From assembly GCA_017547165.1 (NCBI GenBank), contig JAFYQK010000020.1:1-52522 (forward strand): a stretch of DNA of 52,522 nt, read 5' to 3'. Below the pieces are notes generated by a model. The model did not search any database. It was not told the DNA's origin and saw only the letters and a program-made list of their open reading frames with translations. The DNA comes from Bacteroidaceae bacterium. Its GTDB lineage: Bacteria > Bacteroidota > Bacteroidia > Bacteroidales > Bacteroidaceae. Positions within the stretch are counted from its first letter, which is position 1. Every line of letters begins with the position of its first letter. The position numbers were made by a program, and so were the translations under genes. Below, one piece after another: positions 1 through 52,522 of this stretch.

Positions 1-466
1 ACAGGCGCAGTCGGCTGGCGAGGTCAGTCTGCTCTGGGAACAGGTCAAGCAGAAGGAGAAGGACGGCAACAAGACCGTGCTCTCCGGCGTGCCCCAGTCC
101 CTGCCTTCGCTCATCAAGGCCTACCGCATTCAGGACAAGGCCCGCAACGTGGGTTTCGACTGGCAGAAGCGCGAGGATGTCTGGGACAAGGTTCACGAGG
201 AGATTGACGAACTGCGCGCCGAACTGGAGAAGGACGACAAGGAGAACTCCACCGACGAGTTTGGCGACCTGCTCTTCTCGCTCATCAATGCCTCCCGTCT
301 CTATGGCATCAACCCCGACAACGCCCTCGAGCGCACCAATCGCAAGTTCATCTCACGCTTCACCTATGTCGAGGAGCGTGCCAAGGAGCAAGGCCGCGAA
401 CTCAAGGACATGACCCTGGAAGAAATGGACCGCCTTTGGAACGAGGCAAAGCAACAGGGCTGGTAA
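1..466 (+). CDS. mazG: MazG nucleoside triphosphate pyrophosphohydrolase, C-terminal part (runs off left edge)
   Basis: This is the C-terminal half of MazG, which hydrolyses nucleoside triphosphates to monophosphates and pyrophosphate (house-cleaning, ppGpp and damaged-nucleotide control). The reading frame is open from base 2, so the GTG at 77 is internal and the true start lies outside the window. Visible family features are the SLPSLIKAYRIQDKARNVGFDW segment split around residue 15, the metal-binding EEIDEL pair of glutamates, and the DEFGDLLFSLINASR helix with its E-x-x-D pattern. The gene ends normally with TWN-type C-terminal residues (LWNEAKQQGW). Its base composition is clearly more GC-rich than the AT-rich accessory block that follows, which suggests that mazG is the last core gene before an insertion region. 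Confidence 0.9.
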   Translation, partial: QAQSAGEVSLLWEQVKQKEKDGNKTVLSGVPQSLPSLIKAYRIQDKARNVGFDWQKREDVWDKVHEEIDELRAELEKDDKENSTDEFGDLLFSLINASRLYGINPDNALERTNRKFISRFTYVEERAKEQGRELKDMTLEEMDRLWNEAKQQGW

Positions 467-797
467 CTGTGCCGTAAAACGCTGGCTTTGTGCCGGTGTA
501 GATATGATCTAATGGTGGTGTAAGACGTTTTTCATTTTCTTGCACGTAACTCATTAAGAAAATTTGCGAGCAAGATAAGGATTTGGGTAACATAATCCCA
601 AAAGAGATGATCAGGTTTTGGGATGAGGCAAGGGGGAAAAACGATATCCATGAAAAAGCACCTTAAGAACTTTCATAGCTATGTCTCTTGCACATGCTCC
701 GACAACATACAACTGGAGATTCAGTTGCTCCAATGATTTCTGTAAAGCACCTAATGTCTCGTACAGAGGATCATTGGCAAACTTCGCCTTGTCTATC
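467..797. other. Gap between mazG and abiEi holding a decayed toxin gene
   Basis: No intact gene is visible. The right part (611-808, minus strand) is the 5' stump of an AbiEii-type toxin gene. On the plus strand, bases about 549-663 read as an open C-terminal-like peptide ending in IRFWDEARGKNDIHEKAP and a stop, but it has no start and no family was recognised. The stretch looks like a recombination scar. Confidence 0.4.
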
Positions 798-808
798 TTA
801 TATTCCAT
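611..808 (-). pseudogene. Truncated AbiEii/nucleotidyltransferase-type toxin, N-terminal stump
   Basis: The first 48 or so residues (MEYKIDKAKFANDPLYETLG, then LQLYVVGACARDIAMKVLK) look like the start of the nucleotidyltransferase partner that normally follows this AbiEi class; the VVGACARDI segment is the part before the catalytic strand. After this the frame turns into non-family sequence (FSPLPHPKT) and stops. The DxD metal-binding motif and the rest of the usual 250-300 residue toxin are absent. The start codon overlaps the end of the abiEi gene by 11 bp, the usual coupled antitoxin-toxin arrangement. I infer that the toxin has been deleted or disrupted and is inactive. Family assignment rests on the short N-terminal match and on context. 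Confidence 0.55.
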
Positions 809-1787
809 TCTTTATCAATCTTTGTGCTGCCTCTATCTGGCGGCTGTCGCCACTATTCATGAGGTCAGCATAAATTATTAGATTTGGTGCAACCTTGGTG
901 GCATCGTCATCATTCCAGAACTTCTGGTATAGAGTGATTTCTCCATTCTCATTTGGCATTACCATACCTGTTGTCATCAACATTGCACTTGGCTTTGATG
1001 TGTATATATCGAACGAACCTGGAACGAGATAACCATCTGTAAGGTATGCACCACAATCACCGCCCCATGACATGCCCTCTGGCAGATTCATATCCTGCCA
1101 TTTGCTACGCATCTCGTCTGTCCTGAAACTCATTCTTCTGAGCATCAGTTTAGGTCTGATGGTCTGATTGTATGCCTGAACCCAGAGTTCCAGCAACTTG
1201 TCCTCGTTAATGAGTTTCCTGCCTTTGTCTGTATGCATGACAAATTGCCTGTTGGTCAGTTCCTCAATAGTATTCTTGATAGAGCCGAGAGACATGCCTG
1301 TCTCACTTGAAATGGTTCGATATGCCTTGCCTATGAAGGATTTGTCAGAAAGGAATCGATATATAAGTTTGATTGCACCTTCTGATAGGGCGTGACTCTT
1401 AATGTCATTCCTATATGTATTCTTCTGACCAGAGACATTCACACACAGAAGTCCATGCTTGATCATGCAGTTTCCAGCATAATCAATCACACTAATTCCG
1501 TTATCATACAGGGCCTGCATAATAGATGGCTGAACATAACCTAACACTAACAGAATTGGTAGGTTTGTTGCTTCATGTGCATCCTTGGCTTGTTGTATCG
1601 TAAAAGACATGTTTGAGCTCATGACAACACTTTTTGCTATTACACCAAAAGTAGTATCTGCCACAGAAATAGTTGAATCAAGGATTCTATTTCGTGACAT
1701 AGCGCTTGAAATTTCACTTCCCCCCAGCTTGCCTGAAAGGTTTATGCACGCTTGAGCTATTAGTTCTTTTTCTTTAATTGATGCCAT
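798..1787 (-). CDS. AbiEi-family antitoxin / transcriptional regulator (type IV TA)
   Basis: A 329-residue protein resembling the AbiEi_2 class of transcriptional regulators that act as antitoxins of AbiE type IV toxin-antitoxin (phage abortive infection) pairs. A winged-helix region is visible around residues 135-185 (SEGAIKLIYRFL, then GKAYRTISSETGMSLGSIKNTIEEL), preceded by an N-terminal nuclease-like fold region (PILLVLGYVQPSIMQALYDNGISVIDYAGN) and followed by a C-terminal domain (MSWGGDCGAYLTDGYLVPGSFDIYT). Known AbiEi proteins repress their own operon by binding inverted repeats. A matching perfect palindrome sits between the promoter and this start codon (1804-1827). The partner toxin downstream is only a stump, so this may be an orphan antitoxin. 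Gene family: fairly sure; active defence: unlikely. Confidence 0.75.
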   Translation of the reverse strand: MASIKEKELIAQACINLSGKLGGSEISSAMSRNRILDSTISVADTTFGVIAKSVVMSSNMSFTIQQAKDAHEATNLPILLVLGYVQPSIMQALYDNGISVIDYAGNCMIKHGLLCVNVSGQKNTYRNDIKSHALSEGAIKLIYRFLSDKSFIGKAYRTISSETGMSLGSIKNTIEELTNRQFVMHTDKGRKLINEDKLLELWVQAYNQTIRPKLMLRRMSFRTDEMRSKWQDMNLPEGMSWGGDCGAYLTDGYLVPGSFDIYTSKPSAMLMTTGMVMPNENGEITLYQKFWNDDDATKVAPNLIIYADLMNSGDSRQIEAAQRLIKNGI

Positions 1788-1803
1788 TGTTCACTGTATT
1801 ACA

Positions 1804-1827
1804 AGTGTTCATAAATTGATGAACACT
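1804..1827 (-). promoter_or_regulatory. Palindromic operator of the abiEi gene
   Basis: A perfect inverted repeat, agtgttcat / atgaacact, with a 6-bp spacer. It lies just downstream of the -7 box and covers the expected transcription start, 17 bp before the start codon. AbiEi proteins are known to autorepress through inverted repeats, so this is the likely binding site. Confidence 0.6.
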
Positions 1828-1828
1828 G

Positions 1829-1859
1829 CAAAATTACTGAACAAAATTTGATAAACCAA
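1829..1859 (-). promoter_or_regulatory. Promoter of abiEi
   Basis: On the minus strand the -7 box TAATTTTG (1836-1829) is preceded by TTG with a 20-bp spacer, matching the Bacteroidetes primary sigma consensus. Confidence 0.5.
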
Positions 1860-1919
1860 GGTTTTTCTATAATATTTACGCATTTGAGCCCATTTTTATA
1901 TTTCTTTAGTAGTTGAAAG

Positions 1920-1962
1920 GTAAATTATCGGCAATTTCTGGAGGTTATTGCCGATAATTTAC
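1920..1962. repeat. Perfect 16-bp inverted repeat downstream of the integrase pair
   Basis: Arms 1920-1935 and 1947-1962 (gtaaattatcggcaat and its exact complement) flank an 11-nt loop. It lies 8 bp after the stop codon of the second recombinase and before the abiEi promoter. It could be a transcription terminator, though no long T run follows, or a recombination site for the adjacent recombinases. Confidence 0.65.
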
Positions 1963-1970
1963 ACATTCTA

Positions 1971-3296
1971 TTAGTCTATCATCTCCACTAACTCACGCTT
2001 CATTTCCATGTCAATCTCACGATAGCGAGCGAAGGCACGGCTACCATCAGTATGACCAGAGAGTGATGCAACAAGACTTGGATCCTTCACTTTCTTATAG
2101 AGGTTTCCAATGAAGGTCTTGCGTGCAGTATGGGTTGTTGCGACATCGCACAACGGCTTCACCTCTGACTCTCTTGTCGTGAGGTTGATGACAACGACCT
2201 TTCTGTTAATGCCGACATGCTTGAGAATCTTGCGGATGTTCTTGTTGTAGTCGCTATAGTTAAACTTTGGTAGGATGCGGTCACCAAGGTCATTGTACTT
2301 TTCAAGGATAGCCTTTGCCTTGTCGTTGAGTGGCACACGAATGGTACGAGGGTTATGTCCCTTGGTCTTTTCTGCAATGTATTCAACTGCTCCGTCAACG
2401 ATGTTGTCCTTGCGCAGAGTGAGCAAGTCACCTGCACGACACCCAATCAGACACTGGAACATGAAGATGTCTCGATACACCTGCATTCCTCTACAGCAAT
2501 CGCTGAGGTCTGCATAATAGACTTTGTCTCGCTCTTCAAGGTTGAGATAGAAAGGTGGTCCGTATATCACCTTTGGTGTCTCGAAGGTCGCAAATGGATC
2601 GTTGGTGGTGAGCTTGTTCTCCAGACAATAGTTGATGACTGTGTGTATGCGACGAAATATAGTGTTGAGACTGTTCTCTGACTGTTCGCGTGGCGCATAG
2701 CCCTTTTCAATGTCTGTATAAAGTTCGGGATATTCGTCGTAGAAGTCAACCTCCTTACAGATGAATGCCTGGAGTGAACGCAAGTCATCGGATGTCATCG
2801 TGTCAACGTTGAGTCCGAAGTTTCTGCGCTTCATGATTGTCTTCATGTACTCAGTGTAGCGGTCAACCTTCTTGGCTATACCCAGCAAGCGCAACTTTGC
2901 TCTTGGGGTAAGCGGACGATTCTCTGCATACTGACGGATGCGGTTCTGCAAGAGATTCTCCTTGTTCTTGCTTATACGCTTGTTTATGTCTGGATGGTGA
3001 TACTCTTCAATGAGAGTCTTCAACCATTCGCCATCTGCACCTCGGTAGTATTTCTCTGAGATAAGCGTTTTCAGTTCGCTAATCTTCTTCTCGAAATCAA
3101 CCTTGGCAGATTCGCTTACGAGTGATACGCGTGACTTGTAGCCTTGCTTCTCTGCGTTCCAATGGTTAGGATTGATGGAGAGTTCGCTTGCAGCCTTGAT
3201 GTCCGTCTTGCCATCACGCACACGGAAGTATATATGTACGGTCTCGTTGGGAGTTCCCTTGACCGTAGCCTGTCTGATAAATGCTGTTACCTTCAT
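1971..3296 (-). CDS. Tyrosine-type site-specific recombinase (integrase) 2
   Basis: A 441-residue tyrosine recombinase that would cut and rejoin DNA at a specific site. The N-terminal arm-binding region (to about residue 110) is followed by a SAM-like core-binding domain (about 130-240) and a C-terminal catalytic domain. Catalytic residues are visible: the first Arg in QCLIGCRAGDLLTL (about 290), the box II HTARKTF (about 388), the GHTDGSRAF histidine (about 415) and the nucleophile Tyr in ARYREID (425). It lies 18 bp downstream of a paralogous integrase and shares domain order and several motifs with it (LEERDKxYxADLS, FIGNLYKKVKDP). The two are probably cotranscribed. Bacteroidetes conjugative elements and shufflons often carry such enzymes. 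The specific element was not identified. Confidence 0.9.
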   Translation of the reverse strand: MKVTAFIRQATVKGTPNETVHIYFRVRDGKTDIKAASELSINPNHWNAEKQGYKSRVSLVSESAKVDFEKKISELKTLISEKYYRGADGEWLKTLIEEYHHPDINKRISKNKENLLQNRIRQYAENRPLTPRAKLRLLGIAKKVDRYTEYMKTIMKRRNFGLNVDTMTSDDLRSLQAFICKEVDFYDEYPELYTDIEKGYAPREQSENSLNTIFRRIHTVINYCLENKLTTNDPFATFETPKVIYGPPFYLNLEERDKVYYADLSDCCRGMQVYRDIFMFQCLIGCRAGDLLTLRKDNIVDGAVEYIAEKTKGHNPRTIRVPLNDKAKAILEKYNDLGDRILPKFNYSDYNKNIRKILKHVGINRKVVVINLTTRESEVKPLCDVATTHTARKTFIGNLYKKVKDPSLVASLSGHTDGSRAFARYREIDMEMKRELVEMID

Positions 3297-3314
3297 ATTG
3301 TCGTTGTTCTGATG

Positions 3315-4679
3315 TTAGTTAATGAGGTTTACCAATTCTATCTTGATGTCTTCGTCTATCTCTCTGTATCGTGAAAAGGAACGACTGCCCTTTGTGTGTC
3401 CAGTCATGGAACAGATGAGCTCGGGATCTTTAACCTTCTTGTAGAGGTTACCGATGAAGGTGCGTCTTGCCATGTGACTTGATGCAATCTCATTTATCGG
3501 CTTCTGCTCGTCTGCTCCGGTAACTGGATTTCTGACAGTCACCATTCTTGTTATCCCACAGATAGTAAATAGTCTCTTAATCTCCTTGTTCAACGCAGCG
3601 GTATTGGTGGTTACTGCGTGATGAGGGAAGAGAAGGTGTCCGTCAGAAAAGTTCCTTGCAAGAATCTCCTTTGCCTTGGAGTTGAGAGGAACATCTACAG
3701 AGTTTCCCTGTCTGCCCATTGTCTTATGGGGGATGTAGGTCAGCATTCCGTCATGGATGTTGTCGTATGTCAGCTTGCGGAGGTCACCGACTCTGCATCC
3801 TATCAGCGACTGAAACATGAAGAAGTCACGTGCCATCCGTATCGACATGCAATGCTTGCTGAGGTCTGCATTGTAAATCTTGTCTCGTTCCTCTAATGTA
3901 ATATATATAGGTGTGCCGAGCGTTGGATCTGGATTGGAAACCTGGTCACAGGACTTGTTTGTGGTATAGCCTTGCTTTATGCACCAATGGTGAATGGTTC
4001 GTAGATGGCGTATCATAAAGGTTATGCTGACTATTGCCATTGGCTTGGGAACACTGACACCTTTCAAACCGAACTGAGAATAGAAATCACCATACTCCTT
4101 GAACAGTTCGTGTTCGCACTGTATGTACTCTTCGAAGTCGTGGTAATCATCGGATGTGATGGTCTCAACATAGAGGTGGAAATCCTTGATGCCATCTATC
4201 TCCCTCTTGTAAGCCTCATACCTTTTCAACTTTTTGAGGGTAGGCTTATAGATGTTGTACGAGTTTTCTGCCATCTTATGCTCATTGAGGTATTGCTCAA
4301 AGCGATCAATGAAGGTTGGAGTGGAACGCTTCTGTTCAACAATAGGGAACATACAGCAGTTCACTACTTCTCGTACCCAAACTGCATCAGCCGTTTCGGC
4401 ATCGTACTCATCTGATAACTTGGTGATGATGTCAGTGGCAAGAGTATTGACCTTCTTCTTGTCAGCAGAAGAAAGTTTCCTTGTCTTGCCATAACCAGGG
4501 ATGTCGTTATCCCATAATTCACTCATGACAAGGATGTCCGTTCTCACTTTGAGATCGAGATTCTTGTCACGCAAACGAAAACACAGATATGCGTTTTCCT
4601 CGCTCCCGATATTATTAAGGAGCGAACTCTGCTCAGCGACCTTGCGCTTGCAATCTGTTAAATAAGTTGTAATTTTCAT
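3315..4679 (-). CDS. Tyrosine-type site-specific recombinase (integrase) 1
   Basis: A 454-residue tyrosine recombinase and the first gene of a two-integrase operon. The catalytic domain shows the Arg in FQSLIGCRVGDLRKLTYDN, box II SHMARRTFIGNLY (note HMAR, with R kept), GHTKGSRSFSRYREID with the histidine and the tyrosine nucleophile, and a C terminus ending in ELVNLIN. It is clearly paralogous to the downstream gene but too diverged to be a recent duplicate. Two different integrases in tandem are seen where both are needed for one recombination event or where one controls an invertible segment. A TATCTTTG box just upstream (4715-4708) is its likely promoter. Low-GC coding sequence compared with mazG suggests horizontal acquisition. 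Confidence 0.9.
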   Translation of the reverse strand: MKITTYLTDCKRKVAEQSSLLNNIGSEENAYLCFRLRDKNLDLKVRTDILVMSELWDNDIPGYGKTRKLSSADKKKVNTLATDIITKLSDEYDAETADAVWVREVVNCCMFPIVEQKRSTPTFIDRFEQYLNEHKMAENSYNIYKPTLKKLKRYEAYKREIDGIKDFHLYVETITSDDYHDFEEYIQCEHELFKEYGDFYSQFGLKGVSVPKPMAIVSITFMIRHLRTIHHWCIKQGYTTNKSCDQVSNPDPTLGTPIYITLEERDKIYNADLSKHCMSIRMARDFFMFQSLIGCRVGDLRKLTYDNIHDGMLTYIPHKTMGRQGNSVDVPLNSKAKEILARNFSDGHLLFPHHAVTTNTAALNKEIKRLFTICGITRMVTVRNPVTGADEQKPINEIASSHMARRTFIGNLYKKVKDPELICSMTGHTKGSRSFSRYREIDEDIKIELVNLIN

Positions 4680-4707
4680 TTTTATCTTGCGTTTAAAATT
4701 TTCGATG

Positions 4708-4715
4708 CAAAGATA
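4708..4715 (-). promoter_or_regulatory. -7 box of the integrase operon
   Basis: TATCTTTG on the minus strand, followed by C, about 29 bp before the start codon. No clear TTG upstream element was seen. Confidence 0.4.
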
Positions 4716-5324
4716 AAAACTATTCCCGAGAATGTTCCCCTATATCCTAAACTAATCGCTCTCTCGTTAAGATAGTTTAAGATTCTATTTTTGCCGATTC
4801 TTGCCTTATTTTCAGTTGTTTACACGAACAAATCTCTAAATCTCTAACAACTGATTTTAGCCTATTTTTGAGTACCCAGAACCCACGCCGATATGACCTA
4901 CAGACCATGAAAACTAAGATGGTTGGGGAGTACCTCGAAGGGTACATCCCGCCCATAATAGATGCATGGAGTGATGTACAATCACACCCAGGTCATCTAC
5001 CGTTGCTAAGTTCAAGACTGAATTTATTTCGAAATTTTCCAGATTTCAGAACGTCTCAAACAGAGCGTAGTATAGCCTTTATATATGTCTTGTCCCCAAA
5101 CCACCCACGTCCATAAAGGGCGTAATCGGCATGAGACAAGGGCAAAGTTATCTTTTTTAAAATTCAAATGCAAGTGTTTTTGCGAAAAAGTTCGCTTGTT
5201 TGCATATAATGTTTGGATAAAGTACTTGCTTTATTCGCAACAAAGATGATATTTGAGAATACGTCTCCAAGATACTATCGCTCGGAAAAAACAAATAAAA
5301 TTTGCTTTTTCTCTCGCTTAATCG
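4716..5324. other. AT-rich gap without a convincing gene
   Basis: Between the divergent integrase and cysteine-rich protein genes. A weak 82-codon open frame without a normal start or recognisable motif (4868-5116) was not accepted. A short hairpin (gtacc / ggtac, near 4938) and an AT-rich 3' part are the only structure seen. Confidence 0.3.
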
Positions 5325-5332
5325 TATCTTTG
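5301..5332 (+). promoter_or_regulatory. Promoter of the 5365 gene
   Basis: TTTG at 5301-5304, 20-bp spacer, TATCTTTG at 5325-5332: a full Bacteroidetes promoter about 32 bp before the start codon. Confidence 0.65.
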
Positions 5333-5364
5333 TGGGTGTATAACCTGATATTATCATAAATGCC

Positions 5365-5799
5365 ATGCCAAAAAAGATTCATACTTCAATTCCTTCGCAC
5401 TATCCCGTTTGCGTACACAGAGATTGCCCTTTGGCGCATAGTTGTCTGAGACGCAATGCGTATCTTGCTCTTACACAGAAGCAGGAGTGTATGCAAGTTG
5501 TTAACCCAGAGAGGTGCATACAGGGTGAAGGGTGCCAGTATTTCCGCACCAATACTCTTGTTATCTATGCCAAGGGATTTCTTAACTTCCAGAAGAAGAT
5601 GACTCAGGAGCAGTACCAAAAGTTCTTGGATATATTGCAGAGCAAGTTTGGGCGCAATCCGTATTTTGAGCGTCGCAATGGCAAAACTCTGCTCACTCCA
5701 GATGAGCAGGCCATGATATTAGAGACGCTAAGACTGGTTGGTATAAAGGACGAATACAGGTTCGACTCGTACATAGAATCGTTTGACTGGAATGCCTAA
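5365..5799 (+). CDS. Small cysteine-rich protein, DUF6078-like
   Basis: A 144-residue cytosolic protein of unknown function. Its N-terminal half has a cysteine/histidine pattern (HYPVCVHRDCPLAHSCLRR, then EC, ERC, GEGC) that could bind a metal such as zinc. Its C-terminal half is helical (MTQEQYQKFLDILQSKFG; LTPDEQAMILETLRLVGI). The arrangement matches what I remember of the Bacteroidales DUF6078 family, but I could not check this. It stands alone, has its own strong promoter, and is followed at once by a hairpin (5802-5822). Genes of this kind are often found near integrated elements; no function is proposed. Confidence 0.7.
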   Translation: MPKKIHTSIPSHYPVCVHRDCPLAHSCLRRNAYLALTQKQECMQVVNPERCIQGEGCQYFRTNTLVIYAKGFLNFQKKMTQEQYQKFLDILQSKFGRNPYFERRNGKTLLTPDEQAMILETLRLVGIKDEYRFDSYIESFDWNA

Positions 5800-5801
5800 T
5801 G

Positions 5802-5822
5802 AGTCCTCCTATTATGAGGACT
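5802..5822 (+). terminator. Hairpin just after the 5365 gene
   Basis: agtcctc / gaggact, 7-bp arms with a 7-nt loop, starting 3 bp after the stop codon. A related second hairpin (gtcctt / aaggac outer arms) follows to about 5867. No T run is present. Confidence 0.4.
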
Positions 5823-6138
5823 GCAGTCCTTATAGTATGAGGATTTGAGTCCTCCTAGTATAAGGACAGGCATAAGATTAGGAAGGGTGGATAGGGTTGA
5901 ATGATTAACGTTGAACGTTAAATGCATAACGATTAGCGTGGAGCGGTGGTAATGACGTTGAAAGCAAAAAGTTGAACGTTTAATATTTAATGTTTAACGT
6001 GGAGCGGTTAGCGGATGAGCGTAAACACCAAACACTAGTGACGCTGTGCGCAGCGTCCTACTATTCGTTCACGCTCATTGAATATCATCCGCTTTACGCT
6101 CTTCCCCCTGCAAGGGGACTGAGGGGGGCTCCAACCGC
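5823..6138. repeat. Repeat-rich gap between convergent genes
   Basis: About 315 bp without a gene. It holds iterated words (aacgttgaacgtt; cgtggagcggt occurring twice at about 5937 and 5998) and a nested hairpin at 6015-6078: outer arms atgagcgt / acgctcat, inner stem gacgctg / cagcgtc with loop tgcg. The nested structure is a plausible bidirectional terminator for the convergent genes. Confidence 0.5.
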
Positions 6139-6957
6139 TCACCGTTTGGGGAATCTGTCGGCGAAGAAGAGGAACTGGTACTTGACGGCGTTGAGCCAGT
6201 AGGGCCAGTTGTGGGCTCCGGGGCGTGAGTGGAACTCGTGGGGAATCTTTTCCTGAAGGAGTTTCTCGTGCATGTTGCAGTTCACCTTGTAGAAGAAGTC
6301 CTCGGTGCCGCAATCGAAGATGATGTTCATGGTGCCAGGCTTGAGCAGGTGGGTGAGGTTGATGACGGTGTTCTCGTCCCAGCGCTGGGTGTTCTCCTCG
6401 TAGGTGCCCAAGCGGCCTGCTATGTTCCAGTTCTTGGTGAAGGGACGGAAGTCCAGTCCGCCCGACATGCTGCCCATGTTGCCGAAGGTGTCCTGATGGC
6501 GCATGGCCAGATAGAAGGCTCCGTGTCCGCCCATAGACAGGCCTGTGATGGCACGGGCAGAGCGGTCGGCAATGGTGGAGTAAGCGGTGTCGATATGTGC
6601 AATGAGTTCCTTGGCAACGAAGGTCTCGTAGCGATATTCGGGACTGACAAGACTATCGAAGTACCAGCTGTCGCGTGCTCCGTCGGGCATTACAACGAGC
6701 AGATTGTATTGGTCGGCCAAGCGTCCCACGATGCTGTCCTGTGCCCACACGGTGTGGTTGCCACCATATCCATGGAGCAGATAGATGACGGGATAGGACT
6801 GCTGGGGGCTATACCCCTCGGGGGTGATGACGGTGACGAGGACATCCTTGTTCATGCTATGGCTTCTGACGGCAATCTCCTTCTGCTCATAGGCATGGGA
6901 GTAGGAAGTATGAAGGGCTATAAACAGAAGGATGGGAAATAGTCGTTTGAGAAACAT
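6139..6957 (-). CDS. Secreted esterase of the esterase D / antigen 85 type
   Basis: A 272-residue alpha/beta-hydrolase with an N-terminal signal peptide (FLKRLFPILLFIALHTSYSH). The nucleophile elbow is GLSMGG (Ser141); Asp220 in DCGTED and His249 in PGAHNWPYW complete the triad; the oxyanion region is LLHGYGGNHTVW (60-71). This is the S-formylglutathione hydrolase-like/esterase D family, whose secreted Bacteroidetes members remove acyl, acetyl or feruloyl groups from polysaccharides. The natural substrate cannot be read from the sequence. It stands alone, convergent with the 5365 gene, with no neighbouring polysaccharide-utilisation genes, so it is more likely a general deacylase. Confidence 0.85.
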   Translation of the reverse strand: MFLKRLFPILLFIALHTSYSHAYEQKEIAVRSHSMNKDVLVTVITPEGYSPQQSYPVIYLLHGYGGNHTVWAQDSIVGRLADQYNLLVVMPDGARDSWYFDSLVSPEYRYETFVAKELIAHIDTAYSTIADRSARAITGLSMGGHGAFYLAMRHQDTFGNMGSMSGGLDFRPFTKNWNIAGRLGTYEENTQRWDENTVINLTHLLKPGTMNIIFDCGTEDFFYKVNCNMHEKLLQEKIPHEFHSRPGAHNWPYWLNAVKYQFLFFADRFPKR

Positions 6958-7043
6958 TGCTTTATTTTTTTAGTATGAAGGTTAACATGTGGGGGTAAAT
7001 ATATCGGCATGCAAAAGTAGCATTTTATTGCGAGAGATACAAG

Positions 7044-7079
7044 AATACCGCAATGCCTTTTATGCGGAACTGCGGTATT
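7044..7079 (-). terminator. Hairpin after the sigma-factor operon
   Basis: aataccgca / tgcggtatt, 9-bp perfect arms around an 18-nt loop, 43 bp after the last stop codon. The T run is weak. Confidence 0.4.
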
Positions 7080-7121
7080 TTATGATGTTGAGATGCGTTA
7101 GTGTGAGAGGGGGTGGAGGAG

Positions 7122-7592
7122 TTACTTCTTGCCACGAGGGCCATGTTGCCTATTATAGTTTTGCAACATGTGGCGGTGCATACGGTCTTCGATGTTCAGT
7201 ATTTTGAACAGTTTCTCGGCAGAGATAAGTTTGCAGAGCTTTTTATAGTAAACTGAGTCAAGAGCAGCCAATTCGGTGTTGAGTTTGGCAATCTTCATAA
7301 GGCGCTCCTCGAAGTTGGTTTCCTCATTGACATTTTTGCTACGCTTGAGGGCATGGATCTCCATATTGATTTTGCGCTGCTCGTTCTTGTATTCGTTAAA
7401 CACGGGGAAGAAAACCTTTGCTTCGTCGTGAGTTAAGTTTGCTTCCTTGGTAATGAAATCCTGCATGCGCTGGCGAAATTCGTGCTGACTGAATCGAGGA
7501 CGGCGTTCACCTTCTCCCCTACCCTCAACCTCTTGTGCATGAGAAAATATTGCAACTGCGAAGAGTGTACAAATCAATAGTATCTTTTTCAT
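7122..7592 (-). CDS. Periplasmic Spy/CpxP-like helical protein
   Basis: A 156-residue exported protein (signal peptide KKILLICTLFAVAIFSHA) that is almost all helix and highly charged. It begins with a GEGERRPRFS segment and then reads like LTxxQ-type Spy/CpxP/heavy-metal-resistance proteins (DFITKEANLTHDEAKVFFPV, then KLNTELAALDSVYYKKLCKL). Such proteins act as periplasmic chaperones or stress sensors. It is the last gene of an ECF sigma/membrane protein operon (8597 to 7122), so it is probably the envelope-stress effector of that regulon. The exact family is not certain. Confidence 0.65.
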   Translation of the reverse strand: MKKILLICTLFAVAIFSHAQEVEGRGEGERRPRFSQHEFRQRMQDFITKEANLTHDEAKVFFPVFNEYKNEQRKINMEIHALKRSKNVNEETNFEERLMKIAKLNTELAALDSVYYKKLCKLISAEKLFKILNIEDRMHRHMLQNYNRQHGPRGKK

Positions 7593-7632
7593 TTTTAGTC
7601 AATTTATAGCGTTATTGATGTATTTTATTTTA

Positions 7633-8025
7633 TCAATCGGCAACGGTAAGGAAATACTCTATGTCGGTATTGTTAAGCATTGCATAGTCGAGGGTTTCGT
7701 CCGTAGACTCCAGATAAAAGATTTCGGCTAATTGCGTATTATCAGCCATTCTGTCAGTGGAGAAACTTTGCTCGTACATCATAATACCTGCGAGTGAGAA
7801 GAAACCTGTCAGCACAGCGGCAGCAGTAAGGCGGATAAAGAAACGACTGCGGCGTCTCGTCACTTTCTTGTTGGATGCAGGAGCCGATTCCTGATGAATG
7901 CGTTGCATTATCGTGTGTGGAAGCGTATCAAAATATCCCTCTGGCACACGAAATGCTTTATTGGGAGACGACGAGTGTTTCATCTCGTCCATCCAAGGTG
8001 CGTTGTTAATATTATCTTGTTTCAT
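7633..8025 (-). CDS. Single-pass membrane protein, probable anti-sigma factor
   Basis: A 130-residue protein with a soluble N terminus (APWMDEMKHSSSPNKAFRVP, then EGYFDTLPHTIMQRI), a basic stretch (KKVTRRRSRFFIRL), one transmembrane helix (about residues 61-82, TAAAVLTGFFSLAGIMMYE) and a short acidic periplasmic tail. The VPEGYFDTL motif is typical of small Bacteroidetes proteins encoded just after ECF sigma factors. The cytoplasmic part would bind the sigma factor; this role is inferred from position. It starts 18 bp after the sigma gene and ends 41 bp before the periplasmic protein gene. Confidence 0.65.
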   Translation of the reverse strand: MKQDNINNAPWMDEMKHSSSPNKAFRVPEGYFDTLPHTIMQRIHQESAPASNKKVTRRRSRFFIRLTAAAVLTGFFSLAGIMMYEQSFSTDRMADNTQLAEIFYLESTDETLDYAMLNNTDIEYFLTVAD

Positions 8026-8042
8026 ATGCGTTGTGATGGTTT

Positions 8043-8597
8043 TTATTGCAGTAGTTCGAAATAAGTGGTAATCTTTTGTACGGCATGGTGGTAGGATGCC
8101 TTTAGTGCCCCGATGCTTGTGCCAAGTATCTGACTGATGTCCTCGTATTTCATCTCCTGAAAATATTTCATATTGAAAACCTGGCGTTGCTTGGGCGGAA
8201 GGGCTTGGATGGCCTGCTGGAGTTGGACCTCCGCTTCGTCGCCATCGAAGTATGGGTCGCTCTCCAGCTGAAGCTTAATGGCGTCGGTTTCGGAGTCGGT
8301 GGCAGACGAAATACTGATGGTGGGCAGTTTCTTCTTTTCGAGAAAGTTGATAGTCTCGTTATACGCTATGCGATAGAGCCATGTGGACAAGCGAGCATCA
8401 CCTCGGAAATGTTCCAATCCCTGCCATGCTTTCAGAAAGACATTCTGTAGTATATCGTCGGTGTCATCATGAGTGAGCACCATACGGCGTATTTGCCAAT
8501 ACAACTGCTGCTGAAATTCCTTAACAAGAATCTCAAAAGCCTTCTCGCGCATTGCGGGGTCGCTTAATTGCTGTATCAGTTGTTTTTCGTTGTACAT
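8043..8597 (-). CDS. ECF-type RNA polymerase sigma factor
   Basis: A 184-residue sigma-70 family protein of group 4. Region 2 is visible at about 35-85 (DDTDDILQNVFLKAWQGLEH, then ARLSTWLYRIAYNETINFLEKKK). Region 4 is at 130-175 (LQQAIQALPPKQRQVFNMKY, then FQEMKYEDISQILGTSIGALKASYHHAVQKI), the helix-turn-helix that reads the -35 element. It heads a three-gene operon with a membrane protein and a Spy-like protein, a layout typical of envelope-stress control in Bacteroidetes. The start is the only good ATG before region 2. Confidence 0.93.
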   Translation of the reverse strand: MYNEKQLIQQLSDPAMREKAFEILVKEFQQQLYWQIRRMVLTHDDTDDILQNVFLKAWQGLEHFRGDARLSTWLYRIAYNETINFLEKKKLPTISISSATDSETDAIKLQLESDPYFDGDEAEVQLQQAIQALPPKQRQVFNMKYFQEMKYEDISQILGTSIGALKASYHHAVQKITTYFELLQ

Positions 8598-8710
8598 CTG
8601 TTTCTATGACAAGGGTGCGATGCAAAGGTTTAATCGTGGTATAGTTTTTTGATATAGTGGACAAAAATTAGGTTGATACCTCGGCGATATTTTAATGTTT
8701 GTCCGTATTG

Positions 8711-8750
8711 GAGAAAACAAAAACGCCTTCCATTAGCACAACGGAAAGCG
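8711..8750 (-). terminator. Intrinsic terminator of the 8787 gene
   Basis: Read on the minus strand, cgctttcc / ggaaggcg with an 11-nt loop is followed by a T-rich run (gtttttgtttt). It lies 37 bp after the stop codon. Confidence 0.65.
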
Positions 8751-8786
8751 ATTCAATATGTCATTTGATTTGGTCTTTAAAATTGA

Positions 8787-9092
8787 TTAAAGCACAGAAA
8801 CTTTACGCACCACCTTTTCTACCTTTATGAGATAACAACCTCGTGGCAAGTTGATATTGATGTGCTTGTCATTACTATCGATGCGAATACGCGCTGCACG
8901 AACGCCTGTAAGGTTGAAAATCTCAAGATATTTGCCTTCGGCATTGGTGACATGCACACGATTGTTTTGGAAAGAAATGGTAATGGCCTCCATATCCCAT
9001 GCAATTTCCTCGTCGAGTTGCACATACGCAACCGAGGGGGTAATTCCAATCAGGAAGAACGAGAATAATATTACCAAAAACTTCTTTATCAT
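8787..9092 (-). CDS. Small exported protein consisting mainly of a T9SS-like C-terminal sorting domain
   Basis: 101 residues: a signal peptide (KKFLVILFSFFLIGITPSVA) followed directly by about 70 residues with the pattern of Bacteroidetes secretion-signal domains: FQNNRVHVTNAEGKYLEIFN, LTGVRAARIRIDSND, then LPRGCYLIKVEKVVRKVSVL. In larger proteins this domain follows a cargo enzyme. Here there is no cargo. It may be a remnant of a larger secreted protein or a genuine small secreted protein. It has its own terminator and lies between the sigma operon and rnz. Confidence 0.6.
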   Translation of the reverse strand: MIKKFLVILFSFFLIGITPSVAYVQLDEEIAWDMEAITISFQNNRVHVTNAEGKYLEIFNLTGVRAARIRIDSNDKHININLPRGCYLIKVEKVVRKVSVL

Positions 9093-9157
9093 GTGTATTT
9101 TTTTGCTTTCGCTAACGCAAAATTATGTTTTTTATTTTATTTATGCAAATATTTTTC

Positions 9158-10075
9158 TCACAAAATGCTCACTTTAAGCCTTTCGTTGGCCAAAATCGTA
9201 TTAGAGAATACCTCTTTTGCCTCTTGCAAGAGTAAAGATGTATCTTTTATTCGAGCAGAATAATGACCGATGATTAGTTTCTTTGCATTAGCCTTAAGTG
9301 CAACCAGGGCAGCTTCTTTGGCGGTGGTATGCATAGTCTTCTTTGCCTGCGTAAGCAACTCGTGTGGAAAGGTTGCCTCGTGATATAGCAAATCAACCCC
9401 CTCTATCCATTTTGCTATCTCCGGAGCATAGCGTGTATCAGAGCAATAGGCATAACTTCGGGCTGGGTCGGCAGGAGTTGTCAATCGCTCGTGAGGAATA
9501 ACTGTGCCGTCCTCTGTTGTCCACGATGCTCCTGCCTTTATATTGTTGATTTGACTCACAGGAATATTGAAGGCATCAATCATTTCTCGTCTGATGTGGG
9601 GTTGTGACTGCTTCTCCTTGAAAAGAAATCCAGAACAAGGCACACGGTGATTCAGAGGTATGCTCCACACCTCAATGCTACGGTCCTCAAATATAAGATA
9701 ATGTTCATGCGTGCGTACGGGATGAAAGATAACCTCATAATCTATACCTTCGCAATACATCTTCAGAACCATGTTTAGAAACTCGCGCATCTCCTCTGGT
9801 CCATGTATATGCAATTGTGCAGTGCGCCCGAGCAAGGCCATTGTGCTTATCAAGCCTGGCAAGCCAAACACATGGTCGCCATGGTTATGACTGATGAAGA
9901 TATGCCCAACTTTAAGCATACCAAGTCCCATCTTCTGCATGGTGGTCTGCACTCCCTCTCCGCAGTCTATCATATAGAACTTGCCTCGCATTTCAAGTAT
10001 TTGAGCAGAAGGCAGATGGTTTGTTGTTGGCTTGGCTGAACCGCAACCAAGTATATGTAGCATGATTGGAGACAT
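9158..10075 (-). CDS. rnz: Ribonuclease Z (tRNA 3' endonuclease)
   Basis: A metallo-beta-lactamase fold endonuclease that removes 3' trailers from tRNA precursors. The zinc motif HxHxDH is present as SHNHGDHVFG, with further ligands in YCSDTRY, LLYHEATF and IIGHYSARI. The N terminus LHILGCGSAKPTTNHLPSAQ is the family signature. The frame is open to an ATG at 10126, but the family begins close to LHILG, so I chose the ATG at 10075 (MSPIMLHILG); 10063 is also possible. About 306 residues, normal for the family. It is a single gene transcribed with the minus-strand run. Confidence 0.92.
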   Translation of the reverse strand: MSPIMLHILGCGSAKPTTNHLPSAQILEMRGKFYMIDCGEGVQTTMQKMGLGMLKVGHIFISHNHGDHVFGLPGLISTMALLGRTAQLHIHGPEEMREFLNMVLKMYCEGIDYEVIFHPVRTHEHYLIFEDRSIEVWSIPLNHRVPCSGFLFKEKQSQPHIRREMIDAFNIPVSQINNIKAGASWTTEDGTVIPHERLTTPADPARSYAYCSDTRYAPEIAKWIEGVDLLYHEATFPHELLTQAKKTMHTTAKEAALVALKANAKKLIIGHYSARIKDTSLLLQEAKEVFSNTILANERLKVSIL

Positions 10076-10170
10076 GGGAAATAGTAAAGATAAAAAATCG
10101 GTATGTAAGGTTAAATCTATATACAAATACTATATATTATTTGATTCCCAAATCCAATATATAGCATTTT

Positions 10171-10213
10171 AAGGAAAGAGGGACAGCCTCAACTTGTGTG
10201 CGGCCGTCCCTCC
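10171..10213 (-). terminator. Intrinsic terminator of rpsA
   Basis: On the minus strand ggagggacggcc pairs with ggctgtccctc, followed by tttcctt. It begins 25 bp after the rpsA stop codon. Confidence 0.7.
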
Positions 10214-10237
10214 TATTAGTTTATAAAGGCGCGTTTA

Positions 10238-12037
10238 TTATTCGCCCTTCTGCATCTTAGCCTTCAACTCAGCCAAAGCATCGAAGTCACCAAGTGTGGT
10301 GCTTGCTGCCTGGTTCTGAATTGCAGGAGCTTCCTCCTTGCGAGCTGCATTTGCTGCCTTGCGAGCTGCATTTGCTGCCTTCTTCTCAGCACGAGCCTCT
10401 GCACGCTGAACATCTTCGAAGATGCGGCTGTGGCTGAGGATGATGCGCTTGCTCTCCTTGTTGAACTCGATTACCTTGAACTGGAGTTTCTCGTTCAACT
10501 GAGCCTGAGTGCCGTCCTCCTTAACAAGGTGCTTGGGAGTAGCGAAGCCCTCAACGCCGTAAGACAACTGGATAACAGCGCCCTTGTCCAACAACTCGAT
10601 GATAGTACCCTCGTGGATAGAATCCTGAGTGAATACTGTCTCGAATACGTCCCAAGGATTCTCCTCCAACTGCTTGTGACCGAGAGAGAGACGACGGTTA
10701 ACCTTATCGATTTCCAATACAGAAACCTCAATAGTCTCACCTACCTTTGTGAACTCGCTGGGGTGCTTAACCTTCTTGGTCCAGCTGAGGTCGCTGATGT
10801 GAATCAAACCATCAACACCTTCCTCTATCTCAACGAATACACCGAAGTTGGTGAAGTTGCGAACCTTAGCAGTGTGCTTGCTGCCGATGGGGTACTTCTC
10901 TTCGATAGTCTCCCAGGGATCGTTCTTAAGCTGCTTGATACCCAAAGACATCTTGCGCTCGTCGCGATCGAGAGTCAAAATAACTGCCTCAACGTCGTCG
11001 CCAACCTTCATGAAGTCCTGTGCGCTACGCAAGTGCTGGCTCCAAGACATCTCGCTAACGTGGATAAGACCCTCTACGCCAGGCGCAACCTCAACGAATG
11101 CACCGTAGTCAGCCATAACAACAACCTTACCCTGTACGCGGTCACCTACATTCAACTCGCTGTTCAAAGCATCCCATGGGTGAGGAGTCAACTGCTTCAA
11201 ACCAAGAGCGATACGCTTCTTCTCATTATCGAAGTCAAGGATAACAACATTGATCTTCTGATCCAACTCAACAACCTCGCGAGGATTGCTTACGCGACCC
11301 CAGCTCAAGTCTGTGATGTGAATCAAACCGTCTACGCCACCCAAGTCGATGAATACACCATAAGAGGTGATATTCTTAACGGTACCCTCAAGTACCTGAC
11401 CCTTCTCGAGCTTACCGATGATCTCCTGCTTCTGCTGCTCAAGCTCAGCCTCGATGAGAGCCTTGTGGCTAACAACAACATTGCGGAACTCCTGGTTGAT
11501 CTTAACAACCTTGAACTCCATGGTCTTGCCAACGAAGATATCGTAGTCGCGGATGGGCTTAACGTCGATCTGAGAACCGGGCAAGAATGCCTCGATACCA
11601 AATACGTCAACAATCATACCACCCTTAGTGCGGCACTTAACGTAACCCTTGATAATCTCATCGTTGTCGAGAGCCTCGTTCACACGGTCCCAAGACTTAG
11701 CTGCGCGAGCCTTCTTGTGAGACAGAATGAGCTGACCCTTCTTGTCCTCCTGATTCTCGATGTATACCTCAACGGTGTCACCTACCTTCAGTTCGGGATT
11801 GTAGCGGAACTCGCTTGTGGGGATGATACCATCGCTCTTGAAACCGATGTTTACAACAACCTCACGCTTGTTCATTGCAATAACGGTGCCATCTACTACA
11901 TCGTGGTCACCTACCTTGTTCATGCTGCCAGCATAAGCCTGCTCCTGAGCTTCAAGGCTTACCTCTGTGCTGCTACCGTTCTCAAATGCTTCCCAATCGA
12001 AGCCTTCAACGGGAGCTACATTTTTGTAATCTGCCAT
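10238..12037 (-). CDS. rpsA: 30S ribosomal protein S1
   Basis: A 599-residue protein with six S1 RNA-binding repeats, recognised by recurring GxxVxGxVxxxxxxGxFVxxxxGxxGLIHxSxxSW motifs (for example VKNITSYGVFIDLGGVDGLI and VVMADYGAFVEVAPGVEGLI). It binds mRNA on the small subunit and helps translation initiation. In Bacteroidetes, where Shine-Dalgarno sites are weak, S1 is especially important. The C-terminal tail has a repeated alanine/arginine/lysine segment (KKAANAARKAANAARKEE) coded by near-identical 18-bp units. The gene is monocistronic with a TACCTTTG promoter and a strong terminator. Confidence 0.97.
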   Translation of the reverse strand: MADYKNVAPVEGFDWEAFENGSSTEVSLEAQEQAYAGSMNKVGDHDVVDGTVIAMNKREVVVNIGFKSDGIIPTSEFRYNPELKVGDTVEVYIENQEDKKGQLILSHKKARAAKSWDRVNEALDNDEIIKGYVKCRTKGGMIVDVFGIEAFLPGSQIDVKPIRDYDIFVGKTMEFKVVKINQEFRNVVVSHKALIEAELEQQKQEIIGKLEKGQVLEGTVKNITSYGVFIDLGGVDGLIHITDLSWGRVSNPREVVELDQKINVVILDFDNEKKRIALGLKQLTPHPWDALNSELNVGDRVQGKVVVMADYGAFVEVAPGVEGLIHVSEMSWSQHLRSAQDFMKVGDDVEAVILTLDRDERKMSLGIKQLKNDPWETIEEKYPIGSKHTAKVRNFTNFGVFVEIEEGVDGLIHISDLSWTKKVKHPSEFTKVGETIEVSVLEIDKVNRRLSLGHKQLEENPWDVFETVFTQDSIHEGTIIELLDKGAVIQLSYGVEGFATPKHLVKEDGTQAQLNEKLQFKVIEFNKESKRIILSHSRIFEDVQRAEARAEKKAANAARKAANAARKEEAPAIQNQAASTTLGDFDALAELKAKMQKGE

Positions 12038-12114
12038 ACAGATTTACATTAAAATTAAAAAGTTAAACAATAAATTTATATAATTCTCTTACCTTCCCAT
12101 AGGGAAAAGCGGTG

Positions 12115-12122
12115 CAAAGGTA
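12115..12122 (-). promoter_or_regulatory. -7 box of rpsA
   Basis: TACCTTTG on the minus strand followed by C, giving a leader of roughly 70 nt before the start codon. Such a long leader in a ribosomal protein gene may hold autoregulatory structure. Confidence 0.5.
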
Positions 12123-12220
12123 CGGATTTTTATCGAGACTCCTATGCTTTTCAGCATGTATTTTATTTATATTAGCATAATTAACCCTCTTTTTGACCAT
12201 ATAGGCTTTTTTTATGATGC

Positions 12221-12258
12221 AAAAAAAACGAGAATTCCTTTTACTTAAGAAATCCTCG
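12221..12258 (-). terminator. Intrinsic terminator of the pfkA-acyltransferase operon
   Basis: On the minus strand cgaggatttc pairs imperfectly with ggaattctcg and is followed by eight T residues. It lies 28 bp after the acyltransferase stop codon. Confidence 0.75.
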
Positions 12259-12285
12259 TAAATTTACAGTATCACAATTCGTGTG

Positions 12286-13098
12286 TTATGGTTTCAACTT
12301 ATAGCACTCTTCTCTCAACCACTGGGCCCACTGCGTGTCGGTCATAGATTGATTAAAATGCTGGTATGGAATGGGGTCGCCAATATAGATTTTGAAATGC
12401 TTGCCTTTGGCTGTCTTCATCATTTGACGAGGAAGAAGAATGAGGCCAATATTGAACTTCATACCCAGTTTGCGGCGCAACCATTCAAGAGCATAGAAAA
12501 AAATGGAATTGCGACCTTCGAAATACATCGGCACAATATCGCGTTTGCACTCAACACATTGTTTTATAACGCTTTTCCTCCACTCTATGTCTTGAATTTT
12601 TCCATCAATATAGCGGGAGCAGAAACCTGCGGGAAAACTTATCAACTGTGTGTTGGGGTCGTTGTAAGCGCGTGTTAGTTTCTCCATATCAGAGCGCTTT
12701 TGCTTTCCCATGGTATTAACGGGCAAAAAGACATTCTGCAGAGGCTCGATATACATTAGCAAATCGTTGACAATGACTTTTACATCAGGAAAGTGATTGC
12801 CAAAAATGCTTATATAGGATATGCCATCAAAGCCTCCGAGAGGATGATTGCTGACCAACATATAATGACCATTCTTGTCGAGTTTATCCATACCAACAAT
12901 GGTATAAGTCACATTCATATCCTCCGACATTGCCTTAGCAAAAGCTGCCCCCTTATTGTGGCCCAAGCGGGTTAGAATATCATTCATCTCTCTTTGACAT
13001 ATAAGACGCTCCATCATCCTTATTACGAATGTTGGTATCTTTTTACGAAGTTTGGGGGCTTTGCTACTTAATACAGCTTCTAAATCTATCAGTTGCAT
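12286..13098 (-). CDS. Lysophospholipid/hemolysin-type acyltransferase (PlsC superfamily)
   Basis: A 270-residue acyltransferase. The acyl-transfer motif is SNHPLGGFDGISY (about 78-90), a variant of the HxxxxD box with five residues between His and Asp. A second motif is FPAGFCSRY (about 155-163) and a third DIVPMYFEG. These features match the Bacteroidetes hemolysin-like acyltransferases, among which are enzymes making glycine and ornithine lipids (GlsA/OlsA type), as well as ordinary 1-acylglycerol-3-phosphate acyltransferases. The sequence alone does not choose between them. It starts 22 bp after pfkA and shares its terminator, so the two form an operon. It would act at the inner membrane face. 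Confidence 0.8.
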   Translation of the reverse strand: MQLIDLEAVLSSKAPKLRKKIPTFVIRMMERLICQREMNDILTRLGHNKGAAFAKAMSEDMNVTYTIVGMDKLDKNGHYMLVSNHPLGGFDGISYISIFGNHFPDVKVIVNDLLMYIEPLQNVFLPVNTMGKQKRSDMEKLTRAYNDPNTQLISFPAGFCSRYIDGKIQDIEWRKSVIKQCVECKRDIVPMYFEGRNSIFFYALEWLRRKLGMKFNIGLILLPRQMMKTAKGKHFKIYIGDPIPYQHFNQSMTDTQWAQWLREECYKLKP

Positions 13099-13119
13099 AA
13101 CCTATTGTACTTATGGGGA

Positions 13120-14097
13120 TTATGTCGACAATACAGCAAGAGCATTGATGAGTTCCTTCTTCAATGGTTTGTCACTCTTTACAGCATTTGTGAAGGGCAC
13201 ATAAACAATCTCGTCGTTGCGGATGCCAATCATCACATTTCGTTGCCCCTCCTGTAATGCTTGTATGGCTCCCACACCAAGACGGCTTGCCAGGATGCGG
13301 TCTTGAGCACTGGGGCGTCCACCACGTTGCAAGTGGCCAAGAATAGAAACACGGACATCATATTCTGGGTATTCCTTCTTGACACGCTCAGCATAATACA
13401 TAGCGCCACACTTTGGACTCTCGCTCACCAAGACGATACACGATTTCTTACTCTTACGGATGCCATGACCGATGAACATCTCCAGTTGGTCGGCACCAGT
13501 GCTATCCTCTGGAATAATAGCCGCTTCAGCACCGGCCGCTATAGCACTATTTTGTGCAAGGAATCCTGCATCGCGTCCCATCACTTCAACAAAGAAGATG
13601 CGCTCGTGACTATTGGCCGTATCGCGAATCTTGTCGACGCACTCCATGATGGTATTCAGGGTTGTGTCATATCCTATGGTTAAGTCTGTTCCATTCAAAT
13701 CGTTATCAATAGTACCAGGCAAACCAATGCAGGGAACATCAAACTCTTCTGCAAAAATGCGTGCACCAGAGAGACTTCCATTGCCACCAATAACTATTAG
13801 AGCATCAATCTCATTCGCACGCATATTTTCATAAGCCTTCTGACGGCCTTCGGGAGTCATAAACTCCTTGCTGCGAGCTGTTTTCAGAATTGTTCCGCCT
13901 CGCTGAATGATATTGCTGACATTCTCTGTGGTAAACTCTTTTATCTCGTTGTTGACCAATCCTTCATATCCGCGATAGATGGCCTTAACCTTCATCCCAT
14001 TAGCAATTGCAGCACGGGTGACGGCACGAATGGCGGCATTCATGCCTGGCGAATCACCACCCGAAGTCAACATTCCTATAGTTTTTATCTTTGCCAT
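13120..14097 (-). CDS. pfkA: ATP-dependent 6-phosphofructokinase
   Basis: 325 residues, the usual length. It phosphorylates fructose 6-phosphate to fructose 1,6-bisphosphate in glycolysis. The ATP site [14 protein letters not shown] (13-26), the metal/ATP motif GGNGSLSGA (about 103-111), the catalytic TIDND (about 128-132) and the substrate loop [12 protein letters not shown] are all visible. GGNGS with Gly/Asn rather than Asp in the ATP loop region is noted: GGDGS is the ATP-type signature and GGDD the PPi type, so nucleotide preference was not fully certain by eye. The C-terminal [15 protein letters not shown] is standard. First gene of an operon with the acyltransferase. Confidence 0.93.
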
Positions 14098-14124
14098 AAT
14101 CTGTTAAATATTTTTATTTGTGTG

Positions 14125-14156
14125 CAAAGGTACAAAGAAGGGTATTTAATTCAAAA
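14125..14156 (-). promoter_or_regulatory. Promoter of pfkA
   Basis: On the minus strand TTTTG (14156-14152), a 19-bp spacer, and TACCTTTG (14132-14125): a consensus Bacteroidetes promoter, about 28 bp before the start codon. Confidence 0.7.
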
Positions 14157-14250
14157 CAAAAAAAGTTATTTTTCAAAGTACAGATGCTTAAAATTATATA
14201 ATCACATGCTGACGAGGTAGACTATAATCCACGACAAAACCACATGAAGG

Positions 14251-14289
14251 AAAAGAAAAAAGTCCTCCCTTCATAAAGAGGAGAGGACT
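14251..14289 (-). terminator. Intrinsic terminator of the C10 peptidase gene
   Basis: On the minus strand agtcctc / gaggact closes a 15-nt loop and is followed by ttttttctttt. It lies 29 bp after the stop codon. Confidence 0.75.
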
Positions 14290-14317
14290 ATTATCGTACA
14301 TAGATATATCCGATTTA

Positions 14318-16588
14318 CTATTTGGATATCAACACTTTGCCTGAATTGATATAAATACCCTTAATATCTTTAACATCAATCTTTGTACCATCTAATCTGT
14401 AGATTTCGCCATGTAAAACAGCAGGACTTGCATTAACATCCTCAATTGGAGTTTCACCAGTAACAAAGAACTGATAATTTCCGAGTTGGACATAACTACT
14501 ATCGGTATGCTTTGCATAATATCCTATAAAAATAGCACATTGACTATAGCTCTCGGCATCATAGAAATCGAAATTGAATATCTTGGTTGAAGCACTTGAA
14601 ATATTGCCGGGTTGATTAAGGATTTCTGTGCCATAAACACGACCATCGCCATATAAATCCTCCAGCAAAATAGCTACAATTTCTCGATAATATGGTTCGG
14701 TACTATTGTTCTTGATAGAAACCTGGGCAAGTATTTCCTCTTTATCAACCACACATTGCTCTAAAGAGAGATTGGATGGAAGGATGGGAGCACTATTGAT
14801 ATTAACAGTACCCTGAACTGTTACCGATTCTCCTTTGCTATCTTGAGTTATCCATATATAATATTTTCCTGAGGTTGTGGGGGTGAAGAACAAGTTGAAT
14901 GATGCCTCCTCTCCACTCCTCATGTATATAGGTATCCTACTCTGGCACTCGCCCTTATTGGTAGATGTTGTACTTGCAAACATATAGAGTGTAGTTTGGA
15001 ATTCGTCTCCTTCGTTTTTCAACTTAATTTCAACATTCTGTTTCACTCCTGCCACCATATTTCCATTAGGAGTAGCAGAAACAAATGAGACATTGATAAC
15101 CGGATGTTTAACTATAGATGTAATAGTTCCGTTAGAGGAGATAGTAACTTCAAAATATTTATTGCGACTACCCACTCTCTTCCAAATTGTAGAACCCTGT
15201 GGACGACAAACTGTTGCAATACGGTGAGTACCAGCAGACAGTTTAATCTTGTCTTTGGTTAGGTCTAAGCCAATGTATTGGTACTGTTGCAGATAACCCT
15301 GCAATGTCATAGCGCCACAATCCTTGATCACACTGATTATTTCGTCGTTTTCATTAATTGTAGCAAAACCTACATTGGCAGTTAAGGTTGAAATATGTGG
15401 ATTGTAGAAGAAACTATACATTATCTTATCAATAACTTGCTCGGAATAAGGCACAAAATACTTGGGCAGCACCTCACCTGTAGGAGGTTGGACACCAACA
15501 ATAATCTGTTGCCCATAAGCGTAACCATCGGCAGAGCCACTTCCTATGCCTCCAGTTCCAGGGTTAAGCAGGACCATCTTGTAATAACCATCATAATTGC
15601 CACCCCATCCCCAATTAAAGTGAAAGAGTCCTTTACCATCGTATCCATCACATACAAAAGCATGACCGCCCCCCATAGAATAACCAAAATGCATAACAGG
15701 ACGAGCAGCATTGAGTTCATCGTATATAAGTTTCTCCCATTCGCTTATGGTATAGAAATCAATATACTTTATCTCCATGTTTTGATCATAATTGAAATAG
15801 GTTTGCAAAGCATAAGGAACATCTATAGAAAAGGCACCTGTTTCGCCAGAACTGTAGTCGCTTTGTAGTGACTGACCACAATATCTCATCAACTGAGCCA
15901 CGGACTGTCCTTCGTCATTAATAGAATAGTTGTCTCTCATCTCATCCCACGCAAAGACGGTTTGTCCCAAAGCACTTACACTCAACTTATGTGTTTCGGT
16001 GATATACGATGGAATCATTGTGGTTTTACCCTTAGGCCATTGATGATAGTTCATCACCTGTGCCATTGCTGTTGCAGTACAACCAGTTACACTTTTTTTG
16101 CCATTATGGTCGGGACACATATTATTATAGGGAGCATCCTGATTCCACTTAGTTGTAATCAATGGCGAAATAGCCTGTAGTTGGTTTGAAGATGCACGAG
16201 CAGGTACAGAATATGTTGCAAGATTAGAAATCTGCTCAACATATCCCTGCATCCATGCCCGAACATTAGCAGGCATATTATCAAAGTCAAAGTTACCCGA
16301 AGTAGAATATCCAAGCACCTCATCTATGGCATCATCACCAGAAATAATAACGAAACCAGCATTGTCTTCTGCGTTAAAAACATAATACGCAGGAGTTGTT
16401 TCTGGCGCGGCAACACCTGGTGCCAAACGAGCAGGAGCGTATGCGGGTTCTTCTGTCAAAAGTTGCACGCCACGCTCAAACAAAAACTTTGCAGCCTTTC
16501 CTTTTGCTTGCTCAAAACCTACTGGTCCAGCAAAAGCAAAAAGGCAACACAAAGAAATCAGTAATGAAAAAGTAAATTTTTTTATCAT
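14318..16588 (-). CDS. Secreted C10-family cysteine peptidase (interpain/streptopain-like)
   Basis: A 756-residue exported protease. A signal peptide (IKKFTFSLLISLCCLFAFAG) is followed by a Spi_C10-like propeptide (GFEQAKGKAAKFLFERGVQL; YVFNAEDNAGFVIISGDD), which keeps the enzyme inactive. The catalytic domain has the nucleophile in SVTGCTATAMAQVMNYHQWP (Cys170) and the histidine in GGGHAFVCDGYD (His309), followed by HFNWGWGGNYDGYY. The C-terminal 300 residues include Ig-like folds and end in a T9SS-type segment (YRLDGTKIDVKDIKGIYINS). Family members degrade host proteins such as complement C3 and haem proteins. The frame extends to an ATG at 16651, but 16588 begins directly at the signal peptide and was chosen. 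Confidence 0.92.
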   Translation of the reverse strand: MIKKFTFSLLISLCCLFAFAGPVGFEQAKGKAAKFLFERGVQLLTEEPAYAPARLAPGVAAPETTPAYYVFNAEDNAGFVIISGDDAIDEVLGYSTSGNFDFDNMPANVRAWMQGYVEQISNLATYSVPARASSNQLQAISPLITTKWNQDAPYNNMCPDHNGKKSVTGCTATAMAQVMNYHQWPKGKTTMIPSYITETHKLSVSALGQTVFAWDEMRDNYSINDEGQSVAQLMRYCGQSLQSDYSSGETGAFSIDVPYALQTYFNYDQNMEIKYIDFYTISEWEKLIYDELNAARPVMHFGYSMGGGHAFVCDGYDGKGLFHFNWGWGGNYDGYYKMVLLNPGTGGIGSGSADGYAYGQQIIVGVQPPTGEVLPKYFVPYSEQVIDKIMYSFFYNPHISTLTANVGFATINENDEIISVIKDCGAMTLQGYLQQYQYIGLDLTKDKIKLSAGTHRIATVCRPQGSTIWKRVGSRNKYFEVTISSNGTITSIVKHPVINVSFVSATPNGNMVAGVKQNVEIKLKNEGDEFQTTLYMFASTTSTNKGECQSRIPIYMRSGEEASFNLFFTPTTSGKYYIWITQDSKGESVTVQGTVNINSAPILPSNLSLEQCVVDKEEILAQVSIKNNSTEPYYREIVAILLEDLYGDGRVYGTEILNQPGNISSASTKIFNFDFYDAESYSQCAIFIGYYAKHTDSSYVQLGNYQFFVTGETPIEDVNASPAVLHGEIYRLDGTKIDVKDIKGIYINSGKVLISK

Positions 16589-16690
16589 ATTCTTATTTAT
16601 TAAAGAATGTATTGATTGAAAGAACTCATTAGTATCTTTCAATCTAATCAATGTATTATTTATCTGCCTATATCACATTTAGGTATTTTT

Positions 16691-16729
16691 AAAAAAACAG
16701 AAGGTTATACAATACCGCATAACCTTCTG
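16691..16729 (-). terminator. Intrinsic terminator of the PPIase gene
   Basis: On the minus strand cagaaggttat / ataaccttctg, 11-bp perfect arms with a 10-nt loop, followed by seven T residues; 22 bp after the stop codon. Confidence 0.85.
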
Positions 16730-16751
16730 CCATATCTATACATTATTATTT

Positions 16752-18902
16752 TTAGTAGAAGAGGTAGCGGTTATCTACTATATTTGCTTTGCGATACAAT
16801 TCGTTCTGATAAGTATTGATATAACGCAACGCATTCTGCACCATTGTACCCTGTTCAGTCTTCTGATCCAACTTTGCATCCTGAGTATCGGCAGAAAGCA
16901 CCTGGTATGCATAAATAGCACCATTACCCTTTACACCAGCCTTGAAATCACCCTTTGCAGAAACAGAAACTGCACCAGAAAGAGCAGGCTCAGAATTACC
17001 AGTCTTAGAAACAAACACGGGATAAGTGAAGTTAACACTACGAAGTGTATCAACAACAACTCCCTCTACCTTAGAAGCCTCGGCAAAATCCTTTACTGCG
17101 GCCATCTTCTCTGCAAGAATAGCAGCCTTCTTATCCTTAATAACCTCTTCGGTCAAATATCTCTTGACATTCTCGTTATCCCAAGCAACATAACCCTTAG
17201 GAGTGATACCAGTGAGAATCACACACAACATGTGATCGTTGTTTCCACACTCATACAAAGGACTAACATCACCAACCTTGGTCTTTGCATCGAAAATCCA
17301 ACGGATAGCCTCGTTTGTTGCCTTAACACCACCTACGGTGTGCTCCATGCTTGAGAAATTGTCACGTTCGAGAAGAGCATAACCAGACTTCATTGCCATT
17401 GTATCAATAGCCGCAGCATCCTTACCAGCCAAGAATGATGAGAAGTTAGAGAATGCCTTATCATAAGTCTGCTTAGAGAACTCTACGGGAGTCTTAACTA
17501 CAGCAACATCGTACTTCTTAATGGGATTGCGAGTATCCATTACATTTACAATAAGAATGCTTTGGCCATTCAAAACCACCTTATTCAAACTGCCCTTCTC
17601 AGAAGTAGTGATAGTCTCAAGAATCTTCTTGAAGTTCTCGTCGATAGTCATACCCTCGTACTGAGCAGAAGTAATCCAAATAGGTTCACCGCTTTGGTTG
17701 TACTTCTTGGCAATAGTATCGAAAGGAGCACCAGCCTTGATTGCATTCATAATGCTATCTGCAGATTTCTCTGCCAAAGCCATATCCATAGCGGGAACAC
17801 TTACAACGCGATATTGAACACTATCGGGCAAAGTGGTTGTTGCAAACAAGTTGATAACATTCATTGTGTTGTCAGAACTGTTGTAGTAGGGACCTACCAA
17901 CTGACCAGCACTCATAGTATCCAGCTGAGATGCAATATCAGCGGGGAAAGCATTCTTGCTAACTGGCACAACTGAATAAGGTACGCGCGAGCGAGATTCA
18001 CGAATAATACGTGCAGGTGCAACACCCTCGCTTAACTGCTTAGCATAACCAACCATCTGGTTATTGAGTTCTGCCTCATCCTCTGCACTTGCCTTAACAA
18101 CAACATCAATGTACTTGATATTGCGTGTCTCAATAGCGCTCTCGAACAACTGCTTCAACTCATTGTACTTAGCTTTAAGGTCACTATCCTCAACCTTGAT
18201 ATCGCTGTCCATAACGGTGCTATAGGGAAGAGCTGCCATCAAGACAGTCTTTTCATTTGTGCGTCCTTCGAAATTCTGCTTAGCAGCAACGGGATTAGTT
18301 GTAATAGACGCCATAAGAAGGCTCTGATACTTCTCAGCCAACACTGAGTTGCGCAAGTTCTTTTCAAGGAAACTCCACCACATAAGAAGACTCTCTGCCT
18401 CTGCTACATAATCAGCAGATGCTTCGGGAGTGTTGATAATCTCCTTACACTGATCAATTGTCTGCTTGAGCAGATTGTAATCAAACTTACCTTCCTGATT
18501 ACGGAAAGGAGTTTGAGCCAACATTGAATGCTCACCCTTAAGAATGATCTGCAGCAATTCTGCATCGGTAACAGTCAAGCCAAGTTCACTTGCCTCGCTA
18601 GCAATAATCTCGTTCTGAACAAGATTCTGCCATACTTGATCACGAATGCTCTGCATCTGCTCATCAGTAAGGTTAGCTATGCCATTGCTGTTCTTCACAA
18701 CATTAACATACTCCTCAACCAACTCATTAAACTCCTGGTTATCAATGTCTCTGCCATTGATAGTGCCCACTGTGTTACGACTTGACATCGTAAATACCTC
18801 CACAACTCTTGTCCAGTCGGTAGCAATAAAGCCAATCAAACCAAGAAAGAGTGCGACAACCACAAGGGGGCCTGCGTTTCTTACTTTTTGTAAAGCTGCC
18901 AT
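16752..18902 (-). CDS. Membrane-anchored periplasmic peptidylprolyl isomerase (PpiD/SurA-like)
   Basis: A 716-residue protein with one N-terminal membrane helix (residues about 13-28, PLVVVALFLGLIGFIATDW) and a large periplasmic part. The segment after the anchor (VGTINGRDIDNQEFNELVEE, then LVQNEIIASEASELGLTVTD) is the SurA_N-type chaperone domain. One or two parvulin-like regions follow (VQYRVVSVPAMDMALAEKSA; GYVAWDNENVKRYLTEEVIK near the end). It would help outer-membrane proteins fold. In Bacteroidales this gene lies with a CorC-type gene and lptC, as here. It has a TAACTTTG -7 box at 18968-18961 and its own terminator. Confidence 0.9.
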   Translation of the reverse strand: MAALQKVRNAGPLVVVALFLGLIGFIATDWTRVVEVFTMSSRNTVGTINGRDIDNQEFNELVEEYVNVVKNSNGIANLTDEQMQSIRDQVWQNLVQNEIIASEASELGLTVTDAELLQIILKGEHSMLAQTPFRNQEGKFDYNLLKQTIDQCKEIINTPEASADYVAEAESLLMWWSFLEKNLRNSVLAEKYQSLLMASITTNPVAAKQNFEGRTNEKTVLMAALPYSTVMDSDIKVEDSDLKAKYNELKQLFESAIETRNIKYIDVVVKASAEDEAELNNQMVGYAKQLSEGVAPARIIRESRSRVPYSVVPVSKNAFPADIASQLDTMSAGQLVGPYYNSSDNTMNVINLFATTTLPDSVQYRVVSVPAMDMALAEKSADSIMNAIKAGAPFDTIAKKYNQSGEPIWITSAQYEGMTIDENFKKILETITTSEKGSLNKVVLNGQSILIVNVMDTRNPIKKYDVAVVKTPVEFSKQTYDKAFSNFSSFLAGKDAAAIDTMAMKSGYALLERDNFSSMEHTVGGVKATNEAIRWIFDAKTKVGDVSPLYECGNNDHMLCVILTGITPKGYVAWDNENVKRYLTEEVIKDKKAAILAEKMAAVKDFAEASKVEGVVVDTLRSVNFTYPVFVSKTGNSEPALSGAVSVSAKGDFKAGVKGNGAIYAYQVLSADTQDAKLDQKTEQGTMVQNALRYINTYQNELYRKANIVDNRYLFY

Positions 18903-18960
18903 TGTTTTATTTTTTATTATTTGTTTTATTCAGATATGCAATTTATCACCAATTGAGGGA

Positions 18961-18968
18961 CAAAGTTA
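18961..18968 (-). promoter_or_regulatory. -7 box of the PPIase gene
   Basis: TAACTTTG on the minus strand, about 58 bp before the start codon. The -33 element is weak. Confidence 0.4.
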
Positions 18969-19095
18969 ATGTTTTTATCGGAAAGTACGACATTTATTTG
19001 TCATTTATTTCATAAATAAGGCGCATATATGACAATCAAACACATGATAGAGCATATATATAACTTCAAAGGAATCAGATTAAAAGCAAAAAATG

Positions 19096-20337
19096 TCACT
19101 TTCTATATAATAGAACCTCCTCTAATTTATTTGCTGTTTTCTTTATTACACGCACATGCCATTGGCCGCACCTAATAACTTCATTTAATTTTGGAAAGGC
19201 CTGATGTTCCTTAAGTATCCAACCACCAACGGTGATATACTCATCGCTTTCTGGCAAATCTATATCCAGAATATCATTAACCTTCTCTATCTCCATACGA
19301 GCAGATATATGATATTCACCGGTGGGAAGTTGCTTCGCTATATATTTTGCCGTATCGTGCTCGTCTTCAATGTCACCAAAAATCTCCTCTACCAAATCCT
19401 CAACAGTAACTATACCAGATGTTCCACCAAATTCGTCAACAACTACTGCCATTGACTTTTTCTGATTCATAAATATAGATAATAGTTTTTGGGCACCCAT
19501 TGTTTCCGGCACGATAGGAGTTTCACGGATACACTTAAACCAGTCATCCGAAGGCGAGAGACGAAACATTTCACTGGAATGCAAAAAGCCAACAATATGA
19601 TCAATATCCTCCTCATATATAACCAGTTTAGAAATTCCACTATCAGTAAACTGATCACGAATTTCCGAAAAACTTGCCTCTTTTGAGACAGCAACAATTT
19701 CGGTTCGAGGAACCATACAATCACGCACCTTTACATTGCGAAAATCAAGGGCATTTTGGAAAATTTTCACTTCCTCTTCCAACATATCCTCATCATCAAT
19801 GCTGTCAATATTATCTTGAATCAAGTGATCCAAATCAGCCTTCCTAAAACCGCTGTTCGACTGCTCCTTTGATACTTTCAAACCAAATAAGAACAGCAGA
19901 ATGTGAGACAAACCACTTGTAAGTCTGCTTACAGGCCAAAGTACAATATAGAATATTAAGGCAGGCAATGAAAAGAGTCGCAACATCTTATTGGGATTGA
20001 TGCGAAAAAGAGTCTTTGGAAGAAACTCACCAGTAAACAAAACTATTGTGGTGCCTACTATAGTCTGGAGTATCAAACCATCTATCAAATGAGCCATAAA
20101 GATACCATAGACTACCAATGCAATATTATTACCAACCAACAGGGTAGATATGAAATTACTTGGATGCTTATAAAAGACATCTATGATACGAGAAGTAAAA
20201 CCACTTTCTTCACGCTCCATTTCAAAACGCATCTTATTGCTACTCACAAAGGCAATCTCCATACCAGAGAAAAATGCCGAAAACATGAGGACAATGGCTA
20301 TACCGATATAATAAATAGTATTTTCGCTTTCAAACAT
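19096..20337 (-). CDS. CorC/HlyC-type membrane protein (DUF21, CBS pair, CorC_HlyC)
   Basis: About 413 residues. The N-terminal DUF21/CNNM domain has four hydrophobic segments (TIYYIGIAIVLMFSAFFSGM; ISTLLVGNNIALVVYGIFM; LPALIFYIVLWPVSRLTSGL). Two CBS domains follow (VRDCMVPRTEIVAVSKEASF; KSMAVVVDEFGGTSGIVTVE, DLVEEIFGDIEDEHD) and then a C-terminal CorC_HlyC domain ending in WHVRVIKKTANKLEEVLLYR. Proteins of this class take part in magnesium/cobalt homeostasis; the Bacteroidetes relatives include the gliding-linked GldE. The ATG at 20337 was chosen over 20361 because it begins at the family N terminus. It follows lptC closely, so they are probably cotranscribed. Confidence 0.9.
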   Translation of the reverse strand: MFESENTIYYIGIAIVLMFSAFFSGMEIAFVSSNKMRFEMEREESGFTSRIIDVFYKHPSNFISTLLVGNNIALVVYGIFMAHLIDGLILQTIVGTTIVLFTGEFLPKTLFRINPNKMLRLFSLPALIFYIVLWPVSRLTSGLSHILLFLFGLKVSKEQSNSGFRKADLDHLIQDNIDSIDDEDMLEEEVKIFQNALDFRNVKVRDCMVPRTEIVAVSKEASFSEIRDQFTDSGISKLVIYEEDIDHIVGFLHSSEMFRLSPSDDWFKCIRETPIVPETMGAQKLLSIFMNQKKSMAVVVDEFGGTSGIVTVEDLVEEIFGDIEDEHDTAKYIAKQLPTGEYHISARMEIEKVNDILDIDLPESDEYITVGGWILKEHQAFPKLNEVIRCGQWHVRVIKKTANKLEEVLLYRK

Positions 20338-20357
20338 AATTATCTTTTTTAGAAGAA

Positions 20358-21161
20358 TCATTGAAAGACATCCAATTTTCTCTTCTTATCTTGTAAATTT
20401 ATGGTCTTTTCTTTAGTGGCCTCAATTAGTTCTGCCTCTTTAATATTTAGTTTTTGAATAGGCGGAGTCTTATCTGCAAGGGACGGCGAAGCTGCAGAAG
20501 GCAATATAGGAGATGCTTCAGCGGAAGACGTGGCTACTGCATTGGAGGCACTATCCGCCGTTTCGTTTTCTGTCATTGGAAAATCTCCCTTTGAATTCAT
20601 CACAAAATACCGCGTCATCTCTTCATTGCTACGAAACTCTGTACCCTCCAGTGTTCTTTCAGGAGAAATAATCTTCATATAAGCATGATTCCATATCTCA
20701 TGCTTATCAATGTTCCAAAATAACTCTTCGGTATTAAATTTCGTTCCTTGCAAGTTTCGTACCCGAACCCTGCCACGGAGTTCCCAAATTTCCTGATTAT
20801 GAAAATATGCTGTATCGGCTTGAACATATAAATCTACTTCAAAATTCTTGTCCAAGCGCAACATCAGCATGCCCTTGATGAATTTCCATGTCGAAGCAGA
20901 GTTTTGAGGCGTATAAATATCCCACTCTTCTGCAACAATACGATAGCGCAAAACTCCAGAATCGGAAATAAGGGTATTAACGCCTATACTATGCAAAAAA
21001 GGTAGGGAATCCTCTTGGACTACTCCCTGTTTTTTAGAGACATTAGAGGGCGTGCTGAAAATAAAATAGAACAACACAGAAATACACCCCAACACTAAAA
21101 ATACAGGGATGGCATAACGAAATCTATGAAATTTACTACGTTTAAAACTATCCGAATCCAT
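20358..21161 (-). CDS. lptC: LPS export protein LptC
   Basis: 267 residues. A single N-terminal membrane anchor (about 14-34, YAIPVFLVLGCISVLFYFIF) is followed by an LptC periplasmic beta-jellyroll (GVNTLISDSGVLRYRIVAEE, then MLMLRLDKNFEVDLYVQADT, LQGTKFNTEELFWNIDKHEI). It passes lipopolysaccharide from the LptB2FG transporter to LptA. The last 70 residues are low-complexity (Ser/Ala/Glu/Lys rich), longer than in E. coli LptC. The gene sits between an outer-membrane barrel gene (9 bp upstream) and the CorC-type gene, a common Bacteroidales order. Confidence 0.9.
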   Translation of the reverse strand: MDSDSFKRSKFHRFRYAIPVFLVLGCISVLFYFIFSTPSNVSKKQGVVQEDSLPFLHSIGVNTLISDSGVLRYRIVAEEWDIYTPQNSASTWKFIKGMLMLRLDKNFEVDLYVQADTAYFHNQEIWELRGRVRVRNLQGTKFNTEELFWNIDKHEIWNHAYMKIISPERTLEGTEFRSNEEMTRYFVMNSKGDFPMTENETADSASNAVATSSAEASPILPSAASPSLADKTPPIQKLNIKEAELIEATKEKTINLQDKKRKLDVFQ

Positions 21162-21170
21162 GAATCCTGA

Positions 21171-22517
21171 TTACTGTATCTTAAACTTCATAAACCATCT
21201 TTCGTTGAATGTCACGCCAACATTCAGAATAAAGTAATTTTCTGTAATCAGACTTTGTGTACTTGGAGATCTACGAAGCCATTGTACACCAAGATTCACC
21301 ATCGACCTACTATTAATTCGATTGCTAATAGGAAGGCCTACGCCAAGACTTACGCCTATTTCAGCAGGTCCCTCATTGGTTTTCATTGCTGCATTTTCAC
21401 CTTTAGGTATCATCAAATATGGACTACTATACGAGACACCAAAACGATACTTAACCCTATTGAAATAACCACGTGTAGCCAATGGATTAGGAGTATATTC
21501 CAAACCAGCCTTTAACGAATAGTTGTTTTTATACATCTTGGTGGTGCTTGGATAAGAAACATTTCCATTACTTACAACCATAGCAGGAACATTGCAATCA
21601 CCCCAAGTTTGATAGTACGCATCGGCAGACACCAACAATGTGTTTTTATGCTGCCACGCCAAACCACCAGCATAACTCATGGGAATATCGAAACCTCCTT
21701 CGTTATCAACCATTAGAGTATCACCTGTTGTCATATAACGATACAGATAAGCATCACCCTCAAAATGATGTCCAATGCCAACGGTTGCACCAACCGTAAG
21801 CCAATCCTTAGAACCCAAACGCATCACATACTGAGCACCAAGATCAAGTTTGTAGGTCAGCACATCTGCATGTTGTAGAAAATTAAAGCCATTGAAGTTA
21901 TTGCTTGCGACTCCAGCCTGAGTAAACTCTTGCATCACCAAATGATCGTAGCCACCCCAAAGCACAGCTACATTGGCACCTATAGAAAAGTTCTTAAATG
22001 GCTTCCAACCAAGACCAATAAAGGCCTCGTGCATACCACCAGTACCAATATAGTTAGTGTTATTCCTAACTAAATCTCCTGTATTTTCGTCCCTATATGC
22101 TTCGTTGCTTGATGTAAAATAATTGTAATTTACAGTACTATATGGTCTAAAACCAAAGGCAAGACCGAGATTCTTACGCAAGCGAAAACCAGCCACCAAA
22201 TAATCAAAACTTGCATTGTTTACAGGAACCTTGCTCGCTCCCATTGACATTTGTCCAAAGTTTCCCGACATTGCAACATCAAAAATAAAACTAAGCGAAT
22301 CAACATAAGCATATGAAGCAGGATTCGTTGTGTTAAGTTTGCTTCCTGATGGCAAGGCAATGCCTACACCTCCCATGGATTTGTTCCATGTCTGAGATTG
22401 ATCATTCAGCAAACCAAGACCAAAACGGGAATAAGATGACTTTCCGCCACCACTCTGTGCATAGAGAGAGACAGAATTTAGCAAAAGAGCCAAAACAAAA
22501 ACTATGGCGTATTTCAT
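21171..22517 (-). CDS. Outer-membrane beta-barrel protein, FadL/OmpP1-like
   Basis: About 448 residues with a signal peptide (KYAIVFVLALLLNSVSLYAQ). It starts mature with SGGGKSSYSRFGLGLL and continues as alternating strands with aromatic girdles, ending in a terminal strand (NERWFMKFKIQ). The GGVGIALPSGSKLNTTNPAS segment resembles the FadL-type long-chain fatty acid transporters, where an N-terminal part plugs the barrel. Its location upstream of lptC is conserved in relatives to my knowledge. Its cargo is unknown. The ATG at 22538 gives seven more residues and remains possible. Confidence 0.8.
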   Translation of the reverse strand: MKYAIVFVLALLLNSVSLYAQSGGGKSSYSRFGLGLLNDQSQTWNKSMGGVGIALPSGSKLNTTNPASYAYVDSLSFIFDVAMSGNFGQMSMGASKVPVNNASFDYLVAGFRLRKNLGLAFGFRPYSTVNYNYFTSSNEAYRDENTGDLVRNNTNYIGTGGMHEAFIGLGWKPFKNFSIGANVAVLWGGYDHLVMQEFTQAGVASNNFNGFNFLQHADVLTYKLDLGAQYVMRLGSKDWLTVGATVGIGHHFEGDAYLYRYMTTGDTLMVDNEGGFDIPMSYAGGLAWQHKNTLLVSADAYYQTWGDCNVPAMVVSNGNVSYPSTTKMYKNNYSLKAGLEYTPNPLATRGYFNRVKYRFGVSYSSPYLMIPKGENAAMKTNEGPAEIGVSLGVGLPISNRINSRSMVNLGVQWLRRSPSTQSLITENYFILNVGVTFNERWFMKFKIQ

Positions 22518-22652
22518 GAAATTTCTAATATTATTCAACCGAGTACATTTTTATGCGTGTGCAAAGATATAACAAAACTTCCAATTGACCAAAGTGGCAC
22601 AATCGCAAATCATTCATATTTCACCTATTTTATATATATTTTTATGCACCGC

Positions 22653-22684
22653 TTGAATAATACAGCATATTTTTATTAACTTTG
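22653..22684 (+). promoter_or_regulatory. Promoter of the DUF4105 gene, leaving almost no leader
   Basis: TTG at 22653-22655, 21-bp spacer, TAACTTTG at 22677-22684. The start codon begins at 22692, seven bases after the -7 box, so the transcript would start at or next to the ATG. Confidence 0.6.
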
Positions 22685-22691
22685 CGCCCAA

Positions 22692-23939
22692 ATGAAAAAT
22701 ATAAGAATTCTTTTAGCAACTCTGCTTTGCTTCTTCACCCTGCAAGCACAAAGCAACAACGAGGACATAGAGATCAGCGTACTCACTTGTTCTCCCGGAC
22801 AGGAAGTATACTCATACTATGGGCATACTGCTATCCGATATAAGGACATTGCTAATAGTATCGACTTAGTTTTTAATTACGGTGTTTTTAACTTCAACAC
22901 AGACTACTTCATCTGGAAATTTGTACTTGGCGAGACAGACTATCTTTGCATAGCATCTCCTTGGGATTATTTCATTCAGGAATACAAAGAACGAGGAAGT
23001 AATGTTATTGCACAAGTACTGAACACAACCCCTGAAGAGGAAAAGAATTTTAAAGAATACCTTTTCAACAACATAAAGCCAGAAAACAGCACATATAGAT
23101 ACAATTTCTTGACAGACAATTGTACCATGCGCGTCTTGGATTGCGTTGAACGCTGTATTGAAGGAGAAATCAACTATTCGTGGGACAACAAACAACACAC
23201 ATATCGCCAAATCCTTCACGAATATACCAAGGAATACCCTTGGGCCAAAGAAGGCAACGATTTCCTTCTTGGCGCTAATGTTGACACTATTTTATCCCAT
23301 CGTGCAACATGCTTCATTCCAGAGTATTACAACAGAGCTATTGAAAATGCTGTTATACGCAACGATTTTCAGGACACAAGAAATTTAGTTCAGGAATCTA
23401 TAATCTTCGAAGCACACCCTACAAGCACTACCATTCATGGTTCTGACAATACTTCCCCTTTAAAACCAACAGAACTTGGATGGTTTATATTTTCCATCGG
23501 AATTCTCATCCTGATTATCGAAACCCTGACTCACAAGGTATTATGGGTATTAGATCTTTTCTTGATGTTGCTCCATGGAGTGGCTGGATGTCTGATTCTT
23601 TTTGTATTCCTTTTCTCGCAACATCCCACTTTAGATAGCAATTGGTTGGTATGCGTAATAAACCCTCTCCCACTAATTTTGCTTCCATTCATAACTAAGT
23701 CAGCATGGAAAAAGCAAGTTAATTTTTGGCACCACGTCCTTGCTCTTTGGATGATTGTCTTTTTACTCTTCATCCCTTGGATACCACAGGAAATAAGTCT
23801 TTTCACCATATTGTTATTGGCCACATTACTTAGCAGACAGGTTTCATATCTGATAAACTACAGTTTCTTCACATCTGGTTTTAAAAAGAAGAACATTAGC
23901 AAACGACAAAATAAGGCCTCAAAGAAAAATAAAAGATGA
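22692..23939 (+). CDS. DUF4105 family membrane protein
   Basis: A 415-residue protein with a signal peptide (KNIRILLATLLCFFTLQAQS), a DUF4105 domain (about 25-200: LTCSPGQEVYSYYGHTAIRY, FNYGVFNFN, YNFLTDNCTMRVLDCVE) and a C-terminal block of five hydrophobic segments (about 265-395). The conserved His in YYGHTAIR and Cys in TDNCT resemble a papain-like or NlpC-like active pair, so this domain may be a cysteine hydrolase; the role in Bacteroidetes is not established. The ATG of the next gene overlaps its stop codon (ATGA), so the two are translationally coupled. It would sit in the inner membrane with the domain facing the periplasm. Confidence 0.85.
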   Translation: MKNIRILLATLLCFFTLQAQSNNEDIEISVLTCSPGQEVYSYYGHTAIRYKDIANSIDLVFNYGVFNFNTDYFIWKFVLGETDYLCIASPWDYFIQEYKERGSNVIAQVLNTTPEEEKNFKEYLFNNIKPENSTYRYNFLTDNCTMRVLDCVERCIEGEINYSWDNKQHTYRQILHEYTKEYPWAKEGNDFLLGANVDTILSHRATCFIPEYYNRAIENAVIRNDFQDTRNLVQESIIFEAHPTSTTIHGSDNTSPLKPTELGWFIFSIGILILIIETLTHKVLWVLDLFLMLLHGVAGCLILFVFLFSQHPTLDSNWLVCVINPLPLILLPFITKSAWKKQVNFWHHVLALWMIVFLLFIPWIPQEISLFTILLLATLLSRQVSYLINYSFFTSGFKKKNISKRQNKASKKNKR

Positions 23940-25549
23940 ATCCAAGATATACACTTAAACTATTCTCCACAATTGCAGTTCTTATCTCTTTTTGTAAAGT
24001 TGAAGCTCAAGAAGCACCAGTATTGCCACGACTTGTGGTAAATATTATGGTGGACCAATTAAGAACTGATTACTTAGAAGCCTTTGCACCATTATATGGC
24101 AGCAGAGGTTTTGCCCGACTAATGCAAGAAGGTAGCGTATATAGTCAGGCAGAATATCCATTTAGCAAACCAGACAGATCAAGTGCAACTGCATGCTTTT
24201 TTAGTGGCACAACACCATATGATAATGGAATCCCAAGCCAACAATGGTTGGACAGACAAACTTTACGCCCAGTATATTGCGTAGATGACAACAACTACAT
24301 CGGACACCTGACAACAGAGAAAACCTCTCCCAAACACCTAAGTGTGTCTACCATCAGCGATGAACTGAAAGTCGCGACAGAAGGCAAAGGCATTGTTATT
24401 AGTGTATCACCCTTTCGTGATGCAGCAATAATGTCGGCCGGACATGCGGCGGATGCCTGTTTTTGGATTAACGATCTCACTGGTCAATGGTGTTCTTCAA
24501 GCTATTATGGTGAATTCCCTTCCTGGGCTTTGGTCTATAGCAGATATAGTTCCTTACAGGAACGAATAAAGGATATCACCTGGACTCCATCTAACGAAAT
24601 TGTAGGAAATTTCAGTTACTTCGTTTCCAAAGGTCTTAAGAAACCTTTCTCGCATAATTTCAAAGGCAACCATGCCATACGAGAGTTCAAGACCAGCGGA
24701 ATGGTTAACGAAGAAGTAAACCGATATGCCACACATTGCATAGCCTCGGCAGGAATGGGACTGGATGCAATCACAGATATGCTTTCAGTAACCTATTATG
24801 CAGGAACCTTCCAGCATGAAGCAGTTTCCATTTATCCTATGGAATTGCAAGATACATATGTTCGCTTGGACAATGCCATAGGTCAACTGATAGACGAGGT
24901 TGAAAAACGTGTTGGACGAGGAAATGCTTTGTTTATTCTTACAAGTACGGGGTATTTCGACGAACCTGTTTCAAATAACCTTTCGCAATATCGCATTCCA
25001 ACAGGCACACTTGACATGCATCGCCTTGAAATGCTACTCAATATGTACCTTATTGCTGTATACGGACAAGGACAATGGGTAGAAGGAAGTTTGGGAAAGG
25101 AAATATACTTAAACCAAAAACTCATCGAGCGTAGTAATATCAACCTTACAGAAATGCTCGAAATGAGTTCGGCCTTCATCATACAACTTGCTGGAGTAAA
25201 GGATGTTTATACTAGTCAGCGCTTGTCATTAGGAGCATGGACTCCAGGCATATCAAAATTACGTAATGCCTACAATCCACATCGTTCGGGCGACATTTTA
25301 GTACAAGTTGCTCCTGGATGGTCTTTACTTGAAGCCAATGCAACTATAACTGCAAGCAAGCAAAACATATCCCGAGAAAGTTACACGAACTTCCCTCTCA
25401 TTTTTATGGGAACAGGGTTCGAACCTAAAAAAATAGAAATACCGGTGACAATAGATCATGTTGCACCTACTATTTCAAAGGTCTTGCGTATTCGCTCTCC
25501 AAATGGATGTGGACAAGCACCACTGATAATAAGTAATCAACCCAAATAA
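23936..25549 (+). CDS. Alkaline-phosphatase-fold exported protein, apparently lacking a metal site
   Basis: 537 residues with a signal peptide (LKLFSTIAVLISFCKVEAQE). The fold is that of phosphodiesterase/nucleotide pyrophosphatases: LPRLVVNIMVDQLRTDYLEA carries the first metal aspartate and the nucleophile region is PDRSSATACFFSGTTPYDNG. Where active family members have an xDHG metal motif this protein has TSTGYFDEP, so part of the metal site is missing. It keeps a late IDHVAPTI. I recall that Bacteroidales relatives share this change, which points to a conserved non-catalytic or altered role. It overlaps the DUF4105 gene by 4 bp and lies 38 bp before secA, so a cell-envelope function is likely. 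Confidence 0.8.
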   Translation: MNPRYTLKLFSTIAVLISFCKVEAQEAPVLPRLVVNIMVDQLRTDYLEAFAPLYGSRGFARLMQEGSVYSQAEYPFSKPDRSSATACFFSGTTPYDNGIPSQQWLDRQTLRPVYCVDDNNYIGHLTTEKTSPKHLSVSTISDELKVATEGKGIVISVSPFRDAAIMSAGHAADACFWINDLTGQWCSSSYYGEFPSWALVYSRYSSLQERIKDITWTPSNEIVGNFSYFVSKGLKKPFSHNFKGNHAIREFKTSGMVNEEVNRYATHCIASAGMGLDAITDMLSVTYYAGTFQHEAVSIYPMELQDTYVRLDNAIGQLIDEVEKRVGRGNALFILTSTGYFDEPVSNNLSQYRIPTGTLDMHRLEMLLNMYLIAVYGQGQWVEGSLGKEIYLNQKLIERSNINLTEMLEMSSAFIIQLAGVKDVYTSQRLSLGAWTPGISKLRNAYNPHRSGDILVQVAPGWSLLEANATITASKQNISRESYTNFPLIFMGTGFEPKKIEIPVTIDHVAPTISKVLRIRSPNGCGQAPLIISNQPK

Positions 25550-25587
25550 ACAAAGATTTAATTTAAGCAAGTAAAAAATATAATACA

Positions 25588-28500
25588 ATGAATATAACAA
25601 ACTTTTTAGTAAAGATCTTTGGAGACAAAAAGTCTCGAGATCTCAAAGCTTACCGCCCTCTGGTACAGGCTGTATTGGACGCATATCCAAGGATACAGGC
25701 ATTAAGCGACGATGAACTTCGCGCTCGTGTTCAAGAGATTCGTCAGCAAATTGCAGCAAAGGCAACACCACTACGCCAGCAAATACAAGAAGTAAAAGAA
25801 CGTATCCAGCAAACAGAGATACAGGATCGTGCACCTCTCTTCCAACAAGTTGACAAACTAGAAAAAGAAGTGCTTGAAGTATTGGAAACTGCGTTGAATG
25901 AAGTGCATGCCGAAGTATTCGCCATTGTAAAAAGCACAGCCGAGCGCTTTACCAACAACCCAGAAATAAAGGTAAAGGCAACTGATTTTGACCGAACATT
26001 GGCCACGAAGCATGACTTTGTTGAAATTGATGGCGAGACCGCAATTTATAAAAATCATTGGATTGCAGGTGGCAATGATATGCAATGGGCGATGGTACAC
26101 TTTGATGTACAGTTGTTTGGTGGTACCGTACTTCATCAGGGCAAGATTGCCGAGATGTTTACCGGTGAGGGTAAAACACTTACCGCTACCCTACCCGTTT
26201 TCCTCAATGCTTTGACCGGCAATGGTGTTCATGTCGTTACCGTTAACGATTATCTTGCTAAGCGTGACTCCGAATGGATGGGGCCCATTTATATGTTCCA
26301 TGGTTTAAGCGTAGATTGCATCGACAAACACCAACCCAACAGCGAGAGCCGTAGACAGGCATATTTGGCCGACATCACATTTGGTACAAACAACGAATTC
26401 GGTTTCGACTATCTGCGAGACAATATGGCCCAGGATCCATCTGATCTTGTTCAGCGCAAGCACAACTTTGCAATTGTCGACGAGGTTGACTCGGTATTGA
26501 TCGACGATGCCCGTACACCACTTATCATTTCTGGTCCGGTTCCCAAAGGCGAAGACCAAATGTACGAGCAGTATCAACCTTTGGTAGAACGCCTTGTCGG
26601 TGTGCAACGCACATTGGCAACCCAATATCTTGCAGAAGCAAAAAAACTCATTGCAGAGGGCACAGAGACCAAGGACAAGACAAAAACAACAGCAGGTTTC
26701 CTTTCTCTTTATCGCAGCTACAAAGCCCTGCCTAAGAACAAAGCTCTCATTAAGTTCCTCTCTGAACCAGGAATTAAGGCTGGCATGCTTGCTACAGAAG
26801 AGATCTATATGGAGAGCAACAACCGCCGTATGCCAGAGGCGATTGAACCTCTCTACTTTGTAGTTGAGGAGAAGCAGAATAGCGTAGATCTCACAGACAA
26901 GGGTAACGAGTGGTTGGCATCACAAGTTAATGATAAAGATCTCTTTATCTTGCCTGACATCGGCAGCATGATGTCTCAAATAGAGGCTGATTCTTCCTTG
27001 GACGAAGAGGCCCGCATACAGAAGAAGGACGAAGTGTATGCCGACTATTCTGTAAAGAGCGAAAGAGTGCACACTCTGCAACAGTTGCTTAAAGCATATA
27101 CTATGTTTAATCTCAACGAGGAATATGTCATCCAAGATGGTGAGATTAAGATTGTAGACGAGCAAACAGGCCGTATCATGGAAGGTCGCCGTTGGAGTGA
27201 TGGTCTGCACCAAGCTGTTGAAGCCAAGGAACATGTAAAGGTTCAAGCTGCCACTCAGACCTATGCAACCATCACCCTACAGAATTATTTCCGTATGTAT
27301 CACAAACTCTCAGGTATGACAGGTACAGCCGTTACCGAAGCTGGTGAGTTTTGGGATATTTACAAGTTGGATGTTGTGGAAGTACCCACCAATCGTCCTG
27401 TAGTGCGCGGAGACGGAAACGACCGTATCTATAAAACTCAACGAGAGAAATACAATGCGGTTATCGAGGAGGTAGTACGTATGCGCAATAGTGGCCGCCC
27501 CACTCTTGTTGGTACTACCAGCGTGGAAATCAGTGAATTACTTTCCAAAATGCTTTCCATGCGCAAGATACCACACCAGGTTCTTAATGCGAAGTTACAC
27601 CAGAAAGAAGCAGACATCGTGGCACAAGCAGGTCGCAGCATTGATGGTCTGGGCACCGTCACTATTGCCACCAATATGGCTGGTCGTGGTACCGATATTA
27701 AACTTTCTCCCGAAGTGAAAGAAGCCGGTGGTTTGGCCATCATTGGTACAGAACGCCACGAGAGCCGCCGTGTCGACCGCCAGTTGCGTGGTCGTTCTGG
27801 TCGTCAAGGCGACCCCGGAAGTTCAGTCTTCTATGTATCTTTAGAAGATAAGCTCATGCGATTGTTTGCTTCTGAACGCATTGCTCGCGTCATGGACCGT
27901 CTTGGTTTCCAGGAAGGTGAAATGATTGAGCACTCAATGATAACACGCTCCATTGAGAACGCACAAAAGAAGGTAGAGGAAAACAACTTTGGCGTGCGTA
28001 AACGCTTGCTTGAGTATGATGATGTTATGAACAAACAGCGTACAGTTGTTTACGAGAAACGTCGCCATGCACTTATGGGCGAAAGATTGGGTATGGATAT
28101 TGCCGACATGATATGGGATAGAGTATGCCACATTATGGAAAGTCGTGATTATCAGAACTGCCGTGAACAGTTCCTTGAAATCCTTGCTATGGAGTTCCCT
28201 CTTACACAAGACAGATACGCAAGTGGAAATCTTGACGAACTGGCAGAAGAAGTTTACCAAAAAGCAATGGAGCGTTTCAAGCAGAAGTGCACAATTATTG
28301 CCACCAATGCAAACAAGGCCGTCACAATGATTGTGGAGAATCCCGAACAAATGCCAACTTACGAGAACATCATGGTTCCCGTTGTGGATGGACGACGTGT
28401 ATATCAGGTTAGTTGTAACATCAAGGAGGCTTATAACACACAGTCTCAAGCCATTGTCACAGCTTTCCATAAGAGTTTGATTTTGCATACCATTGACGAT

Positions 28501-28905
28501 GCATGGAAGGAAAACCTACGCCTGCTTGACGAACTTAAGCACTCTGTTCACAATGCTTCTTACGAACAGAAGGATCCTCTGCTCATCTATAAGTTGGAGT
28601 CGGTAAAATACTTCGACCAAATGATAAACAAAATTAACGACAGAGTTGTCAGTGTTTTGATGCGTGCACAAGTACCAGAACTTCAAATCCGCCAAGCTGA
28701 AGCACCGGTTCCTCCTCGCCCACAACAACGTTTGCAGGAAAGTCATGGTGACATAGACGAGGGCATGCGTCAGGCTGCTGGTCGCGATACACGCGAACAA
28801 CAACCTATGCAACCTGTACGTCGCGAAAATCTGCCTGGCAGAAACGAGCCTTGTCCTTGCGGTTCGGGCAAAAAATTTAAACATTGTCACGGACGTAATC
28901 TCTAA
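25588..28905 (+). CDS. secA: Preprotein translocase ATPase SecA
   Basis: 1105 residues; it drives unfolded proteins through SecYEG with ATP. The Walker [17 protein letters not shown] lies at 188-203, the DEAD motif is [18 protein letters not shown] (about 292), and [15 protein letters not shown]-type motifs ([11 protein letters not shown], about 692) and [15 protein letters not shown] follow. The C terminus has the zinc/SecB-binding motif [17 protein letters not shown] (about 1086-1102). It is about 200 residues longer than E. coli SecA, with extra coiled sequence at 55-110 and 330-400, as in other Bacteroidetes. Last gene of the DUF4105/phosphatase-fold/secA run. Confidence 0.98.
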
Positions 28906-28934
28906 TAATCTGAACTATACTTAAAACTATAGGA

Positions 28935-28970
28935 GTGTGGCTCTTTGTAGCCCTCTACCGAGAGCCACAC
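28935..28970 (+). terminator. Hairpin after secA
   Basis: gtgtggctct / agagccacac, 10-bp perfect arms with a 16-nt loop, 29 bp after the stop codon. No T run follows, so termination strength is uncertain. Confidence 0.55.
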
Positions 28971-29035
28971 GAAATATTATCTGACATCACTTTTTATACC
29001 TTACCCCGAAAACCATAAAACACATAAGAATAGTT

Positions 29036-29473
29036 ATGATTACACCTGAAAAAGAAATCAAACGAGCCCTTCGCCACGTTGCAGAACGTTTTCCAAAAGA
29101 AAAAGAACCTGTTCTAACAGACATTATTCTTAGAGTATATCCTCATAGTGGAGAAATCAGATTCTTCGACGACGAAGACAAGGAACTTATGCGTGTTGTA
29201 ATAGAAGAATGGATCCACGGGTCACGCGATGTTGATTTTTACAACAAGGTTGCACCCATTCTTCGCAAAGCAATTAGTGATGTACGAACCGACCTCATTG
29301 ATAACATGTCATTGTTGCGTCCTTACACCTTTGTCATGCAAGACGAAGATGGTGAAACTCTTACAGACTTATACATTATTGACGACAACGAAACCATTAT
29401 TCTTTCAGGGAATCTTATGGAAGGAGTAGATGAAGATCTAAACGAGTTTTTCAAGAAACTGATGGAAGAATAG
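29036..29473 (+). CDS. Conserved Bacteroidales hypothetical protein
   Basis: 145 residues, acidic, cytosolic, no signal or membrane segment. Helix-rich N terminus (PEKEIKRALRHVAERFPKEK), a two-strand part (ILRVYPHSGEIRFFDDEDKE) and a C-terminal part ending in VDEDLNEFFKKLMEE. I do not recognise a named domain. It lies between secA and nhaD on the same strand, 38 bp before nhaD, and is likely cotranscribed with it. The coding statistics and clean start (ATGATTACACC) support a real gene. Confidence 0.8.
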   Translation: MITPEKEIKRALRHVAERFPKEKEPVLTDIILRVYPHSGEIRFFDDEDKELMRVVIEEWIHGSRDVDFYNKVAPILRKAISDVRTDLIDNMSLLRPYTFVMQDEDGETLTDLYIIDDNETIILSGNLMEGVDEDLNEFFKKLMEE

Positions 29474-29511
29474 CATCTAACCAAAAACTTATCATCCCCC
29501 TCTAAAAAACT

Positions 29512-30885
29512 ATGTTCTTTTATTACCTAATGCCTGTTATCTTCATTATTGGCATATTGGCCATTGCTTTTGAAGATGTAATCAAGGTCAACAAGGCAGC
29601 CTCTGCTGTTGGCATGTCCATTCTTTTATGGTTGATATTCTTGCTCAATGCAGAACATTTCTTTCTGATAAACCCACCCAAGCATATCTGTGAGTTTATG
29701 GAGGTATTCCCTGCCCTCAAAAGCATGTCTGTACATGATATAGCCTTTGAGTTCATAGAAGTACAACTAATAAGGGGCTTGGGCGATGTTTCTACCACTC
29801 TATTCTTTGTACTCGGCTCTATGGCCATCATAGACATCGTAGACACACACGGAGGATTTAGCATTATCTCTACATCCATCAAGACAAGAGTATTACGCAA
29901 ATTGTTATGGGCGCTATGCTTCATCACCTTCTGTCTATCATTTGTATTAGGAGACCTGGCAACGGTAATTGTTATGATTTCTATTGCACGCAAGTTGGTT
30001 CCAGAACGAAATACTCGCCTCATATTCAGTTCCATGATAATCATTGCGTCTAATGCAGGAGGATGCTGTTCACCCATTGGTGATGTAACAACATTGCTGT
30101 TATGGACAGGAGGCAATATATCCGCTATACATCAAATCATATCGTTGTTTTTGCCAGCTACCATTATGCTTCTCGTCCCACTAACTTTAGCATCATTCAT
30201 GTTGCCTAAAAATGGTACAATCCAACCTGCGACAGAAGATACCAATAACAAGAACTATATCAACCCACAAACACGCAAATTGGTGCTATATGTTGGTCTT
30301 GGTTCTTTAGCTATGGTGCCCATTCTGCAAACAGCGTTCCAAATGCCTCCTTTTATGGGTGTTTTACTCGGCCTTGTAGCATTATGGTTTATCACAGACA
30401 GAAAGTATGCTGACTCGCCCAACGAAGCCATACAAAGTCTACGAGTTCAATATGTATTCTCTCGTGTTGACATCAGCACAGTCTTCTTCTTTTTGGGCAT
30501 ATTGATGTCGGTTCAAGCACTGATTGTAACAGGACAACTCACCATAATGGCAAATATCATGAATGGCATTTTCAGCGAGTCGAAATATATCGCCATCACA
30601 CTTGGTGTATTGTCATCATTCCTCGATAATGTTGCTCTTGTTTCTGCCACAATGGGCATGTATCCATTGGCTGAGCTTGGAGAGTTTGCTCAAAACGGTT
30701 CGTTTTGGACTTTATTAGCATTCTGTGCCGTAACCGGTGGTAGTATCCTCATTATTGGATCTGCAGCAGGTGTTACCGTTATGGGAATGGAGAAAATATC
30801 ATTTGGATACTATCTCAAAAAGTTTACCCCGCTGGCCCTCCTTGGCTTTTTGGCAGGAGTAATCACATATATCCTACTCTTCTAA
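29512..30885 (+). CDS. nhaD: NhaD-type sodium/proton antiporter
   Basis: 457 residues with about 12 membrane segments. It exchanges Na+ for H+ across the inner membrane. The family signature GGCCSPIGDVTTLLLWTGG (about 183-201) and the second half motif SFLDNVALVSATMGMYPL (about 365-382) with the conserved Asp are visible, as is GGSILIIGSAAGVTVMG. These belong to the IT (ion transporter) superfamily. The start is the ATG at MFFYYLMPVIFIIGILAIAF, immediately at the first membrane helix. The gene is followed by a hairpin (30966-30989). Confidence 0.93.
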   Translation: MFFYYLMPVIFIIGILAIAFEDVIKVNKAASAVGMSILLWLIFLLNAEHFFLINPPKHICEFMEVFPALKSMSVHDIAFEFIEVQLIRGLGDVSTTLFFVLGSMAIIDIVDTHGGFSIISTSIKTRVLRKLLWALCFITFCLSFVLGDLATVIVMISIARKLVPERNTRLIFSSMIIIASNAGGCCSPIGDVTTLLLWTGGNISAIHQIISLFLPATIMLLVPLTLASFMLPKNGTIQPATEDTNNKNYINPQTRKLVLYVGLGSLAMVPILQTAFQMPPFMGVLLGLVALWFITDRKYADSPNEAIQSLRVQYVFSRVDISTVFFFLGILMSVQALIVTGQLTIMANIMNGIFSESKYIAITLGVLSSFLDNVALVSATMGMYPLAELGEFAQNGSFWTLLAFCAVTGGSILIIGSAAGVTVMGMEKISFGYYLKKFTPLALLGFLAGVITYILLF

Positions 30886-30965
30886 GGAAAAAGTAAAGGT
30901 AGATTCTATAAATTAGCTTTAAGTTATATGATATCTATTGTGCCATAGGTTCAATATTTGAATGA

Positions 30966-30989
30966 ACTCACATAGTGGTCTATGTGAGT
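30966..30989 (+). terminator. Hairpin after nhaD
   Basis: actcacatag / ctatgtgagt, 10-bp perfect stem with a 4-nt loop, 80 bp after the stop. No T run. Confidence 0.45.
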
Positions 30990-31232
30990 GAATGAATGAT
31001 ACGAATAAACGAGTGGAGACCAAACTTGTTTGAGTTTCCCGAGTGAAAGTATCTTCGGCGAAAGCCAAAATGAAGAAGATATGGTGCAAGAGATATTATA
31101 GAACAAAAGCAATAGAATTTCAATTAAAACAAGTTATTACTAATTTATAGAACCTACCTAAATGGTTTAAACTCTGTATAGACATCAAAACTGACTATAA
31201 AAGTCTATAAAAGGTTCTTCACCTAAAAACAT

Positions 31233-31260
31233 CATCCCTCATATAGTGTGAGGGATGTTT
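31233..31260 (+). terminator. Terminator-like hairpin upstream of the IS-end palindrome
   Basis: catccctca / tgagggatg, 9-bp arms with a 7-nt loop, followed by ttt. Orientation suits a plus-strand transcript, but it is about 350 bp from nhaD. Confidence 0.4.
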
Positions 31261-31389
31261 CTTATAGTTACTGGTATCCCACCCACCCTTTTTATAAGCG
31301 TCTGTTTTGTCATAGGACTAATGTATTGTCTACATAGCTTTACTATTCGGACAAGTAATAGTTCAAAAAGTCCCCAACCTCTATGTTTG

Positions 31390-31433
31390 AACTGCACCCC
31401 AAAAGTTTTATGTCTAACTTTTGGGGTGCAGTT
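31390..31433. mobile_element. Head-to-head IS-like terminal inverted repeats (miniature element or scar)
   Basis: Two 18-bp perfect arms (aactgcaccccaaaagtt and its complement) separated by 8 nt. The TGCACCCCAAAAGTT sequence looks like the ends of Bacteroidetes IS3-type elements as I remember them. No transposase lies between, so it reads as an IS whose interior was lost, or a MITE. A strong hairpin terminator is the alternative. Confidence 0.45.
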
Positions 31434-31570
31434 AATTTAAGAAGAAAGGGGACCTTATTACTCTTTTGATTATTGATAATCTGCGATATACGAAATGTTA
31501 GTTGTTATAATCCAAAATTAATCGTTCTGCACAACCAGCTAATCATTTATCGCAAAATGCAAACCTTTCA

Positions 31571-32614
31571 TCAGTTGTTCTCAGGACGGAGCTGACGTAC
31601 AGTCTCGGCAGTGCGCCACATCTCGCTCTCGCGCAAAGCTGCAAGTTCCTTCTCAAGACCTACACGATAGTCGGGCTTAGAGTTGGCATCAATAGAGATC
31701 TGTGCCTCGTTACCGCTCTTTACAGAAGCGTACAACTTCTCAACCACAGGCTTGCAGGCATCGTGGAAGGGGCCCATCCAGTCGAGAGCACCACGCTGTG
31801 CGGTGGTAGAACAGTTGGCATACATCCAATCCATACCCTTCTGTGCGAAGAGAGGCATCAAAGACTGAGTCAACTCCTCTACGGTCTCGTTAAAAGCCTC
31901 AGAGGGAGTATGACCGTTCTCACGCAAAACCTCGTACTGAGCCAAAAGCAAGCCCTGGATAGCACCCATCAAAGAACCGCGCTCGCCAGTGAGGTCAGAG
32001 GTAGCCTCGCGCTGGAAAGTGGTCTCGAACATGTAACCAGAACCGATACCGATACCGAGAGCCAAAGTGCGCTCGAGAGCACGACCTGTTACGTCCTGAT
32101 ATACGGCATAAGAGCTGTTCAAACCACGCCCCTCGAGGAACATGGTACGCAGAGAGGTACCTGAACCCTTGGGAGCAACCATGATAACGTCAATATCCTC
32201 CTGAGGAACGCAACCGGTGCGGTCGCTCCAGGTGATAGCAAAACCATGAGAGAAGTACAGAGCCTTACCTGCGGTAAGGTACTGCTTCAAGGTGGGCCAT
32301 ACGCTCATTACTGCTGCATCAGAGAGCAGACACATAACGATGCTTGCCTTCTCGGCTGCCTCCTCGATAGAGAACAGAGTCTCACCAGGAACCCAACCGT
32401 CAGCAATAGCCTTCTCATAAGTCTTGCCCTGACGCTGACCAACGATAACATTGAAACCGTTGTCGCGGAGGTTACAAGCCTGACCAGGACCCTGTACGCC
32501 ATAACCGATAACGGCGATGGTCTCGTCCTTCAGGATTTCACGTGCTTTCTCAAGAGGAAATTCCTCGCGGGTTACCACTTCTTCGATAACACCGCCAAAA
32601 TTCATTTTTGCCAT
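31571..32614 (-). CDS. ilvC: Ketol-acid reductoisomerase
   Basis: 347 residues. It isomerises and reduces 2-acetolactate to 2,3-dihydroxyisovalerate with NAD(P)H and Mg2+, the second step of valine and leucine synthesis. The dinucleotide site is IGYGVQGPGQACNLRDNGF (36-54), catalytic acidic residues lie in DLTGERGSLMGAIQGLL (about 220-236), and the helical knot domain follows. The segment GQRQGKTYEKAIADGW after the Rossmann strand determines NADH/NADPH choice. Last gene of ilvD-ilvB-ilvN-thioesterase-ilvC, separated from the thioesterase gene by a 154-bp repeat-filled gap. Confidence 0.96.
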   Translation of the reverse strand: MAKMNFGGVIEEVVTREEFPLEKAREILKDETIAVIGYGVQGPGQACNLRDNGFNVIVGQRQGKTYEKAIADGWVPGETLFSIEEAAEKASIVMCLLSDAAVMSVWPTLKQYLTAGKALYFSHGFAITWSDRTGCVPQEDIDVIMVAPKGSGTSLRTMFLEGRGLNSSYAVYQDVTGRALERTLALGIGIGSGYMFETTFQREATSDLTGERGSLMGAIQGLLLAQYEVLRENGHTPSEAFNETVEELTQSLMPLFAQKGMDWMYANCSTTAQRGALDWMGPFHDACKPVVEKLYASVKSGNEAQISIDANSKPDYRVGLEKELAALRESEMWRTAETVRQLRPENN

Positions 32615-32663
32615 TGTTGTATATTTTTATTGTTAGTATTTATTTTCTTTTAGAAGGGATTTT

Positions 32664-32733
32664 CTAGGATTTCTAGATATTCTAGATTCTCTAGATATTC
32701 TAGGAGAGCCTAGGGTAACCTAGGAAAGCCTAG
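32664..32733 (-). repeat. CTAG array, 9-10 bp period, between thioesterase gene and ilvC
   Basis: CTAG occurs at 32664, 32673, 32682, 32691, 32700, 32710, 32720 and 32730. The first four units are 9-mers (ctagatatt type), the rest 10-mers (ctaggaaagc type). The sequence ctaggaaagcctag is identical to one in the ilvD-ilvB gap. A degenerate run of caccgtt-like words (32738-32768) separates it from the thioesterase stop codon. Confidence 0.75.
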
Positions 32734-32768
32734 TTTCTCGCTCACCGTCACCGTTCACCGCTCATCGT

Positions 32769-33530
32769 TTATCCGTTAAACCTCACCTTTGCCTGACAGA
32801 CTACATCACCTGGGGTGTCTTCGGTCTTGTTCTTGCGCACCTCTATATCTATCTCGTCATCGCTGACAGGTTGGATGTAGAAACTGAGCGTATCACCCAT
32901 GTAACTCTCTGCCTTGTAGGCAATCTCGAAGCGACGGATGCCACGCTCCATCTGCTCGCGAGAGAAGAGGTCCAGGATGTGCTCTATGTACTTTATGGAG
33001 TTGATGTGGCCGTTTATGTCCACATCACTATAGTATGTTCCGATGGTGCGAACCAGTTGTGCATCGCGGAAACGGAAACGTCCGTGGCCCTCAATGGGAC
33101 AGATGTTCTGCTCTTCGGAAACAGCATAGTTCAGTATATCGCCATCATAGAGGTTCAATAGGTCACAAGGGCGACGAGTCTCCATGTCTATCATGGCCCA
33201 CACGCTACGGGCATAACCCATAGGACGACCCTCTGCATCCTCTATGGCGAAGTTACGGGTGGTGAACAGTTTCATCACACTCTCCACCCAGGTACGCACC
33301 TGACAATGCTGATAGTTGCGAGGCATCTCCATCATCTCTATTGACAAACGAGAGAGCACCCATGTATGGCGTGTCTCGTTCAGTGCGCCTATGCCCCAGC
33401 CACGCTTCTGCGAATGATTACCGGCTGCATTGAGCAGATGGTTGCCAAGTACGCCCATAAACACTCTGCCTGTGAAATCCACGTGGAAAGGTTCTATGTA
33501 TATGGGATGTATGTCAATCTTGTTCAGCAT
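32769..33530 (-). CDS. Acyl-ACP thioesterase (FatA-like, double hotdog)
   Basis: 253 residues. It hydrolyses acyl-ACP to release free fatty acid. The first hotdog domain (about 1-130) shows IYIEPFHVDFTGRVFMGVLG and SQKRGWGIGALNETRHTWVL; the second (about 150-250) shows YYSDVDINGHINSIKYIEHI, the DxNxHxxN-type catalytic region of plant and bacterial FatA enzymes. It ends in PGDVVCQAKVRFNG. It lies inside the branched-chain amino acid operon, 50 bp after ilvN, which suggests a link between branched-chain keto acid supply and branched fatty acids, typical Bacteroidetes membrane lipids. This link is inference. Confidence 0.85.
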   Translation of the reverse strand: MLNKIDIHPIYIEPFHVDFTGRVFMGVLGNHLLNAAGNHSQKRGWGIGALNETRHTWVLSRLSIEMMEMPRNYQHCQVRTWVESVMKLFTTRNFAIEDAEGRPMGYARSVWAMIDMETRRPCDLLNLYDGDILNYAVSEEQNICPIEGHGRFRFRDAQLVRTIGTYYSDVDINGHINSIKYIEHILDLFSREQMERGIRRFEIAYKAESYMGDTLSFYIQPVSDDEIDIEVRKNKTEDTPGDVVCQAKVRFNG

Positions 33531-33580
33531 ATTCTTTGATATTTTATAAGTATGTGTGCGCGTATATTATATATTGTATG

Positions 33581-34408
33581 CTATCGCTTCATTTCTCTCT
33601 CGGTAAGATACTGGTCGAGACGTTCGATACGACTCTTTGTCACGGCAATACGGCCCGAACGCACGAACTGCAGTACGCACCCCATTGCGTCCAGTTGCAT
33701 GAAAAGGTCCATGACGTCCTCCGTGATGCCAGTCTTCTCCACGATGGAGTATGTAGAGTTCACCTCAACGAAGCGGGCATCGTGACGGCGCACAATGCGC
33801 GAAATCTCCTTGTTGGCAAGCACCTTGGGAGTGGAGAGTTTCAGCAGGGAGGTCTCCATCATGAAAATCTCATCGTCCACGAAGCAGTTGGCCTGGAGCA
33901 CGTCTATGCGCTTCTCTATCTGCTTAACTAGCATCTCCGCCATCTCCTTCTTGCAATAGCAGGTGATGGTGTACTTGTGCACGCCTGGGGTGCTGGAGGC
34001 GCACACGTTGAGCGTCTCGATATTCACCTGTCGGCGAGTGAACACGGCGGTAATCTGGTTCAGTATACCGGCATAGTTCTCGGAGAAGATGATAAGCGTA
34101 TATAGGGTCAGACCCTGGTGTGTGGGACTGAGCAAGGCACCCTCGTGACCAGGCACTGAGGGGCGCGACACGGCATTGCGTGTGAAGGTCTCCACCTGCT
34201 GGCCCTGGGCATTGTCGTGCTCGAAGGTGGCACGACGCTGGCGTGAGAGGTTCTTCTCGTAAGAGTTTCTGTCTATTGCCGCAGCAGCTGCCACAGCATC
34301 GTCAAACCCCTTCAGTTCTGGCACTACCTCGTCATATAGAGCATCACACTTGCCACAAGTATTGCAATCACCGCACTCGGCGGCACCATATTTCTTTTCC
34401 TTTTCCAT
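33581..34408 (-). CDS. ilvN: Acetolactate synthase regulatory subunit with a cysteine-rich N-terminal extension
   Basis: 275 residues. The ACT domain starts at about 101 (LYTLIIFSENYAGILNQITA, VFTRRQVNIETLNVCASSTP) and an ALS_ss C-terminal domain follows (ISRIVRRHDARFVEVNSTYS). This subunit activates IlvB and gives valine feedback inhibition. The first 100 residues are not part of the normal family: they contain CGDCNTCGKC at 12-21 (four Cys spaced by two), followed by an Ala-rich and charged linker. No in-frame ATG exists between the extension and the ACT domain, and the ATG at 34408 lies 6 bp after the ilvB stop, so the extension is probably translated. Confidence 0.9.
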   Translation of the reverse strand: MEKEKKYGAAECGDCNTCGKCDALYDEVVPELKGFDDAVAAAAAIDRNSYEKNLSRQRRATFEHDNAQGQQVETFTRNAVSRPSVPGHEGALLSPTHQGLTLYTLIIFSENYAGILNQITAVFTRRQVNIETLNVCASSTPGVHKYTITCYCKKEMAEMLVKQIEKRIDVLQANCFVDDEIFMMETSLLKLSTPKVLANKEISRIVRRHDARFVEVNSTYSIVEKTGITEDVMDLFMQLDAMGCVLQFVRSGRIAVTKSRIERLDQYLTEREMKR

Positions 34409-34414
34409 TGTCCT

Positions 34415-36121
34415 TTACTTTACCTCAAGCAACATATCGTCCACACTACCACCTGGAGGAGTCATGGGCAGGACATTGTCCTCTTCCTTGACGGCAACCT
34501 GCAGAAGATAGGGACCGTCCGTTTCCAGCATCTCGCGAATAGCATCTGCCAGATCGGCACGCTCCACCACCGTGCGGCATGGTATGCCATAACCCTCGGC
34601 TATCTTCTCGTAGTCGGGATTGAGCATGGGAGTGAACGAATATCGCTTGTTGAAGAACATATATTGCCACTGGCGCACATTGCCCAGATAGTTGTTGTTC
34701 AAGAGAATCATCTTCACGGGGCACTGCTGCTCCATGATGGTACCCAGTTCCTGAATGGTCATCTGGAAACCGCCATCACCGCAGAACATGCACACCGTAC
34801 GCTCGGGAGCACCGAATGTGGCACCTATGGCGGCTGGTATGCCAAAGCCCATAGTACCGCAACCACCGCTGGTTACTATGCTACGAGGATGGGTGTACTG
34901 GAAATAGCGGCAACCGAACAACTGGTTCTGACCCACATCAGTGACCATGATAGCCTCGTTGTTTGTGGCCTCGCTCACACGGCGCACCACCTCACCCATC
35001 AACAGAGGACCCTCGGTGGGGTTAAGTGCAGCGTCTATCACCTTGTTGTATTCCTTCTCAGCATAGGGCTTGAAACCATCTATCCATGCCTGATGCTTGG
35101 TCTCCTGAACGAGTTCGGCAACCTGTGCCAATGTCTGCTTGCAATCGCCCAGCACGGCCACTGTGGGCTTCACTATCTTGCCCACCTCGGAGGGGTCTAT
35201 CTCGAAGTGAATAACCTTTGCCTGCTTGGCATAGGTGTGGAGGTCGCCTGTAACACGGTCGTCAAAGCGCATACCCACAGCGATAAGCAGGTCGCACTGG
35301 TTGGTCATCACATTGGGAGCCAAGTTGCCATGCATGCCCAGCATTCCCATGTTAAGGGGATGATGTGTGGGAGCGGCAGAAAGACCTAGCATGGTCTGAC
35401 CGAAGGGAATCTGTGCCTTCTCGGCCAAAGCAAGCAACTCCTCGCGAGCACCTGCTATCTCCACACCCTGACCAACGAGCATCAGAGGCTTAACACTCTG
35501 GTTGATGAGTTCGGCGGCCTTCTCTATGGCACTCTGTTCGGGAGTGGGCACAGGGTTGTAGCTGCGGATGAAGTCTACCGTCTGGGGCTCATACTCTATC
35601 AATGCTGTCTGTGCGTTCTTGGCAAAGTCCAATACCACAGGACCGGGACGACCGCTCTTGGCAATATAGAAAGCACGCGCTACAGCCCAGGGGATATCCT
35701 CGGCACGGCGTATCTGGTAGTTCCACTTGCTGATGGGCTGTGTCACACCCACTACGTCCACCTCCTGAAAGGCATCCGTACCCAGCATGGCAGCACCCAC
35801 CTGGCCGCATATCACCACCATGGGAGTGGAGTCTATCATGGCATCTGCCACACCGGTGATGGTGTTCATGGCACCGGGACCAGAGGTAACGATGGCACAT
35901 CCCACCTTGCCGCTCACACGGGCATAGCCCTGAGCCGCATGCACAGCAGCCTGCTCGTGGCGCACCAGTATGTGATGCAACGAATCCTTGTGGTCGTAGA
36001 GTGCATCGTAGGTGGGCATGATGGCACCACCGGGATATCCGAAGAGGACATCCACACCCTCGTGCTCAAGCGAGCGCATCATCGCCTCGGCACCTGTTAT
36101 CTTTGTTGTTTCTTGGTTCAT
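34415..36121 (-). CDS. ilvB: Acetolactate synthase catalytic subunit
   Basis: 568 residues. A ThDP- and FAD-dependent enzyme that condenses two pyruvates to 2-acetolactate (or pyruvate plus 2-oxobutyrate). The catalytic Glu is in LVRHEQAAVHAAQGYARVSG (about 54-73), the FAD region lies in MGMLGMHGNLAPN and IAVGMRFDDRVTGD, and the ThDP/Mg motif GDGGFQMTIQELGTIMEQQC, with NNNYLGNVRQWQ following, is near the C terminus. Full length. It starts 120 bp after ilvD across a repeat array and is followed by ilvN after only 6 bp. Confidence 0.96.
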   Translation of the reverse strand: MNQETTKITGAEAMMRSLEHEGVDVLFGYPGGAIMPTYDALYDHKDSLHHILVRHEQAAVHAAQGYARVSGKVGCAIVTSGPGAMNTITGVADAMIDSTPMVVICGQVGAAMLGTDAFQEVDVVGVTQPISKWNYQIRRAEDIPWAVARAFYIAKSGRPGPVVLDFAKNAQTALIEYEPQTVDFIRSYNPVPTPEQSAIEKAAELINQSVKPLMLVGQGVEIAGAREELLALAEKAQIPFGQTMLGLSAAPTHHPLNMGMLGMHGNLAPNVMTNQCDLLIAVGMRFDDRVTGDLHTYAKQAKVIHFEIDPSEVGKIVKPTVAVLGDCKQTLAQVAELVQETKHQAWIDGFKPYAEKEYNKVIDAALNPTEGPLLMGEVVRRVSEATNNEAIMVTDVGQNQLFGCRYFQYTHPRSIVTSGGCGTMGFGIPAAIGATFGAPERTVCMFCGDGGFQMTIQELGTIMEQQCPVKMILLNNNYLGNVRQWQYMFFNKRYSFTPMLNPDYEKIAEGYGIPCRTVVERADLADAIREMLETDGPYLLQVAVKEEDNVLPMTPPGGSVDDMLLEVK

Positions 36122-36136
36122 TTATTGTTTTTTATT

Positions 36137-36190
36137 CTAGGAAAGCCTAGGAAGTTCTAGGGAAACCTAGGGTATCATAGGATTTCTTAG
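36137..36190 (-). repeat. CTAG array, 10-bp period, between ilvD and ilvB
   Basis: Decamer units starting ctagg at 36137, 36147, 36157 and 36167, then decayed units atagg (36177) and ttag (36187). The first unit plus the next CTAG (ctaggaaagcctag) is identical to 32720-32733. It lies just before the ilvB start codon. Confidence 0.75.
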
Positions 36191-36199
36191 TTTTTTTCG

Positions 36200-36246
36200 C
36201 TAACCGTTAACCGTTAACCGTTAACCGTTAACCGTTAACCGTTAAT
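36200..36246 (-). repeat. Tandem heptamer (ccgttaa) array at the ilvD stop codon
   Basis: Six to seven tandem copies of ccgttaa on the plus strand. On the coding strand, the ilvD stop codon TAA is the first of the array (taacggt repeated). It directly abuts the CTAG array. Confidence 0.8.
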
Positions 36247-38047
36247 CCTTTATAATCCTCACACCACCCTTGTCGGCGCTGGTCACGCTCTGCGCATAAG
36301 CTTTGAGAGCCTTGCTCACCACGCGATTACGCTTGAGGGGCTGTTGTGGACGCTGGGCCAACTCCTCGTCGGAGAGGCGCACATTGATGGAGCGTGCCGG
36401 TATGTCTATGTCGATGATGTCGTCATCCATTATCTTACCGATGTTGCCACCTGCGGCTGCCTCGGGACTGATGTGTCCGATACTGAGGCCCGATGTACCG
36501 CCACTGAAGCGTCCGTCGGTTATCAGAGCGCACTCCTTGCCCATGTGCATGGACTTGATGTAGCTGGTGGGATAGAGCATCTCCTGCATGCCAGGACCAC
36601 CCTTGGGACCCTCGTGTGTGATTACCACCACATCGCCCTTCTTCACCTTGCCACCGAGGATGCCTTCGCAAGCGTCCTCCTGCGAGTCGAACACCACGGC
36701 AGGACCGGAGAACTTCCAAATGCTCTCGTCCACGCCTGCTGTCTTCACCACACAACCGTCCTGGGCTATGTTGCCGAAGAGCACCGCCATGCCGCCATCC
36801 TTGGTGTAGGCATGCTCTATGTCACGGATGCAACCGTTCTCACGGTCGGTGTCCAGAGTCTCATACATGGTGTTCTGTGCACCCATCTTGTTGCAGAACA
36901 CACCTGCAGGTGCGCTGCTGTAGATACGCTTTGCCTCGGGATCTATGTTGTCCTTGAGGATAGAGTATTTCTCAATGTCCTCGGCCAAAGTGGCGCCGTT
37001 CACGCGCTTCACCGAGGTGTCTATCAAACCACCCTTGGCAAGTTCGCCAAGCAGGTTGAGCATACCGCCAGCACGACCGCACTCCTGCACGCTATACTTC
37101 TGGCTATTTGGTGCCAGCTTGCACAGGAAGGGAGTCTTGCGAGAGAGTTCGTCCATATCCTTCATGGTGAAGTCCACCTCTGCCTCCTGTGCCACGGCCA
37201 GCAGGTGCAGCACGGTGTTGGTGCTTGCGCCCATGGCGATGTCCAGGGTCATGGCATTCATGAAAGCCTGACGAGTGGCAATGCTACGGGGCAGAACGCT
37301 CTCGTCGCCATCCTCATAGTATGCAAAGGCATTCTTAACTATCTGTCGGGCAGCATCCTTGAAGAGCTGTATGCGATTGGCATGGGTGGCCAGGATGGTA
37401 CCGTTGCCGGGCAGAGACAAGCCAATACCCTCGGTGAGGTTGTTCATAGAATTGGCGGTGAACATACCGCTACAGCATCCGCATCCGGGGCATGCACGAT
37501 TTTCCACCTCTGCCAGTTCCTCGTCGCTGACGGTCTTGTCGGCACCCTTCACCATAGCGGCAATAAGGTCGAGGTTCTCACCCTTGTACTTGCCAGCCTC
37601 CATAGGACCACCGCTCACGAACACCGCGGGGATGTTCAGACGCATGGCAGCCATCAGCATGCCGGGGGTTATCTTGTCGCAATTGGAGATACAGATCATG
37701 GCATCAGCCTTGTGGGCATTGCACATGTACTCCACGCTGTCTGCTATAATGTCGCGGCTGGGCAGAGAGTAGAGCATACCGTCGTGACCCATTGCTATAC
37801 CATCGTCGATGGCAATGGTGTTGAACTCGGCAGCATAGCATCCCATGCTCTCTATCTCGGCCTTCACTATCTGACCAATCTCGTGCAAATGTGTATGACC
37901 AGGCACAAACTGGGTGAAGGAGTTCACAATGGCGATAATGGGCTTGCCAAACATCTCTCTCTTCATGCCGTTTGCCACCCACAAGGCTCTGGCACCGGCC
38001 ATGCGGCGACCCTGTGTACACACGGAACTTCTCAATTGGTGTTTCAT
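36242..38047 (-). CDS. ilvD: Dihydroxy-acid dehydratase
   Basis: 601 residues. An iron-sulfur enzyme that dehydrates 2,3-dihydroxyisovalerate to the 2-keto acid, the third step of valine and isoleucine synthesis. Cluster cysteines are visible in [20 protein letters not shown] (about 122) and [17 protein letters not shown] (about 190-206); the C-terminal part has [17 protein letters not shown]. Full length, first gene of the ilv operon, with a consensus promoter at 38131-38101. Its stop codon lies in a heptamer repeat. Confidence 0.96.
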
Positions 38048-38100
38048 ATCGTTTTGTTCTAAAAAATGCTTTTAGTCTAACTTTTTTGTAATTATATGGG

Positions 38101-38131
38101 CAAAGTTATAATAAACTTTCCTTTAAACAAA
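38101..38131 (-). promoter_or_regulatory. Promoter of the ilv operon
   Basis: On the minus strand TTTG (38131-38128), 19-bp spacer, TAACTTTG (38108-38101). Leader of about 45-50 nt, too short for a typical peptide attenuator. Confidence 0.65.
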
Positions 38132-38153
38132 CAAAAATCAAGAAAAAACGCAT

Positions 38154-38726
38154 TTATACTGTCATTTTGTAACCAAGGCGATAAAGTTCTACGCTGGCAC
38201 CAACGACATACAAGGCATGTATGCTTCTCAAGTACACACAGAATGCCATGGGGCTCTGGGGCTCTATCTGCTCACGACGAATCTGTGTGAGACAGATGGT
38301 AGAGAGCGTGCGAACAAGTTCCTCCACCTCGTCATACTCGTTCATCTGCTTGCCCTCCTGGGGTTTTGCCTTGGGTGACAGACCCAGCACCGTTTCGCGC
38401 ACATACTCGTCCATCTCGTCAAAGCCACGCTTATCGCGGATGTACTCGTAGAGGTTCTCTATCTTGCCATAGAGTTCCCAATCCACATCCCAGTAATGAG
38501 CCACGGCCATACCCACGTACATCATCCATCCCAGTGCCACGGTGGGATACTTGGCTATCTCCTTTATGGCATCGCCCATGTAGGGCTGCGCCACCTGCTC
38601 CCATTTCTCGTCCAGGTCGGGACTGGGCAGCAGCTGCCCTGCCAACCTGCCCTGCTGTGTACACACCTTCAGCAGTTCCACCGTCAGCGACTGCTCATAT
38701 TTGTCCAGATATTCCTTCTCTTCCAT
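38154..38726 (-). CDS. Conserved Bacteroidales hypothetical protein
   Basis: 190 residues, mostly helical, no signal peptide. It has a basic/acidic N terminus (KYEQSLTVELLKVCTQQGRL), a central motif DAIKEIAKYPTVALGWMMYV, GMAVAHYWDVDWE and a C-terminal hydrophobic helix (FCVYLRSIHALYVVGASVEL). I recall similar uncharacterised proteins in Bacteroides, with no known role. It lies 106 bp upstream of ilvD on the same strand and is separated from it by the ilv promoter. Confidence 0.75.
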   Translation of the reverse strand: MEEKEYLDKYEQSLTVELLKVCTQQGRLAGQLLPSPDLDEKWEQVAQPYMGDAIKEIAKYPTVALGWMMYVGMAVAHYWDVDWELYGKIENLYEYIRDKRGFDEMDEYVRETVLGLSPKAKPQEGKQMNEYDEVEELVRTLSTICLTQIRREQIEPQSPMAFCVYLRSIHALYVVGASVELYRLGYKMTV

Positions 38727-38865
38727 AGTCTTATTGTATTACGCGTACATTATATTATAAATGAGGGGTGCAAAATTACACATTACTGAGCGAAACACCA
38801 AACAAAACGACACCTTTATTCTTGGAAAATACACCGCACCCGGCATATTCTTGCCCAATTTGTCG

Positions 38866-38873
38866 TATATTTG
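38866..38873 (+). promoter_or_regulatory. -7 box of the RhuM-Fic gene
   Basis: TATATTTG followed by C, 46 bp before the start codon. No clear -33 element. Confidence 0.35.
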
Positions 38874-38919
38874 CCCCTGCTGATAGCACAAACATACACT
38901 CCAACGAATATACATCGCT

Positions 38920-39936
38920 ATGAAAGACACATTGAACCACGAAACAATATTAGGAAACAACTCCTCAATCATAATTTATCAGAGCGAGGACGGGCAGACA
39001 CAATTGGAGGTTAAACTCCAGGAGGAAACCGTGTGGTTGACAACAAACCAGATGGCGGAGTTGTTCGGACGAGACAGAACCGTAGTTGGTCGCCATATAA
39101 AGAACTGTTTTAAAGAGGGAGAACTTGACCCCAATATCACATGTGCAAAAATTGCACATATGGGTAAAGACGCAGACCAAGTATATGAAACAGTCTTGTA
39201 CAATCTTGATGTAATCATCTCCGTAGGTTATAGAGTAAAATCGGTAAACGGCACTCGTTTCCGCCAATGGGCCAACAGGGTGCTGAAGGACTACCTCATA
39301 AAAGGCTATGCCATCAACCAGAACATGAAACTGGAGCGATACAACGAACTGAAGAATGTGGTGCAACTGATGGCAAGGGCGATATCGCTTCAGGAGAGCG
39401 TCTCCAACAACGAGTACGACGGACTGTTCCATGTCATCAGCGACTATGTCTATGCCCTTGACACATTGGACAGATATGACTTCCAGACTCTTGCCATTAA
39501 CCAGACTACAGCCGACGAACCCTTCCGTGCCACCTACGACAATGCCATGGCTGCCATAAATGCCCTGAAGGATAAGTTCGGAGGCAGCAAGTGGTTTGCC
39601 AACGAGAAGGACGATTCCTTCAAGAGCAGCATAGGACAGATTTATCAGACCTTTGCCGGTGTGGAACTTTACCCATCGGTAGAGGAAAAGGCCGCCATGC
39701 TTCTGTATCTTGTGGTAAAGAACCATTCGTTCAGCGACGGCAACAAGCGCATTGCCGCCATGCTATTCCTATGGTTTATGGAAAAGAACGGTGTGCTGTA
39801 TGGCGAGGATGGACGCAAGCGCATAGCAGACAACACCCTCGTGGCTCTCACCCTGATGATTGCCGAAAGCCGCACAGAGGAGAAGGACATTATGGTAAAG
39901 GTGGTGGTAAACCTAATCAACAAGGACAACAAGTAA
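38920..39936 (+). CDS. RhuM/Fic-Doc fusion protein (virulence protein RhuM/Fic/DOC family)
   Basis: 338 residues in two parts. The N-terminal RhuM-type domain (about 15-135) contains VWLTTNQMAELFGRDRTVVG and GYRVKSVNGTRFRQWANRVL, a Bro-N-like fold found in phage and virulence proteins. The C-terminal Fic/Doc domain (about 150-335) has the core HSFSDGNKRIAAMLF at 269-283. The Lys in GNK matches Doc-type (phosphotransfer to EF-Tu) rather than the GNGR of AMPylating Fic enzymes. No small antitoxin gene is visible beside it, although an inhibitory helix could lie within the protein. It is a known but poorly understood architecture. Confidence 0.85.
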   Translation: MKDTLNHETILGNNSSIIIYQSEDGQTQLEVKLQEETVWLTTNQMAELFGRDRTVVGRHIKNCFKEGELDPNITCAKIAHMGKDADQVYETVLYNLDVIISVGYRVKSVNGTRFRQWANRVLKDYLIKGYAINQNMKLERYNELKNVVQLMARAISLQESVSNNEYDGLFHVISDYVYALDTLDRYDFQTLAINQTTADEPFRATYDNAMAAINALKDKFGGSKWFANEKDDSFKSSIGQIYQTFAGVELYPSVEEKAAMLLYLVVKNHSFSDGNKRIAAMLFLWFMEKNGVLYGEDGRKRIADNTLVALTLMIAESRTEEKDIMVKVVVNLINKDNK

Positions 39937-39980
39937 TACTGCATAAAAAACGAAGAAGTACTGCATTAAACAACGCAGTA
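39937..39980 (+). promoter_or_regulatory. Repeated tactgcat sites upstream of the ThiD-AraC regulator
   Basis: tactgcat occurs at 39937-39944 and 39959-39966 (22 bp apart, two helical turns), with an inverted half-site gcagta at 39975-39980. AraC-type proteins bind direct repeats of this kind, so autoregulation is plausible. Confidence 0.4.
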
Positions 39981-40006
39981 TAACTATGTGAGTATGGATA
40001 TAAAAG

Positions 40007-40014
40007 TACCTTTG
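40007..40014 (+). promoter_or_regulatory. -7 box of the ThiD-AraC gene, close to the start codon
   Basis: TACCTTTG followed by C; the ATG begins only 5 bases later, so the message would be leaderless or nearly so. The -33 element is not clear. Confidence 0.5.
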
Positions 40015-40019
40015 CACAG

Positions 40020-41144
40020 ATGAAGAAACATATCAACGAAACTACACACTCTACTATACTTCCAAGTGTACTCAGCATCAATGCCTCAGACTCCACTGGG
40101 GAAGCAGGTATTGTGGCTGATATTGGTACCATATCTGCTTTGAGAGGCAGACCATTAGCGGCAATGACCTCTATTATGGGGGGACCACAACACATCTCTG
40201 ATCTGCCCACAGAACTGGTATTGAGACAGATTAGTTCGGCATTACTGAAAGGCAGTCCAAAGGCCGTAAAAGTTGGTTTTCTCTCTGACTCCTTGACCAT
40301 AGAAAGTCTGACTTCCATCATACAAGCGGTGCCTCGCAAGGTGATGGTTCCTTCGATAATAGATTCTACTGGAAACAAACTATTATCGCCACAGGCCATA
40401 GACATGTGGATCAAACACCTTTTTCCTTTGGCAGACCTGCTTATCCTGAAGGTATGCGAAGCGGAAGAGATTTTAGGAATAAAGATACACACGGATGCCG
40501 ATATGCTGAAGGCTGCCGGCATATTGTGTGAAATGGGTGCAAAGGCCGTAATGTTACGTGGCGCAGAAATAAGTGATGGGTATTTGACGGCAGTACTGTT
40601 GCACCAAAACGGACACCGGTTCTTCACCTCGCGCAACATGGACAAATGGAGGCGCCATGGTATGGCGGGAGCCTTGTCAACTGCCATAGCCACACGATAT
40701 GCCATGGGCGATTCTACAGAAGAGGGTGTGCTGAATGCTCATTCCTACATACATTCGCACCTCATCTATTCGATAATGCCTTCTCAAGGTATGCCTGCAC
40801 TGAGATCGGCAGATATTTACAACGGCTTCCTCTCGCTTCTAACCGAACATTATGCCTCGGCGCACGATGTTGCCTTCTATGCCGGGAAGTTGTGCGTTTC
40901 TACCCGTTATCTACAGGAGGTAACCGACAAGATGGCCGAAAAGACTCCCAAACAGATTATCACTGACTACCTGATGCAAGAGGCTTGCAACATGCTCAAG
41001 GGTACACGACTGACCATACAACAAATCGGTCTGCGCCTAGGGTTCAGTTCGCAAGCCCAATTCTCGCGCTTTTTCTCCAGAGAATGGGGACTATCGCCAC
41101 AGGCCTACAGGTTCGATGCAGAACAGAAGACATCGGACAAATGA
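40020..41144 (+). CDS. ThiD-like kinase-fold/AraC DNA-binding fusion regulator
   Basis: 374 residues. Residues 12-250 are related to hydroxymethylpyrimidine (phosphate) kinase ThiD: SVLSINASDSTGEAGIVADI replaces the usual GSDPSGGAGIQAD. The catalytic GTGC loop is replaced by HGMAG (213-217), so kinase activity is doubtful. Residues 265-365 form an AraC-type double helix-turn-helix (VAFYAGKLCVSTRYLQEVTD; LTIQQIGLRLGFSSQAQFSR; FFSREWGLSPQAYR). The natural reading is a transcription regulator whose pyrimidine- or pyridoxine-binding fold senses a vitamin. The next gene is a pyridoxamine kinase, so a B6 vitamer is the likely ligand; HMP is the alternative. Confidence 0.8.
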   Translation: MKKHINETTHSTILPSVLSINASDSTGEAGIVADIGTISALRGRPLAAMTSIMGGPQHISDLPTELVLRQISSALLKGSPKAVKVGFLSDSLTIESLTSIIQAVPRKVMVPSIIDSTGNKLLSPQAIDMWIKHLFPLADLLILKVCEAEEILGIKIHTDADMLKAAGILCEMGAKAVMLRGAEISDGYLTAVLLHQNGHRFFTSRNMDKWRRHGMAGALSTAIATRYAMGDSTEEGVLNAHSYIHSHLIYSIMPSQGMPALRSADIYNGFLSLLTEHYASAHDVAFYAGKLCVSTRYLQEVTDKMAEKTPKQIITDYLMQEACNMLKGTRLTIQQIGLRLGFSSQAQFSRFFSREWGLSPQAYRFDAEQKTSDK

Positions 41145-41210
41145 ATGAGCGAAATGCGGAGTAGTCTTTTGCATTTTCGGAATAAAGTTTGATTATTTAA
41201 GAAGAACTCC

Positions 41211-41241
41211 TTGCGTATTCATGTTTTTGCCTATACCTTTG
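41211..41241 (+). promoter_or_regulatory. Promoter of the pyridoxamine kinase gene
   Basis: TTG at 41211-41213, 20-bp spacer, TACCTTTG at 41234-41241, 42 bp before the start codon. The region just upstream (41155-41180) would be the place for an activator or repressor site. Confidence 0.65.
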
Positions 41242-41282
41242 CACTCGAAATTTTAGGTATAACATAAAAAGATTGAATAACA

Positions 41283-42107
41283 ATGGCAGACAAAAGATTA
41301 CTTACCATTCAGGACATTTCATGCGTAGGTCAGTGCTCACTCACCGTGGCTCTGCCCATCATCTCGGCTTGTGGTGTGGAGTGCGGCATATTGCCCAGCT
41401 CTGTACTTTCCAACCATACAGCTGGTTTCTCTGGCTGGACATTCTTCGACCTCACCGACGAGATGCCCAACATCCTGGCCCAGTGGAAGAAGGAGAATGT
41501 GAAATTCGACGCATTCTACACCGGTTATGTGTCAAAGGCACAGATTCCTCACATCCTCCGCATTATGGAAGAGGCAGCCAACGAGGGTGCTCTGCGCATC
41601 GTTGACCCCGTAATGGGCGATGGTGGCAAGCTGTATCCCGGTTTTGATGATGACTTCCCACAGGAGATGTGCAAGTTGTGCAAGGGTGCCGATGTGATTA
41701 TGCCCAACATGACCGAGGCTGCCTTGATGCTTGGCGAAGAGTATCGCACAGAGTATGACCAGGCTTACATCGAGGATATGCTCAAGCGCCTCTATGCCCT
41801 GGGGGTCAAGAATGTGTTGCTGACAGGTGTTAGCTTCGAGGAAGGCAAACTGGGTGTGGCATACTATGATGGCAACGAGACAAAGTACTACTTCACCGAG
41901 CGCATCCCCGTGTCAATGCATGGTACAGGCGACTGCTATGCTTCGTCATTTGCTGGTGCCCTGATGCGTGGTCATGATATTTTGGATGCTGCCGCTATTG
42001 CCGCTGACTTCGTGGCAGAGACCATTCGCCAGACTATGGGCGACGAATCTCACTGGTGGGGTGTGAAGTTTGAGAAGGCACTGCCTTATCTTATTAGCAG
42101 AATGTAA
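41283..42107 (+). CDS. Pyridoxamine/pyridoxal kinase (PfkB superfamily)
   Basis: 274 residues. It phosphorylates B6 vitamers (pyridoxal, pyridoxamine or pyridoxine) for salvage of pyridoxal phosphate. The catalytic loop MHGTGDCYASSFAGAL (212-227) with the aspartate base Asp217, the metal/phosphate region VDPVMGDGGKLYP (107-119) and the substrate strip SNHTAGFSGWTFFDL are visible. It starts MADKRLLTIQDISCVGQCSL like other pdxY/pdxK proteins. It has its own promoter and lies downstream of the ThiD-AraC regulator and upstream of a Tsx-like outer-membrane gene. A truncated relative of its 3' end occurs at 42849-42929. Confidence 0.92.
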   Translation: MADKRLLTIQDISCVGQCSLTVALPIISACGVECGILPSSVLSNHTAGFSGWTFFDLTDEMPNILAQWKKENVKFDAFYTGYVSKAQIPHILRIMEEAANEGALRIVDPVMGDGGKLYPGFDDDFPQEMCKLCKGADVIMPNMTEAALMLGEEYRTEYDQAYIEDMLKRLYALGVKNVLLTGVSFEEGKLGVAYYDGNETKYYFTERIPVSMHGTGDCYASSFAGALMRGHDILDAAAIAADFVAETIRQTMGDESHWWGVKFEKALPYLISRM

Positions 42108-42205
42108 TAACGGCAAGAGGGAAGCGGATGAGCATAAATAGGCTCTACCATCTTTTCCTAGTTCTTCCTATCCCCCTAGATAGGACACAACAACAAGTAA
42201 AAAAA

Positions 42206-42847
42206 ATGAAGAAATTATATACTCTAATATTTATGTGCCTGATGGCAACAATGGCCAAGGCGCAGGTGTACGGCAACCTACAACTTCAATACGACTATGG
42301 TCACAACTACGGCACTCTGACCACAGAGATAGGTCATACACAGAAGTCGGGCAACGGCTGGGGTTTCGTGGACTTTGACTTTGGCAAAGTGGCCGACAAC
42401 GGCATGTACTTTGAGTATGGCTACAACTTCCGCTTGAAGAACAACTTCTACGCCCATGCCGAGTACGATGGTGGCGTTCTGTTCGATAGCGGCATCACCT
42501 ATGCCCATGGCGTACTGCTGGGTGGTGCATACCAGAAGTCTATAAAGAAGACCTTCCTACAGTTCAACCTGCTCTACCGCATGGACATCGACTACCGCCT
42601 GGGCACTGCCGGGCACGGTCTTCAAGGTACTGCCGTGTGCAACACCAAGTTCCTCCGCGACAAGCTCTACTTCGAGGGCTATGTGGACCTCAACTACAAG
42701 GCCACCGAGGAGCGCTTCCAGTTCAGCACCGAGCTGCAACTGCTCTACAATTTCAAATACTTTGGTGCAGGTGTAGAGGTTGAGCTTGAGAACTATTTCG
42801 GCAAAGTACAATGCTCTCCCAAAATGATGCTTAAGTATAGCTTCTAA
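42206..42847 (+). CDS. DUF5020 family outer-membrane channel (Tsx-like)
   Basis: 213 residues with a signal peptide (KKLYTLIFMCLMATMAKAQV). It continues as beta strands rich in aromatic residues (LQLQYDYGHNYGTLTTEIGH, WGFVDFDFGKV, FEYGYNFRLKNNFYAHAEYD) and ends in a terminal strand (SPKMMLKYSF). I assign it to DUF5020, which is related to the nucleoside channel Tsx. It is 98 bp downstream of the pyridoxamine kinase gene and probably cotranscribed, so I infer that it passes B6 vitamers or related small aromatic molecules across the outer membrane. The frame is open to an ATG at 42128, but 42206 begins exactly at the signal peptide. Confidence 0.75.
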   Translation: MKKLYTLIFMCLMATMAKAQVYGNLQLQYDYGHNYGTLTTEIGHTQKSGNGWGFVDFDFGKVADNGMYFEYGYNFRLKNNFYAHAEYDGGVLFDSGITYAHGVLLGGAYQKSIKKTFLQFNLLYRMDIDYRLGTAGHGLQGTAVCNTKFLRDKLYFEGYVDLNYKATEERFQFSTELQLLYNFKYFGAGVEVELENYFGKVQCSPKMMLKYSF

Positions 42848-42848
42848 A

Positions 42849-42929
42849 AAGGAAGACCCCCTCAACACCGCCCCCTCCCACTGGTGGGGCATGAAGTTCG
42901 AAAAAGCCCTCCCCTACCTCATTGGCACA
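42849..42929 (+). pseudogene. 3' remnant of a second pyridoxamine kinase gene
   Basis: The frame reads KEDPLNTAPSHWWGMKFEKA then LPYLIGT; the intact kinase ends in ESHWWGVKFEKALPYLISRM. Fourteen of fifteen residues from SHWWG to LPYLI agree, with many synonymous base changes. Nothing of the upstream gene remains. This points to an old tandem duplication whose copy was replaced by the DUF5020 gene, or to insertion of DUF5020 between a gene and its duplicated tail. Confidence 0.65.
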
Positions 42930-43162
42930 GAATCCTGTTTTTCACGCAGGGTCCTGTGCCTTTTCTCGTCCCGCTAATCGGCAAACTGGGGAGTAATCGG
43001 AGTAATCAGAATAATCAGAGTAATCAGAGGGGGTGGTTAATCGCTCCTCGCTCACCACCTCGCAGGGGAACCGAGGGGACGGGGGCTTTTAGTCTCCCAG
43101 CCCGCCCCCTCGGTGTAGTCGGGCTCTTCACCTGTAATTTTGTTGTGCTGTAAACAAAACTC

Positions 43163-43222
43163 TGTTGTCGTGTCAACAGGGCAGTGTTGTCATGTCAACA
43201 GAACTGTGTTGATACGACAACA
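43163..43222. repeat. Three tgttgtcrtgtcaaca dyads
   Basis: Copies at 43163-43178 and 43185-43200 in direct orientation and an inverted variant (tgttgatacgacaaca) at 43207-43222, each 22 bp apart. The outer tgttg / caaca parts are themselves complementary. Confidence 0.55.
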
Positions 43223-43290
43223 AAAGTTCACGGACAATGAAGGCTAACTCTAACAAATATGAGTGCATAGTCTCTTCCTTACATTACCGC

Positions 43291-43336
43291 AAAACAGAAA
43301 TCCGCAGACACTTGCCATCACTGGGGTGCCTGCGGA
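43291..43336 (-). terminator. Terminator of the LRR gene
   Basis: On the minus strand tccgcaggcac pairs with gtgtctgcgga (one G-T wobble) around a 14-nt loop, followed by tttctgtttt; 35 bp after the stop. Confidence 0.6.
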
Positions 43337-43370
43337 CTGTGTATATTGCGCAGAAAGAATGCGCCGTGGC

Positions 43371-44372
43371 TTAAATCCTCACCTTCACGCTCTTGTTGCC
43401 GAACTTCACTACCACTATAGTACCGCTCTGCAAACCGGTGCTGATGGTTGCTGTGCCGTCGGCAGCAGTTGCACGGGCAACCTCTGTGCCACTGATGGTG
43501 TAAACCGTCACATCAGTATCTTTTGCCACACCGCTAACGGTCAGTATGCCGCCATTGCCTTGGATGAGGACCGGAGCAGTCTCCACGCTGATGATGCCAG
43601 TCTCCTCATCCACATTGCCGTTCTCCACCCAAACAAGTGCCACATTCACGGTGTCGGAGTTCTCAAAGTTAGCCTTAGTAGCATATACCTCTATGTTGTA
43701 TGTGGCGCTGAGTTCAATTTCGGCATCGTAGTATTCCTTTGCATCCTCAGCGACTAATTTTGTAACATAATTAGCCCCCTCTGTCTCGCAAGAGAAGGAC
43801 AACTTTCCTTCAGCATAAGTCACCACAGGTGTAGCGCATTTCTGCACTTCGGGTTCACCTGCCGAAAGACCTACAATCTTGCCGAAACCGCTCCATGGCG
43901 TATTTGCTTTATAAACATGAATGGAAGCAGCAGGAACATGAAGGGTGGCGTTTGCCATGGGCGTTGAATCAAAAGCATTATTAAATGCAGAAGGCATCGT
44001 CTCGGCATAGCAATAAACTTCGAGAAGTTTGGAGCAACCATAGAAAGCCCCGTTCTCTATGCTCCTCACACTATTGCCGATAGTCACCGAGGTCAAACCA
44101 GTGCAATCCTTGAAAGCCCTCTCCCCTATGATCTTCACACTATTGGGTATAGTCACCGAAGTCAAGCCAGTGCAATTCTTGAATACCTCATCCCCTATCT
44201 CCTCCACACTATCACCTATAGTCACCGAGGTCAAACCAGAGCAATAACCGAAAGCATCCTCCTCTATAATCGTAACACTATTGGGGATAGTAACCGAAGT
44301 CAAACCAGAGCAATACATGAAAGAGCCAAACTCTATGGTCGTCACACTATTGCTGATAGTAAGCGAGGTCAT
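43371..44372 (-). CDS. BspA-like leucine-rich repeat surface protein, 5'-truncated
   Basis: 333 residues. Residues 1-130 are five BspA-type (LRR_5) repeats of 23 residues: LTSVTIPNSVTIIEEDAF, GYCSG and so on. A linker and a domain rich in Asp/Glu/Thr follow, then a T9SS-like C-terminal segment (VSGVAKDTDVTVYTISGTEV). Such proteins sit on the cell surface and bind host matrix or other bacteria. The first repeat begins abruptly, there is no signal peptide, and an in-frame stop lies 39 bp before the ATG, so the gene has lost its 5' end and may not be exported. A 9-bp hairpin marks the break (44402-44429). Confidence 0.75.
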   Translation of the reverse strand: MTSLTISNSVTTIEFGSFMYCSGLTSVTIPNSVTIIEEDAFGYCSGLTSVTIGDSVEEIGDEVFKNCTGLTSVTIPNSVKIIGERAFKDCTGLTSVTIGNSVRSIENGAFYGCSKLLEVYCYAETMPSAFNNAFDSTPMANATLHVPAASIHVYKANTPWSGFGKIVGLSAGEPEVQKCATPVVTYAEGKLSFSCETEGANYVTKLVAEDAKEYYDAEIELSATYNIEVYATKANFENSDTVNVALVWVENGNVDEETGIISVETAPVLIQGNGGILTVSGVAKDTDVTVYTISGTEVARATAADGTATISTGLQSGTIVVVKFGNKSVKVRI

Positions 44373-44401
44373 ACCATTGCAATTTCCGTATTTACAACCA
44401 G

Positions 44402-44429
44402 TTATTACTCAATATTTTGCGAGTAATAA
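44402..44429. repeat. Inverted repeat at the break point of the LRR gene
   Basis: ttattactc / gagtaataa around a 10-nt loop, directly upstream of where LRR coding homology begins. It may be a scar or an element end. Confidence 0.4.
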
Positions 44430-44588
44430 GTCAGAAATATGGTCATAACCTTTAAGGGTGCATTCTAAAAGGTGAAGATTTAACATTTTTATTGTTTCTT
44501 AACGCTCGAAGCGTATCAATAAAGGGTGTTTCTTCTCTATTCAGTGCTATTTGCAGTTTGATGTTTCCATCATTCCACGTTTTCGACA

Positions 44589-44620
44589 CAAAGGTACGAC
44601 AATTTCCAAGAACGGCAAAA
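44589..44620 (-). promoter_or_regulatory. Minus-strand promoter facing the truncated LRR gene
   Basis: On the minus strand TTTTG, a 19-bp spacer, and TACCTTTG (44596-44589), about 215 bp before the LRR ATG. Any message would cross the 44402-44429 hairpin. Confidence 0.5.
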
Positions 44621-44807
44621 GCACACTCTTACTAATCTATTATTTTGGAGGGAGTGAAATCTGCCGTTTGCCAAATTTCTCTCTGTCGAAAATAATAAGC
44701 CACTGAAAGATTTAAGAACAGTTTGAATGATAGACTATCAAGTAAAGACCTTTCGTCTATGCCATTCTTTTGTTCTACTATTTCGTCAGTCGTTTATCTC
44801 CGTTGCC

Positions 44808-44946
44808 GGATGCAGATTCAAGCCAAGCCGATGAATAGGAAAAGGTTTTGGAGCTGTTTACTCTCCAACGGAGGAAGAAACTGCTCCAAACGGTTTACCG
44901 CCTGACCTTTTCTTATTCTAAAAGAGGTTTGGCTACCTTTGCATCC
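44808..44946. repeat. Compound inverted repeat (four paired blocks)
   Basis: Paired blocks in nested order: ggatgca (44808-44814) with tgcatcc (44940-44946); agccaagcc (44821) with ggtttggct (44926); gaataggaaaaggt (44833) with accttttcttattc (44905), one mismatch; tttggagc (44847) with gctccaaa (44883). A TACCTTTG -7-like box lies in the 3' arm (44934-44941). Confidence 0.6.
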
Positions 44947-45051
44947 GACAAAAGGGGTAAACGGATGATGTCTTATTATACAATGAAGCATATATTCATG
45001 TGAGAAGAGTGGTTTTAATGTGTAGAAAGTCTGTTTTCGAGAGAAAACCAG

Positions 45052-45059
45052 TATCTTTG
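45052..45059 (+). promoter_or_regulatory. -7 box of the aspartic protease gene
   Basis: TATCTTTG followed by C, 31 bp before the start codon. No good -33 box is seen. Confidence 0.5.
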
Positions 45060-45090
45060 CAGAAAATTTAGTATCAATAATATAACAATT

Positions 45091-46419
45091 ATGAAGAAGT
45101 ATATTCTTACATTATGGATATGTTTTATTCATTTCTCATTTAGTTATGGCCAAACCTCTGATGAGAAAATTGCAGAGGCTATGAATAATTCTGATTGGTT
45201 TGCATTGGATTCTTTGTACAGAACTGAGCCTAGAGATTCAATAAGCCAATTTCTTGAAATTTTTTCTCGTTGTCTTATTGGTAACAGACTAAACCGCCCC
45301 GATGTCTCTATCCCTGCGTTTGCGGAATTATTCAATACTCAATCGGAAAACCTTGACCTTGGTAATCTGCTCAATTCGTCAATGATGTTTGCAATGGATC
45401 TAAGCAGGATTGGGGACAATAAGACAGCAACAAACATGTTATCTTCAGTTCTTAGCTCAACACGTACTCATCTTGATAGTGCAACTATAGCAGGTATTCA
45501 ACAATATATTAATCAATACAAAGCACTATCTAACTACAATCCCTATAAAATCACATTTGAAAAATCGGTAGGAACTATCCCTTTTGAAGTTGTTCCTGTT
45601 GATCCGCCAAAGAATAACTCTGTATTAATGTATCTTAAGAATACTTCGATTAATGGTGTTGAAGCTGATGTTACTTTTGATACAGGAGCGGGAGTGAACA
45701 TTATTTCAGATTCATTAGCTCTGAAATATAATTTAATTCCACTTGATGCATCAACTACTGTTGGTGGAGTTGACATACAAAATGGAAGCTATGCCATAGC
45801 AAGGGAATTAAAAATCGGAGATATTATTGTTAGAGATGTTCCATTTTATGTCATAAATATAACCACCAATAATGAAGAGGCAGACAAATATGTTGATTGT
45901 TTCAATATTGTTGTCGGTAGCGAACTGATGTTACAACTCAAAGACCTAACCATAGATTTTGTTAATAATAAAATTATAGTGCCATCTATTGCTCCAAAAC
46001 GGAGCCAAGTATCTCCCAATATGTGTTTTTCATCCCAAATGAATTTATTGGGTAAAGGTATTGTAAAAGGGGACAAGATGTTAATGAATATCGATACTGG
46101 AGATGCTTCGTATGGTTCGTTAGGCAAAGGATTTTTTGAGAACAACAAAGAATATATTACCACACATTGTAAATTAGATACTATTCGAAACGCAGGAATT
46201 GGCGGAGTAAATATATCAGAATGCTATCGCGTTCCTAATCTATCTATTGAATTAGGAAATAACGAAATAAAGGCAACTGAAATGGTAGTTGTTTTGAAAG
46301 AAAATATGGGTGGTACGTTTGGATACGAATGTAACTTAGGCTTAAAATCTTTAATGCTTTTCAGCAAAGTAAGATTCAATATGGTGGATTTTGTATTAAC
46401 GACATTTAATCAGGAATAA
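45091..46419 (+). CDS. Exported retropepsin-like aspartic protease family protein
   Basis: 442 residues with a signal peptide (KKYILTLWICFIHFSFSYGQ). After a helical N-terminal domain (to about 150) there are two retropepsin-like lobes. The first has VEADVTFDTGAGVNIISDSL (about 190-210; DTGA is the catalytic motif) and the second has KMLMNIDTGDASYGSLGKGF (about 330-349; DTGD). With two DTG motifs it may act as a monomeric pepsin-like enzyme, unlike single-lobe retropepsins. The substrate is unknown. A small lipoprotein gene starts 7 bp downstream, so the two are cotranscribed. Confidence 0.8.
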   Translation: MKKYILTLWICFIHFSFSYGQTSDEKIAEAMNNSDWFALDSLYRTEPRDSISQFLEIFSRCLIGNRLNRPDVSIPAFAELFNTQSENLDLGNLLNSSMMFAMDLSRIGDNKTATNMLSSVLSSTRTHLDSATIAGIQQYINQYKALSNYNPYKITFEKSVGTIPFEVVPVDPPKNNSVLMYLKNTSINGVEADVTFDTGAGVNIISDSLALKYNLIPLDASTTVGGVDIQNGSYAIARELKIGDIIVRDVPFYVINITTNNEEADKYVDCFNIVVGSELMLQLKDLTIDFVNNKIIVPSIAPKRSQVSPNMCFSSQMNLLGKGIVKGDKMLMNIDTGDASYGSLGKGFFENNKEYITTHCKLDTIRNAGIGGVNISECYRVPNLSIELGNNEIKATEMVVVLKENMGGTFGYECNLGLKSLMLFSKVRFNMVDFVLTTFNQE

Positions 46420-46426
46420 TAGAGCT

Positions 46427-46807
46427 ATGAAAAGGATTCTTGCATGGTTGTTTATTATGACCTCTATGCTCATTATGGCCTCTTGTGAGTTTGAAGAAGT
46501 TGATCTTGGTTTCCCAAAAAGCATAACATTCACGAGTAATGGCGGTGAAAAAACTATAACTGGTGACGAATCCTTTGTTTTTGCAGAAATTCAGGACTAC
46601 AAAGGTAATCATGGTTCTATCGAAGGAGGTGACAATGGTAAACTTTATAATGTGTATGATTGGCTGAGGGTGGAATATGTTGAATTGAAAAATGATGTTT
46701 TGAAAGTATATGCAGCACCCAATACAACAGACAAGGATCGAACTTTGTATATAGAGGTCTATTCTGGGTCAGAATATGATGTAATAAGAGTTAAACAGGA
46801 GAAATAA
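46427..46807 (+). CDS. Small lipoprotein with BACON-like fold
   Basis: 126 residues. The signal ends in a lipobox (LIMASCEFEEV, Cys20), and acidic residues after the Cys favour surface exposure in Bacteroidetes. The mature part resembles BACON-type beta-sandwiches (SITFTSNGGEKTITGDESF, DWLRVEYVELKNDVLKVYAA, DRTLYIEVYSGSEYDVIRVK), which often bind carbohydrate or mucin. It is cotranscribed with the aspartic protease, so it could help to place or recruit that enzyme; this is inference. It has no close named family. Confidence 0.7.
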   Translation: MKRILAWLFIMTSMLIMASCEFEEVDLGFPKSITFTSNGGEKTITGDESFVFAEIQDYKGNHGSIEGGDNGKLYNVYDWLRVEYVELKNDVLKVYAAPNTTDKDRTLYIEVYSGSEYDVIRVKQEK

Positions 46808-46918
46808 TTCAAAGTTGTTTCTACAAATTTCCCATCGTAAAATTACCAAATATTACGGTCTTCTGAATTCGTGCGTGACACAGTTTATTTTACAGCCCCG
46901 AATTCGTAAAATAAAGCG

Positions 46919-46950
46919 ACCCGCCAGCAGTTCTTATGATGCTGACGGGT
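46919..46950 (-). terminator. Terminator between convergent lipoprotein and AlbA_2 genes
   Basis: acccgccagc / gctgacgggt with a 12-nt loop; on the minus strand it is fully pairable with one G-U and followed by cgctttatttta. Confidence 0.65.
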
Positions 46951-46978
46951 TCTGTTATTATTTGTCTGGTGCAAACTC

Positions 46979-48424
46979 CTATTTCTTCAGATAATAGCCT
47001 CCTGTTTTATCAGAGCCTTTGTATTCAATAAGGTTTCGTTCCACCAATTGTTTGAGATACCTTGTAAGGGTTGCCTTGCTCTTTCCTGTATGAGTTATTA
47101 TGGCTGTTTTCTTTATTCCAGGATTACTCTTGATAAAATCAAGGATGTCTTTTAATACATCATTTACAGGCTCATTTACAGGCTCATTTACAGGCTCATT
47201 TACAGGCTCATCACCTGTCCTATGTGGAGTAATAGAGTTCTTGAAACGGATTACAAGCGTTACTATTTTGTGCCCCACTTTGAATTCCGGAGTTGGCAAA
47301 CCATATTTTTCGCACTCATCGAAAATATTGGCAATACCACGACCCCATGCCTCCATCAAACCGCTTTTGAAGAACACATCCGCAATCTTAGGATTGACAG
47401 GTGACGAATGAGGATTGTCAATAAAATCCTTATAGGTGCTTCCTAGAGGGAAATCACCTGGATTTTGAAACTCAACTCTATCGTCAAAGATGGCTATGCT
47501 TGGCGTTAGGTTATATGCATCCCAATCTCGATGGATAATGGTGTTTAGAGTAGCCTCTCTGACCACCTTAAAAGGAACGGTCAACGTTTCTACTCTTTCA
47601 ACTTCATCCATCCTTGCTGCAAGGAACATATGTTTCTGGCAGAAATTGATGACAGCATCATATTGCTCGAACAGATTGCCATAGCAAACTGTATGGTCAC
47701 GGAACTCCGACATAGTTGTACCCTCGAATCTTCCCAACCTCACTTTGCATTGATTGTGGTATTTATCCGGAGTCTTTGCAAACAGAGCACAAGCCGCATT
47801 GAGTACATCCTTGTCGCTATCCATTAAGTTAAAGTGGGTAAGCAACGCTGATGTGTCTTGAAGAGCAAGAGCGGAACCTGGGATACGTCCTTTGTTGACA
47901 CCCATCTGAACTACCGTATATAGACGATCTCTGTCGATTTCGTCCAATGGTATCTGGCATTTAAGCTTCTCCCAACTGAACATACCCGGATTGCTACGAC
48001 GGATTCTTGCCTCGAACATTTCTCTCGGCATTATTGCTGTCGTATTCTCCACTTTGTAATATGGGCGTGCATCGAATGTGTAAGGTGCTTGCGTAGGTGC
48101 AGGTGGATTGAAATACATCGCAATTACATAAAAGCCTTCCTTTTCAGGGATTTCAATGTATTGCACAGGCACATCAATAGCCGGTTCAAATTTTCTCAAG
48201 GCATTTGCTATTTCCTGTCTTGTGGGGTCGGTGACATTTTGGCCAACGATCTTCAATTTGGGGGTTATGCCAAACATCACCCAACCGCCATCCGTATTAA
48301 GGAAAGCACAAGCCGAGGTCATTGCCTTGTACAATTCCCCTGTGGTCTGCTTCAATTCCAGATAACGGCTTTCGTCTTTCGCCACAATCTCCTGAATATC
48401 TTCTATCGTCAATTCCTTATTCAT
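46979..48424 (-). CDS. AlbA_2/Schlafen-type putative ATP-binding regulator
   Basis: 481 residues. N-terminal AlbA_2 domain (about 12-130: ESRYLELKQTTGELYKAMTS, ACAFLNTDGGWVMFGIT), a middle ATP-binding HATPase-like region (EATLNTIIHRDWDAYNLTPS, about 290) and a C-terminal winged helix (SNPGIKKTAIITHTGKSKAT). Such proteins are usually called transcriptional regulators and often sit on mobile elements or in defence islands. Between the middle and the wing is a tandem (EPVN)n linker of four to five copies coded by a 12-bp repeat. It lies just outside the mobilization module and may be its cargo. A TAATTTTG -7 box is at 48471-48464. Confidence 0.8.
   Translation of the reverse strand: MNKELTIEDIQEIVAKDESRYLELKQTTGELYKAMTSACAFLNTDGGWVMFGITPKLKIVGQNVTDPTRQEIANALRKFEPAIDVPVQYIEIPEKEGFYVIAMYFNPPAPTQAPYTFDARPYYKVENTTAIMPREMFEARIRRSNPGMFSWEKLKCQIPLDEIDRDRLYTVVQMGVNKGRIPGSALALQDTSALLTHFNLMDSDKDVLNAACALFAKTPDKYHNQCKVRLGRFEGTTMSEFRDHTVCYGNLFEQYDAVINFCQKHMFLAARMDEVERVETLTVPFKVVREATLNTIIHRDWDAYNLTPSIAIFDDRVEFQNPGDFPLGSTYKDFIDNPHSSPVNPKIADVFFKSGLMEAWGRGIANIFDECEKYGLPTPEFKVGHKIVTLVIRFKNSITPHRTGDEPVNEPVNEPVNEPVNDVLKDILDFIKSNPGIKKTAIITHTGKSKATLTRYLKQLVERNLIEYKGSDKTGGYYLKK
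47165..47215 (-). repeat. 12-bp tandem repeat coding (EPVN)n
   Basis: The plus strand repeats aggctcatttac four times. In the protein this gives NEPVNEPVNEPVNEP, an acidic flexible linker. Copy number should vary by slippage without changing the frame. Confidence 0.8.
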
Positions 48425-48463
48425 TATCTAAATGATTTGCTCGCACTATTCAATATCACAGTG

Positions 48464-48471
48464 CAAAATTA
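48464..48471 (-). promoter_or_regulatory. -7 box of the AlbA_2 gene
   Basis: TAATTTTG on the minus strand, about 40 bp before the start codon; the -33 spacing is imperfect. Confidence 0.35.
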
Positions 48472-48553
48472 CACATAATTCATCAAATTCAGCCAAATAG
48501 GCTTCGATTTTGTTTCTCTCAATTTAGAAATCATAAAAACTATGTACGCTTTA

Positions 48554-50026
48554 TTACAACTTCAATGAGTTTCCACACTTCTGAGCCTGCTCATATCTGC
48601 CGATGGCAATATCATCCACTTCGCGAACAGCCTTGCTGTACTCGCTATTGGATAGGTTCTCTTTCTTATCTGCCGTAAACACGAGGAAAGTACCAATAGC
48701 TCTGTAGTCCTCCTTGTCCTTGCCAAAAGCTTCCATTACGCTCTTAATGGACTTTGCTTCCTCTCGGCTGAAGATGCTGCGATAAGTATCCTTGGCAAAA
48801 CGGATGATAATATCAATCGCATTTCTGAAGGTCGCGTTGTTTCGTGCCAGTAGTTTGGTAAACATGTCCAGCACCTTGTTTCTCCACGAAAGACGGTCTT
48901 TCAGATTGCGAATCTCATCATCCTTTTTAAGTACTGCATTGCGAACGGCACTTTCCATCTGCTGTGCAACTGTTCTTTTATAGGCTTCTAATTTAGCTGC
49001 TTCTGCCTGTGTCCGTTTACGCTCTTCTGCTATAGCTTCGTGAGCCTCTGCCAAGTCAAGTTTCAGATCCTCAATGTCGCCTTTAAGGGCTTTAGACTTG
49101 CCTGTAGCCCAATCCGCAACCGCACCGAGCAACTGGCTTCCTTTCTCCTTGTTCAGTTTGGAGCGTTTATCGCTGATAGCCTTGTCTAGCATTTCACTCT
49201 GCTTCTCTTTTTGCAGGGCTTCATCACGCAGGGCTTGCGTTATGCTCTCTGCCTCCTGAACCTCCTGTTCTGCAACCTTCACCTGATACTCTTTATATCG
49301 CCTTACGGCATCCAAGTTGCGGAGTTCGGATTTCTGCTTTTCAAGAATGTAGTCGTTACGTTCCAAATGCTCCTTGCCAGTCTCGGTTTTGGATTGTCCT
49401 CGCTCCATTGATAGAATCTCAGAAGCCAATGTCTGCATCTGCATCATATCATCATCATTGAGCTTGCAACTCTTGCCCGTATCGTGGTTCATCCAGTCGA
49501 ACACGATATGGGCATGATAGTTGGGTTTGAACCATCTGCTACCTATCTTGAAACTCTCCTTGTCATCTGCATTGGGTTCACCACTCAGCCAATGCCCTTC
49601 ATCTTTGTGCATGAAAATCTGTAACGGTGTGATTCCCCAACGCTGTCGGCATTCATCGCCAAATCTGCGAAGATCATTCAAGGTGGTATCCGCCTTGATA
49701 AGCAATACACCTTCACGGATGGGCGAACATCCTGCTACCTTGATAATCTTTCCGTTCTTGCCTTTCCGTTCACGTTCCTTCTCCTGCATGGCACGCCCTG
49801 TCTTTTCCTTGACCATCCGTTTGATGTTGTCATAATGTGTCTGCAAACCGACATTGCCGAAGTGCGGATTTATCCACTGCTCGTTATCGGATGAGAGTTC
49901 GGGAACGATATAGATTTTGGAGTCCCCGATGTTACGCATGTATTCGGGAGTCCTGCGGTTATGAGCCTCGCTGGATGTGATGTTGCAAGGCTTGATATGT
50001 ATGCTGCTTTTAGTTGCCATAGTCAT
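48554..50026 (-). CDS. MobV/Pre-type relaxase (plasmid mobilization protein)
   Basis: 490 residues. The N-terminal relaxase domain has the MobV motifs: INPHFGNVGLQTHYDNIK region, IFMHKDEGHWLSG (about 142-154) and the three-histidine metal motif PNYHAHIVFDWM (about 177-188). A long coiled-coil region (about 215-370, rich in Lys/Glu/Gln) follows. It would nick its oriT and lead single-strand transfer with help from a conjugative element. The upstream 320 bp are hairpin-rich and likely hold oriT. An ATG two codons downstream (MATKSS) is an alternative start. Confidence 0.9.
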   Translation of the reverse strand: MTMATKSSIHIKPCNITSSEAHNRRTPEYMRNIGDSKIYIVPELSSDNEQWINPHFGNVGLQTHYDNIKRMVKEKTGRAMQEKERERKGKNGKIIKVAGCSPIREGVLLIKADTTLNDLRRFGDECRQRWGITPLQIFMHKDEGHWLSGEPNADDKESFKIGSRWFKPNYHAHIVFDWMNHDTGKSCKLNDDDMMQMQTLASEILSMERGQSKTETGKEHLERNDYILEKQKSELRNLDAVRRYKEYQVKVAEQEVQEAESITQALRDEALQKEKQSEMLDKAISDKRSKLNKEKGSQLLGAVADWATGKSKALKGDIEDLKLDLAEAHEAIAEERKRTQAEAAKLEAYKRTVAQQMESAVRNAVLKKDDEIRNLKDRLSWRNKVLDMFTKLLARNNATFRNAIDIIIRFAKDTYRSIFSREEAKSIKSVMEAFGKDKEDYRAIGTFLVFTADKKENLSNSEYSKAVREVDDIAIGRYEQAQKCGNSLKL

Positions 50027-50345
50027 TATGTTTTTTATTGTTTACAATTTGGTTGTTTGGTCACTTGGTCGTTGTGTCGTTTGCTTCCGTTAACGGTCTG
50101 TCTGTCGTGACCAATAGCATGGGGGTTCTTAGGGGTGCAACCCATAAGCGGAGATTGCAAAGAGAGGGTCACTCTTTGCTCTGGGTTCTCAGGGGAGAAA
50201 CGCCCTGAGTGGGTTATTAGGGCAAAGCCTTAATCCCCTCGGGAGAGCCCACAACTACGAAAGCGAAGCGTGTAGTTATAGTGGGCTATATCAAGGGCAA
50301 GCCCTTGTCAGTCCGCTACAGCCTTCGGCTTCCGCTCTCCTGCTG
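50027..50345. other. Hairpin-rich region upstream of the relaxase gene, candidate oriT
   Basis: No gene. Hairpins in order: gcaaagag / ctctttgc (50157-50179); ctcaggg / ccctgag (50188-50209); a long stem agcccacaactac (50246-50258) with gtagtt-ata-gtgggct (50272-50287), 13 bp with a 3-nt bulge; caagggc / gcccttg (50292-50307) with a 2-nt loop. Mobilizable elements place oriT just upstream of their mob gene. Confidence 0.55.
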
Positions 50346-51467
50346 TCAAGGAGGGTTTTTATCATCGCTTGCGATATGACTTGCATCGACCAGTACAAGG
50401 TCGAGTTCATCAATAAGCCTTTGCAGTACTGGGTTCTTCTTTATCATCCGTTGCAGGATTTTTTCTGCCTCTACCAAGTGGTTTGCTGTACACATGAGCT
50501 TGCCTTCCTGTATCTGAAAAATTATCCAGTCGGCTATATCGATGTGGTCTGCTTTCTGCTTGGGAGTGGCATGCTTCTCTATGAGGTCGGAAACAATGGC
50601 CTTGCAATAGGTCATGCTTTCGGCACGCTGTTTCCACTCGGTATATCCGTCCGCATCGGGAAAGAGAAGTACGGTTCTTCCACTCAATACACGAAGTTTG
50701 TCTTCCTTCATCTGGCTCTTGCCACCTGTCGCCAACCATACATAGCCGGGGAAGATGGCAGAGCCGATGATGGCACTCTTCTCGGATTCGACCAATACCA
50801 CCACCTTGTCGGGATAGAGGCTTAGCAGGTGTTCACCGAAAAGACATTGGGATAGTAGCCATTCTTCTGGCAATACATTCTGCTTTTTCAGTATGCTGTG
50901 TATCCAGTTGATGGCTGCACCTTGTTCCTTGATACGGTGTCCATCTTCGGGATTGTACTGCATTACCTTTCCTGTACGCACCTTTCCGTTCTTGTCTATC
51001 TGCCAAAAGATAACAGCATCGTCACGGGTCGCCCCCAAACGATACTCATCCAACAAGCGGTTCAACACCTCCTGAGACTTGCTGCCATAGTAGTTGCCCA
51101 GCAATGTAGAGAGAAAGCGGAAAAAGTTACTTTGCACGCTTTTCGATTTCTCCACATAGTGAATTGGAACATAGCCGATGGCCGTAGGCTTCTGTGGTTC
51201 TATCGGAGTGCTCTTGCTCTTCACTTCTTTCATTTGCCCATCAAAAGAAGAAGCATCAGAGGTACGGCATTCGGGATGATCCTGAAAGTATTGCTTGGGA
51301 GTGTAATGATACCCACAGCTGCTTTCGTGGTTGCATCTTCCGACTGACGGATGTAGAGATGTATTCTCCTCGTCCACATAATAGGCAAAGGAGCGCTTGT
51401 CGCCACAGTTAGGGCAAGTATGACGGGTAGCTATGCCTTTGTATGTCTGTAATGAATAGTTCTTCAT
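50346..51467 (-). CDS. Zinc-ribbon/Toprim primase-like protein (DUF6371-type)
   Basis: 373 residues. The N terminus has a zinc ribbon (HTCPNCGDKRSFAYYVDEEN and RCNHESSCGYHY, Cys/His ligands) like CHC2 primases. A Toprim-like segment (CLFGEHLLSLYPDKVVVLVE with SEKSAI, then LLFPDADGYTEW) is visible around residues 205-275. It matches the DUF6371-type proteins of Bacteroidetes mobilizable elements as I remember them, and probably primes replication of the transferred strand. Its start lies 2 bp after the ATPase gene ends, so they are coupled. Confidence 0.82.
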   Translation of the reverse strand: MKNYSLQTYKGIATRHTCPNCGDKRSFAYYVDEENTSLHPSVGRCNHESSCGYHYTPKQYFQDHPECRTSDASSFDGQMKEVKSKSTPIEPQKPTAIGYVPIHYVEKSKSVQSNFFRFLSTLLGNYYGSKSQEVLNRLLDEYRLGATRDDAVIFWQIDKNGKVRTGKVMQYNPEDGHRIKEQGAAINWIHSILKKQNVLPEEWLLSQCLFGEHLLSLYPDKVVVLVESEKSAIIGSAIFPGYVWLATGGKSQMKEDKLRVLSGRTVLLFPDADGYTEWKQRAESMTYCKAIVSDLIEKHATPKQKADHIDIADWIIFQIQEGKLMCTANHLVEAEKILQRMIKKNPVLQRLIDELDLVLVDASHIASDDKNPP

Positions 51468-51469
51468 AG

Positions 51470-52522
51470 TCAGGCCTCCTTTTCTTTGATGTTACAAGGT
51501 GTCCCGTCCTGTCCCATGTCCCGTTCGTCTAAGGACTGGGACGGTGGGACACTTGGGACGATGGCATTTTCATTCTCCTTGCTGCGGTGGATTACTCGAC
51601 CGGCCGTTGATTTGCCGCAACCAACTTGTGAAGCAATCTCCCTTAGCGACTTGCCCATTCGGGAGAGTTCCAGTATCTGGCTGTCCCTACGGGTGGATTC
51701 ATCGTCTCCCAACTGCTTTAGATGTTCCTTTTCCGTGGAGTATCCTCGGTGTATAAATTGTAGAAAGCAATCGACCTTCTCAATCTCATAGATGATGACA
51801 TTGTCGGCATCGTATGAGTATGTCCCATAGCGCACCTTCAACTGCTTCACATAGCGTAGACTTCCATCTTGGGCACTTTTGCCAATGGCAAACACGCTGT
51901 CAAAGAAATTGTACAGGCGTTTGCTTCCGGCAAGGTCGTTGGAGGTGATGGGACAGTCCAAGGAGCGTTTGGGAGTATGTGCCAGGACGAGAATAGACAG
52001 CTCATATTTCTTTTTGAGGTTGTTGAGCTGGATCATCAGCCGTCCTGCGGCATCTCCCTTTTCCATGGCACAGCACAGATAGGTAAGGTTGTCAACGATG
52101 AATATCCTGCATCCTGTTTGCAGTGCCATCTGCTCGATGCTTCCGATGATTGCCTCCTCGAAGTTTGCATCAAGGAGGGAATCACAATCGAGAGAAACAC
52201 GGTAGAGCCTCTCGGGGAACGAATACAGGTTGCCGTGGTCGTTGGTGTAGCGGAGCTGGAACTGCTTCTCGGACAACTCAAAATCCAAATACAGCACATT
52301 GTCGGTTCGTGCGATATGGTCGGCTATCTGTACAGCAAGGATGGACTTGCCTACATTGGAGTCGGCAAAGAGGCAGGAGAGTTCCCCTTCGTACCAGAAG
52401 CAGTCCCATAGCGAACGTGGCGTGGGCTTTTGGGACGCTTCGAGTATGGTACGGTTGGCACTCTTGATATTCATCACACCTACATTCTCGGGCATACCGC
52501 TCTGTACCTGGCTTGCTCTTGC
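51470..52522 (-). CDS. RecA-fold AAA ATPase/helicase of a mobilizable element (runs off right edge)
   Basis: At least 341 residues, open to the window edge. The Walker A is LFADSNVGKSILAVQIADHI (about 36-55 from the internal ATG at 52495), and the Walker B is RIFIVDNLTYLCCAMEKGD; ILVLAHTPKR is the sensor-like motif. This is the RepA/DnaB-like hexameric ATPase family found next to primases in mobile elements. The C terminus carries a resolvase-like helix-turn-helix (ILELSRMGKSLREIASQVGC, GKSTAGRVIHR) that could bind the replication origin. Frame ARASQVQSG before the ATG shows no stop, so the true start may be outside. Confidence 0.8.
   Translation of the reverse strand, partial: ARASQVQSGMPENVGVMNIKSANRTILEASQKPTPRSLWDCFWYEGELSCLFADSNVGKSILAVQIADHIARTDNVLYLDFELSEKQFQLRYTNDHGNLYSFPERLYRVSLDCDSLLDANFEEAIIGSIEQMALQTGCRIFIVDNLTYLCCAMEKGDAAGRLMIQLNNLKKKYELSILVLAHTPKRSLDCPITSNDLAGSKRLYNFFDSVFAIGKSAQDGSLRYVKQLKVRYGTYSYDADNVIIYEIEKVDCFLQFIHRGYSTEKEHLKQLGDDESTRRDSQILELSRMGKSLREIASQVGCGKSTAGRVIHRSKENENAIVPSVPPSQSLDERDMGQDGTPCNIKEKEA

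Follow-up and report, generated by a model that had tools for sequence, protein, structure and literature searches.

The 374-residue product of one open reading frame in the Bacteroidaceae contig analyzed here (52,522 nucleotides, referred to below as the window) joins a ThiD-like kinase domain to an AraC-type DNA-binding domain. We consider it likely that this protein is a transcription regulator responsive to vitamin B6, its sensor being a catalytically dead ThiD-fold kinase, and that it works by the scheme proposed below. Judged from its sequence and that of its relatives, the fusion is very probably a switch for B6 genes in Prevotella-like bacteria of the gut and rumen. The features on which this reading is built are listed in Table 1.

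Table 1. Features of the fusion locus, with positions in the window
Feature	Position	Strand	Basis
ThiD-like pseudokinase/AraC fusion, 374 aa, proposed B6 regulator	40020..41144	+	ORF, Pfam, homologs
Pseudokinase domain PF08543; catalytic Cys position is Gly217	40089..40790	+	Pfam
AraC-type double helix-turn-helix, HTH_18, residues 287-364	40878..41111	+	Pfam
Possible third repeat unit upstream of the operator, overlapping register	41146..41166	+	20.7 bits for the register starting here
Predicted operator, two direct-repeat units 21 bp apart	41167..41207	+	Best whole-window matrix match, 21.3 bits
TAnnTTTG match	41234..41241	+	Sequence
Pyridoxamine/pyridoxal kinase pdxK, intact HGTGD	41283..42107	+	Pfam, NCBIfam
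DUF5020 protein, possible outer-membrane channel	42206..42847	+	PF16412; ORF of the initial annotation starts at 42128

Architecture of the fusion protein

The initial annotation had described a single protein in which a ThiD-related kinase fold is followed by a complete AraC double helix-turn-helix, and both the reading frame and the profile matches bear this out. PF08543 spans residues 24 to 257 (134 bits against a cut-off of 27), and the ribokinase-like fold of ThiD is present and intact. The AraC/XylS signature, a double helix-turn-helix above cut-off, is nearly full length, with 78 of the 80 profile positions of HTH_18 matched (65.2 bits, cut-off 33.6). The two motifs singled out earlier were likewise found upon comparison with solved ThiD: the loop H213-G-M-A-G217 occupies the HGTGC position, and residues 22 to 30 read ASDSTGEAG. 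Scored with the ThiD model TIGR00097, the fusion reaches 127.9 bits, below the curated cut-off of 204.95, as do L061 (189.7) and the short form L047 (134.4). The GntR and aminotransferase-like domains that make up PdxR are absent among its Pfam matches.

Catalytic and substrate-side residues

Position 217 is Gly in 50, Ser in 2 and Ala in 1 of the 53 fusions compared, none of which carries the catalytic Cys or Asp; the 29 plain ThiD sequences have Cys (28) or Asp (1) there. Position 144, the Asn of the Mg-ATP motif in all 29 plain ThiD sequences, is Arg or Lys in every one of the 53 fusions. Substrate-side residues D24, G30 and D34, along with G86, are invariant across the same 53 proteins. 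In the short forms (n = 3), the best stretch matches only the first 123 to 126 of the 246 PF08543 positions, and these proteins, which lack the ATP half, are fused to AraC and still precede pdxST. These comparisons suggest that the kinase part of the fusion is catalytically dead, and it likely serves as a sensor.

Two other roles for the kinase part have to be weighed against this. The fusion could be a bifunctional enzyme and regulator that goes on phosphorylating HMP-P or pyridoxal, as its intact fold would allow; archaeal RbkR appears in PMC8305020 both as a regulator and as an enzyme. The genome's own gene content points the same way: besides the pdxK product it has no PF08543 protein other than the fusion, so that a ThiD step, if there is any, would need the fusion, and its TMP-TENI/ThiE-like proteins amount to one weak match (43.2 bits in Pfam; 39.6 against the NCBIfam cut-off of 145.1). 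Such a role is nonetheless improbable given the loss of the catalytic residue and the Asn replacement in all 53 fusions, the missing ATP half of the short forms, and a ThiD score far under the cut-off. The second possibility, to which we give little credence, is a B6 regulator whose pseudokinase binds no vitamer and instead contacts PdxK or PdxS/PdxT, reporting enzyme load. The neighboring B6 genes and the enzymatically dead fold would be consistent with this, but a docking surface would not need the invariant D24, G30 and D34.

Gene neighborhoods

The reading of the fusion as a B6 sensor draws on the genes found around its relatives. Sixty-three of the 75 fetched loci have pdxS within 10 kb of the fusion, 49 of them downstream and codirectional, 13 divergent and 1 convergent. 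Two loci (L074 and L109) have no pdxS within 10 kb on either side, and the ten further loci without it lie on flanks shorter than 10 kb. A blind family scan covered 126 of the 154 candidate neighbor ORFs in 17 loci, three of which were included as known to lack pdxS, and among the 25 commonest families it returned PdxS (14) and PdxT (14). Besides these, the one family present in more than three members was a weak match to the ThiG model (12 members, best E value 1.4e-10), which we attribute to PdxS proteins hitting the model of a related barrel; no recurrent thi gene beyond these matches appeared among the 25 families. The initial annotation had left the choice between B6 and HMP open and had named orthologs consistently beside thiamine genes as evidence against its reading. 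The scan did not find that arrangement, and the choice leans toward B6. Alongside a window-like fusion copy in G460, no B6 gene was recognized by eye.

Distribution and association with PdxS

Counts of pdxS were taken from tblastn because antisense ORFs masked some pdxS genes in longest-ORF calling. In a sample of 61 genomes of the genus, the fusion was found in 19 of 19 genomes with pdxS, including G044, where only the AraC end is seen at a contig edge, versus 2 of 42 without (Fisher's exact test, 7e-14, kinship ignored). Across the full genus (n = 139), long forms occur in 38 of the 52 pdxS-positive versus 5 of the 87 pdxS-negative genomes. Of the remaining 14 pdxS-positive genomes, 13 carry a short form next to pdxS; the last is G044, whose AraC end resembles the long form (49%) more than the short form (35%). 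A combined table of 52/0/5/82 was set aside, as the search for short forms among pdxS-negative genomes covered the 61-genome sample and G044 cannot clearly be counted among the short forms. Among the genus-sample candidates, with matches listed down to an E value of about 1e-11, three possible missed fusions, with matches starting within the kinase part (in G042 and G038, both pdxS-negative, and a second protein of G045), look on reading by eye like ordinary AraC proteins with no ThiD part.

The fusion is not a chance product, since 42 further genomes among the 139 of the genus match its profile at an E value of at most 1e-60 (in G455 the match ends at the contig end, after the kinase part). 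Hallella colorans, Hallella bergensis and Segatella baroniae are carriers available in culture. In a phylum sample of 395 genomes, in which the best five or fewer candidates per genome were scored, 53 genomes match at an E value of at most 1e-40. Kinase and helix-turn-helix are both spanned only in the window's own genome, and the other matches cover the kinase part only. In three pdxS genomes of this sample (G411, G224 and G268) the 16 kb retrieved contain no fusion, so the tie between fusion and PdxS belongs to this lineage and not to Bacteroidota.

Predicted operator

A matrix trained solely on the pdxS promoters of other genomes was used to scan both strands of the window. Scores above 8 bits were reached by 58 of 61 pdxS upstream regions, with a unit spacing of 21 bp in 50 of them and of 22 bp in the other 8, and 56 of 61 held-out pdxS promoters lie above the 99% null; the operator itself is a prediction from sequence. 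The pdxS genes of three Bacteroidota without the fusion gave no operator match. The window's best match ends 75 bases 5' of the pdxK ATG. It scores lower than the majority of pdxS sites and has a degenerate second unit, and its score was reached by 1 of 100 random windows under each of two nulls. The TAnnTTTG match corresponds to the consensus of the Bacteroidota -7 element.

Upstream of pdxK in G460, G464 and G479 (accepted site in G479, 10.9 bits), and upstream of DUF5020 in G480, the predicted operator is likewise the best match within its locus. The pdxK gene of G006, in which no fusion was found, has only a 5.9-bit match, and the unlinked DUF5020 gene of G464 has no operator site upstream. 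Short-form sites score 3.3 to 12.0 bits in 11 of 14 loci and are missing upstream in the other 3, several of these loci being close kin. The scan does not support autoregulation in the window, as the region preceding its fusion has no site (-3.1 bits).

A thiamine-pathway regulator that senses HMP or HMP-P, with the B6 adjacency incidental or the two pathways linked, is very unlikely: the domain sequence is nearer ThiD than PdxK, but the recurrent neighbors are PdxS and PdxT, the fusion co-occurs with PdxS, the predicted operator stands before pdxS, pdxK and DUF5020, the window has no Rfam match, hence no TPP riboswitch above threshold, and the one TMP-TENI protein found in the genome matches weakly.

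The proposed salvage genes of the window

The pyridoxamine kinase with an intact loop that had been noted next to the fusion was confirmed, as its product scores 267.6 bits against NCBIfam NF005491 (cut-off 231) and keeps HGTGD. For the following gene, the assignment to DUF5020 held (50.5 bits against PF16412, gathering cut-off 36.7), but the start at 42128 did not; translation likely begins with the ATG at 42206, which coincides with the beginning of a signal-peptide-like sequence and with the start of the relative in L052. A structural model built from 3 sequences has a pLDDT of 33.5 and is unusable for judging a Tsx-like barrel. Relatives of the DUF5020 protein (31 to 58% identity) occur in 21 other genomes, with G033 the only one of these in which the fusion was found, and the protein is perhaps a candidate B6 uptake channel. 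The window's own assembly (84.5% complete) shows no match to PF01680 (PdxS) and none to PF03740 (PdxJ).

Discussion

The initial annotation saw the fusion as a vitamer sensor in control of a salvage locus of porin plus kinase. The link to B6, the lost catalytic residue, and pdxK next door as a target, pointed to by homolog neighbors and the blind operator search, agree with that view; it had missed the usual target. We infer that this target, among relatives of the fusion, is the de novo pair pdxST and that the salvage arrangement belongs to one small clade.

In the scheme that we favor for a B6-responsive regulator, the pocket would hold pyridoxal or PLP as its B6 ligand and transfer no phosphate to it. 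Under B6 shortage the ligand-free protein, probably dimeric, would occupy both operator units next to the promoter and activate transcription, and ligand binding would end this activation. In most relatives the target would be pdxST, and thus de novo synthesis; in the window's lineage, the regulator would serve the salvage kinase pdxK and DUF5020, perhaps an uptake channel. We lean toward a wider reading, in which these proteins form an undescribed family of B6 regulators where a kinase would have become a sensor in visible steps, through a long form with the whole fold and a short form with the substrate-side half-kinase, both fused to AraC at pdxST, and in which one clade would have carried regulator and operator over to salvage pdxK and DUF5020 as a B6 outer-membrane channel.

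If this is true, control of B6 would have been solved a second and unrelated time from a discarded vitamin kinase, and the intermediates between enzyme and sensor would be preserved in one genus. Regulator and operator together would give a sequence handle for telling B6 makers from B6 scavengers among the Prevotella-like bacteria of gut and rumen, and for finding the genes that they use, and DUF5020 would become a testable uptake candidate. Annotation by family name can label such fusions HMP-P kinases, crediting genomes with a thiamine step that they possibly lack. Among the open-license PMC papers searched, none was found to describe a fusion of ThiD with AraC or a B6 regulator of the AraC type.

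Comparison with known systems

Fusion and AraC/XylS regulators share HTH_18. AraC sites are direct-repeat half-sites with 21-bp spacing, and the operator predicted here would consist of two such half-sites at that distance, adjoining the promoter. The sensor of AraC/XylS proteins is a cupin-like arm, and that of the fusion would be a kinase fold. Compared with ThiD and ThiD-type pyridoxal kinases (4jjp, 4c5l, 2i5b), the fusion has lost the Cys/Asp, has Arg or Lys for the Mg-ATP Asn, and has gained a helix-turn-helix. The kinase of RbkR, an archaeal riboflavin kinase with a helix-turn-helix, has another fold than the ThiD-like domain. RbkR resembles the fusion in uniting a vitamin kinase and a DNA-binding domain in one regulator, but differs in being listed as an active enzyme too (PMC8305020). 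Most of what is known about B6 regulation in bacteria concerns the MocR-type PdxR. PdxR, of the MocR subfamily of GntR, uses an enzyme fold as B6 sensor and is set beside pdxST, and its regulons join pdxST, pdxK and transport (PMC5320631), much like the regulon predicted for the fusion from sites and neighborhood. The parts differ, with GntR and an aminotransferase-like domain in PdxR and a ThiD-fold pseudokinase followed by an AraC double helix-turn-helix in the fusion, which may work like PdxR without being one. On our best reading of these sequences, the fusion would be a functional counterpart of PdxR assembled from unrelated parts, its target shifted in the window's lineage from synthesis to salvage.

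Results

The three-gene set originally described for this stretch, a fusion of a ThiD-like pseudokinase to an AraC domain followed by a pyridoxamine kinase gene (pdxK) and a DUF5020 gene, was borne out, with the neighboring kinase scoring above its curated cut-off. Alignment likewise confirmed the altered catalytic loop of the fusion, which reads HGMAG where solved ThiD proteins read HGTGC, and so has other residues in place of the Thr, the Gly and the catalytic Cys. In long fusions, which keep the whole PF08543 kinase fold, the Mg-ATP Asn at residue 144 is Arg or Lys in 53 of 53 and Lys180 is Arg in 50 of 53; judged from sequence, these residues may form a phosphate (PLP) site. Upstream lies what we take to be a RhuM-like protein with a Fic-like C terminus, ending 83 bases before the fusion, and a BspA-like leucine-rich-repeat protein, recognized by eye, sits just downstream of DUF5020.

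Coordinates of features in the window and in two loci of other genomes
Feature	Sequence	Position	Strand	Fusion residues
RhuM-like protein (presumed)	window	38920-39936	+	
Fusion	window	40020-41144	+	1-374
PF08543 domain	window			24-257
Asn to Arg/Lys	window	40449-40451		144
Lys to Arg	window	40557-40559		180
HGMAG loop	window			213-217
HTH_18 domain	window			287-364
Predicted operator, second register	window	41146		
Predicted operator, best match	window	41167-41207		
pdxK	window	41283-42107	+	
DUF5020 gene	window	42206 (probable start)-42847	+	
BspA-like protein	window	43371-44372	-	
pdxS operator, two copies	L250 (genome G464)	5426; 12609		
Transposase-like ORF	L250 (genome G464)	10469-11821		
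pdxS-pdxT	L255 (genome G411)	7096-8545		

A search of 61 genomes of the genus found 14 more long-form homologues (11 unbroken at 42-51% identity, 3 with the match split by insertions), none with a window-type pdxK or DUF5020 alongside, and shorter homologues in six genomes. Clustering of all ORFs in the 16-kb stretches revealed two recurrent neighbors, which an NCBIfam scan of one locus (L061) scored above cut-off as PdxS (512.8 bits) and PdxT (221.5 bits). The neighbor listing that the initial annotation had proposed gave the same pair: in a blind scan against two libraries of 126 proteins encoded no more than 5 kb from the fusion, drawn from 17 loci (3 of them chosen knowing that pdxS was absent), PdxS and PdxT each occurred 14 times, followed by a glycogen debranching enzyme, a glycosyltransferase/glycogen synthase and a GH57 protein at three each. 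A ThiG model weakly matched 12 neighbor proteins (best E, 1.4e-10), matches that are probably the PdxS proteins themselves. The recurrence of PdxS and PdxT counts slightly further against a regulator of the thiamine pathway instead of B6, a reading that we regard as very improbable.

PdxS (PF01680) was present in 19 of the 61 genomes, and all 19 carried a long or short fusion, counting one (G044) with only the AraC end at a contig edge. Only 2 of the 42 PdxS-negative genomes had a fusion (Fisher 7e-14, uncorrected for kinship), namely the window's own and G020, which is 62% complete and whose contig stops 1.4 kb past the fusion. Across the full genus (n = 139), long forms (E<=1e-60) occurred in 43 genomes, PdxS in 52 and both in 38; the other 14 PdxS-positive genomes comprised 13 with a short form adjoining pdxS and G044. 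Fusion and pdxS shared a contig in 32 of the 38, always within 7.4 kb, and lay on separate contigs in 6. Long forms without PdxS were found in the window's genome, G480, G020, G455 and G519, the last two on contigs of only 6.3 and 4.4 kb; neither PdxS nor PdxJ was found in the window's own assembly, which is 84.5% complete. G411, another genome of this family, carries pdxS-pdxT but neither fusion nor operator over the 16 kb retrieved, so within the family PdxST is found under other control too.

A scan covering 84,980 species genomes yielded 78 loci, of which 75 contain the kinase part; this set is not independent of the genus set, because many loci come from the same genomes. Record titles place 74 of the 75 in Bacteroidota, the other (L056) being recorded as "uncultured bacterium," and among the carriers with culture-collection or isolate names are Hallella colorans, Hallella bergensis, Segatella baroniae and Prevotella illustrans. 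In 63 loci pdxS was present, lying downstream in the same direction in 49, divergently in 13 and convergently in 1, with a median gap of 164 bases; in 12 it was not found. Loci L074 and L109, with no pdxS within 10 kb on either side, are real exceptions to linkage over that distance; L089 has none over 8.2 kb downstream and is taken to be G504, whose pdxS is on another contig.

An operator matrix was built without the window sequence, by expectation maximization and two-unit refinement. Its source was a set of 67 regions upstream of pdxS, with short-form loci set aside (the type of one, L205, being unclear), of which 61 non-redundant regions were kept. The predicted operator consists of direct repeats, unit A tTT.tcatTTTCGGAacAa. 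and unit B TTTTaCcAaATgGGAACagA, spaced 21 bases apart in 50 and 22 in 8 of the 58 regions above 8 bits; three regions had no convincing site. In fourfold cross-validation, with random folds between which kin may be divided, 56 of 61 held-out regions exceeded 99% of the null and 53 outscored all 3,050 null sequences. In many pdxS promoters (L055, L057, L066, L068, L078 and similar), an inverted copy, GGAACGG-N6-CCGTTCC, was seen by eye after unit B and just before TAnnTTTG, ~60-80 bp upstream of pdxS; from its sequence it is perhaps an extra half-site in opposite orientation.

The best match on both strands of the window scored 21.3 bits, followed by an overlapping register (20.7) and a third match at 15.2. 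Random windows of equal length reached 21.3 in 1 of 100 for each of two Markov nulls, which by itself gives the score moderate significance. The site is made convincing by its location in the 138 bases that separate the fusion from pdxK, by its strand, and by its end 75 bases ahead of the start with a TAnnTTTG match in between. Among relatives, the top match of the locus lay before pdxK in G460 (22.0 bits), G464 (14.2) and G479 (10.9), where pdxK and fusion are on different contigs, and before DUF5020 in G480 (32.2). Over the 353,850 positions covered, 10 had scores of at least 12 bits: five upstream of pdxK or DUF5020 (two being the overlapping window registers), training sites in L250 and L251, a copy at the 3' end of the G464 fusion, and two in window coding DNA. 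No site was found upstream of the G464 DUF5020, on another contig; pdxK of G006, a genome in which no fusion was found, had at most a 5.9-bit match upstream, and pdxS of three fusion-less Bacteroidota scored below zero in 300 bases upstream. Both G475 pdxK contigs stop ~70 bases upstream and thus fall outside this comparison. The L250 locus carries the pdxS operator twice, around a ~7-kb stretch in which a transposase-like ORF lies between its fusion and pdxS.

Short-form loci were examined in 13 PdxS-positive genomes and G460, which has both forms (loci L201 and L202): the short one directly before pdxST and, on a separate contig, a long one resembling that of the window. In three scanned short forms, the best PF08543 match runs over positions 1-123 to 1-126 of 246 (L047 has a second stretch), and the AraC domain comes next; ~65 residues corresponding to 145-209, on the ATP side, are missing, and the HG helix and N-terminal half are kept. 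Those in L050 and L195 appear partly truncated or broken. For 9 of 14 loci, the whole-locus top operator match fell 58-134 bases ahead of the short fusion, at low scores (3.3-12.0 bits) and with some loci close kin; in two, one position outscored the upstream site, and three had none there. In L048 and L049, the best match lay between short fusion and pdxS. Because the ATP half is dropped and the substrate half kept beside pdxST, the short form would be hard to understand as an enzyme and easy as a sensor.

Discussion

We consider it likely that the fusion is a vitamin B6 regulator, and its relatives suggest how it came to salvage genes. A tree of 59 rows (omitting G477 and G528, whose profile scores resemble those of G464 and G479) grouped the window with L052, a G480 contig, then the G460 long copy, G464 and G479, at 100/100. 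Window-type pdxK occurs in 7 of 139 genomes (G000, the window's own; G006, G460, G464, G475, G479 and G480), a close DUF5020 (at least 65%) in G000, G460, G464, G475 and G480, and the two adjoin in G000, G460, two G475 contigs and one G480 contig. The G480 fusion and pdxK contigs share an exact 141-base end, an overlap that suggests the order fusion-DUF5020-pdxK. In G464 and G479, fusion and pdxS share a contig and the site before pdxK is already there. The simplest order of events would be a regulator at pdxST, pdxK joining its regulon, and loss of pdxST, with the salvage genes remaining next to the regulator.

In the model we propose, the fusion would act as an AraC-type activator, and pyridoxal or PLP entering the pseudokinase pocket would end activation. 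This sign of control, favored with more reserve, is proposed because of the analogy with PdxR and the position of the site next to the promoter; apo-PdxR of several species activates and PLP opposes (PMC5320631). PdxR is a precedent for a B6-sensing regulator derived from an enzyme, and RbkR for a fusion of a vitamin kinase to an HTH domain (PMC8305020). The AraC domain, ThiD fold, enzyme-derived B6 sensor and kinase-HTH fusion are thus individually of known kinds. Searches of open-licence PMC papers turned up neither the combination of ThiD and AraC nor the disarmed and halved putative sensor, the predicted operator or the proposed shift from synthesis to salvage.
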